NCBI GenBank assembly: GCA_945885475.1 | Contig: CAMCYR010000036.1 | Span: 1-32,825 of the forward strand | DNA: 32,825 bases | Direction: 5' to 3' | Origin: Chitinophaga pinensis | GTDB lineage: Bacteria; Bacteroidota; Bacteroidia; 2-12-FULL-35-15 | Part shown: positions 1 to 32,825 of the stretch, piece by piece | Position numbering within the stretch: position 1 is the first letter of the stretch | How the letters are laid out: each line of letters opens with the position of its first letter | The notes under the pieces: model-generated | The model's database searches: none | Told to the model about the DNA's origin: nothing | Seen by the model: the letters and a program-made list of their open reading frames with translations, nothing else | Program-made: the position numbers and the translations under genes

Positions 1-794
1 GCTCCTGTTGCTCCTGCAGATCCTGCAGTACCCGTTGCACCCGTTAAACCAATAGCACCATCAACACCAGTTGCGCCAGTAGCTCCGGTTAATCCTGCGC
101 CTGTTGCACCTGTCGCCCCTGTTGGACCTACTACTGTTGATGCTGCTCCAGTTGGACCAGTATCTCCTGTTGATCCTGTTGGACCATTTGCTCCTGTTGG
201 CCCAACTGCTGTTGATGCTGCTCCTGTTGGACCGGTATCACCGGTTGCCCCTGTTGGACCATTTGCCCCTGTTGGACCTACTGCTGTTGATGCTGCTCCT
301 GTTGGACCTGTATCACCTGTTGCTCCGATTGGACCCGTTGCCCCTGTAGGACCAACAACGGTTGATGCAGGACCTGTTGCCCCAGTTGGACCATTTGCAG
401 AAAATTGTGAATACAATGCATAAGGAACACTCATCATCTGACTTGCCCCCATTGATACAAATCCACTTCCATCGTTTACTTCTACTTCTAAGTATTTGTC
501 GCCACTACCCCAGTTTACAGTTGAAAATGTTCCTGAAACAGGTATTCCCATTCCAATCTTTGCTGTAAATAAACCGTATACATTTGTAGTGACAGCATGT
601 GTTTCCTGGTAAACGGTTGTACCCGATGCAGTAAGATCATGAATACTAAATCTCGCAGTTAAAGAAGTACTTATTAGAGCAGCTCCAGCGTTATTGCGAG
701 CTACTGCTTGATAATTGATCCCTTGAGGTGGTGCTTGTGCAAAGGAGATTGCACTTAATAATACTAATAAAAGTTGTAATAATAATTTTTTCAT
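1..794 (-). CDS. Collagen-like repeat surface protein, N-terminal part (cut by left edge)
   Basis: The frame opens with ATG at 794 and stays open to the window edge, giving 264 whole codons; the C-terminus lies outside. A lipid-type signal peptide ([20 protein letters not shown]) is followed by a globular domain of about 115 residues beginning [13 protein letters not shown], a domain common at the start of Bacteroidota fibre proteins. A Gly-X-Y collagen-like tract follows ([17 protein letters not shown] and similar). From the mature N-terminus to the start of the collagen tract it is nearly identical to the next gene upstream, with only a handful of substitutions. The start lies 52 bases after that gene's stop, so the two are probably co-transcribed. 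It is likely a secreted, trimeric surface fibre; the full length and any C-terminal processing domain cannot be seen. Confidence 0.85.
128..352 (-). repeat. Three tandem 75-bp collagen-like coding repeats
   Basis: Three in-frame copies of a 25-residue unit ([25 protein letters not shown] and variants) lie head to tail in the partial fibre gene. Copies differ at a few residues ([28 protein letters not shown]). This unit type is absent from the neighbouring fibre gene, whose collagen tract uses shorter [10 protein letters not shown] periods. Boundaries are approximate because the unit is cyclic. Confidence 0.7.
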
Positions 795-846
795 GTTATT
801 GCTTTTTTGTCATTCAGTTATACCAGATAATTATCGGTTAAAGATA

Positions 847-3800
847 TTATTTTTGATCGTTAGTTTTTGATTGATTTAATAACAATTGAATTTGTTTTTG
901 TTGTACTTCAGATTGTTTTTTTAATTCTTCAATTTGTGCTTGTTGTTCTTGTATTGCTTTCACAAGTACTGGAAATAACCGATCATATTGAATAGATTTA
1001 ACATTCACGTCATCACTTAATTTTTCTTTAGTTAAAGAATTGTATTCCCCGGGAAGTACCGCATCTTTTACCATTTCAGGAATCACTTCTTCAATTTCCT
1101 GTGCAATAAATCCCCATTGCTTTTCTTTTGGAAGATTAATATGTTTATATTTTTCAGTATCAAAATAATATTGATGCGTTTTTATTTTCAATACTGTTTC
1201 TATTGCATTTATATTTAAATCTGAAATATCTCTTTTTAAATTTTTATCCGAAACAGTCCAAGCTGTTCCTGATGTTGAAAACTGCATACCATTTGAGTAA
1301 ATGCCATAATTTACAGACGCACCAGAAGCAGACCCATATACACCAAAATTTGTTCCTCCAGCACCAGAAGCTTGCCCAAAAACACCATAATGTACACCAG
1401 CAGTACCACCTGAATTAGTAATATATGCTCCGAATGAATTACCAGGATGGGACGAAGGAGTTGCACTACTATTAATACCTACATAACTGGCATAAAATTT
1501 ACCTCCGAAACCATACCCGGGTGCATTTTCTGATTTAGCAACAATTCCTACACCATCAACAGTCCCAACATTTGTATTTTCAAAATAGGATGAAATTGCT
1601 CCTGCAGTAGCTTCTGTAACATGCAATTTATATAGAGGAGCAAGACCGGGAGCAGTTCCACCAATACCAACATTTCCACCAACCGTAACAGCTAATTTAG
1701 GTCCGCCATTGTTTGTATAAATAAAGAAAGGGTGATTTGATTGAGTTCCTATGCTGGCAGAAGTCCCAGCATTTATAAAAGTACTCATTACAACGGAACC
1801 ATCCGTTTGATTTAATCCATAATTAGTTGCATTAATATCAATTGGATAATTAGGAGCAGCAGTAATTAAACCACCAACCTTCAACTTATTCGTTATAAGC
1901 ACGTTACCATTATTAAAAAGTCCTGCCCAATTTGTACTCGTTGAACCAGAAGCATCAGCAAAAATACCAATTGCTTGTCCTGATCCTGTAACATTTGCAA
2001 CACCTTCTACCCCTCTCGCTCCACCTGTTGCACTTGTATTTGTTGCTGCAGCTTCAACGCCAACAACGGTGGTTCCAGCAGCACTCGCGTTTGCTTGAGT
2101 ATAAATACCATAATTATTAGCAGTTCCTGAAGCAGATGAAATTGCATAAACAGAAGCATTTATTCCAGCACTACTTGTAGATGTTTGATGTTCGAAATAA
2201 GAAAGAGGTCCAGCCGAAGTTGTATTTTGATACACATGCAATTTACCTGGCCCTGCAGGGGTAGAAGTACCAACACCAATTGTTGTTCCGTTATCAAATA
2301 GCAAAGAAGTAGAAGTAAGACCTGTGCCTGCAGCATTCCATTTAGGGATATAATTTGCGGTTCCGTTACTTGTTAAAGGTGAACCGGCTACAACGGAAAG
2401 TAATCCTGAAGCATTGGCAACAACTGTTCCTCCGGGTGCTAAACTATTTAAAGTTATTTTTCCTGCTATCGGTTCAATAGACATGGCAGTAATGGTTGTA
2501 CCGGGAATTTTTACAATTTTTAATCCTCCATCAGTATCAGATCCTATCCGCCATTCTGTTCCTCCCCCGGTATTTTCAATCCCGATTGCAGATTGCCACA
2601 GAGAAGATCCGGAAACAACTAACCCTGCACCAGGACTTGTTGTGCCGATACCTACACTTGATCCATTATTAAATAAATTACTTGAAGCTGTCCAAACACC
2701 TGCATTATTATATAATGTTTGTCCGTTTAATCCGGCAGGTAATAAGCCTGTAATTGCAGCAGTTCCGGCCGTAGTCAAACGACCAAAAACATCTACTGTA
2801 AAAGTCGGTATTTGAGCCGCACTTCCATATACACCCGGCGTTACACCTGAGCTGGCCATTGAAATAATAGGAGCTGTTCCACCTGAACTAATTATTGGCG
2901 TAGTTGCTGTTACGGATGTTACAGCCGTTCCTGAGGAGATGCTTACCCATGCACTTCCATTGTAATAATAAAACTGACCAACAAGATCATACACTAATAA
3001 TCCTGTTACTGGACTTGCAATAGCAAGTCTTTGTGCTGATGTCATACGTGGAATCAAAATACCTTTACTTGTTGAAACCATCTCTAACAATGCAGAAGCA
3101 ACAGGAGTGTTTGTTCCGATACCTACTCTTCCTAATCCATCAATATTAAAAAAAGATGTCAGAGTTGCTGCAGTTCCATCTGCGCCGCCATTCAAATGAA
3201 AACCTAAGTTGTCAGCTATTACTTCCCAGTCGAAAGCTGCTGCATTCGATCGTTCTAAGCGAAAAGAAGTTGTTGTTGGTTGTGAAAGAGTCAACAGTTG
3301 TAAGGGACTTGTTGAACCTATCCCCACATTTCCTCCGTTATTAAAAATATTACTACTATTAACAACCCAAGATGTTCCGTTCCAATAAGGAGTATTTCCT
3401 GCAGCTGCACCTGTTGTCAAAAAGCCTGTCGCTCCGGTTGCACCAACAGCACCAGCCGTTCCAGCCGTTCCCGTTGCGCCTGTTAATCCTGTTGCTCCGT
3501 TAGCACCGGTTGCACCAGCAGTTCCAGCAGTTCCCATTGCACCTGTTAATCCTGTTGCTCCGTTAGCACCGGTTGCACCAGCAGTTCCCGTTGCACCTGT
3601 TAATCCTGTAGCACCTGTAGCACCTGTTGCACCTGTTGCTCCTGCAGATCCTGCAGTACCCGTTGCACCCGTTAAACCAACAGCACCATCAACACCGGTT
3701 GCACCTGTTAATCCTGTAACACCCGTTGCTCCTGCAGATCCTGCAGTACCCGTTGCACCCGTTAATCCAATAGCACCATCAACACCGGTGGCGCCTGTTA

Positions 3801-4449
3801 ATCCAGTAACACCTGTTGCACCCGTTGCACCCGTTAATCCGGTTACACCTGTTGCGCCTGTTAAACCAATAAGACCATCAACACCTGTTGCGCCAGTAGC
3901 GCCAGTAGCTCCGGTTAATCCAACACCTGTTGCTCCAGTAGCGCCTGTTGCACCATCAAGTCCTGTTGCACCAGTAGCACCAATTAAACCTGCACCGGTC
4001 GGACCAGTTGGTCCCGGAACAGTGGAAACTGGACCAGTAGCACCGACTGGACCATTCGCGGCATAAAAAGCATAGGGAACACTCATCATCTGACTTGCGC
4101 CCATTGATACAAAACCACTCCCATCGTTCACTTCCACTTCCAAATATTTATCACCACTTCCCCAGTTAACAGTCGAAAATGTTCCTGAAACAGGTATTCC
4201 CATTCCAATTTTTGCAGTAAACAAACCGTATACATTTGTAGTGACAGCATGTGTTTCCTGGTAGACTACTGCCCCCGCTGCTGTAAGATCATGAATACTA
4301 AATCTCGCAGTTAAAGAAGTGCTTATCAACGCTGCACCAGCATTATCGCGGGCAACTGCTTGATAATTGATACCTTGAGGTGGTGCTTGCGCAAATAATG
4401 AAGCAACTGCTAATAATAGCGTAAAAAGGAGAATTGAAGATTTTTTCAT
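847..4449 (-). CDS. Collagen-like fibre protein with C-terminal S74 self-cleaving chaperone domain
   Basis: This is a complete 1200-residue secreted protein. It has a signal peptide (about residues 1-20), the [14 protein letters not shown]-terminal domain (21-130), and a collagen-like Gly-X-Y tract (about 132-343). A long beta-rich shaft follows with repeated NVGIGxTSP motifs. The C-terminal domain begins [11 protein letters not shown] and contains [16 protein letters not shown] and a terminal Gln/Lys-rich coiled coil. That end matches the S74 intramolecular chaperone of phage tail fibres and endosialidases. The catalytic Ser/Lys pair spaced five apart is present as S1067 and K1072, so cleavage before S1067 would release about 134 residues after trimerisation. 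No T9SS sorting domain is seen. It is probably a trimeric surface or extracellular fibre. It sits just upstream of its paralogue. I found no clear promoter in the 339 bases upstream. Confidence 0.88.
3413..4055 (-). repeat. Collagen-like low-complexity coding tract
   Basis: The tract encodes roughly 210 residues of GATG/GLTG/GVTG triplets. On the plus strand it reads as monotonous cctgttgcaccagt-like units. Long identical stretches recur within the tract and in the partial gene at 1-120, making this a substrate for slippage and gene conversion. Precise unit borders are arbitrary. Confidence 0.75.
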
Positions 4450-4788
4450 TTTGTTAAGTATAATTTTTTACTCATGCCCTTGGGTTTCACAAGATGTTAA
4501 TCGGTATAATCAAGAACTTAATAACTAATCAATTAATAATTTCTAATTGCAGTGTAAAGGGCTATCTACAAATAAAAACAAAAGGAAATCAATGAATACA
4601 TACAACATAAAACTTCCCTCTATTTTCTCATGAGGAGAAGTAATAAAATTTGCATCAAAAGAAAGAAAACGAAGTATCTAACTCATCATTTTACATCTCC
4701 CATTTAAAGGAATAAAAATAAGCATTTTTTGATTAAATAAGACTTTAAGTCTTACAAAAAATCTATTTGTTAATAAAAGTTGAGGGAA
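4450..4788. other. Intergenic region, 339 bp, no gene seen
   Basis: This AT-rich gap separates the phosphatase operon's 3' end from the fibre gene start. It should hold the fibre promoter, but I found no good TTTG/TAnnTTTG pair on the minus strand. A short palindrome AAGACTTTAAGTCTT lies at 4739-4753; it has no T-tract and is not a convincing terminator. No tRNA or small ORF worth calling was seen. Confidence 0.5.
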
Positions 4789-6579
4789 TTAATAGGGGAT
4801 TTTTAACCCAATCACAAGAATATCATCTACTTGGTCAAGAGGGCCTCGCCATTCTTCAATAGTTTTGTTCAAAATTTCTTTTTGCTTTTCAATTGGCTCA
4901 TCATGCACTTGCATCAAAAGATCACGGAAGTGATTTGCCATAAATTTTTTACCATTCGGACCGCCAAATTGATCAGCATATCCATCTGAAAAAATATAAA
5001 CCGAATCACCTTTTTGCAACTGAACAGTATGATTAGTGAATTTCTTTTTCTCTTCTCCTAAAAACAATCCTATAGGAAACTTATCGGCTTTTGTTTGAAT
5101 TAATTGCCCCTCTCTTATAAGATATAGAGGATTATAAGCACCCGCATATTCTAATTCTAATTTTTTAAAATCAATCGTACAAAACGAAATATCCATACCA
5201 TCTTTTGCCTGTGAATCCTGATGTCCGTGATGTAACGTTTCACTGACTCCTTCGTTCAATCGGTCTAAAATTTCGGACGGTGACGTACTCTTATTGCTAT
5301 TCACTACATGTTTCAACAAGTTATAACCAACGATCGACATAAAAGCACCCGGAACACCATGCCCAGTGCAGTCGACAGCAGCAAATAGTGATTTACCATT
5401 TTTCTCATCCATCCAATAAAAATCTCCTGAAACAATGTCTTTTGGCTTATATAAAACAAAAGAATTGGGCAAAACGCGCTTCACTAAACTGTCTGGAGGA
5501 AGTATCGCTTCCTGAATACGTTTGGCGTACTTTATACTGTCTGTTACATGCTTGTAGAGTACTTCCAGCTCTTGATTCTGCGTTTCAATTTCTTCTTTTT
5601 GACGTACAACCTGTTCTGTCCGCTCAATAACTTTTGCTTCTAATAGGCGCTCGTTTTCACGCAGATCTTCACGCATTTTCAATAAAGCAGCACCTAAAGT
5701 ATCCTCTTTACTCAAGGCGCGGTAATGGGAATCAAAATTTCCAGAACCAACCTGTTTTGCAAATTCAGTTGTCCTTGCCATTCCATCAACCAGATCGTTC
5801 AATGCAACCGACATTTCACCAATTTCATCATTACGGTCTTTGATATGCTCTGTAGGAAGGACTCCCCTACCCATCATTACTAGAATTTTTTTCAATTGAT
5901 GAATTGGACGGACAATTGTTCTAACAGTAAAAATGGCAATAAGAATTGCTCCAAAAGGCAAGATAAAAAACAACCAGATCACAATCTTTTGAAGAGCTCC
6001 GAACGATTGTAACATCTCATCCGAATTATCAAGCGCATTTTTATTTTGTTTGTCAATAAGTAAACTTAAATTTTCATTGATCACATCATTTTGTGTGTCC
6101 AGTTCTTCGAAGGGTAACTGGGCAATAAATTTTATATTAGGATCATTATACGTATCGAAGGAATTCAATGTTTCCATAACATCTTCATCGTAGCTTTTGA
6201 ACATTTGTTCGATCAATGCCAAAATACCTTCAATACTTTCTTGTTCCTCTTTATTCCAGTTGGCTGAATACGCTTTTATTTTCGCTTTTAAAGTTGGATA
6301 TTCATCTTTTATAAGACCACGTAATGCTTTTTTATCGATCGCATCATCACCTGTTTGGACATAGAACCACTTAGTAATTAAAAATTTAGACCGAATAAGG
6401 AGGTAATTTAATTCTTTAAGAGAGGCTACTGAGGGGTTATAGATCTCGGTTACCTGATCCGTTTTTTTACGACTATCATTGAGGGTAATATTGGTAAGCC
6501 AAAAGGCTACAATTACCAAAAGGATGATTACACCAAAGCCTAATCCTATCTTTCTCCCAATTGTAAATCTTAAATTCAT
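4789..6579 (-). CDS. Membrane HAMP-domain PP2C/SpoIIE-type serine phosphatase
   Basis: The 596-residue sensor phosphatase has a first membrane helix at about 11-30 and a helical periplasmic sensor (31-198, four-helix-bundle type). A second helix at 199-219, a HAMP domain (about 220-270) and a coiled coil (about 300-360) follow. The C-terminal PP2C/SpoIIE domain has the expected metal ligands: D386 in GDFYW, D403 in DCTGHG, D532 in SDGYADQFGG and the DD pair at 585-586 in VDDILVIG. It should dephosphorylate a Ser/Thr-phosphorylated cytoplasmic partner, typically an anti-sigma antagonist, in response to an envelope signal. No such partner is encoded nearby. It is last in a minus-strand operon, 25 bases after the TPR gene and behind the YfiR-like gene, which suggests those periplasmic proteins control it. 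Confidence 0.88.
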   Translation of the reverse strand: MNLRFTIGRKIGLGFGVIILLVIVAFWLTNITLNDSRKKTDQVTEIYNPSVASLKELNYLLIRSKFLITKWFYVQTGDDAIDKKALRGLIKDEYPTLKAKIKAYSANWNKEEQESIEGILALIEQMFKSYDEDVMETLNSFDTYNDPNIKFIAQLPFEELDTQNDVINENLSLLIDKQNKNALDNSDEMLQSFGALQKIVIWLFFILPFGAILIAIFTVRTIVRPIHQLKKILVMMGRGVLPTEHIKDRNDEIGEMSVALNDLVDGMARTTEFAKQVGSGNFDSHYRALSKEDTLGAALLKMREDLRENERLLEAKVIERTEQVVRQKEEIETQNQELEVLYKHVTDSIKYAKRIQEAILPPDSLVKRVLPNSFVLYKPKDIVSGDFYWMDEKNGKSLFAAVDCTGHGVPGAFMSIVGYNLLKHVVNSNKSTSPSEILDRLNEGVSETLHHGHQDSQAKDGMDISFCTIDFKKLELEYAGAYNPLYLIREGQLIQTKADKFPIGLFLGEEKKKFTNHTVQLQKGDSVYIFSDGYADQFGGPNGKKFMANHFRDLLMQVHDEPIEKQKEILNKTIEEWRGPLDQVDDILVIGLKIPY

Positions 6580-6604
6580 AAAGCTATCAGCTATTTATCG
6601 TTTC

Positions 6605-7492
6605 TTACTTTCCAATTTGCTCTAATTTTTGCTTAAATTCATTCGATTTCTCTTTTTCATTTAAACTAAAATAGATACCCGATAAACCCAACAACGTTTC
6701 TTTCTTATTTGGATCGAGAGCATATGCTTTTTCCATAAATGGAAGTGATTGTTTAAATAAATTAATTGAATTATCCTGAACGTCATTCAATGCAACAATA
6801 TCTAAATCGTAATCAGATTGATTTATAAGATTCACCGCTTGATTATAATACAAAATACCCATATTATAATTTGCGTTTATATTGTTCGGATCGAATGACA
6901 ATGCTTTGTTGTAAGATGCTTTTGCATAATTCAGAAAGTCGGTCTTACCTTTTCTGTCAGCTTCATAAATGCGAGTATAAACTGTTGCCATGGCATTAGC
7001 AAAATCAATCTCTTTTTGTTTGAAATTTTCTGCTGAAGGATCAACCAAAAGGTAATATTCACGGAATATGTCAAAATTATTTACCGCAATTTTATAATCG
7101 ATCGTGTCTAAACTTGCAGCTGCATCATTGTATAATGTTGTAGCGAGGTATTTAATATTCTTGATATTTTCAGTTACATTTTCTTGTGTCGTATCAATTG
7201 TAAGTGATTTTTTGAAAGAAATAAGTCCTTCAATTCGAGAAGAAGATTGTTTATTCGATTTCTCACTTTGATTATAAATCGTTTTGTAAATAAAACCACG
7301 CACATACCATGCCTGACCGTCTGACTGGGTTTCAGAGTGTAAAATAGCAACATCAATAGTCGCTTTCGCACTATCTAATTTACCTTGCTGCAAGAACGTA
7401 TACGCAGCAGTCACCCGAGACTGTTGCGCATTTAAAGACACCGCCAAAAAAAGCAGTAATCCAAAAATGATTGTTCTTTTAGTTTTTAACAT
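6605..7492 (-). CDS. Secreted TPR-repeat protein
   Basis: The 295-residue protein has an N-terminal signal peptide (MLKTKRTIIFGLLLFLAVSLNAQ) and is otherwise helical. TPR-like repeats are recognisable, most clearly AKASYNKALSFDPNNINANYNMGILYYNQA in the middle and a last repeat ALDPNKKETLLGLSGIYFSLNEK near the C-terminus. It is probably periplasmic and acts as a protein-protein scaffold. It lies between a YfiR-like gene (8-base gap upstream) and the HAMP-phosphatase gene (25-base gap downstream), so a role linking the two is inferred from position only. Confidence 0.8.
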   Translation of the reverse strand: MLKTKRTIIFGLLLFLAVSLNAQQSRVTAAYTFLQQGKLDSAKATIDVAILHSETQSDGQAWYVRGFIYKTIYNQSEKSNKQSSSRIEGLISFKKSLTIDTTQENVTENIKNIKYLATTLYNDAAASLDTIDYKIAVNNFDIFREYYLLVDPSAENFKQKEIDFANAMATVYTRIYEADRKGKTDFLNYAKASYNKALSFDPNNINANYNMGILYYNQAVNLINQSDYDLDIVALNDVQDNSINLFKQSLPFMEKAYALDPNKKETLLGLSGIYFSLNEKEKSNEFKQKLEQIGK

Positions 7493-7500
7493 TTAACATC

Positions 7501-8031
7501 TTATTTAACTTGAACAGCCATATCAACAAGTGTTGACGCAACCTTCAATTTATACTTTTCAATATTCGATCTGTTCAACTCAATTTTTTGTTTATTTCCA
7601 TCAACAAAAAAGTTAATTCCGGAACCTTTTGTTGCTAGTCCGGATTTATCTGTGACGATCAATGCACTTTTACCTTTTAATTTACCTAATACACCATTAA
7701 GCTGTGAAGAGTTGTCAGAAAGAATGTAAACGATATGACACTTTGCACAATCAGCAGGAGTAAAAACCGATTTAATTTCAAATTTTTGAGTCCCAACAGT
7801 TTTAGAACTTGCCATTTTATTGAGTTCTGTTACAAGGGGAGTATTTGTTCCCAAGACACCAACCACAAAATTCCCTTCTTTATAAGAAGCCGGCCACTCA
7901 ATATACTTGGTGAAATTGTATATATAGATGGTCTTAATCTTTGCATTCGCCTCTTCAGATTGATCAGGAAGAACAACCATCCAAGAGGATAGGATCATAA
8001 CTGAAACAAATATGGAGAGTAATTTCTTCAT
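7501..8031 (-). CDS. YfiR/DUF4154-family periplasmic protein
   Basis: The 176-residue protein starts with a signal peptide ending near LPDQSEEANA. The body has the family's landmarks: IKTIYIYNFTKYIEWPASY followed by FVVGVLG, then ADCAKCHIVYIL (the 'CHI' strand), then a GLATKGSGINFFVDGNKQKIELN segment. The C-terminal helix resembles LKVASTLVDMA. In Pseudomonas, YfiR is a periplasmic repressor of the membrane cyclase YfiN. Here the membrane output encoded in the same operon is a HAMP-phosphatase rather than a GGDEF protein. The two Cys of ADCAKC could form or exchange a disulphide. It is first in the operon, with a candidate -7 box 52-59 bases upstream. Confidence 0.82.
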   Translation of the reverse strand: MKKLLSIFVSVMILSSWMVVLPDQSEEANAKIKTIYIYNFTKYIEWPASYKEGNFVVGVLGTNTPLVTELNKMASSKTVGTQKFEIKSVFTPADCAKCHIVYILSDNSSQLNGVLGKLKGKSALIVTDKSGLATKGSGINFFVDGNKQKIELNRSNIEKYKLKVASTLVDMAVQVK

Positions 8032-8082
8032 TTATAACGTATCAGGACTTACCAAATGGTAACCAATTTATCCCCTGAGGAA

Positions 8083-8113
8083 CAAATATACAATTTTTTC
8101 GCTAAAAATAAAG
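8083..8113 (-). promoter_or_regulatory. Candidate promoter of the yfiR-like operon
   Basis: On the minus strand a perfect Bacteroidota -7 box TATATTTG (8090-8083) lies 52-59 bases upstream of the start codon. At the expected distance (19 bases) the -33 box reads CTTT rather than TTTG, so only half of the signature is strong. Confidence 0.4.
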
Positions 8114-8147
8114 CATTTTTTTGCAGAATTGAACAGGCCAAGAATAG

Positions 8148-8196
8148 CAAAAAAAGTAGCCCTTTGATTTTCAACAATCTAAAAATCAAAGGGCTA
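8148..8196 (-). terminator. Rho-independent terminator of the DUF4139 gene
   Basis: A 15-bp perfect inverted repeat (TAGCCCTTTGATTTT at 8157-8171 against 8182-8196) has a 10-base loop. Read on the minus strand it is followed by CTTTTTTT. It lies 25 bases past the stop of the DUF4139 gene and separates it from the yfiR-like operon. Confidence 0.85.
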
Positions 8197-8220
8197 AGTA
8201 AAAGCTTTCTGTTTAACGTT

Positions 8221-9915
8221 TTATAATCCGGCCAACGTTTTTTCTTTAGGAAATTTAACAGTATAAGTTAAAACTATTTTCTTGGTTTCTTTGGGTTTTA
8301 AATTAAATTTCCAATTTACGATTCCGCTTACTTCATCCAACTCTGCTCCTGACGATTCAACTAATGATACAACGATTTCCTTTGTTTGCGAAACGGGTAT
8401 TTGATCTTGTAAATTAAAAATTGATGCGGAAGATTTGGTATTCCGTATTGTAATTTCATAAGAAATAGTTTTTACTTTTTCTTCTCCAATCAACTTTTCT
8501 TTTGTTTTATCTTTTTGTTTTACACGCGTTACAACCATATTTTTATCTCTCCCTAATGTCAGGTCCAATGTATCTGATAATGAACTTGGATCAATATAAG
8601 ACTCTCCAACAAAAGTACCGTCAAAATAAATATTGGCAGAACCCGCAGCTAAATTTAACTCATCCCAGTTCGTAATTTTCGCTACTAAAAAAGCATCTTT
8701 ATCTAATTTAGGAGCAGCGAAATGGGTATAATGTGCAGGAATATCTTTTGTTTGAATCGCTACAAAATGTGTTTTACCATCGCAAGGAATACTATACGCC
8801 AACTTGATGTCATATTCGACAGTAATAATGTTTTCCTTCGCAACTGTAAAATCAGCTGCAGTAAGTGCCGCAAATTCTGAACTCTGGTTTTGATAAGCCA
8901 CTGAACCAGTGCTTTTACTTTGAGGGATCACTGCATCTTTATCATTCTCGGATTGCTTACGTTTATAATCATATGCGTATGGATTGTAATAGTTCAACCA
9001 CCAAGTATTCAATACAGGTTTTACATTACTTTGATTCGGACTTGCAGTTGAAAGCGTTAATTTCACATCTGTCCAATCAATTCCGGTATTTTGATAAACC
9101 TGCGCTTTATAGGTCAATTGCATATTTCCGCCTGCACCCTTCGCTCGTAAATCATAAGAAGGTGTCCAGCCTGCATTTTGTAGCATGTAGTTTATATTCA
9201 TTGTTCCGTTTGTTGCCAAATCAGCAGAAACAGTTACGATCACGCTGTAATTTGTCTCGTCTTTTACAACTTCTCCTGTATTTGAATTATATGTCTGCAA
9301 GGCAAACACATCAGACTGCATACGCTGCTTTCTTACATTTACGAGATATTCTTCTTTTTTTAATTTAAGCAACTCTGAATTTATATTATTCAATTTTTCA
9401 CGCAAAAAGGTCAAGGCTTCTTTTACGAGATTCAGCGTATCTTTTTTTGTTTCACCTTTTATAATCCTGTTATTAAGCAATGTATTTTTTTCAATAGTTA
9501 AGCAGGCTTGTTTCGAAGAAATATCCTCAAGATCAAAATCAATCATAACCAATGAATCCTGCAACATTTTTATCTGTTTTACATTTTTGAGATTATTCGT
9601 TTGATCTGTTTTTTTAGGTTCTGGATATTTTATGCTATGCTGCACATCCATAATCACAAAATTGCCGAAACCACTAGCTTGAATGCTCCGGACATCTATT
9701 GCTGATTCTAAACCTTCAAAGACAAGTGCTGTCATGCCGGCATTAACACTCACCAAAGAACTACGATAAATCTGCGCTCCTTGAGTAAAAATAGTAACAT
9801 TCTCAATTTTTGATTTTATTTTCTTTTCAGAAGAAGCAACTGCTACCAATGAAATAGTGCATGCGATCAATGTCAGAAATGCAGATGCAATAAGTTTTTT
9901 TTTTAGCGTTTTCAT
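8221..9915 (-). CDS. DUF4139/DUF4140 (mucoidy inhibitor MuiA-like) protein
   Basis: The 564-residue protein has an N-terminal signal or anchor segment (about residues 8-28). A DUF4140-like beta domain begins ENVTIFTQGAQIYRSSLVSVNAG (about 38-110), and a charged coiled coil follows (about 110-205). The long DUF4139 domain contains the hallmark NYMLQNAGWTPSYDLRA and QVYQNTGIDWTDVKLTLSTA motifs. These families are named for a mucoidy inhibitor, but the biochemical role is unknown. Order and length fit the family well. It is transcribed alone, ends at a strong terminator and is divergent from the sigma factor gene; the 134-base gap between them must hold both promoters. Confidence 0.85.
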   Translation of the reverse strand: MKTLKKKLIASAFLTLIACTISLVAVASSEKKIKSKIENVTIFTQGAQIYRSSLVSVNAGMTALVFEGLESAIDVRSIQASGFGNFVIMDVQHSIKYPEPKKTDQTNNLKNVKQIKMLQDSLVMIDFDLEDISSKQACLTIEKNTLLNNRIIKGETKKDTLNLVKEALTFLREKLNNINSELLKLKKEEYLVNVRKQRMQSDVFALQTYNSNTGEVVKDETNYSVIVTVSADLATNGTMNINYMLQNAGWTPSYDLRAKGAGGNMQLTYKAQVYQNTGIDWTDVKLTLSTASPNQSNVKPVLNTWWLNYYNPYAYDYKRKQSENDKDAVIPQSKSTGSVAYQNQSSEFAALTAADFTVAKENIITVEYDIKLAYSIPCDGKTHFVAIQTKDIPAHYTHFAAPKLDKDAFLVAKITNWDELNLAAGSANIYFDGTFVGESYIDPSSLSDTLDLTLGRDKNMVVTRVKQKDKTKEKLIGEEKVKTISYEITIRNTKSSASIFNLQDQIPVSQTKEIVVSLVESSGAELDEVSGIVNWKFNLKPKETKKIVLTYTVKFPKEKTLAGL

Positions 9916-10029
9916 ATTTTTTATCAGTTTAAATGGAACAACTTATTTTAAATTCATCAATAGGATGCATTCAATTAAAAAATTCCATACCGATTTATTT
10001 AGTACTATGTATTTTGCCAATAAAATGTC

Positions 10030-10037
10030 TATTTTTG
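10030..10037 (+). promoter_or_regulatory. Candidate -7 box of the sigma factor gene
   Basis: TATTTTTG fits TAnnTTTG exactly and ends 12 bases before the ATG at 10050. Upstream, TATG at 10006-10009 is a weak -33 match with 20-base spacing. If used, the leader is very short. Confidence 0.35.
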
Positions 10038-10049
10038 TATATATATGAT

Positions 10050-10634
10050 ATGCATACTTCTCTATTAAATAGCTTTGACGATTTACAATTGGTTGCTGAA
10101 TACAAGCAAACCAATAACAATGCCTTAGTTGGCGAATTACACCGCAGGTACACCCATCTGATTTTTGGTGTTTGTATGAAATACTTAAAAGACGAGGACG
10201 ATGCGCAAGATGCCAGTATGCAAATTTTCGAGAAATTATTGGTAGATCTGAAAAAACATGAGGTACAGCAATTTAAAGCCTGGCTTCACATGGTTTGTAA
10301 AAACTTTTGTTTGATGCAACTTCGCTCAGGGGCTTCCAAAATTAGACGAACTAAAGAAATGCAAAAAGATTTGGTATCATTTATGGAATCAGATACCGAG
10401 CTGCATCTTACTACCGAAAACGCAAAAGAAATTCAATTAACTTTTATGGAAGAATGCATAAAAGGTCTTAACAATGAACAGAAACTGTGTGTTGAATTAT
10501 TTTTCTTACAAGAAAAAAGCTATCAGGAGGTAACTGAATTAACTGAATACAGTCTGAATAATGTAAAAAGTTATATTCAAAACGGGAAACGAAATTTAAA
10601 AATTTGTATTGAAAATAAGAGTGCAAAACATTAA
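10050..10634 (+). CDS. ECF-type RNA polymerase sigma factor
   Basis: The 194-residue protein starts MHTSLLNSFDDLQLVAEYKQTNN. Region 2 is visible in YTHLIFGVCMKYLKDEDDAQDASMQIFEKLL. Region 4 is visible in LNNEQKLCVELFFLQEKSYQEV followed by an HTH, LTEYSLNNVKSYIQNGKRNLKI. An in-frame ATG at 9933 would add 39 hydrophobic residues unlike any sigma domain and would read through the likely promoter, so I prefer 10050. The stop codon overlaps the next start by one base (TAATG), so the sigma factor and its probable anti-sigma factor are translationally coupled. It is expected to be held inactive by that protein and released by an envelope signal. Confidence 0.88.
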   Translation: MHTSLLNSFDDLQLVAEYKQTNNNALVGELHRRYTHLIFGVCMKYLKDEDDAQDASMQIFEKLLVDLKKHEVQQFKAWLHMVCKNFCLMQLRSGASKIRRTKEMQKDLVSFMESDTELHLTTENAKEIQLTFMEECIKGLNNEQKLCVELFFLQEKSYQEVTELTEYSLNNVKSYIQNGKRNLKICIENKSAKH

Positions 10635-12058
10635 TGAACAAAGAAACTAAACATACCATTTATTCAAGTTCTGATTGCTTCTCTGAAAAGATGTTGTTCG
10701 ATTACATCGACAATACATTAAGTCAGGAAAAAAGGCATTTGATTGAAAAACATCTCCTCGACTGCGAGTTATGCGCTGATGCGCTGGAAGGTTTAGAATT
10801 AGTAAAAGACAGAGCACGGATAGGAGTCATAAAAGACACGATCAATAAACGATTAATAAGCACAGAAATAAAACAAGAACCGAAAGTCATTTCGTTTAAT
10901 TATAAGCTTGTATTTTCAATAGCCGCAACAATTGCTTTATTGGTTGTTGGTGTTTTCTTCTTTAATAAAATGACTTTAAAAGAGGTCGCAATGTCAGATT
11001 TGGCTGTTTTAAAAACAGAAGAAAACGATGCATCATCATTTCCTTCACAACTTAATGAAAAAGAGATAAACACTTCTGCAACGTTGAAAACCGGAACAGA
11101 TGAAAACAGTGATGAAATAAGATCCGAGAAAACTAAAAGTGTAATCAATGATCAAGAAATTGCCAAGAGTGGCGATGAGAAAAAACAAAAGCGAAGCAGC
11201 AATTCGAGCGGAGTTACGAAAGCCTTCGATTTTGAGGATCAGGTTACTGTCAGAAACAATAATGATGAAGATGATAAAACGGAAGATGCAGCGCAAATTC
11301 ATGACATCGTACCTTCAATTGTCGCTCAAAATAAGGCTGAAGTAAAAGAAGTTATAGCTCTAGAGTCTACGATCTCACAAAACGGCTATGCAGAATCAGA
11401 TAAAGATTCAAAGTCAGATCAGTTAAAAAATAGTGAAGAAGTAGTAGTATCCAGCGTGGAAACTTTATCATTGAAAAGTACTCGTGGGCAGACTCAAGGT
11501 AAGAGCAAATCGAAAGTGGAACAAGCTGAACAGTTTAATAAATCTGAAAAAGTACAGGAAGAATCAAAAGGAAAATACAGGGCTACTTCAAAGAAAGACA
11601 ATAAAGCGAATACCGATTCAAATGCTGTAGGAAATGTTGCGTATGAACCGCAAAGCACATCACCAGATATAGAAACATTGAAAATTGAAACAACCAGTTC
11701 AACAACTGTATCGATTCCGGCAACAGACTCAATTGAACAAACGTATACTGTTGTAGATAAGATGCCTGAATTTCCAGGTGGAACAGTTCAAATGCTGAAA
11801 TTTATTCAAAAAAACATGAAGATAGAACGAAACATGAACCTCGAAAATTCTGCATCTTCAACGAAAGTTTTTGTTCAATTTATTGTTGAAAAAGACGGAA
11901 ACATTCGCGATCCAAAAATTATTAAAGCAGGTAATCCTCTCACAGATAATGAAGCTTTAAGGATCGTTAAAATGATGCCTAAATGGATTCCGGGAAAACT
12001 AAATAATAAAGCAGTAGCTGTTCGCTATGTTCTTCCTATCCAATTTGAGCTGAAATAA
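10634..12058 (+). CDS. Anti-sigma factor fused to a C-terminal TonB domain
   Basis: The 474-residue protein has three parts. Residues 1-60 are a zf-HC2 anti-sigma zinc domain with H40, C44 and C47 in HLLDCELC. One membrane helix lies at about 92-110 (VFSIAATIALLVVGVFFF). A long Ser/Lys/Glu-rich, probably disordered periplasmic stretch (about 115-370) leads to a TonB C-terminal domain (about 375-474) with PEFPGG, FIVEKDGNIRD, EALRIVKMMPKWIPG and a final LPIQFELK. TonB domains contact outer-membrane receptors, so this arrangement could connect receptor or envelope state directly to sigma release. The topology (N-terminus in, TonB end in periplasm) agrees with both domains. It overlaps the sigma gene by one base. 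Energy coupling through ExbBD versus a purely sensory or structural use cannot be told from sequence. Confidence 0.87.
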   Translation: MNKETKHTIYSSSDCFSEKMLFDYIDNTLSQEKRHLIEKHLLDCELCADALEGLELVKDRARIGVIKDTINKRLISTEIKQEPKVISFNYKLVFSIAATIALLVVGVFFFNKMTLKEVAMSDLAVLKTEENDASSFPSQLNEKEINTSATLKTGTDENSDEIRSEKTKSVINDQEIAKSGDEKKQKRSSNSSGVTKAFDFEDQVTVRNNNDEDDKTEDAAQIHDIVPSIVAQNKAEVKEVIALESTISQNGYAESDKDSKSDQLKNSEEVVVSSVETLSLKSTRGQTQGKSKSKVEQAEQFNKSEKVQEESKGKYRATSKKDNKANTDSNAVGNVAYEPQSTSPDIETLKIETTSSTTVSIPATDSIEQTYTVVDKMPEFPGGTVQMLKFIQKNMKIERNMNLENSASSTKVFVQFIVEKDGNIRDPKIIKAGNPLTDNEALRIVKMMPKWIPGKLNNKAVAVRYVLPIQFELK

Positions 12059-12128
12059 TTCAGCCTTATTAACAGCCCTTGCCTGATAACCTTTATTTTT
12101 AAATGATCTTTACACAGCTTTAACAAGT

Positions 12129-12136
12129 TATTTTTG
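12129..12136 (+). promoter_or_regulatory. Candidate -7 box of the NlpC/P60 operon
   Basis: TATTTTTG fits TAnnTTTG exactly and ends 16 bases before the ATG at 12153. No TTTG is present at the expected -33 position, so this is a half match only. Confidence 0.3.
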
Positions 12137-12152
12137 GTAAAAAGTTTTATTG

Positions 12153-12701
12153 ATGCATTATATCAAAAACATTTTACAACGATCTATTCTTTCAGGACTG
12201 CTTATTATAGCTGTTTCTCTTAGTTCCTGCCGTTCACATAAAGAAGTTTCCAAAACCAATTCCAGCTCGTCAAAGTCAGGAAAAGTTAAAGAAAAATATG
12301 CGCTTGTACTAAAAGTAGATGATAGCAAAATTGAAAATATAAAACTATATACTTTCATTGATGAATGGTATGCCGTACCTTATAAATACGGTGGCAACAC
12401 CAAAAGTGGAATCGACTGTTCAAATTTTACGGCTACGCTATATAGTTCGATCTACAATCAATCCATAAGCGGATCGTCCTCAAGTATTTTTGAAAAATGT
12501 AAGGCTGTTTCAAAAAGTGATCTGGAAGAAGGTGATTTAGTATTTTTTAAGATCGATGGAAATAAAATTTCACATATTGGAGTGTATTTACAAAACAACA
12601 AATTTGTTCATGCAACCACAAAAAAAGGTGTGATGATTAATGATCTGGATGAACCGTATTATAAAAAATATTATTTCAAGTCTGGAAGAATTAATAACTG
12701 A
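12153..12701 (+). CDS. NlpC/P60-family cell wall hydrolase lipoprotein
   Basis: The 182-residue protein carries a lipoprotein signal with lipobox LSSC (C26). A Ser/Lys-rich linker is followed by a C-terminal NlpC/P60 domain with the Cys-His-His triad: C89 in GIDCSNF, H141 in ISHIGVYL and H153 in FVHAT. GDLVFFKI is the usual strand before the His. It should cleave peptide stems of peptidoglycan from the outer membrane or periplasm. An in-frame TTG one codon earlier (12150) is possible, but the ATG at 12153 is the more likely start. Its TGA overlaps the next ATG by one base, so it is coupled to the membrane protein downstream. Confidence 0.87.
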   Translation: MHYIKNILQRSILSGLLIIAVSLSSCRSHKEVSKTNSSSSKSGKVKEKYALVLKVDDSKIENIKLYTFIDEWYAVPYKYGGNTKSGIDCSNFTATLYSSIYNQSISGSSSSIFEKCKAVSKSDLEEGDLVFFKIDGNKISHIGVYLQNNKFVHATTKKGVMINDLDEPYYKKYYFKSGRINN

Positions 12702-13837
12702 TGAAAGAAATATCCTGCTCACACATACGATTGATTACACGTATCATTGCAATTGCATGTATTACAGGAATGTTACTGTCCTATAAACTTTGGTCGGGCG
12801 AAAGAAGCTTTCCATTAAGTCCTGTTTTAGAATTGATACCGTCACTTCCGAAACCATTTGATAGTATTCTTTTCGGTTTTACATTGATCCTGCTTTTACT
12901 CATCAGTATATCACGAAATCCACAAAAGTACATCATTGCTTTTTTAGTGTGTGCATTGATACTAGCCATACTCGATCAAAACCGCTGGCAACCGTGGTTT
13001 TATCAATACCTTTTAATGTTTTTTGTTCTGTCCTTTTTTAATTATAGGTGTGATGATACCAGACATCTGGAAGCGATCAAAACAATTTTCAAGCTCCTGA
13101 TTGCTGCTGTTTATTTTTGGAGTGGTCTACAGAAAATGAATCCAAATTTTGTAGCTGACACTTACCCTTGGCTGATGGAACCGCTTGCTGATAGAATTGG
13201 CGAGACAACGATAAAAAATATAGATTGGTTTGGAAATCTATTTCCGATCATAGAAACATTAACCGGGATCGCTTTATTTTTTTCACCCGTTAAGAAAGTC
13301 GCAGTTGTATTGCTGCTCCTCATGCATCTTTTTATTTTATTTGTATTAGGACCGTTCGGACACAACTACAATCCTGTAGTGTGGCCTTGGAATATTGCAA
13401 TGATGGGAATTTCATTCATTCTATTTTTCAATAATGAATCCATCTCCATTTCTCAAATTATGGAAACATTACGTTACCACTCGTTAAAAATCGTATTTGC
13501 CCTTTTTCTAATGCTCCCGCTATTTAATTTTGTTAATTTATGGGATTCCTATTTATCTCATAACTTATATTCAGGGAATACAAGTAATGGAGTGATATAC
13601 ATATCGGATGCAGTAGAAACCAAATTACCTGAGAAGATCAGAAAATATTCTCTGGGCGAATTAAATCAAAATCAGATCACGATAAAATATTGGTGTATGA
13701 TGGAACTTGGAGTTCCTGCATATCCTGAAAAAAGAAATTTTGAAAGTATTACAAGTACATTTTACAAATATGCAACCGATTCCTCTGAGGTGTATCTTCT
13801 CTATACTCCAAAACTGAAAGTAAGCGACCGTCCATAA
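12701..13837 (+). CDS. Polytopic membrane protein, HTTM/DoxX-like
   Basis: The 378-residue protein has about seven to eight hydrophobic helices in the first 280 residues and a soluble C-terminal stretch of about 100. The segments YFWSGLQKMNPNF, a later LLMHLFILFVLGPFGHNYNPVVWPWN, and LWDSYLSHNLYSGNT resemble the HTTM (vitamin K carboxylase-like) and DoxX superfamilies. I cannot place it in one family with certainty. It is translationally coupled to the NlpC/P60 lipoprotein gene (TGATG overlap). Function is unknown. Confidence 0.78.
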   Translation: MKEISCSHIRLITRIIAIACITGMLLSYKLWSGERSFPLSPVLELIPSLPKPFDSILFGFTLILLLLISISRNPQKYIIAFLVCALILAILDQNRWQPWFYQYLLMFFVLSFFNYRCDDTRHLEAIKTIFKLLIAAVYFWSGLQKMNPNFVADTYPWLMEPLADRIGETTIKNIDWFGNLFPIIETLTGIALFFSPVKKVAVVLLLLMHLFILFVLGPFGHNYNPVVWPWNIAMMGISFILFFNNESISISQIMETLRYHSLKIVFALFLMLPLFNFVNLWDSYLSHNLYSGNTSNGVIYISDAVETKLPEKIRKYSLGELNQNQITIKYWCMMELGVPAYPEKRNFESITSTFYKYATDSSEVYLLYTPKLKVSDRP

Positions 13838-14037
13838 AAGACACATTTCATTTTTGCAGAATAAAAAATCAAAAAAGCAGAAGAATAAACTAGTTTTCAA
13901 GAACGACATACTCAATTAAGACAATGCAAACCTATATCAATGGAAAGGTTAATTCCATGGCCTGAATCAAGGAGTATCGTGATTATAAAAAAACAGATGA
14001 AACAGAATGCGATAAGCGCAGATAAGAAAATCGAAAA

Positions 14038-15447
14038 TTAGGAGCCGAACATTTTACCCGGATTAAGAATACCATTAGGATCAAAAACATTTTTAATATT
14101 ACGCTGCAATTGCAATGCTTTCTCTGAAAAAACAATGTTCATGTACTCCTGCTGAACAAGTCCAACACCGTGCTCTCCACTGATTGTTCCTCCAAGCTGT
14201 TTGCAAACAGAAAAAATTTCCGCGATCGCTTTTTTTATATATTCTCCATTCCATTGTTCATCTGTTAAATCACCTTTTATCAAACGAATGTGCAAATTTC
14301 CGTCACCGGCATGACCGTAGCAAACTGTTTTAAATTTATACTTCTCAGCGATCTCTTTCACTCTTTTAACAAGTTTTGGAAGTTCGGCACGAGGCACAAC
14401 GGTATCTTGTTCCTTACTGATTGCATTATTTCTGACCGCTTCATTGATTCCCCTTCTTAATCGCCACAATTCATTTTTTTGTGCGGAGGACTCTGCAAAT
14501 AAAATATCTGCAATATCGTATTTGTTCAACAATTCAGAAATAGCTTCCATTTCTTTCATAAGTATTTCCATATCATTCCCATCGACTTCAATCAAAAGAT
14601 GTGCTTGTATATCGTCTTCTAACTTCACTACAGTCGATTGTACATATTTGCATACCCAATCCAATGCATCACGTTCCATCAGTTCCAAAGCACTCGGAGT
14701 AAATCCAGCTCGAAACACTCCGCTAACAGCCTCGCAGGCCTGATCTAAACTGCGGAAAGGAACAAGCATTAGTAAATCATATTTGGGGAGCGGCAGCAGT
14801 TTCACAATTATTTTTGTTGCTATTCCAAGCGTTCCTTCACTTCCCACCATCAATTGAGTTAAATTGTATCCTGTAGAATTTTTCAAGGTATTCGCACCGG
14901 TTTCAATAATTTCACCGGTAGGCAACACTACTTCTAAATTTAAAATATAATCTTTGGTTGTTCCATATTTCACGCATTTGGGACCACCGCTGCTTTCGGC
15001 AACATTACCTCCCAAAAAACAACTACCTTTACTCGCAGGATCGGGCGGATAAAACAAACCAAGTTCTTTCACTGCAATCTGAAACACTTCATTGATCACA
15101 CCCGGCTCAACAGTCGCCTGTAAATTACGTTCATCGACCTCTAATATCTGATTGAATCTTTCCATCGACAAAATAATTCCAGAATGAATAGGCAACGCTC
15201 CCCCACTTAAACCAGTTCCTGCGCCACGCGGAGTTACAGGAATTCTCTCTGTATTTGCAATTTTAAGAATTTCGGAAATCTCTTTTGCCGTCCGAGGCTT
15301 CACAACAATTTCGGGCAAGAACAAGAATTCTTCCGTTTCATCATGACCGTAGTTCTTCAAACTTTCTGAATCAAATAAAACATATTGATCGCCAAGGATT
15401 TGCTGAATTTGTTTGATGATGGCTGGTGTTATCTTATTGAAGTTCAT
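14038..15447 (-). CDS. glcD: FAD-binding oxidoreductase, glycolate oxidase GlcD / D-lactate dehydrogenase type
   Basis: The 469-residue protein has an N-terminal PCMH-type FAD domain with PRGAGTGLSGG (73-83), FYPPDPAS and GGNVAESSGGPKCVKYG, then VGSEGTLGI. Its C-terminal cap domain has CYGHAGDGNLHIRL and GGTISGEHGVGLVQ, and it ends in NPGKMF. Length and motifs match GlcD subunits and stand-alone 2-hydroxyacid dehydrogenases, which oxidise glycolate or D-lactate to the 2-oxo acid. No glcE or glcF partner or Fe-S domain is present here, so it may act alone or the partners are elsewhere; substrate is not settled. It is divergent from the DPP-like peptidase gene. Confidence 0.87.
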   Translation of the reverse strand: MNFNKITPAIIKQIQQILGDQYVLFDSESLKNYGHDETEEFLFLPEIVVKPRTAKEISEILKIANTERIPVTPRGAGTGLSGGALPIHSGIILSMERFNQILEVDERNLQATVEPGVINEVFQIAVKELGLFYPPDPASKGSCFLGGNVAESSGGPKCVKYGTTKDYILNLEVVLPTGEIIETGANTLKNSTGYNLTQLMVGSEGTLGIATKIIVKLLPLPKYDLLMLVPFRSLDQACEAVSGVFRAGFTPSALELMERDALDWVCKYVQSTVVKLEDDIQAHLLIEVDGNDMEILMKEMEAISELLNKYDIADILFAESSAQKNELWRLRRGINEAVRNNAISKEQDTVVPRAELPKLVKRVKEIAEKYKFKTVCYGHAGDGNLHIRLIKGDLTDEQWNGEYIKKAIAEIFSVCKQLGGTISGEHGVGLVQQEYMNIVFSEKALQLQRNIKNVFDPNGILNPGKMFGS

Positions 15448-15481
15448 ATCTTAGTTTTTTATCGGGTAAATTCTATAAATG

Positions 15482-15512
15482 CAAATATACCTTTCATCAT
15501 TTTTTTATCGAA
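15482..15512 (-). promoter_or_regulatory. Candidate promoter of the GlcD-type gene
   Basis: On the minus strand TATATTTG (15489-15482) is a perfect -7 box. TTCG at 15512-15509, one mismatch from TTTG, lies exactly 19 bases upstream. The start codon at 15447 would be about 25-30 bases from the transcription start. Confidence 0.5.
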
Positions 15513-15569
15513 TCATCTGACGAATTTTGTTATTTTCGTTCCACTCAAAATTAATTAAATTAAACTATT

Positions 15570-17750
15570 ATGAAACGACTTTTTATCATTGGTTTTTCAA
15601 TCATGCTGGTTAATAACCTGTGTGCACAAAAAAAGAACATTACACTTGAAGATATTTGGACGAAAGGAACTTTCGCAGCAGGAGGAGTTTACGGATTGGT
15701 ATCGATGAATGATGGAATACATTATTCGACATTGGCGGAAGGAAAGGTTTTACAATATGAGTATGCAAAGGCATCACTTCCGGAGGTCGTTGTGAGTGAA
15801 AATGATTTAAAAATGGATGGAAAGATCATTCCTATTGATGATTATCAATTTAGTCCGAATGAAACAAAAATATTGATAGCGACAGGTACTGAGCAGATCT
15901 ACCGCCACTCCACTCGTGAGAACTATTATGTATATGATAGAAAAACGAAAGTATTAACAGCAGTCAGCAATGGTGAAAAGCAAATGTACGCGAGCTTTTC
16001 TCCTGACGGAACAAAAGTGGGCTTTGTAAGAGGAAATAATATTTTCATAAAAGATCTAGCATCTGGGAAAGAAACGCAAGTTACAGTTGATGGCTCATAT
16101 AATAACATTATAAACGGAGCAACAGACTGGGTTCATGAGGAAGAATTTGCATTTTCAACAGCATATTTCTGGAGTCCGGATAGTAAAAAGATCGCTTATT
16201 ATAAATTTGACGAAAGTAAAGTAAAGGAGTTTTCTTTCAATGAATTCAACAAACAATTATATCCAACTGAATATAAATTTAAGTATCCAAAGGCAGGAGA
16301 AGACAATTCAATTGTTACTATCCATGTGTATGATCTGGTATCCACATCGGATAAATTAATAGATATCGGAACAGAAACCAATCAATATATCCCAAGGGTA
16401 AAATGGACAAAAGATCCAGGCATCCTTTCAATAGTTCGAATGAACCGCTATCAGAATAAATTAGATTTGTTGTTTAATAATGTAGCTAAGGGAGAATCAA
16501 AATTAGTGTATACCGAAAGTTGCGACACTTATATTGATATTCATGAAAGTCAAGGAGATTACGTTTATTTTTCAGCAGACAAATTGAACTTTTATATCAT
16601 GCAGGAAAGAGATGGCTATAATCATATTTACAGATACGATATGACGGGGAAATTAGTGAATCAAGTTACAAAAGGAAATTGGGATGTAGTAAATTTTCAG
16701 GGGATTGATGAAAAAACTAAAACGATTTTTTATACTGCTTCAGAAACGACTGCTACAGAAAAAGATATTTATTCAATAAAAACGGATGGAACGGGGAAGA
16801 AAAAAGTATCAACAGAAAAAGGCACACATGTTCCTGAGTTCAGCAAGGGAATGAAATATTACATCAATACCTTCTCAACAGCAAATAATCCATCTTTTAT
16901 CTCTATTTATGATTCAAAAGGCAAGCAGATCCGCATTTTAGAGAACAATGACGAATTGATAAAAAAAATGGCAGCATTTGACATCAGCAATAAAGAGTTA
17001 TTTATGTTTAAAACGTCCGAAGGAATTGAACTAAATGCTTGGATGATCAAGCCATCGAATTTTGATGCAACAAAAAAATATCCTGTATTTCTTACTTTTT
17101 ATGGAGGCCCTGGCAGTAATAAAGTGAATAATTCATTTGATGGAAGAGATTTCTTCTGGCATCAATTGCTGGCTGAAAAAGGATACATCGTAATGTGTGT
17201 GGATAACAGAGGAACAATGTATCGAGGCAAGGCATTTAAACACGCTACATATAAACAATTAGGTAAATTAGAAGTGGCTGATCAGATCGAAACGGCAAAA
17301 TATCTGGGTCAACTACCATACGTTGACAAAACACGTATCGGGACATTCGGATGGAGTTACGGAGGTTATTTAAGCTCGTTGTGTATTACTAAAGGAGCGG
17401 ATTATTTCAAAATGGCTATTGCCGTTGCACCGGTTACGAACTGGCGTTATTATGACAATATTTATACTGAACGTTTTATGAGTCTGCCTCAGGAAAATGC
17501 AAGTGGTTATGACGACAATTCCCCCATCAATCATGTGAGTAAATTAAAAGGAAAATATCTGCTGATCCATGGAAGTGCGGATGATAATGTTCATTACCAA
17601 AATACAATGGAAATGGTAAATGCATTAGTAAATGCCAACAAGCAATTTGACTTATTTATATATCCAGATAAAAACCACAGTATCTATGGAGGTAAAACCA
17701 GATTACATCTATATAATAAAATGACAGATTTTATACTGAATAATCTTTGA
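15570..17750 (+). CDS. Dipeptidyl peptidase IV-like S9 serine peptidase
   Basis: The 726-residue exported peptidase has a signal peptide MKRLFIIGFSIMLVNNLCAQ, then a DPP-IV N-terminal beta-propeller (about 30-480) and a prolyl oligopeptidase alpha/beta-hydrolase domain. The triad is visible: S596 in GWSYGGY, D671 in GSADDNVHYQ and H703 in KNHSIYGG. DWVHEEEFAF carries the Glu-Glu pair that in DPP-IV grips the substrate's free N-terminus, supporting dipeptide release (X-Pro preference by homology) rather than endopeptidase activity. A possible -7 box TATTTTCG is at 15531-15538. The next gene, on the same strand, is a di/tripeptide transporter, so the products are likely imported by it. Confidence 0.92.
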   Translation: MKRLFIIGFSIMLVNNLCAQKKNITLEDIWTKGTFAAGGVYGLVSMNDGIHYSTLAEGKVLQYEYAKASLPEVVVSENDLKMDGKIIPIDDYQFSPNETKILIATGTEQIYRHSTRENYYVYDRKTKVLTAVSNGEKQMYASFSPDGTKVGFVRGNNIFIKDLASGKETQVTVDGSYNNIINGATDWVHEEEFAFSTAYFWSPDSKKIAYYKFDESKVKEFSFNEFNKQLYPTEYKFKYPKAGEDNSIVTIHVYDLVSTSDKLIDIGTETNQYIPRVKWTKDPGILSIVRMNRYQNKLDLLFNNVAKGESKLVYTESCDTYIDIHESQGDYVYFSADKLNFYIMQERDGYNHIYRYDMTGKLVNQVTKGNWDVVNFQGIDEKTKTIFYTASETTATEKDIYSIKTDGTGKKKVSTEKGTHVPEFSKGMKYYINTFSTANNPSFISIYDSKGKQIRILENNDELIKKMAAFDISNKELFMFKTSEGIELNAWMIKPSNFDATKKYPVFLTFYGGPGSNKVNNSFDGRDFFWHQLLAEKGYIVMCVDNRGTMYRGKAFKHATYKQLGKLEVADQIETAKYLGQLPYVDKTRIGTFGWSYGGYLSSLCITKGADYFKMAIAVAPVTNWRYYDNIYTERFMSLPQENASGYDDNSPINHVSKLKGKYLLIHGSADDNVHYQNTMEMVNALVNANKQFDLFIYPDKNHSIYGGKTRLHLYNKMTDFILNNL

Positions 17751-17795
17751 TTGATTGGAAATATTTTGCTGAAAAGCAATATGAATGCATAAGAA

Positions 17796-17826
17796 TTTGT
17801 ATATACGCCTAATTTATTTATATTCG
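17796..17826 (+). promoter_or_regulatory. Bacteroidota-type promoter of the POT transporter gene
   Basis: TTTG (17796-17799), exactly 19 bases, then TATATTCG (17819-17826), which differs from TAnnTTTG at one position. The ATG follows 38 bases later. This implies the transporter can be transcribed independently of the upstream peptidase gene. Confidence 0.6.
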
Positions 17827-17863
17827 CACTGTTCATAATAATAAATTCTTAATAAAAACTTAT

Positions 17864-19582
17864 ATGTCAGAAGTAAAACAAGGTCACCCGAAAGGATTAT
17901 ATGTACTTTTCGTAACAGAAATGTGGGAGCGCTTTAGCTACTATGGAATGCGGGCAATATTTGTATTGTTCTTAACAAAGGCGTTATTATATGATAAAAC
18001 GTTTGGAAGTGAGATCTACGGAAGTTATACCGGCTTGGTTTACTTAACACCGCTGATCGGTGGTTATATGGCAGACAGATATTGGGGAAACCGAAAATCG
18101 ATCATAATTGGTGGAATCATGATGGCGATCGGACAATTTTTTATGTTCATGAGCGGTTCCTTTTTTCAAAATATCGATGTTGCAAGGATTTTTATGTTAG
18201 TAGGATTAACCTCCCTAATTGTAGGAAATGGATTTTTCAAGCCTAATATTTCTACGATGGTTGGTCAATTATATCCTAAAGGAGATAAAAGAATAGATTC
18301 AGCCTTCACTATTTTCTACATGGGAATCAACCTTGGGGCCTTTTTCGCGCCTTTAGTTTGTGGTTTCTTAGGAGATACAGGTAATCCCGGAGATTTTAAA
18401 TGGGGATTCCTTGCTGCAGGTATAGGAATGATTATGAGTCTTATCTTATTTATTTTATTAAAAGATAAATACATAGTTACGCCAGAAGGAGAGCCAATTG
18501 GTACAACACCTAACAGCAAACGTTTACCAGCCGACATCGATACAGTTAAAGAAGTAAATTCTGAATTTTCAAAGGCACAGATTTTCACTTGGGTAGCAAT
18601 TGAAGTCATTTTATTTACATTATTCTTCTTTTTGGGGCAAGGAGTTATTGGTTCTTTTATTTTTTCATTATCGATAGCAGGACCTGGATTCATTATATCC
18701 GATAAGAGTCTTACTAAGATAGAAAAAGAGCGTATCTGGGTAATTTATATCGTTGCCTTTTTCGTAATCTTCTTTTGGGCAGCCTTTGAACAAGCAGGTG
18801 CTGCATTAACTTTCTTTGCTGAAGAACAAACAAACAGAAATCTATTCGGAACTGAAATTCCGGCTAGTTACTTCCAGTCGATCAATGCAGTAGCTATTGT
18901 AATTTTCGCATCTATCTTCGTTGCAATATGGGGTTTCTTAGGAAAACGAAATATGGAGCCGGCTTCACCATACAAACAATCAATTGGTTTATTTTTGTTG
19001 GCTATCGGATATTTAGTTATCGCATTTGGAGTGAAAGGGATTGAACCTTCTACAAAAGTTGGAATGATCTGGTTAGTGAGTTTATATATGATTCATACGT
19101 TTGGTGAATTATGTTTATCACCGATCGGATTATCGATGGTAAACAAATTAGCACCGGTAAAATTTGCCTCTTTATTAATGGGCGTTTGGTTCTTATCAAC
19201 TGCTTCTGCAAATAAATTTGCAGGAACGTTAAGTTCTTTCTATCCGGAGACAATGGTAACAGTTGCTGCAGTTGAAGCAGAGCAAACTGCTCATGCGATT
19301 ACACTTTGCAGCAAATTAGATAAAGCAGAGCCTATTGACGGGACTCAATACATAAGCATCGATTTGGTTTCGTTTGCTGATGCAAAAAGTAAAGATGAAA
19401 AAGCAGCCATAGTTGCAAATGTATTTAAAGGATCATTGATCAAGAAAAAATCATTCGTTGGCTATACGATTGACAGTCTCTATTCCTTTTTTATGCTTTT
19501 TGTGGTGATGGCGGGAATTGCATCTGTCATCTTATTCTTCTTATCAAAAAAGCTTGTAAAAATGATGAACGGAGTCGTTTAA
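17864..19582 (+). CDS. POT-family proton-dependent oligopeptide transporter
   Basis: The 572-residue inner-membrane carrier carries the POT signature ExxERFxYYG as E19-M-W-E22-R23-FSYYGMRA in the first helix. It also has GGYMADRYWGNRKSII between helices 2 and 3 and NGFFKPNISTMVGQLY, a second POT motif. About 12-14 hydrophobic helices are visible. An insertion of about 100 residues after the GTLSSFYPE motif separates the last helices, as is common in bacterial POTs. It imports di- and tripeptides with protons. It lies 113 bases downstream of a secreted DPP-IV-like peptidase, a sensible feeding pair, and ends at a strong terminator. Confidence 0.92.
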   Translation: MSEVKQGHPKGLYVLFVTEMWERFSYYGMRAIFVLFLTKALLYDKTFGSEIYGSYTGLVYLTPLIGGYMADRYWGNRKSIIIGGIMMAIGQFFMFMSGSFFQNIDVARIFMLVGLTSLIVGNGFFKPNISTMVGQLYPKGDKRIDSAFTIFYMGINLGAFFAPLVCGFLGDTGNPGDFKWGFLAAGIGMIMSLILFILLKDKYIVTPEGEPIGTTPNSKRLPADIDTVKEVNSEFSKAQIFTWVAIEVILFTLFFFLGQGVIGSFIFSLSIAGPGFIISDKSLTKIEKERIWVIYIVAFFVIFFWAAFEQAGAALTFFAEEQTNRNLFGTEIPASYFQSINAVAIVIFASIFVAIWGFLGKRNMEPASPYKQSIGLFLLAIGYLVIAFGVKGIEPSTKVGMIWLVSLYMIHTFGELCLSPIGLSMVNKLAPVKFASLLMGVWFLSTASANKFAGTLSSFYPETMVTVAAVEAEQTAHAITLCSKLDKAEPIDGTQYISIDLVSFADAKSKDEKAAIVANVFKGSLIKKKSFVGYTIDSLYSFFMLFVVMAGIASVILFFLSKKLVKMMNGVV

Positions 19583-19598
19583 AATATTTTATAATTTT

Positions 19599-19645
19599 AA
19601 AGCAAAAAGGTCAAACATTTTTACAATGTTTGACCTTTTTGCTTT
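19599..19645 (+). terminator. Strong terminator after the POT transporter gene
   Basis: A perfect 21-bp inverted repeat (19599-19619 against 19625-19645) has a 5-base loop TTTAC. The arms carry A-rich and T-rich ends, so it can terminate on either strand. It lies 16 bases past the transporter stop. Its right arm contains TTTG at 19629-19632, which may double as the -33 box of the next gene. Confidence 0.88.
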
Positions 19646-19660
19646 AAATAACTATCTTTA
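19629..19660 (+). promoter_or_regulatory. Candidate promoter of the thioredoxin gene, overlapping the terminator
   Basis: TTTG (19629-19632), 20 bases, then TATCTTTA (19653-19660), one mismatch from TAnnTTTG. The -33 half is inside the terminator's right arm. The ATG at 19680 leaves a leader of only about 13 bases. Confidence 0.4.
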
Positions 19661-19679
19661 CTTCTCAAATTAGTACTTC

Positions 19680-20276
19680 ATGATCAAAAAAATATTTTTT
19701 GCACTGGGAATAGCAATAATAATTGTTGTTGCACAAAGTTTTATAACAAAACTGACTGCTTCATCAGACGAAACAGGCGGACCCGTTAAATGGTATACGT
19801 TTGAGGAAGCGGTTACATTACAAAAGAAAAATCCTAAGCCCATAATGGTAGATATTTATACCAGCTGGTGTGGTCCATGCAAAATGATGACTGCCAATAC
19901 TTTTGGTAACGAAATCATTGCAAAATACCTGAACGAACATTACTATCCTGTAAAATTCAATGCAGAGACGCGCGACAGCGTAAAGTTCAACGGATTTGTA
20001 TTTGCAAATAAAAATCCGGAAGGTACACAGCGACCAGTTCACGACTTTGCGATCTCTATTTTAGAAGGGAAACTCTCTTATCCCTCAATTGTTTTCCTAA
20101 ACGAAGAAATAAAAAAGATCCATACCGTGGTCGGATATTACAAAGCAGATCAATTCGAGCCTGTTATGAAGTATTTTGGCAGCGGAAAATACAAAGATAT
20201 TCCTTGGGAGGACTACCAAAAAACATTTGTTACAGAGATAAAAGCAGCTGATCCTGTTACTTTTCCGGCTAAATAA
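19680..20276 (+). CDS. Membrane-tethered or periplasmic thioredoxin-like protein
   Basis: The 198-residue protein has an N-terminal hydrophobic segment (about 5-23) that is a signal peptide or anchor. A thioredoxin fold follows with the active site WCGPCK (C64, C67) after PKPIMVDIYTS. YPSIVFL is the cis-proline strand. An insertion between the active site and cis-Pro strand (NKNPEGTQRPVHDFAIS) is typical of thioredoxin_7/DUF255-like exported reductases. It likely reduces or isomerises disulphides in the envelope. It is a single gene behind the POT terminator. Confidence 0.85.
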   Translation: MIKKIFFALGIAIIIVVAQSFITKLTASSDETGGPVKWYTFEEAVTLQKKNPKPIMVDIYTSWCGPCKMMTANTFGNEIIAKYLNEHYYPVKFNAETRDSVKFNGFVFANKNPEGTQRPVHDFAISILEGKLSYPSIVFLNEEIKKIHTVVGYYKADQFEPVMKYFGSGKYKDIPWEDYQKTFVTEIKAADPVTFPAK

Positions 20277-20348
20277 GTCGTATTTTTCACAAAAAGAGTC
20301 AGAACCTTTCATCAAAAAATTCGTAGTACTCCGTAAAAAAATCTAATT

Positions 20349-20356
20349 TAGCTTTG
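20349..20356 (+). promoter_or_regulatory. Candidate -7 box before the small HTH gene
   Basis: TAGCTTTG fits TAnnTTTG exactly but lies only 4-11 bases before the ATG at 20360, with no -33 match. If it is real, translation would start at the second in-frame ATG at 20381. Confidence 0.25.
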
Positions 20357-20359
20357 ACT

Positions 20360-20752
20360 ATGAAATCTGTTGCCGACATAATGAACTTGAAAGAAAAGAT
20401 CCTTCAGGTATTAAAAATGAAAAAGTTTAGCTATGCAGATCTGGCATCTTACCTTCATATTTCTGAATCTGCGTTAGACCATGCATTAGAAAACAATTCG
20501 CTCGAGATACGCACCTTGGAGCTGATATCCAAAGAATTAAGAATTCCATTATATAGTTTTTTTCGTGAAAATTTTGAAGGTTTCGATTTCGAGAAAGAGC
20601 CTTATTATAATGTTAATATTTGGAGTAAAGAAGAAGCGAAATTCAGCCTCGAACTCAAAGCACTTCGTCAGGAAATGGAAGACTTAAAAGCAGAAGTAAG
20701 ACAAAAGGATCTATTAATTGACGCGTTAGAAGCCCAAATAATAAAAAAATAA
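20360..20752 (+). CDS. Small HTH (XRE-like) DNA-binding protein with C-terminal coiled coil
   Basis: The 130-residue protein has an N-terminal helix-turn-helix, LKEKILQVLKMKKFSYADLASYLHISESALDHALENNSLEIRTLELISKELRIP, laid out like XRE/Cro folds. A short acidic linker follows (FEGFDFEKEPYYNVN), then a heptad-patterned coiled coil (ELKALRQEMEDLKAEVRQKDLLIDALEAQI). It is likely a dimeric regulator or nucleoid-associated factor. An upstream in-frame TTG (20354) is unlikely as start. ATG 20381 (MNLKEK) is an alternative and would keep the whole HTH. No cognate target is evident; a terminator follows at once. Confidence 0.78.
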   Translation: MKSVADIMNLKEKILQVLKMKKFSYADLASYLHISESALDHALENNSLEIRTLELISKELRIPLYSFFRENFEGFDFEKEPYYNVNIWSKEEAKFSLELKALRQEMEDLKAEVRQKDLLIDALEAQIIKK

Positions 20753-20773
20753 CCACTACAAGCACTTGCTATT

Positions 20774-20809
20774 ATGCTGATTTTCTTTGGATAATCAGCA
20801 TTTTTTTTT
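20774..20809 (+). terminator. Terminator of the small HTH gene
   Basis: ATGCTGATT (20774-20782) pairs with AATCAGCAT (20793-20801), with a 10-base loop and a run of nine T from 20801. Confidence 0.82.
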
Positions 20810-20997
20810 GAAAAGTTGAATGGCTGACGATAGGTATGCCAGAGGAGGAATTTTTTTTCAATTTATAAAAATCAAATAGGATCTATCATGCTTTTCTTTA
20901 AAACTAAAAGAGCATATAGAAAGTCTTTTTCTTCATTATTTAGTAAGTACAAGAAGGTCTAAGCCCTATTCTCGCATTATCATTCGTTTTAAATGAA

Positions 20998-21025
20998 AAA
21001 AGCTTTGCATTTATGCAAAGCTTTT
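20998..21025 (-). terminator. Terminator-like hairpin downstream of the tRNA-His 3'-end copy
   Basis: A 13-bp perfect inverted repeat (AAAAGCTTTGCAT, 2-base spacer, then its complement) has a T-run on the minus strand. It sits three bases beyond the partial tRNA-His 3' copy, mirroring the arrangement at the intact tRNA. Confidence 0.65.
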
Positions 21026-21028
21026 CCG

Positions 21029-21050
21029 TTAAGGGTGGCCAATGGGGCTC
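21029..21050 (-). repeat. Partial duplicate of the tRNA-His 3' end
   Basis: These 22 bases (TTAAGGGTGGCCAATGGGGC plus TC on the plus strand) are identical to 21124-21145, covering the tRNA-His acceptor 3' strand, part of the T-arm and the flanking TTAA. No anticodon arm or D arm accompanies it, so it is not a functional tRNA. It is a remnant of a tandem tRNA copy or an attachment-site-like scar. Confidence 0.8.
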
Positions 21051-21074
21051 CCCTCGACTCCGCTCGGGATAAAC
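21051..21074. repeat. REP-like palindromic element abutting the tRNA fragment
   Basis: CCCTCGACTCCGCTCGGGAT followed by AAAC is much richer in GC than its surroundings. It resembles a short stem-loop repeat (CTTCGACTCCGCTCAGG-like variants) that I recall as dispersed in many Bacteroidota and environmental genomes. On the minus strand CCCGA can pair with TCG-GG around a six-base loop with one bulge. Only one copy is in the window, so repeat status rests on memory. Confidence 0.45.
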
Positions 21075-21097
21075 TTCTCGCACAAAAATTATCAAAA

Positions 21098-21125
21098 AAA
21101 AATCTCAGCTTTCGCTGAGATTTTT
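21098..21125 (-). terminator. Terminator of tRNA-His
   Basis: AAAAATCTCAGC (21098-21109) pairs with GCTGAGATTTTT (21114-21125) around a TTTC loop. On the minus strand the hairpin begins four bases after the tRNA end and continues into a T-run. Confidence 0.85.
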
Positions 21126-21128
21126 AAG

Positions 21129-21203
21129 GGTGGCCAATGGGGCTCGAACCCACGACCCTCGGTACCACAAACCGATATTCTAACCAACTGAACTATGGCC
21201 ACC
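21129..21203 (-). tRNA. trnH: tRNA-His (GTG anticodon)
   Basis: Read on the minus strand the gene begins GGTGGCCATAGTTCAGTTGG and folds as a full cloverleaf. The acceptor GTGGCCA pairs with TGGCCAC. The anticodon stem TCGGT/ACCGA holds loop TTGTGGT, anticodon GTG. The T-arm is GTGGG-TTCGAGC-CCCAT. The extra 5' G (G-1) opposite discriminator C73, the tRNA-His identity pair, is encoded. CCA is not encoded. Confidence 0.96.
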
Positions 21204-21220
21204 ATTTTATTTTGAGGCTG

Positions 21221-21250
21221 CAAAGATAGAATTTTTTATAATTAGACGAA
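21221..21250 (-). promoter_or_regulatory. Promoter of tRNA-His
   Basis: On the minus strand TTCG (21250-21247), 18 bases, then TATCTTTG (21228-21221), a perfect -7 box, end 18 bases before the tRNA's first base. Confidence 0.55.
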
Positions 21251-21318
21251 ATATTAAATAATAATTTCGCCCATTTTTACCAATACAGCCGGCATTTTAT
21301 TAGTAATTTCGTTGTTAC

Positions 21319-23454
21319 ATGAACGAAAAGACTCAAAATACAATCCTTCATATCGAAGGGATGGATTGTGCAAACTGTGCCACAGGTATCACAAAAAGTC
21401 TTCAAAAAAGTGGAATGGAGAATGTGCATGTTGATTTTGCTACCGGTGAAGCTGTTTTTTATACAAAAGACAAATCGACTCTCCCTTCTGCAATCAAGGA
21501 CGTACAGCGTCTTGGTTACAAAATAATTGACAGTCGGCTTAAAGAGAACAATGACGGCAAACTTTCTACCATCGAAAAACGCTTTTATGTTAGCTTACCT
21601 TTTACCATCCTGCTGTTTTTTAGCCACATGCTTCTAAGCCACGATTTTTTTCTTAACAAACCCCTCAGCCAGTTACTACTTTGCCTGCCCGTTTTCATCA
21701 TCGGAATCATGCAATTCGGTAAAAGTGCAGTCGGCTCGGTAAGAATAGGGGTACCCAACATGGATGTACTTATTTTTATTGGTTCCGCTTCCGCTTTTAT
21801 ATACAGCCTTGCAGGAATGTATCTTTATTCTGCTCACGAAGCGCACAATTATCTTTTCTTTGAAACTACGGCAACTATCATTACACTCGTTTTACTAGGG
21901 AATGTTCTTGAGCACCGTTCTGTCAAACAAACCACATCTGCCATAAAAGACCTTTCCGCTTTAAGTGTGAGTACAGCAAAAATAGTCGGACTTCAATTTG
22001 GCAAAGAAGTGATTACAGAAATTAATTACAAGGATATTCCTGTAGGTGCACTCTTGCAAGTAAATACAGGTGATAAAGTTCCTGTTGATGGAGAAATTAT
22101 TTCTGGTGAAGCTAGCATTGATGAAGCTATGTTGACGGGAGAAAGTATTCCTTCTGAAAAAGCAGTTTCCGATAAAGTAATTGGTGGCACTATATTGCTG
22201 AGTGGCAATTTCAGGATGCGTGCTGAGAAAGTTGGGAACGATACTACTCTTTCTAAAATAATTAATCTAGTAAAAAAAGCACAACAGGCAAAACCAAACA
22301 TTCAAAAATTAGGTGATAAAATATCTGCCATTTTTGTTCCTATTGTTTTAGGGATTTCTATTAGTACTTTTTGTGTTTCTTATTTTGGATTTCATGTGAC
22401 TTTACAAGATGCCATGATGAGAAGCATTGCTGTATTGGTAATATCTTGTCCATGTGCCATGGGATTAGCCACTCCAACAGCGGTAATGGTGGGAATTGGT
22501 CGAGCTGCAAAAAGAGGAATTTTAATTAAAGGCGGGAATACTTTAGAAGAGTTTGCAAAAATTAAAAACATTGTTTTTGATAAAACAGGAACTTTAACAA
22601 CGGGAGAATTTCAAATAAAAAATATTACATGTTTTAATAGCTCAGAAGAAGAAGTGAAAGAAATTTTATTTCAACTAGAGCAACATTCCTCCCACCCTAT
22701 TGCAAAATCAATGGTAAGGGAATTGGCAGCAATGCATTCATCCAAAACTTTTTCTGATATCGTTGAAGAAAAAGGATTAGGTATTTCAGCTGTTGATGTG
22801 GATAAAAACGAATATAAAATTGGCTCTTATAAAATTGCCAAAGCTTTAACAGCAGATAATTCACACAACGCTTATATTCTTAAAAACGGAGTATTAATTG
22901 CAACGGTAGACCTTACTGATGAATTAAAAGCAAACGTAAAAGAAAGTATTACATCTCTGAAAGCCGCAGGAATAAATAGTATTTTATTAAGTGGAGACAC
23001 GAAAGCTAAATGCGATGCACTTGCAGAGAAAGTTGGAATTACAACTATATACAGCGAACAAAGTCCGGAACAAAAATTAGTCATCATAGAAAAATTAAAC
23101 TCTGAAAATGCAACTGCAATGGTGGGCGATGGAATAAATGACGCTCCTGCCTTAGCAAGAGCTGCTGTCGGAATTTCATTGAGCAACGCTACTCAAGTAG
23201 CGATTCAGTCAGCACAAATAATTTTACTAAAGAGCAATGATCTGTCATCACTTGCCGAAGCGTATTTAATTAGCAAACACACATTGATCACTATTAAACA
23301 AAATTTATTCTGGGCCTTCTTTTACAATATAGTCGCCATTCCAATTGCTGCTGCCGGATTATTGAATCCTATGATCGGAGCTTTAGCGATGGCTTTTTCG
23401 GATGTAATTGTGATTGGAAATTCGATAAGGTTAAAGACAAAAAAACTGAAGTGA
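21319..23454 (+). CDS. copA: Copper-type heavy-metal P1B ATPase
   Basis: The 711-residue transporter has one N-terminal HMA metal-binding domain with GMDCANC (C17, C20). Membrane helices follow, then the actuator with LTGESIPSEK and the transport motif CPC (C377-P378-C379, ISCPCAMGLATP). The phosphorylation site is D421 in DKTGTLTTGE, and SSHPIAKS and GDGINDAPALA complete the ATP-binding core. CPC indicates Cu(I) export to the periplasm. The penultimate helix has FYN as in Cu ATPases. The last helix reads AMAFSDVIVIGNS where Cu(I)-ATPases usually have MxxSS, so one ligand position is Asp. A possible -7 box TAATTTCG is at 21304-21311. No copper chaperone or CsoR/CueR gene is adjacent. Confidence 0.93.
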   Translation: MNEKTQNTILHIEGMDCANCATGITKSLQKSGMENVHVDFATGEAVFYTKDKSTLPSAIKDVQRLGYKIIDSRLKENNDGKLSTIEKRFYVSLPFTILLFFSHMLLSHDFFLNKPLSQLLLCLPVFIIGIMQFGKSAVGSVRIGVPNMDVLIFIGSASAFIYSLAGMYLYSAHEAHNYLFFETTATIITLVLLGNVLEHRSVKQTTSAIKDLSALSVSTAKIVGLQFGKEVITEINYKDIPVGALLQVNTGDKVPVDGEIISGEASIDEAMLTGESIPSEKAVSDKVIGGTILLSGNFRMRAEKVGNDTTLSKIINLVKKAQQAKPNIQKLGDKISAIFVPIVLGISISTFCVSYFGFHVTLQDAMMRSIAVLVISCPCAMGLATPTAVMVGIGRAAKRGILIKGGNTLEEFAKIKNIVFDKTGTLTTGEFQIKNITCFNSSEEEVKEILFQLEQHSSHPIAKSMVRELAAMHSSKTFSDIVEEKGLGISAVDVDKNEYKIGSYKIAKALTADNSHNAYILKNGVLIATVDLTDELKANVKESITSLKAAGINSILLSGDTKAKCDALAEKVGITTIYSEQSPEQKLVIIEKLNSENATAMVGDGINDAPALARAAVGISLSNATQVAIQSAQIILLKSNDLSSLAEAYLISKHTLITIKQNLFWAFFYNIVAIPIAAAGLLNPMIGALAMAFSDVIVIGNSIRLKTKKLK

Positions 23455-23576
23455 TCCATTGCATCCCTTCCATATGAATTTCTTTTATAATCTCTCAGAG
23501 AAAATCGATCATGAAACTAGTTAAATATAAATGTAATATCTTCAGGAAAAAAAATATGAAGTTCAGATAAAGCAGT

Positions 23577-24755
23577 ATGACGAACAAAAAATTAAATATT
23601 CTTTTTCTATCTAGTTGGTATCCCAACAGAGTTTTACCAACGCTGGGAAATTTTGTTCAAAAACATGCCGAAGCAGTTGCAATGCTTTGCGATGTAACTG
23701 CATTGTTTGTTTGTTCGGATGCAAACAATAAAGAAAAATATGAAATCGTTGAAACGTTTGTGAATAAAGTGCATACGATCAACGTGTATTATAAAAAAGT
23801 AGAACACGGCATTCCTGTTCTTGCACAAATCCAAAAAGCAAATCGTTACCTAAGAGCACATTTCATCGGATTAAAACTCGTAAATCAAAAATCAGGCTCG
23901 ATCGATCTCGTGCATCACAATATCTTATATCCGGCAGGAATTATTGCTTGGTATTTAAAAAAATTAAAAGGTATTCCTTATATCATTACAGAAAATTGGA
24001 CCGGTTATTTACCATCCAAAAATACCCATCAAAGCTGGCTGCAAAGGACGCTCTCTAAACGGATTGCTAAAAATGCAGCTTGTATCACACCTGTTTCACG
24101 TGATCTGAAAGAGGCGATGATCGGACATGGTTTTGATACTTCTTACGAGATCATTTATAATGTAACCGACACCCGATTATTTTATCCAAAGAAAGACAAA
24201 ATAAAAAGTGATAAAATAAAAATTGTCCATATTTCCACCTTAGATGATGCGCATAAAAATGTGTCGGGAATGCTGCGTGTGACGGAACAGCTCTCAAAAC
24301 TCAGACAAGATTTTGAAATTTGGTATATTGGAGATGGAGATATTCAGCCACACATTAAAACAGCGACAAAACTAAATATATTAAAGAGCTTTGCTTTTTT
24401 TGACGGTACAAAATCAACGGCAGAAGTGGCCGAAATCATGCGCACAGCAGACTGTTTTTTACTTTTTTCAAACTACGAGAACCTACCTTGTGTCATGGTG
24501 GAAGCACTAGCAAGCGGCATTCCGATCGTATCATCCACAGCGGGAGGAATTCCTGAACACATCACTCCAAACTTAGGATTACTAGTAAAGTCTTTAGACG
24601 AAACCGCTTTATTGAATGCATTAAACAAAGCCATCGATAATATTAAGGCTGGAAAATACAATTCAGAGGAATTGAGAAACTATGCTATTAATAATTTTAG
24701 TTATGAAAAAGTAGGAGAAAAATTTGTTAATTTGTATACTAAAATTCTAAGATAA
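23577..24755 (+). CDS. GT4-family glycosyltransferase
   Basis: The 392-residue GT-B enzyme without membrane helices opens with a Rossmann-like start, KLNILFLSSWYPNRVLPTLGNFVQKHAEA, the acceptor-side domain typical of GT4. The C-terminal domain has the E-x7-E nucleotide-sugar motif (E301 to E309 in ENLPCVMVEALASGIPIVSS) followed by GGIPEHI. It transfers a sugar from a nucleotide donor to a glycan or lipid acceptor, probably in surface polysaccharide or glycoprotein synthesis; donor and acceptor are unknown. The next gene is a methyltransferase 104 bases away, which could modify the same glycan. Confidence 0.9.
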   Translation: MTNKKLNILFLSSWYPNRVLPTLGNFVQKHAEAVAMLCDVTALFVCSDANNKEKYEIVETFVNKVHTINVYYKKVEHGIPVLAQIQKANRYLRAHFIGLKLVNQKSGSIDLVHHNILYPAGIIAWYLKKLKGIPYIITENWTGYLPSKNTHQSWLQRTLSKRIAKNAACITPVSRDLKEAMIGHGFDTSYEIIYNVTDTRLFYPKKDKIKSDKIKIVHISTLDDAHKNVSGMLRVTEQLSKLRQDFEIWYIGDGDIQPHIKTATKLNILKSFAFFDGTKSTAEVAEIMRTADCFLLFSNYENLPCVMVEALASGIPIVSSTAGGIPEHITPNLGLLVKSLDETALLNALNKAIDNIKAGKYNSEELRNYAINNFSYEKVGEKFVNLYTKILR

Positions 24756-24859
24756 AAAAACATCATTAGCCCTTCATTTTTAGGAACGAAGCAAATTCTT
24801 AAATGCGTATTACGAAGAGATTGCATCGTTAATCGAAATAACGATAATAAAAAACTAGC

Positions 24860-25672
24860 ATGAACAAGATATCTAAACTTTTTAAAGCAATATCGTTAAT
24901 ACTAAAACAACCTGCTTTGCTAAACAAAGTGCTGGACGATGATAACGTAAATAAATCCGAAGTTGTAAAAAAGTACAGCCTAACAAATGGTTTAAAAACA
25001 ATAGAGATCACCGACCTACTGCCAGGCTTCAACATTACAGTTGAGCCTTATGCAGCTTTGGATGGAGGTTCAACCCCAATCGATCTAGCGTTATTAAAAG
25101 GATTGGCTGCATCAAAACCGGATTGCAACTATTTTGAAATTGGGACCTGGCGGGGTGAAAGCGTAGCAAATGTTGCAAGTGTAGCTAAAAAATGTGTAAC
25201 GCTCAATCTCCCCGATGAAACGATGTTATCGATGGGAATGGATAAAAAATATGTGGACTTGCACCGTCATTTTTCGAAGGATTTATCGAATATAATTCAC
25301 TTACAAGGTAATTCACTTTCTTATGATTATCCATCACTAAATCAAAAATTCGATCTCATCTTTATCGATGGAGATCATCATTATGAAAGCGTTAAAAGCG
25401 ATACAATTAATGCGTTCAAACTTTTAAAAGATGAGCAATCCATCATCGTTTGGCACGACTATGGAAATAATCCGGGAGATATCCGCTGGGATGTTTTCAG
25501 AGGAATATTAGATGGAAGTCCTTCAGATAAAATTCCCAATCTTTATCGTGTCTCCAATACCTTATGTGCCATTTATACGCAACAGAAATTAATAGCGGAA
25601 TATCCCCTCAATAACAGCATCCCCAGGAAGCATTTTTCAATCAACGTACAGGCTGTAAAAAATTGCAAATAA
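24860..25672 (+). CDS. SAM-dependent methyltransferase (Methyltransf_24-like)
   Basis: The 270-residue protein has a leader of about 60 residues, then a class I methyltransferase core. Motif I is FEIGTWRGESVANVA (92-106). FDLIFIDGDHHYESVKSD (164-181) is the acidic strand shared by the Methyltransf_24 and cephalosporin hydroxylase-like group. IIVWHDYGNNPGDIRWDVFRG (196-215) supplies a likely metal- or substrate-binding His-Asp pair. Small-molecule or sugar methylation is plausible, and the adjacent GT4 gene suggests glycan decoration, but the substrate is unproven. Confidence 0.82.
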   Translation: MNKISKLFKAISLILKQPALLNKVLDDDNVNKSEVVKKYSLTNGLKTIEITDLLPGFNITVEPYAALDGGSTPIDLALLKGLAASKPDCNYFEIGTWRGESVANVASVAKKCVTLNLPDETMLSMGMDKKYVDLHRHFSKDLSNIIHLQGNSLSYDYPSLNQKFDLIFIDGDHHYESVKSDTINAFKLLKDEQSIIVWHDYGNNPGDIRWDVFRGILDGSPSDKIPNLYRVSNTLCAIYTQQKLIAEYPLNNSIPRKHFSINVQAVKNCK

Positions 25673-25722
25673 GGCTGATTTTATCACTTATCAACATTCC
25701 ACTGCAAGATATTAGTAAACTA

Positions 25723-25753
25723 TTTGCATTTTATTACCATTATCTTATATTTG
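25723..25753 (+). promoter_or_regulatory. Textbook Bacteroidota promoter of the T9SS Asp-box gene
   Basis: TTTG (25723-25726), exactly 19 bases, then TATATTTG (25746-25753); both boxes match the consensus fully. Transcription would begin near 25760, about 36 bases before the ATG. A strong housekeeping promoter is expected. Confidence 0.75.
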
Positions 25754-25795
25754 TGAATCAGAATTAACCATCAATTAATCTAAAATTTAAATTCT

Positions 25796-27763
25796 ATGAA
25801 AAAATACTTACTAATTGGTTTGGCATTTGGTCTAGGAAGTTCTGCTTTTGCACAAGGCACTGCTACCAACTCAACGTCAAAGCCACTACAAAAAATCAAT
25901 CCAATTGCGGCAAAACAAAAAGCATCGGTGCAAAAAAACCAAACGCTTGGTGGCGCAAACGATTCATTTGAATCGGTTGTAAACAAAATAGGTTCTAAAC
26001 CAGCGGCTGTTGCTCCTCAAAATAGAGCATTCACGTCATCAGTTATTGGAACATCAGAATATCAACTTCAAACAAACGCATCTATCTGTAACCGTATTGA
26101 AAACAATTCAGACGGAACAATTGCTGCAACATGGACATTCGCTGGTGATCTTGCTTGGACAGACAGAGGAACAGGTTACAACTATTTTGATGGAACTGCA
26201 TGGGGTGCAAGTCCGACTGTACGTATTGAAAGCGTTAGAACTGGTTTTACCAACATTGGTACTACAGGAACAAACGGTGAAGTTATTATTGCCCACGAAG
26301 CTAGTGATCTTCACGTATCAAGAAGAGCAGTAAAAGGAACTGGTGCATGGACAGAAACAACATTAGGTTTCCCTGATGTATGGTCTCGTTTATCCGTTGG
26401 TGGGCCTGCCGGACAATCACTACATGTAATTTCTCAAACAACTGGAGTTGGTACAACTCCTTTCATGGGACAAGATGGTGCAGTTGCATACTCCCGTTCA
26501 TTAGACGGTGGTGCTACATGGGATAAATTAAGAACTGTTATTCCTCAGATAGATGCTGCATCCTACTTAGGATTCGGTGGCGACTCTTATTCAATTGACG
26601 CAAACGGAAGTACGATCGTAATCGTTGCTGGTGGTTTTGATGTGGATGTTGTTCTGATCAAATCAACTGATAATGGTGATACCTGGACAAAAACAATCGT
26701 GAAAGATTTTGGTGTTCCTTTATTTGATGCGGCAACGATGATAACAGATATTTTACCTGCTGATGGTACTATTGATACAATTGAAACATCAGATGCTGCT
26801 TTGAATGTTGTTTTAGACAACTCAAACACTGCACACGTATTTTACGGTAGAATGCGTGTTGTATGTGATGCTCCCGGAACAGGAACAGGATTAGGTTTAT
26901 CTTATTTCCCATACACAGATGGATTAATGTACTGGAATGAAACGATGGCTCCAAATGCACCGGTAATGATTGCTAGTGTTTTAGACCTTAACGGCGATGG
27001 TCTTTTGAATATTTATAACGATCCTGCTGGAGTATTATTAGGAATGGGAACATTCCAACGTTCTTTAACATCATTCCCTAGTGCTGGTGTTGACGCTTCA
27101 GGTAAATTATATGTGACTTACAGTTCATTATTTGAAGGAATCAATGATGTAGGTGAAGGTTACGACACAGAACTTGGTGTTTTAAATCCAATTACTCAGG
27201 AAGGAAAAAGTTTCCGTCACCAGTATGTTATGCGTTCTGATGACAATGGTGCAAACTGGTGTGCTCCAATTGATATTACACAACCTGATTTAGCAAATTC
27301 TGCTTACCTATACCACGAAGGTGTTTATGGCGCGATGGCAAAAAAGGTGGATGGTTTTGTTCATGTTGTCGTTCAAGATGACCAAGCTGCAGGCCATGGT
27401 GTTTCAACTACAACAACTCCTGATGGTCAGGGAGGTGCTGCTAACATGATCTACTACAAAATCCCTGTTGCTGATTTAGCTTGTGGCGCTTCAATTGACG
27501 AAAACGCATCCGTTTCTGAAATTAGCTTGTACCCAAACCCTGCTTCAAACAGTGTTAATGTCGTTTTAAACACAACTAAAGCTGCTAAAGCAAACATCAC
27601 CGTTTACAATATGGTTGGACAAGCAATTGCTCAATTGGATAAAAACTTAGTGAATGGAAACAATACTATTAAATTAGATATCTCTGCTTATAACACAGGA
27701 ATCTATTTTGTAAGCGCAGTTGTTGAAGGCAAAACATACAGCCAAAAACTAATTGTTAAATAA
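25796..27763 (+). CDS. T9SS-secreted Asp-box beta-propeller protein
   Basis: The 655-residue secreted protein has a signal peptide MKKYLLIGLAFGLGSSAFAQ. A central propeller has three Asp-box motifs: SLDGGATW (about residue 234), STDNGDTW (about 291) and SDDNGANW (about 481). A Ca-loop-like DLNGDGLLNIYND lies between the second and third. The C-terminal domain starts SLYPNPASNSVNV and ends GKTYSQKLIVK, the type A Por sorting signal that is removed when T9SS anchors or releases cargo. Asp-boxes occur in sialidases and other propellers, but I see no sialidase Arg triad or FRIP motif, so no enzyme activity is claimed. It sits behind a perfect promoter and ends at a terminator, a single-gene unit that may be highly expressed. 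Confidence 0.87.
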   Translation: MKKYLLIGLAFGLGSSAFAQGTATNSTSKPLQKINPIAAKQKASVQKNQTLGGANDSFESVVNKIGSKPAAVAPQNRAFTSSVIGTSEYQLQTNASICNRIENNSDGTIAATWTFAGDLAWTDRGTGYNYFDGTAWGASPTVRIESVRTGFTNIGTTGTNGEVIIAHEASDLHVSRRAVKGTGAWTETTLGFPDVWSRLSVGGPAGQSLHVISQTTGVGTTPFMGQDGAVAYSRSLDGGATWDKLRTVIPQIDAASYLGFGGDSYSIDANGSTIVIVAGGFDVDVVLIKSTDNGDTWTKTIVKDFGVPLFDAATMITDILPADGTIDTIETSDAALNVVLDNSNTAHVFYGRMRVVCDAPGTGTGLGLSYFPYTDGLMYWNETMAPNAPVMIASVLDLNGDGLLNIYNDPAGVLLGMGTFQRSLTSFPSAGVDASGKLYVTYSSLFEGINDVGEGYDTELGVLNPITQEGKSFRHQYVMRSDDNGANWCAPIDITQPDLANSAYLYHEGVYGAMAKKVDGFVHVVVQDDQAAGHGVSTTTTPDGQGGAANMIYYKIPVADLACGASIDENASVSEISLYPNPASNSVNVVLNTTKAAKANITVYNMVGQAIAQLDKNLVNGNNTIKLDISAYNTGIYFVSAVVEGKTYSQKLIVK

Positions 27764-27784
27764 TTTATTCTTTAATTATTTTGA

Positions 27785-27817
27785 AAGCCCCAAGCACATC
27801 GCATGGGGCTTTTTTTA
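27785..27817 (+). terminator. Terminator of the T9SS Asp-box gene
   Basis: AAGCCCCA (27785-27792) pairs with TGGGGCTT (27804-27811) around an 11-base loop, followed by a T-run to 27816. Confidence 0.85.
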
Positions 27818-27825
27818 TATCTTTG
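27818..27825 (+). promoter_or_regulatory. Candidate -7 box of the small membrane protein gene
   Basis: TATCTTTG fits TAnnTTTG exactly and lies 17 bases before the ATG at 27843, directly after the preceding terminator. No -33 match is seen at the expected distance. Confidence 0.35.
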
Positions 27826-27842
27826 ATATATAAATATAGATC

Positions 27843-28259
27843 ATGAAGATTAGAAATATCGTAGCCGTAATAGCAGGATTTAGTGCAAGTATTATCATCA
27901 TTATAATTGGTGAAGTCCTAGCACACGTTATGAATCCACTGCCGGAAGGTGTAAGCATGAACGATCAGGAATCGTTTAAAATATTTATTGCAAATGCACC
28001 CGTTGCATTGCACTTGATCATTTTATTTAATTATGCCTTAGCTTGTTTAGTAGGGGCTTTAATTTCCTCATCCATTGCCCTTGATAAGAAAATGAACAGA
28101 GCCATGTCTTTAGGTGGGATGTTTATGGGTGTTGGTATGTTCAGTTTAATTTCGCTGGCACACCCGATCTGGGTGGTTGTTTGCTCTGTATTTGTGTTCC
28201 TGCCTTTTGCCTACTTAGGTGGAATGCTTGGAGTAAGAATCTCTACTAAGAAAAAATAA
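27843..28259 (+). CDS. Small four-helix integral membrane protein, unknown function
   Basis: The 138-residue protein has four hydrophobic helices (about residues 7-28, 55-78, 85-108 and 110-130) and a basic C-terminus. A polar loop of about 25 residues lies between helices 1 and 2 (HVMNPLPEGVSMNDQESFKIF), probably on the periplasmic side. Similar small orphan membrane proteins are common in Bacteroidota, but I do not recognise a named family. It is transcribed alone after the terminator of the T9SS gene. Confidence 0.75.
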   Translation: MKIRNIVAVIAGFSASIIIIIIGEVLAHVMNPLPEGVSMNDQESFKIFIANAPVALHLIILFNYALACLVGALISSSIALDKKMNRAMSLGGMFMGVGMFSLISLAHPIWVVVCSVFVFLPFAYLGGMLGVRISTKKK

Positions 28260-28276
28260 AAAATTCGAAAATAAAA

Positions 28277-28306
28277 TTTGCATTCTAATATATTTTACTA
28301 CTTTCG
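28277..28306 (+). promoter_or_regulatory. Candidate promoter with long leader upstream of the small HTH gene
   Basis: TTTG (28277-28280), 18 bases, then TACTTTCG (28299-28306), one mismatch from TAnnTTTG. The next start codon is at 28428, implying a leader of about 115 bases, longer than elsewhere in the window. Confidence 0.45.
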
Positions 28307-28427
28307 CCTCGGATAAAAAACACTCCCACTTTTATCTCAATTTATTTTAGCAAAATCCACTCCAAGCTAAAATATAACATTTGCTTTAATTTTTTTATAT
28401 ATCCTGATCAATGTCATTAACTGTTTC

Positions 28428-28634
28428 ATGTTTATGAAATTTTATGAATATCAAGAAAAGCTAAATCGTATTCAGGAATTAGCACAAAAAAAAGCTACTG
28501 GCGCTCCAAAAGAATTAGCGCTAAGAATGAATATGTCTGAACGTACGCTATTTCGATTTATTCAAAACATTAAAGAACAAGGTATTCCTATGGAATATTG
28601 TAGAAAAACAAATACCTATTATATAAATAATTAA
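28428..28634 (+). CDS. Small winged-helix (HTH_11-like) DNA-binding protein
   Basis: This 68-residue protein is almost entirely one helix-turn-helix: KLNRIQELAQKKATGAPKELALRMNMSERTLFRFIQNIKEQGIPMEYCRKTNTYYI. The layout is that of the DeoR/HTH_11 winged helix, ending in the wing strand. ATG 28434 is an alternative start two codons on. With no ligand or dimer domain it may act as a simple repressor or activator. A 7-bp inverted repeat and a -7 box lie between it and the adhesin gene, so local control of that gene is possible. Confidence 0.75.
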   Translation: MFMKFYEYQEKLNRIQELAQKKATGAPKELALRMNMSERTLFRFIQNIKEQGIPMEYCRKTNTYYINN

Positions 28635-28645
28635 AATATTTTCAC

Positions 28646-28666
28646 CACTGTCATTATTTGGCAGTG
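28646..28666 (+). repeat. Inverted repeat, possible operator
   Basis: CACTGTC (28646-28652) and GGCAGTG (28660-28666) form a 7-bp inverted repeat with one G-T pair and a 7-base spacer. No T-tract follows, which argues against a terminator. It ends nine bases before the -7 box of the adhesin gene, about where a -33 region would be. Confidence 0.4.
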
Positions 28667-28674
28667 AGTAGTCA

Positions 28675-28682
28675 TACGTTTG
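28675..28682 (+). promoter_or_regulatory. Candidate -7 box of the adhesin-like gene
   Basis: TACGTTTG fits TAnnTTTG exactly, 39 bases before the ATG at 28721. A TTTG at 28657-28660 is too close (14 bases) to be an ideal -33 box. Confidence 0.4.
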
Positions 28683-28720
28683 CGAAAAATTTAAATCAAA
28701 ACAAATAAAAAACGAACGTC

Positions 28721-29716
28721 ATGTCAAAAATCAAACAAGTATTCTTAATTACTATTATAGTATGTATTGGAAAATCTTCCTTTGCACAATTTACAACAAT
28801 AGGTGGAAACATTACACAATCAACAACTGGAAATGTTGGAATAGGAATTTTAACTCCTACTGCTCCTCTATCTTTGTTAGAGGTAAAAAATGGAAGTGTG
28901 TTATTTGATGGTTACATTGGTACTACTCCAATAAGTGGAGTTGGAACTCGAATGATGTGGGTGCCCTCTAAATCAGCCTTCAGAGCAGGGAGTGTAAGTG
29001 GTACTCAATGGAATGATGCAAGCATTGGACTAAACTCTTTTGCTTGCGGCTCAAGTACAACAGCGAGTGGTCAATATTCAGTATCTATGGGTGCAGGAGT
29101 AATTGCAAGTGGGAACAGTGCTTTTTCAGTTGGATTTAATACAAATGCTTCAGGAGCACAATCAAATGCATTTAATTATTATTCAATTGCTTCTGGCAGT
29201 TATGCATCTGCTTTTGGTCAAAGGACAACTGCACAAGCATATAATTCGTTTGTGATTGGGCGATTTAATGTTAACCCAGGGACATATAGTACCACAACTT
29301 GGGTAGCAACAGAGCCTCTTTTTGTGTTAGGAAACGGTTCAAGTGCTGCAACAGCAAACAACGCATTAACTGTATTAAAAAATGGCAATGTTCTAATTAA
29401 CAAAGCTACCCAAGTTAACTCCACTTACAGATTAGATGTAAACGGAAAAATTAGAGCTTCAGAAATTGTTGTAAATACAACAGGTGCTGATTTTGTTTTT
29501 GAAAAGAATTATGAATTAATGCCATTAGATGTTTTAGAACAAAAAATAAATGCAGATAAACATTTGCCAGAAATAGCAAGTGCAGAAGAAATGCAAACAA
29601 ATGGTGTTGGCTTAAGTGAATTAAATATAAAACTTTTACAAAAAACAGAAGAATTAACACTTTATATAATTGAATTGAATAAACGCATTGAAAGATTAGA
29701 GAACAAGAATAAATAA
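28721..29716 (+). CDS. YadA-head-like fibre/adhesin with conserved C-terminal coiled coil
   Basis: The 331-residue secreted protein has a signal peptide MSKIKQVFLITIIVCIGKSSFAQ and an NVGIGILTPTAPL motif, as in the large fibre gene. It then has about 14-residue left-handed repeats of the YadA-head type (ASGQYSVSMGAGVIASGNSAFSVG, ASGSYASAFG; about residues 105-170). A short beta stalk leads to a C-terminal segment (ADFVFEKNYELMPLDVLEQKI, HLPEIASAEEMQTNGVGLSELN, then a Leu-heptad coiled coil). That end recurs in Bacteroidota tail-fibre-like proteins. There is no YadA membrane anchor, no S74 dyad and no T9SS sorting domain, so how it is held at the surface is open. Confidence 0.82.
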   Translation: MSKIKQVFLITIIVCIGKSSFAQFTTIGGNITQSTTGNVGIGILTPTAPLSLLEVKNGSVLFDGYIGTTPISGVGTRMMWVPSKSAFRAGSVSGTQWNDASIGLNSFACGSSTTASGQYSVSMGAGVIASGNSAFSVGFNTNASGAQSNAFNYYSIASGSYASAFGQRTTAQAYNSFVIGRFNVNPGTYSTTTWVATEPLFVLGNGSSAATANNALTVLKNGNVLINKATQVNSTYRLDVNGKIRASEIVVNTTGADFVFEKNYELMPLDVLEQKINADKHLPEIASAEEMQTNGVGLSELNIKLLQKTEELTLYIIELNKRIERLENKNK

Positions 29717-29780
29717 TCTACGTTCAAAAAAAATCAATCTATTTAATAACAACTCATTTAGAGTGAAATAAGAAATTAAA

Positions 29781-32246
29781 ATGAAAAAAATATTAACATT
29801 CCTTTTATTACTTTTTACGGTAAATTCATTTGCAGGAGTCAATTATGGAGTTACAATTAACTACTGGATACTTCCTACAAAATACGGCTGTGACGAAAGT
29901 CAGGTCTTTTTAACAGTAGGGTTTTCAACGTATGGAGAAGCTAATAATGATTATTATGAAATAAGAAAATCTACAGATACCGATTTTGATAGTGGATACA
30001 CTGTAGTTGGAGGTTATATAGCAGGTTGCGGAACATGTGGAGACAGAAACTATCAAGTTATTGATTATGGAACCTTTGTTTCTGGAACAACTTATTATTA
30101 TCAGGTAAGAGCCACCGACAATTTTGGTTTTGAAGGAGTTCCAAGATACCTTGGACAATATACCTGCACAACACCAACAATTGTCAATTGGATTAGCCAA
30201 GTAAGTTCATCTGTTGAAATTGGTTCAACACCAAATACAGAAAGCTCCTATACCTGGGGAGTCGAAAGCAAAAGCGGACAAGGTGTTACCATTAGTTTAT
30301 CACCAACTGAAAAAGCAAATGTGTATGCTGAATTAAACAATAGTAAAATTAATTTTGCATTAGGCTATGGTTTAATGATGAGCAGTATTGAAGTAAGTGT
30401 AGACAATGGTGGCTATTTTAATTTATATATAGGTTCTCCAGTTGCGGGTTACGAATGGAATAACTTTTCATCCTATTTTGCAAGTCTTGGAATTCATAAA
30501 TTAGAAGTAAATTTTACTGACCCAACTGCAGGTATTGTCTATCATAGAGAATATATTGTAAATATGGTCCCACAATCGAACGGATTTTACAAAGACAACT
30601 ATTGCAATACCTTGAGAGTTTGGAAAGGTAATGCAGGAGTAAATGCTACGCCATTAATTTTATCAGAAGGGTTTGATGCCTACAACACAAAACCAGAACA
30701 ATATTATAGATCAGCAGGAAATGATTTAATCAACTGCCTTTTAACAAAAGGTTTTGATGTATATATTATCAATTATAAATACAATTCACAATCAATTAGA
30801 AACAATGCTACTGTTTTTTCATCAGCCATTAGATATGTTTCTTCCATAAACGGAAGCAAACCACTTGTTGCTTCTGGGATGAGCATGGGAGGAATCATAA
30901 ATAGATATGCAAGTGCCAAAGCAGAAGGAAATGGAACACCATTGCCAATTAGTAAATTTCTTAGTATTGACGCGCCACAGCAAGGAGCGAATATTTCCGA
31001 AACACTACAAAATTGGAGAAAAGGTATCACTGCTGGTGATGCATACGCAGAAACTGCATCAAACAATGATGCTGCTAAAGAATTATTAAATTACAATGCT
31101 TATGATCCATCCGGTAGCATTCATAACACTTTTTACAACGAGTTAAATAGCTTAAATGGTGATGGTTACCCACACCTTGTTCCAACAATTGGAGTATCAT
31201 TTTCAAATGCTAGCCCGAATCCTACTGCATCTGGTTCTAAATTTTTGAATGTTGATGTGAGTGGAATGATAAGTAATAGCTTTGATGAAACCTTTTATTT
31301 AAGCGTAGCAGATGTAGAAGCTGGTTCATATTTACCAAAACTAAACATTGACCCGACACCTGTAACATATAACAACAGTCCACCAGCTGCTGTTAATATG
31401 CAAAATGTAGTTGGAATAAGCTTAAAAGATTTAGCAAGTTCTTTAATATCTTTATTTAGACCTTTCTCCGATCCATCCGTTACAATCTATCAATATTCAG
31501 TACCTACTTTCATTTCACACACTAGCTCTTTAGATATTATTGGTGGTATTTCAAAATTTAATATTGTAATTCAACCAGCAGTAACAACTTTCCACGATGA
31601 AATCCCAGCAGACATCATACAACCATTAATAAATGCTGTAATAAACCAAGATTTATACTTACAAGATAAAACCATCACAGATACAAGAAATTATATAGCT
31701 AGTAATAAAATAGTAGCTGGAAATAATGTTACATCATCAATTCCAAATGGAAATTTCATTTTAGCTAGTGGCTCTAATGTATCTATGAAAGCAGGAAATC
31801 AAATCGTTTTAGCGGATGGATTTGTGGTTAACTCTGGAAGTACTTTTATTGCTCAAATTGGACCAATACAATGCGATGGTGTTGAATCACAACAATACAG
31901 AAGTGGCATGCAAAATCAGGAATCCATCGTATCTGCTGAAGCATATAATGAGCAATCAAAACTAAATGATGAAGTGATTTATAGAAAAGCGGAGAAAGAA
32001 ATTGCTAAAGAAGAAAGTTTGAAAATTTATCCTAATCCAAGTGATAATTATTTCACTATTCAAACTACTGAAACTCCAAGACAAATTATTTTATACAATA
32101 GCCAAGGTATTCAACTTATAGATTATTCAAAAATTGAATCAAATCTTACAAAAATTGATTTATCTGGTGAGGCGCCTGGAATTTATTTTCTAAAAATAAG
32201 AAAAGCTGATGGAGAATATGTAATTAAAAAACTTATCAAGCAATAA
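29781..32246 (+). CDS. T9SS-secreted alpha/beta-hydrolase (lipase/esterase-like) multidomain protein
   Basis: The 821-residue protein has a signal peptide (1-18). An N-terminal beta domain resembling Fn3 (about 20-135) includes a Cys cluster GCGTCGD. A central alpha/beta-hydrolase has the nucleophile elbow SGMSMGG (S368) and LSIDAPQQGANIS. FHDEIPADI is a candidate for the catalytic His. A '3-coathanger'-like beta stack (about 633-700, IVAGNNVTSS...MKAGNQIVLADGFVVNSGS) precedes the type A T9SS sorting domain (about 748-821, LKIYPNPSDNYF to GEYVIKKLIKQ). Ester or lipid hydrolysis at the cell surface is likely; the substrate is unknown. It follows the adhesin gene by 64 bases without a terminator, so the two may share a transcript. 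Confidence 0.85.
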   Translation: MKKILTFLLLLFTVNSFAGVNYGVTINYWILPTKYGCDESQVFLTVGFSTYGEANNDYYEIRKSTDTDFDSGYTVVGGYIAGCGTCGDRNYQVIDYGTFVSGTTYYYQVRATDNFGFEGVPRYLGQYTCTTPTIVNWISQVSSSVEIGSTPNTESSYTWGVESKSGQGVTISLSPTEKANVYAELNNSKINFALGYGLMMSSIEVSVDNGGYFNLYIGSPVAGYEWNNFSSYFASLGIHKLEVNFTDPTAGIVYHREYIVNMVPQSNGFYKDNYCNTLRVWKGNAGVNATPLILSEGFDAYNTKPEQYYRSAGNDLINCLLTKGFDVYIINYKYNSQSIRNNATVFSSAIRYVSSINGSKPLVASGMSMGGIINRYASAKAEGNGTPLPISKFLSIDAPQQGANISETLQNWRKGITAGDAYAETASNNDAAKELLNYNAYDPSGSIHNTFYNELNSLNGDGYPHLVPTIGVSFSNASPNPTASGSKFLNVDVSGMISNSFDETFYLSVADVEAGSYLPKLNIDPTPVTYNNSPPAAVNMQNVVGISLKDLASSLISLFRPFSDPSVTIYQYSVPTFISHTSSLDIIGGISKFNIVIQPAVTTFHDEIPADIIQPLINAVINQDLYLQDKTITDTRNYIASNKIVAGNNVTSSIPNGNFILASGSNVSMKAGNQIVLADGFVVNSGSTFIAQIGPIQCDGVESQQYRSGMQNQESIVSAEAYNEQSKLNDEVIYRKAEKEIAKEESLKIYPNPSDNYFTIQTTETPRQIILYNSQGIQLIDYSKIESNLTKIDLSGEAPGIYFLKIRKADGEYVIKKLIKQ

Positions 32247-32262
32247 TCCGTACCTTTACAAA

Positions 32263-32825
32263 ATGAAAAAACTATTTACAGTCCTTTTTTTAACAAGCTT
32301 AACAACACTAAGCTACTCAAAAAGCAAAGATAGCTTAAGCTTTAAGCGTTTTACTATCACAACCAATTTGGTTGATTATGTTCCAACTATGCTAAATACC
32401 AGTTGCATTAATATAGGAACTGAAGTCTATGTGAAAAATAAAAAATCAATTGGTTTAAGTGTAGGGTATATAAAATCAATTGGGGCTTCTGGTGGTTATC
32501 TTCAATTGTCGGCATTAAGCACAACAGGAATGAAAGTGCAAGTAGAAGGCAAACAGTATTTAAACAGAAGAAAATTATTTATTCCCGCTCTATTTATTTT
32601 TTGGCCACATATTTTTCAGTTCAAATCACAAGACTTACAAAATACGGGCTATTATGTTGCAGCGAATGTCAGCTACCAAAACACACAAACAAAAAGACAA
32701 GAAACAGTAGTAGATTATACAGATGATATACCCTATCCTAATCACACACATTACAAAGCAAATGTTTATAAGGTAGACAGAAATGTGTATGCCCTAAACA
32801 TTAAAATTGGATACAACTGTATTAA
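32263..32825 (+). CDS. Probable outer-membrane beta-barrel protein, N-terminal part (cut by right edge)
   Basis: ATG at 32263 opens a frame that runs to the window end, giving 187 whole codons. It has a signal peptide MKKLFTVLFLTSLTTLSYS. Alternating hydrophobic and polar strands follow (FTITTNLVDYVPTMLNTSCINIGTEVYV, SIGLSVGYIKSIG, YYVAANVSYQNTQTKRQETVV, VYALNIKIGYN), the pattern of a small outer-membrane barrel. It starts 16 bases after the T9SS hydrolase stop, so it is probably in the same operon. Family assignment is tentative because the C-terminus is missing. Confidence 0.7.
   Translation, partial: MKKLFTVLFLTSLTTLSYSKSKDSLSFKRFTITTNLVDYVPTMLNTSCINIGTEVYVKNKKSIGLSVGYIKSIGASGGYLQLSALSTTGMKVQVEGKQYLNRRKLFIPALFIFWPHIFQFKSQDLQNTGYYVAANVSYQNTQTKRQETVVDYTDDIPYPNHTHYKANVYKVDRNVYALNIKIGYNCI

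Follow-up and report, generated by a model that had tools for sequence, protein, structure and literature searches.

We identified a compact gene set in Chitinophaga pinensis which, on balance, we slightly favor to be an envelope-to-cytoplasm signaling module, with a phosphatase that would act on a SiaC-type phosphoprotein. The set occupies positions 4789–8031 on the minus strand of the window, i.e., the whole stretch of 32,825 nucleotides analyzed here, and comprises three genes, for a periplasmic protein with YfiR fold, an exported TPR protein, and a membrane-bound phosphatase, with intergenic gaps of 8 and 25 nt. An earlier note on this DNA had described the three genes with their strand, gaps, and domains, all of which were borne out by ORF calls and Pfam profile matches.

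The first gene (7501–8031, minus strand) encodes a YfiR/DUF4154-like periplasmic protein of 176 aa. It belongs to the Pfam family PF13689 (DUF4154, YfiR/HmsC-like), scoring 110 bits where 24.9 are required. Its AlphaFold2 model (pLDDT 91) had solved YfiR structures as best matches in a fold search (E 2e-8, TMt up to 0.82), and the top 15 PDB fold matches were YfiR-family chains or complexes, whereas a sequence-based profile search of the PDB with the YfiR-like family returned no match. Orthology to Pseudomonas YfiR was rejected, as the scores for the NCBIfam equivalogs were below cut-off (sequest_YfiR, 16.9 of 85 bits; TOL_0243, 103.5 of 125 bits). No further DUF4154 gene was found in the window genome. 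The earlier note had also considered a redox signal, which is unsupported because the cysteine pair of the protein is not conserved: C95 is present in one of 42 aligned YfiR-like sequences, namely the window's own, and 12 of the 42 contain no cysteine at all. Redox sensing via the CxxC of the YfiR-like protein was therefore rejected.

The second gene (6605–7492, minus strand) encodes the TPR protein of 295 aa, which has a signal-peptide-like N-terminus, is matched by TPR Pfam models at or above cut-off, and represents a conserved family (alignment A2). Elsewhere in the window genome, on contig C3, a protein of 605 aa (L115:4526-6343) shows weak likeness to this family (72 bits), followed by PP2C. 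The third gene (4789–6579, minus strand) encodes the phosphatase of 596 aa, with two membrane segments, a helical periplasmic bundle, a HAMP domain, and a PP2C/SpoIIE domain. Its N-terminal sensor module consists of membrane segment, helical bundle, and membrane segment (5950–6579, minus strand; alignment A4); hydropathy places the membrane segments near residues 5–36 and 189–224, and the region between them is all-helical in the structure model. The HAMP domain (5785–5931, minus strand; PF00672, 33.6 bits, residues 217–265) is followed by the catalytic domain (4798–5397, minus strand; PF07228, 74 bits, residues 395–594), whose metal ligands are intact, with D386, D403, D463, D532, D536, and D585 aligning to aspartates of the SiaA structure 6K4E. 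This PP2C structure was the sole PDB profile match of the phosphatase (E 6e-50) and the best fold match of its PP2C domain, closer than RsbU/SpoIIE. Orthology to Pseudomonas SiaA was nevertheless rejected, since the score for the NCBIfam SiaA equivalog, 230.6 of 700 bits and covering the C-terminal part only, fell short of the cut-off. Two residues of SiaA proposed to contact SiaC, R652 and F612 (PMC7647112), are changed to V584 and K544, respectively. Likeness to SiaA proved weak as a specific mark of the operon phosphatase, as the SiaA model also matches nine out of ten further phosphatases encoded in this genome; the operon phosphatase had the highest score among those compared.

The DUF4139 gene upstream is set apart from the operon by a strong intrinsic terminator (8157–8196, minus strand), formed by an 18-pair stem and a subsequent T-run. 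A candidate −7 promoter element of the Bacteroidota type TAnnTTTG (TATATTTG; 8083–8090, minus strand) is located 59 nt before yfiR, and among 73 related loci, 53 carry the same motif ahead of yfiR, compared to an expected 8.7. Judged by this terminator and the promoter motif, yfiR, the TPR gene, and the phosphatase gene most likely form a single transcription unit.

The earlier note had suggested looking for the same gene order in related genomes and had named its absence as grounds for refutation; the order YfiR-TPR-PP2C indeed recurs, both among congeneric relatives and across further families. A second scan, for which the TPR family served as query, yielded 145 relatives, from which 80 loci were kept; many loci of the first and second scan stem from the same assemblies, so that the two sets are not independent. 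One copy of the gene set, in genome G043, was recovered by a frame search. In 70 of 78 cases, from several Bacteroidia lineages, the TPR gene is immediately preceded by YfiR and immediately followed by the phosphatase, a conservation of order far in excess of chance. The eight exceptions comprise four loci at contig ends, one in which a short called ORF intervenes (L188), one fusion, and two lacking a neighbor (L159 and L197). Many carriers are uncultured Bacteroidia; they include Flavobacteriales and Vicingaceae MAGs as well as the isolate Acidiluteibacter ferrifornacis. In a phylum sample of 296 genomes, adjacent YfiR and TPR genes were found only in the window genome and in G101, by which a phylum-wide system was rejected. 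Because of this rarity, we regard the operon as a clade-level module of certain Bacteroidia.

The coupling of a YfiR-type regulator to a serine/threonine phosphatase, the central proposal of the earlier note, is supported by the conserved order and by gene fusions. YfiR and PP2C are combined in single proteins at two loci, L200 and L201, where a long linker and a stretch resembling a membrane segment separate the two domains. A MAG carrying the operon additionally encodes a TPR-PP2C fusion (L199). Fusions of YfiR to histidine kinases were found in other Bacteroidota (L202, L203, L204, and L205). Moreover, the helical sensor of the phosphatase is also present on hybrid histidine kinases (L060 and L078) and on a GAF/PAS protein (L207); in L060 and L207, a YfiR gene immediately precedes the sensor-bearing gene, and in L078 the two are one gene apart. 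When whole genomes were searched with the sensor domain alone, nearly all strong matches adjoined YfiR, the unlinked ones being those in G049 and G241 and one of two copies in G042. All five genomes of the phylum sample with a strong sensor match contain YfiR, compared to 23 of 296 overall. Fusions and sensor sharing support a coupling of YfiR and phosphatase that would go beyond co-transcription. Adjoining the YfiR-PP2C fusion of L201, we also observed a fusion of YfiR with a class III adenylate/guanylate cyclase (L201:7868-9697).

Malone and colleagues (PMC3375315) proposed YfiR together with a PAS/HAMP partner as a modular core, with histidine kinases, GGDEF/EAL proteins, and MCPs among its outputs; the passages of that paper considered here do not name PP2C as an output. 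By its domain content, the operon extends this modular theme to a PP2C output, a helical sensor, and a TPR partner. Regarding the mechanism, contact of the YfiR-like and TPR proteins with the sensor is inferred, as are the kind of signal, the direction of control (repression or activation), and the substrate; the linker role that the earlier note gave to the TPR protein is putative. The YfiR-like protein would determine which state the helical sensor adopts, and the TPR protein would either help or titrate the YfiR-like protein in the periplasm. The sensor state would be passed via HAMP to a PP2C dimer, which would dephosphorylate the SiaC-type phosphoprotein at a conserved NTSS phosphosite, while a SiaB-type kinase would phosphorylate it; the best candidate for this pair in the window genome is encoded on contig C44. 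It counts against this reading that YfiN is bound via a PAS domain (PMC3375315), in contrast to the helical sensor found here.

Alternatively, the TPR protein or its ligand could be the main regulator of the phosphatase, with the YfiR-like protein sensing or sequestering it and TPR replacing YfiB. This arrangement, which we consider unlikely, would fit the TPR-PP2C fusion of L199, as it lacks both YfiR and the helical sensor, the position of the TPR gene between yfiR and the phosphatase gene, and the Pfam result that a YfiB-like OmpA gene is absent from the three-gene set. However, a YfiR gene is directly followed by the sensor-phosphatase gene in L107, where the TPR gene is missing, and the YfiR-PP2C fusions likewise do without the TPR of the operon family.

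For the favored reading, i.e., a YfiR-gated phosphatase acting on SiaC, the window genome offers a candidate target. It encodes 13 SpoIIE phosphatases, three SiaC proteins, and at least two SiaB-type DUF6272 proteins. The earlier note had stated that the target is not encoded nearby, which holds for the window itself, where none was found. With SiaC and its kinase SiaB, however, a strong candidate is present elsewhere in the genome and beside the operon in others. SiaB, SiaC, YfiR, TPR, and PP2C genes are contiguous on one strand in L160 and L168, and their SiaC and SiaB are 86–87% and 80% identical, respectively, to those of the C44 pair. By these identities, the pairs are orthologous, and the linkage in L160 and L168 probably represents a single evolutionary event. 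A different SiaB-SiaC pair is located approximately 3 kb upstream of the operon in L055 and L172, and SiaC follows the YfiR-PP2C fusion after 10 nt in L200. The NTSS site, which contains T68 of Pseudomonas SiaC (PMC7647112), is kept in the C44 and C8 SiaC proteins. At the family level, SiaC was found in all seven other families with operon genes, but only in seven of 16 families without them (p 0.014). Because of the SiaB/SiaC linkage, the C44 identity, the arrangement in L200, the NTSS site, and the family co-occurrence, we consider SiaC a strong candidate, and the leading one, for the substrate of the operon phosphatase. Against this assignment, SiaB/SiaC are not adjacent to the operon in the window genome, the two proposed SiaC-contact residues are changed, the linkage in L160 and L168 probably counts as one event only, twelve other SpoIIE phosphatases of the genome compete for substrates, and the C44 pair lies near a propeller-type phosphatase of its own. 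In L168, a second, PAS-containing SpoIIE phosphatase (L168:6087-7358) is encoded directly upstream of the contiguous five genes.

If the YfiR-like and TPR proteins gate the phosphatase, its substrate could also be a STAS anti-sigma-factor antagonist, as in the partner switching of RsbU/SpoIIE, instead of SiaC. We rate this as rather improbable: the phosphatase does carry a SpoIIE-family domain, and the window genome encodes two small STAS proteins, but no phosphatase or kinase gene lies close to the STAS genes in the stretches examined, no STAS gene was seen adjoining the operon, whereas SiaB/SiaC genes were, and the structural match to SiaA is closer than that to RsbU/SpoIIE. That YfiR and TPR serve an unrelated envelope function and share no more than a transcript with the phosphatase is very improbable. 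In favor of it, TPR proteins are common in Bacteroidota and the contact with the phosphatase is inferred, but the YfiR-PP2C and TPR-PP2C fusions, the link of the sensor to YfiR across different outputs, and the long-range conservation of the order argue against it.

Concerning the output of the YfiR–SiaC module, GGDEF domains had no match in the window genome or in 57 of 59 relatives. The classic YfiR output is thus absent from the window genome, for which control of a diguanylate cyclase was rejected, and SiaC would have to act on something besides c-di-GMP synthesis. Judging from gene content, YfiR and SiaC are not expected to work via c-di-GMP synthesis in these genomes. Two large ABC-2 transporters with a weakly TerB-like N-terminus are encoded near two SiaC genes of the window genome (L108:4524-9287 and L109:3194-7649), and where GGDEF is absent, such transporters might serve as effectors of SiaC. 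A SpoIIE phosphatase on contig C8 (L109:7746-9899) matches GldM with its N-terminus (55 bits) and GldL weakly (22 bits, below cut-off), both components of the type IX secretion/gliding motor; its gene clusters with those for SiaC, a lipoprotein, and a TerB-ABC transporter. Downstream of the operon, the window encodes a large collagen-like/S74 INYQAVAR surface protein (847–4449, minus strand), a conserved type of neighbor whose membership in the operon is unproven. In many loci, INYQAVAR-type proteins are encoded on the same strand as the phosphatase, at positions +1 to +3 behind it, whereas the motif was found in 0 of 531 ORFs upstream of the operon. They are collagen-like in the window and in L131, and the one in the window has an S74 chaperone domain. 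The gaps between the phosphatase and the next gene, 92–471 nt, suggest a separate promoter for the downstream gene. That the module controls surface proteins is a guess from gene position.

Both YfiR and SiaC have been described in the control of biofilms by c-di-GMP, mainly in Pseudomonas. The operon resembles the YfiBNR (TpbB) system of Pseudomonas aeruginosa by its YfiR-fold periplasmic protein and a membrane partner with periplasmic sensor and HAMP, and a modular exchange of outputs has been described for distant relatives (PMC3375315); however, YfiBNR has a GGDEF output, a PAS sensor, and YfiB, in contrast to PP2C, a helical bundle, and a TPR protein in a genome without GGDEF. With SiaABCD of the same species, it shares a HAMP-PP2C phosphatase with matching catalytic residues and SiaB/SiaC homologues in the genome; SiaB/SiaC form one operon with the phosphatase in L160 and L168, but not in the window. 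It differs from SiaABCD by another periplasmic domain, the YfiR and TPR partners, the lack of SiaD, the changed residues proposed to contact SiaC, and the unlinked SiaB/SiaC of the window genome. YfiR-histidine kinase and YfiR-cyclase systems of Bacteroidota and others likewise have a YfiR input fused or adjacent to a membrane signaling protein, but their output is a kinase or cyclase instead of a phosphatase. In the open-access literature searched, which leaves most subscription journals outside, no paper links YfiR to SpoIIE and TPR, or to phosphatases of Bacteroidetes, and DUF4154 and DUF1987 each appear in a single paper, on Pseudomonas in both cases.

We see the case as evenly balanced for a distinct envelope pathway of Bacteroidia, leading from YfiR, TPR, and the sensor phosphatase to SiaB/SiaC, mostly without c-di-GMP synthesis and with surface proteins as the likely output. 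If true, the YfiR and Sia systems would merge into one circuit, and SiaC would have a function independent of a diguanylate cyclase. Their wiring together in mostly GGDEF-less genomes suggests that YfiR and SiaC may both be more general modules. SiaC would thereby provide a concrete candidate target for the phosphatase, and its role without a diguanylate cyclase would become testable in Bacteroidota.

Follow-up and report, generated by a model that had tools for sequence, protein, structure and literature searches.

The window, i.e., the whole stretch of 32,825 nucleotides analyzed here, carries a gene for an ECF sigma factor followed by the gene for its putative anti-sigma factor, a protein whose C-terminus is predicted to adopt a TonB fold (Table 1). 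The sigma protein matches Sigma70_r2 (31.1 bits) and Sigma70_r4_2 (31.7 bits) above the Pfam cut-offs, as well as the NCBIfam sigma70-ECF superfamily (67 bits, cut-off 42.9), and displays the arrangement typical of ECF factors, with regions 2 and 4 and without region 3. The ATG at 10050 was preferred over a longer alternative at 9933, because relatives begin at the equivalent of 10050. Base 10634 is common to the sigma stop codon, as its last base, and to the anti-sigma ATG, which bears out the one-base overlap originally predicted for the ECF gene and the gene of the zf-HC2 protein. A sigma orthologue, with 55–100% identity, occurs in 27 of the 36 genomes of the single genus that represented the taxonomic order in this study. 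Upstream of the sigma gene lies the element TATTTTTG, which we take to be a housekeeping-type −7 box of the form TAnnTTTG. The ECF motif TATGGAATT-N12-GCATC, described below, was not seen in the upstream stretches of the sigma gene in the window or in its relatives, and autoregulation through this motif was therefore dropped.

Table 1. Features of the sigma/anti-sigma locus, with their positions in the window.
Feature	Position	Strand	Basis
MuiA-family protein (DUF4139/DUF4140), probable target	8221..9915	-	TIGR02231, 301.9 bits; promoter 48 bases 5' of ATG
Predicted ECF-type promoter TATGGAATT-N12-GCATC before muiA, divergent to sigma gene	9964..9989	-	11/11 close MuiA loci; 77 copies
TATTTTTG element directly 5' of sigma ATG	10023..10045	+	In most upstream stretches compared
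ECF sigma factor, 194 aa	10050..10634	+	Pfam Sigma70_r2 and Sigma70_r4_2; NCBIfam sigma70-ECF
Anti-sigma factor with TonB-fold C-terminus, 474 aa	10634..12058	+	Pfam zf-HC2 and TonB_C; 23-row alignment; structure model
Zinc anti-sigma domain, residues 1-76	10634..10861	+	Alignment, model, fold match to ChrR
Membrane helix, residues 90-121	10901..10996	+	Helix in model; hydrophobic stretch in sequence
Disordered tether, residues 122-360 (239 residues)	10997..11713	+	pLDDT < 50 throughout; barely alignable among orthologues
TonB-fold head, residues 366-474	11729..12055	+	Pfam TonB_C; VIA-align
NlpC/P60 peptidase, co-conserved downstream gene	12150..12701	+	Pfam, 94.7 bits; cluster of 18 members over 21 loci

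Pfam and the structure model, which was built with 23 sequences, confirmed the zf-HC2 domain and the one membrane helix noticed earlier in the second protein. The zf-HC2 match covers residues 19–47 (25.9 bits, cut-off 22.2), and C15, H35, H40, C44, and C47 are invariant in 23 same-genus orthologues aligned end to end; among these residues, C15, H40, C44, and C47 make up the zf-HC2 signature HxxxCxxC with its further ligand. The anti-sigma helices at 18–76 are confident in the model, and residues 9–62 match ChrR in complex with SigE (2z2s_F, Z 6.7, VIA-align). Gene order and the one-base overlap make the neighboring ECF sigma factor the candidate partner, which the zinc domain presumably holds. 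The core of the membrane helix is also invariant in the 23 aligned orthologues. Instead of the roughly 250 disordered residues foreseen for the linker, 239 were counted; by textbook scaling, a tether of this size has an average span of ~14 nm and reaches 86 nm when stretched, and it is predicted to be long enough for crossing the periplasm. Unlike the zinc ligands, the helix core, and the core of the head, the tether can hardly be aligned between orthologues.

The C-terminal domain is confident in the model and matches TonB_C at residues 411–473 (40.6 bits, cut-off 24.6), while NCBIfam tonB_Cterm gives 25.0 bits, just below its cut-off of 27.1. The original prediction spoke of a full TonB C-terminal domain. 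The TonB fold and the above-threshold match stand, but the match covers only profile positions 17–79 of 79, and it starts at position 17 because this protein has a degenerate version of the conserved YP...G opening of the family. The best fold matches of the head are TonB domains, several of them receptor-bound, including FoxA-bound TonB (6i97_D; Z 8.7, 88 aligned residues, 2.6 Å) and BtuB-bound TonB (2gsk_B; Z 7.5), both by VIA-align. A search of solved structures with the window protein sequence alone returned no match; a profile search of the same kind found the TonB of Helicobacter pylori. Foldseek and VIA matches include no protein of the Dma family, discussed below, and are uninformative about it. 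Since the 23 orthologues align end to end, with G422, P449, and W451 of the head invariant in all, the TonB-like end is not a product of chance.

This fold is the single feature that would suit a working energy transducer, a protein powering receptors upon sigma release, and the original prediction had similarly proposed that TonB action might be conditional on such release. However, the TonB N-terminal segment F-E-x-R/K-N/H-K-x-Y-G-A-Y, present in 34 of the 36 stand-alone TonB-domain proteins of the genus, is absent from the window protein, whose N-terminus is the zinc anti-sigma domain. Because a zf-HC2 start replaces the TonB N-terminus, there is no sign of ExbB/ExbD coupling, which speaks against conditional TonB action. 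Energized TonB action by the anti-sigma protein is unlikely, and we consider a full transducer of this kind extremely improbable.

It had also been suggested that one protein could grip the sigma factor inside the cell and touch a TonB-dependent receptor outside, thereby sensing the receptor state directly. The parts for such a bridge are at hand, namely a ChrR-like zinc domain, a long tether, and a TonB-fold head, but the receptor-facing segments of the head are relaxed and a scan of the 21 window ORFs of at least 130 aa revealed no TonB-dependent receptor. The Pfam matches of the anti-sigma protein up to E 1 include no FecR domain. The head may sense receptor state directly. Its segments were evaluated by comparing the fused heads with the 36 stand-alone TonB-domain proteins of the genus mentioned above. 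In the fused heads of the genus the core is kept (G422, W451, and P449, each 1.00), whereas columns invariant in the stand-alone proteins fall to 0.65 at Y397, 0.48 at P398, 0.09 at G410, 0.13 at K470, and 0.04 at F471. Loss over residues 397–410 and 460–474 averages 1.37 bits (23 columns) versus 0.38 bits in the 59 others; these segments were chosen after viewing the per-column table, so the p value of this comparison is not clean, though they agree with published contacts.

In FoxA–TonB, the main contact is backbone β-augmentation by TonB residues 332–337, with side contacts at R266 and R271 (PMC6699858), and a review locates the TonB-box contact of E. coli TonB near residue 160 (PMC9249621). 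According to our own mapping from the VIA-align ranges, the published contact residues would lie near the last strand and the YP segment of the head. The modeled head keeps the strand geometry of the receptor-binding surface and has largely lost the conserved side chains; strand pairing with a receptor may still be possible, with the usual side contacts not kept. As the primary FoxA–TonB contact is made by the backbone (PMC6699858), the C-terminal strand could still contact a receptor. In the fused heads of the class outside the genus, G is kept in 71% and F471 in 81%, and receptor binding may therefore be likelier there than in the window protein.

A core that is kept while receptor-facing segments are relaxed would also suit a TonB fold that attaches to peptidoglycan or to some periplasmic protein, so that it reports on the geometry of the wall or envelope instead of on receptors. 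Some TonB C-termini bind peptidoglycan, and our literature search for a paper on this subject gave nothing usable. Across 21 genus loci, genes for an NlpC/P60 peptidase and a DUF3556-like membrane protein usually lie downstream of the sigma/anti-sigma pair, and the pair is preceded, on the opposite strand, by MuiA (9 loci) or a DUF4154/TPR/SpoIIE block. The presence of a wall peptidase after the pair in most loci is consistent with a wall-reporting head, but this gene is missing at some of the 21 loci, and Pfam matched no peptidoglycan-binding family in the anti-sigma protein; we judge the wall reading distinctly unlikely. The NlpC/P60 peptidase is best described as a co-conserved neighbor and a candidate member of the switch.

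The survey of the zf-HC2 plus TonB_C architecture proposed with the original prediction revealed that it recurs widely. Both ends occur in a single frame in 24 of the 36 genus genomes, and the gene is cut by contig ends in two more (G008 and G021). At the class level, the N-terminal chassis was matched in 138 of 395 genomes (E 1e-5), and among relatives hand-picked for spread over families, and not at random, our own profile found 21 TonB-ended proteins outside the genus, in 12 further family codes, or 13 with that of the window. Pfam detected TonB_C in 18 of these 21 proteins and zf-HC2 in 13. Among related anti-sigma factors of the class, TPR is a commoner end than TonB, with TPR_2 matched in 45 of the 72 other class-level relatives. 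Additionally, four proteins, three from Pontibacter and one from Rhodocytophaga, have a CarboxypepD_reg-like domain ahead of TonB_C, and Hymenobacter busanensis joins zf-HC2 and TonB_C in one protein; Pfam confirmed TonB_C in all five. No description of an anti-sigma factor with a TonB domain was found in the literature searched, which omits most subscription journals. The architecture is real and recurrent, and undescribed in that literature.

The sigma tree does not show the TonB-ended type arising just once; it points to several gains or losses. The tree requires 11 end-type changes with 118 rows, 10 with 113 rows (without cut or short rows), and 7 with 106 rows (also without long branches). 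It was built by a quick method and has many weak forks, and at least 4 changes are forced by starred, well-supported branches. A1 was taken without L023, L028, and L031 (the latter two cut), and A5 without L071, L082, and L121 (cut or short). Within the genus itself, genome G026 pairs an orthologous sigma factor with a TPR-ended partner (L062). These several changes, together with the TPR partner in G026, indicate one anti-sigma chassis with exchangeable ends, and varied ends on the same N-terminal chassis are what would be expected of exchangeable sensors. That TPR can stand in for the head on this chassis, and does so once inside the genus itself, might also be taken to mean that the head is a folded cap without a sensing role and that proteases alone read damage to the tether or membrane. 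We regard this as improbable, as the invariance of G422, P449, and W451 beside a barely alignable tether reveals a strong constraint on the core of the head.

The divergent spacer between the sigma gene and muiA provided the second main result. The motif TATGGAATT-N12-GCATC is conserved within spacers that are otherwise poorly conserved, and it precedes 11 of 11 close MuiA genes (at least 64% identity) with upstream sequence available, once in the form TGTGGAATT; all 11 sit on sigma contigs. It was found in none of the 400-base regions upstream of 16 distant DUF4139 paralogues. The window's genome contains five exact N12 copies and none of the reversed pattern. Across the 36 genus genomes there are 77 copies in 29 genomes, and in 50 chosen genomes of the class 57 copies in 29, with no hit of the reversed control in any genome of either set.

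An ORF of at least 100 aa starts within 500 bases at 70 of the 73 distinct genus sites. Annotation covers 73 of the 77 copies: G035:C2:495860 was lost to de-duplication (identical context), and G012:C224, G033:C55, and G035:C13 lie outside the target annotation. The genes at the 73 sites encode TPR/PD40 proteins (15), α-2-macroglobulin-like proteins (15 + 8), stand-alone TonB (11), MuiA (8), ExbD followed by TonB (5), DUF4349 proteins (2), OmpA (1), and YfbK/VWA (1), along with two small families at 2 sites each. Similar genes appeared at the 30 of 57 class sites viewed, with tonB twice, exbD twice, muiA once, and α-2-macroglobulin-like starts at four (N-termini, judged by eye). To avoid circularity, TonB loci were also picked without regard to the motif; with up to 2 mismatches, it lies 39–45 bases from the start codon in 9 of 13 stand-alone short-type TonB genes, and in a tenth (L435) both halves are exact but separated by N11. 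Among 263 upstream regions used as background, the 9 matches belong to 8 muiA genes and 1 α-2-macroglobulin-like gene, leaving 0 of 254 regions outside the target families. Judged by their annotation, the target genes read as envelope care, and a link to TonB biology is supported by the stand-alone tonB and exbD-tonB genes predicted to lie behind this promoter family.

Which sigma factor reads the promoter was approached through co-occurrence. Six of the 57 class motif sites lie within 2 kb (217–1538 bases) of an anti-sigma gene of the family, against ~0.08 expected, a figure that uses a locus number of 62, itself an upper guess. Because of these six sites and the muiA link, the motif is tied to the sigma family. 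Many genus genomes, including that of the window, also encode a sigma paralogue, 43–48% identical, beside a TPR-ended anti-sigma factor, and relatives of both sigma kinds carry the motif; consequently, the regulon of the window's genome may belong to either or both sigma factors, and the paralogue with its TPR-ended partner may share it. The motif is present in 7 of 9 genomes with the sigma factor and without the paralogue, so the sigma factor alone may suffice, and both paralogue-only genomes carry it as well. A rule that the motif occurs only where the sigma factor is present is not clean, since 24 of 27 genomes with it and 5 of 9 without it have the motif (Fisher p 0.05), with no exact match in G004, G013, and G026 among the 27. 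When the presence of either sigma factor is considered, the proportions are 26 of 29 versus 3 of 7 with neither found (Fisher p 0.016). In one of these three, G022, a close MuiA lies on a contig ending before the sigma site; the other two, G006 and G023, are 82% and 99% complete. That the window sigma factor itself reads the motif in its own genome is what we infer from these associations.

The presence of stand-alone tonB and exbD-tonB among the targets raises the prospect that the head gauges TonB itself. It would compete with real TonB for TonB boxes; under scarce TonB or high receptor demand, free TonB boxes would capture the head, the sigma factor would be released, and tonB expression would rise, closing a feedback loop. 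The receptor-bound TonB structures among the best fold matches are in line with this proposal, and backbone β-augmentation, the primary TonB–receptor contact (PMC6699858), needs no particular side chains. However, the YP...G columns and F471 have been eroded in the fused heads of the genus, and 57 of the 73 targets are not TonB genes. Moreover, one class genome, G078, has a TPR-ended relative (L403) and the motif before tonB, so a TonB-ended anti-sigma factor is no prerequisite for a TonB target, and the prediction that would confine tonB targets to genomes with such an anti-sigma factor is not borne out. We therefore hold the competitive gauge to be doubtful.

The reading we favor, and consider reasonably probable, is that of a tethered zinc anti-sigma factor with a non-energized, TonB-like envelope sensor that releases its sigma factor for the TATGGAATT-N12-GCATC regulon. 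The computation covers the architecture and its conservation, the fold, and the promoter family with the genes behind it; the remaining steps, namely the reading of the promoter in the window's genome by the sigma factor, the binding of a ligand by the head, and release through proteolysis, are what we infer. The cytoplasmic zinc domain would grip the neighboring ECF sigma factor, while the periplasmic head, on its flexible tether, would act as a passive, undriven sensor; it is not a working TonB, since the TonB N-terminus is missing. The head would engage an envelope partner, most likely through its exposed C-terminal strand. Direct binding of a ligand has a parallel in RsiV, which reportedly binds lysozyme directly. 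An altered contact, either its loss or a pull by an outer-membrane protein, would expose the anti-sigma factor to stepwise proteolysis, which would free the sigma factor; Prc and RseP are the proteases that cut FecR-type factors (PMC9249621). The freed sigma family would then transcribe the TATGGAATT-N12-GCATC promoters of an envelope-care regulon comprising α-2-macroglobulin-like proteins, MuiA, a TPR/PD40 protein, DUF4349 proteins, stand-alone TonB, and ExbD-TonB.

What is new in this analysis is the conserved promoter TATGGAATT-N12-GCATC with its gene set; the architecture is a variant of transenvelope anti-sigma factors, themselves already known. The promoter and its genes constitute a ready-made reporter set. 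We know of no settled answer to the question of how TonB supply is adjusted to the dozens of receptors that compete for it in a bacterium, and with this system one answer can be put to the test in cultured strains. A self-correcting supply loop, in which a mock TonB head gauges unmet outer-membrane demand and raises real tonB together with periplasmic protection proteins, seems rather unlikely; if true, a transenvelope sensor would control the gene of the very machine that its own input domain copies. Furthermore, a single chassis serves Bacteroidota for such switches, with ends that include the TonB fold, TPR, and, in Pontibacter and Rhodocytophaga, CarboxypepD_reg plus TonB.

Several known systems share parts of this design. 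The zinc anti-sigma factors ChrR, RsrA, RslA, and RsiW resemble it in their zinc-finger anti-sigma domain, by family and fold. Their sensing parts are a cupin, redox-active cysteines, or short periplasmic tails, whereas here the sensing part would be a TonB fold on a long tether. Bacteroidota TonB proteins share the C-terminal fold and core residues, but the window protein lacks their N-terminal motif and has relaxed receptor-facing segments. As in FecI/FecR/FecA and FpvI/FpvR/FpvA, an ECF sigma factor is combined with a transmembrane anti-sigma factor directed towards the outer membrane and with TonB biology; in those systems, receptor, TonB, and anti-sigma factor are separate proteins (PMC9249621), whereas here the TonB fold lies inside the anti-sigma factor. 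In contrast to the FecR systems, no FecR domain was found here among the Pfam matches, and the window contains no receptor gene nearby.

The closest precedent is the Dma family, or the ecfO-reo type pair of Phocaeicola vulgatus (PMC13088901 and PMC9308784). Dma proteins, which hold their sigma factor, span the distance between cytosol and outer membrane (PMC13088901), and the similar Phocaeicola pair responds to envelope damage (PMC9308784). An N-terminal anti-sigma domain, one membrane helix, a long disordered tether, a C-terminal domain on the far side of the periplasm, an adjacent ECF sigma gene, and an origin in Bacteroidota are common to these systems and the window pair (PMC13088901 and PMC9308784). 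They differ at the far end, which is an outer-membrane β-barrel in Dma (PMC13088901) and a TonB_C fold here; the likeness of the N-terminal parts is seen in their layout. The Dma barrel anchors in the membrane, whereas the TonB fold can only bind a partner. The window protein thus brings a second type of far end to anti-sigma factors that span the envelope, and this type can work only by binding a partner.

The surroundings of the sigma/anti-sigma pair recur across the genus. Among the 21 loci whose neighbouring genes were clustered, the block encoding a HAMP-SpoIIE phosphatase, a TPR protein and a DUF4154 (YfiR-like) protein is conserved adjoining the sigma gene, with clusters of 16, 17 and 17 members, respectively. 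On the other side of the pair, the NlpC/P60 peptidase cluster comprises 18 members and that of the DUF3556/MauE-like membrane protein 15. A gap of 91 bases precedes the peptidase gene, which may have its own promoter there.

Other genes in the window
Feature	Position	Strand	Source
Collagen-repeat protein, 1200 aa, endosialidase-chaperone end	847-4449	-	
HAMP-SpoIIE phosphatase, TPR protein and DUF4154 (YfiR-like) protein, one block	4789-8031	-	Neighbour-gene clustering
NlpC/P60 peptidase, then DUF3556/MauE-like membrane protein, 3' of the pair	12150-13837	+	Neighbour-gene clustering

At locus L379 (G027:C65:11307-11332), the ECF-type promoter motif occupies the muiA position, divergent to sigma, and no ORF of 100 aa occurs within the 500 bases after it, as if muiA had been lost. 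Two proteins encoded behind the motif elsewhere (L409 and L362) have similar N-termini (ISIPKPC.EDWNK), and one of them carries a Por secretion tail at its C-terminus.

The anti-sigma factors themselves vary in both their zinc domain and their far end. In L062 (G026:C21), from the same genus as the window, a TPR-ended anti-sigma factor is paired with an orthologous sigma factor, which is a far-end swap within the genus. Three TonB-ended relatives (L137, L140 and L154; family code f40) have an anti-sigma domain without zinc ligands. In anti-sigma factors from Pontibacter and Rhodocytophaga (L217, L223, L229 and L231), TonB_C is preceded by a CarboxypepD_reg-like domain, a domain also found at the N-terminal start of many Bacteroidota receptors.
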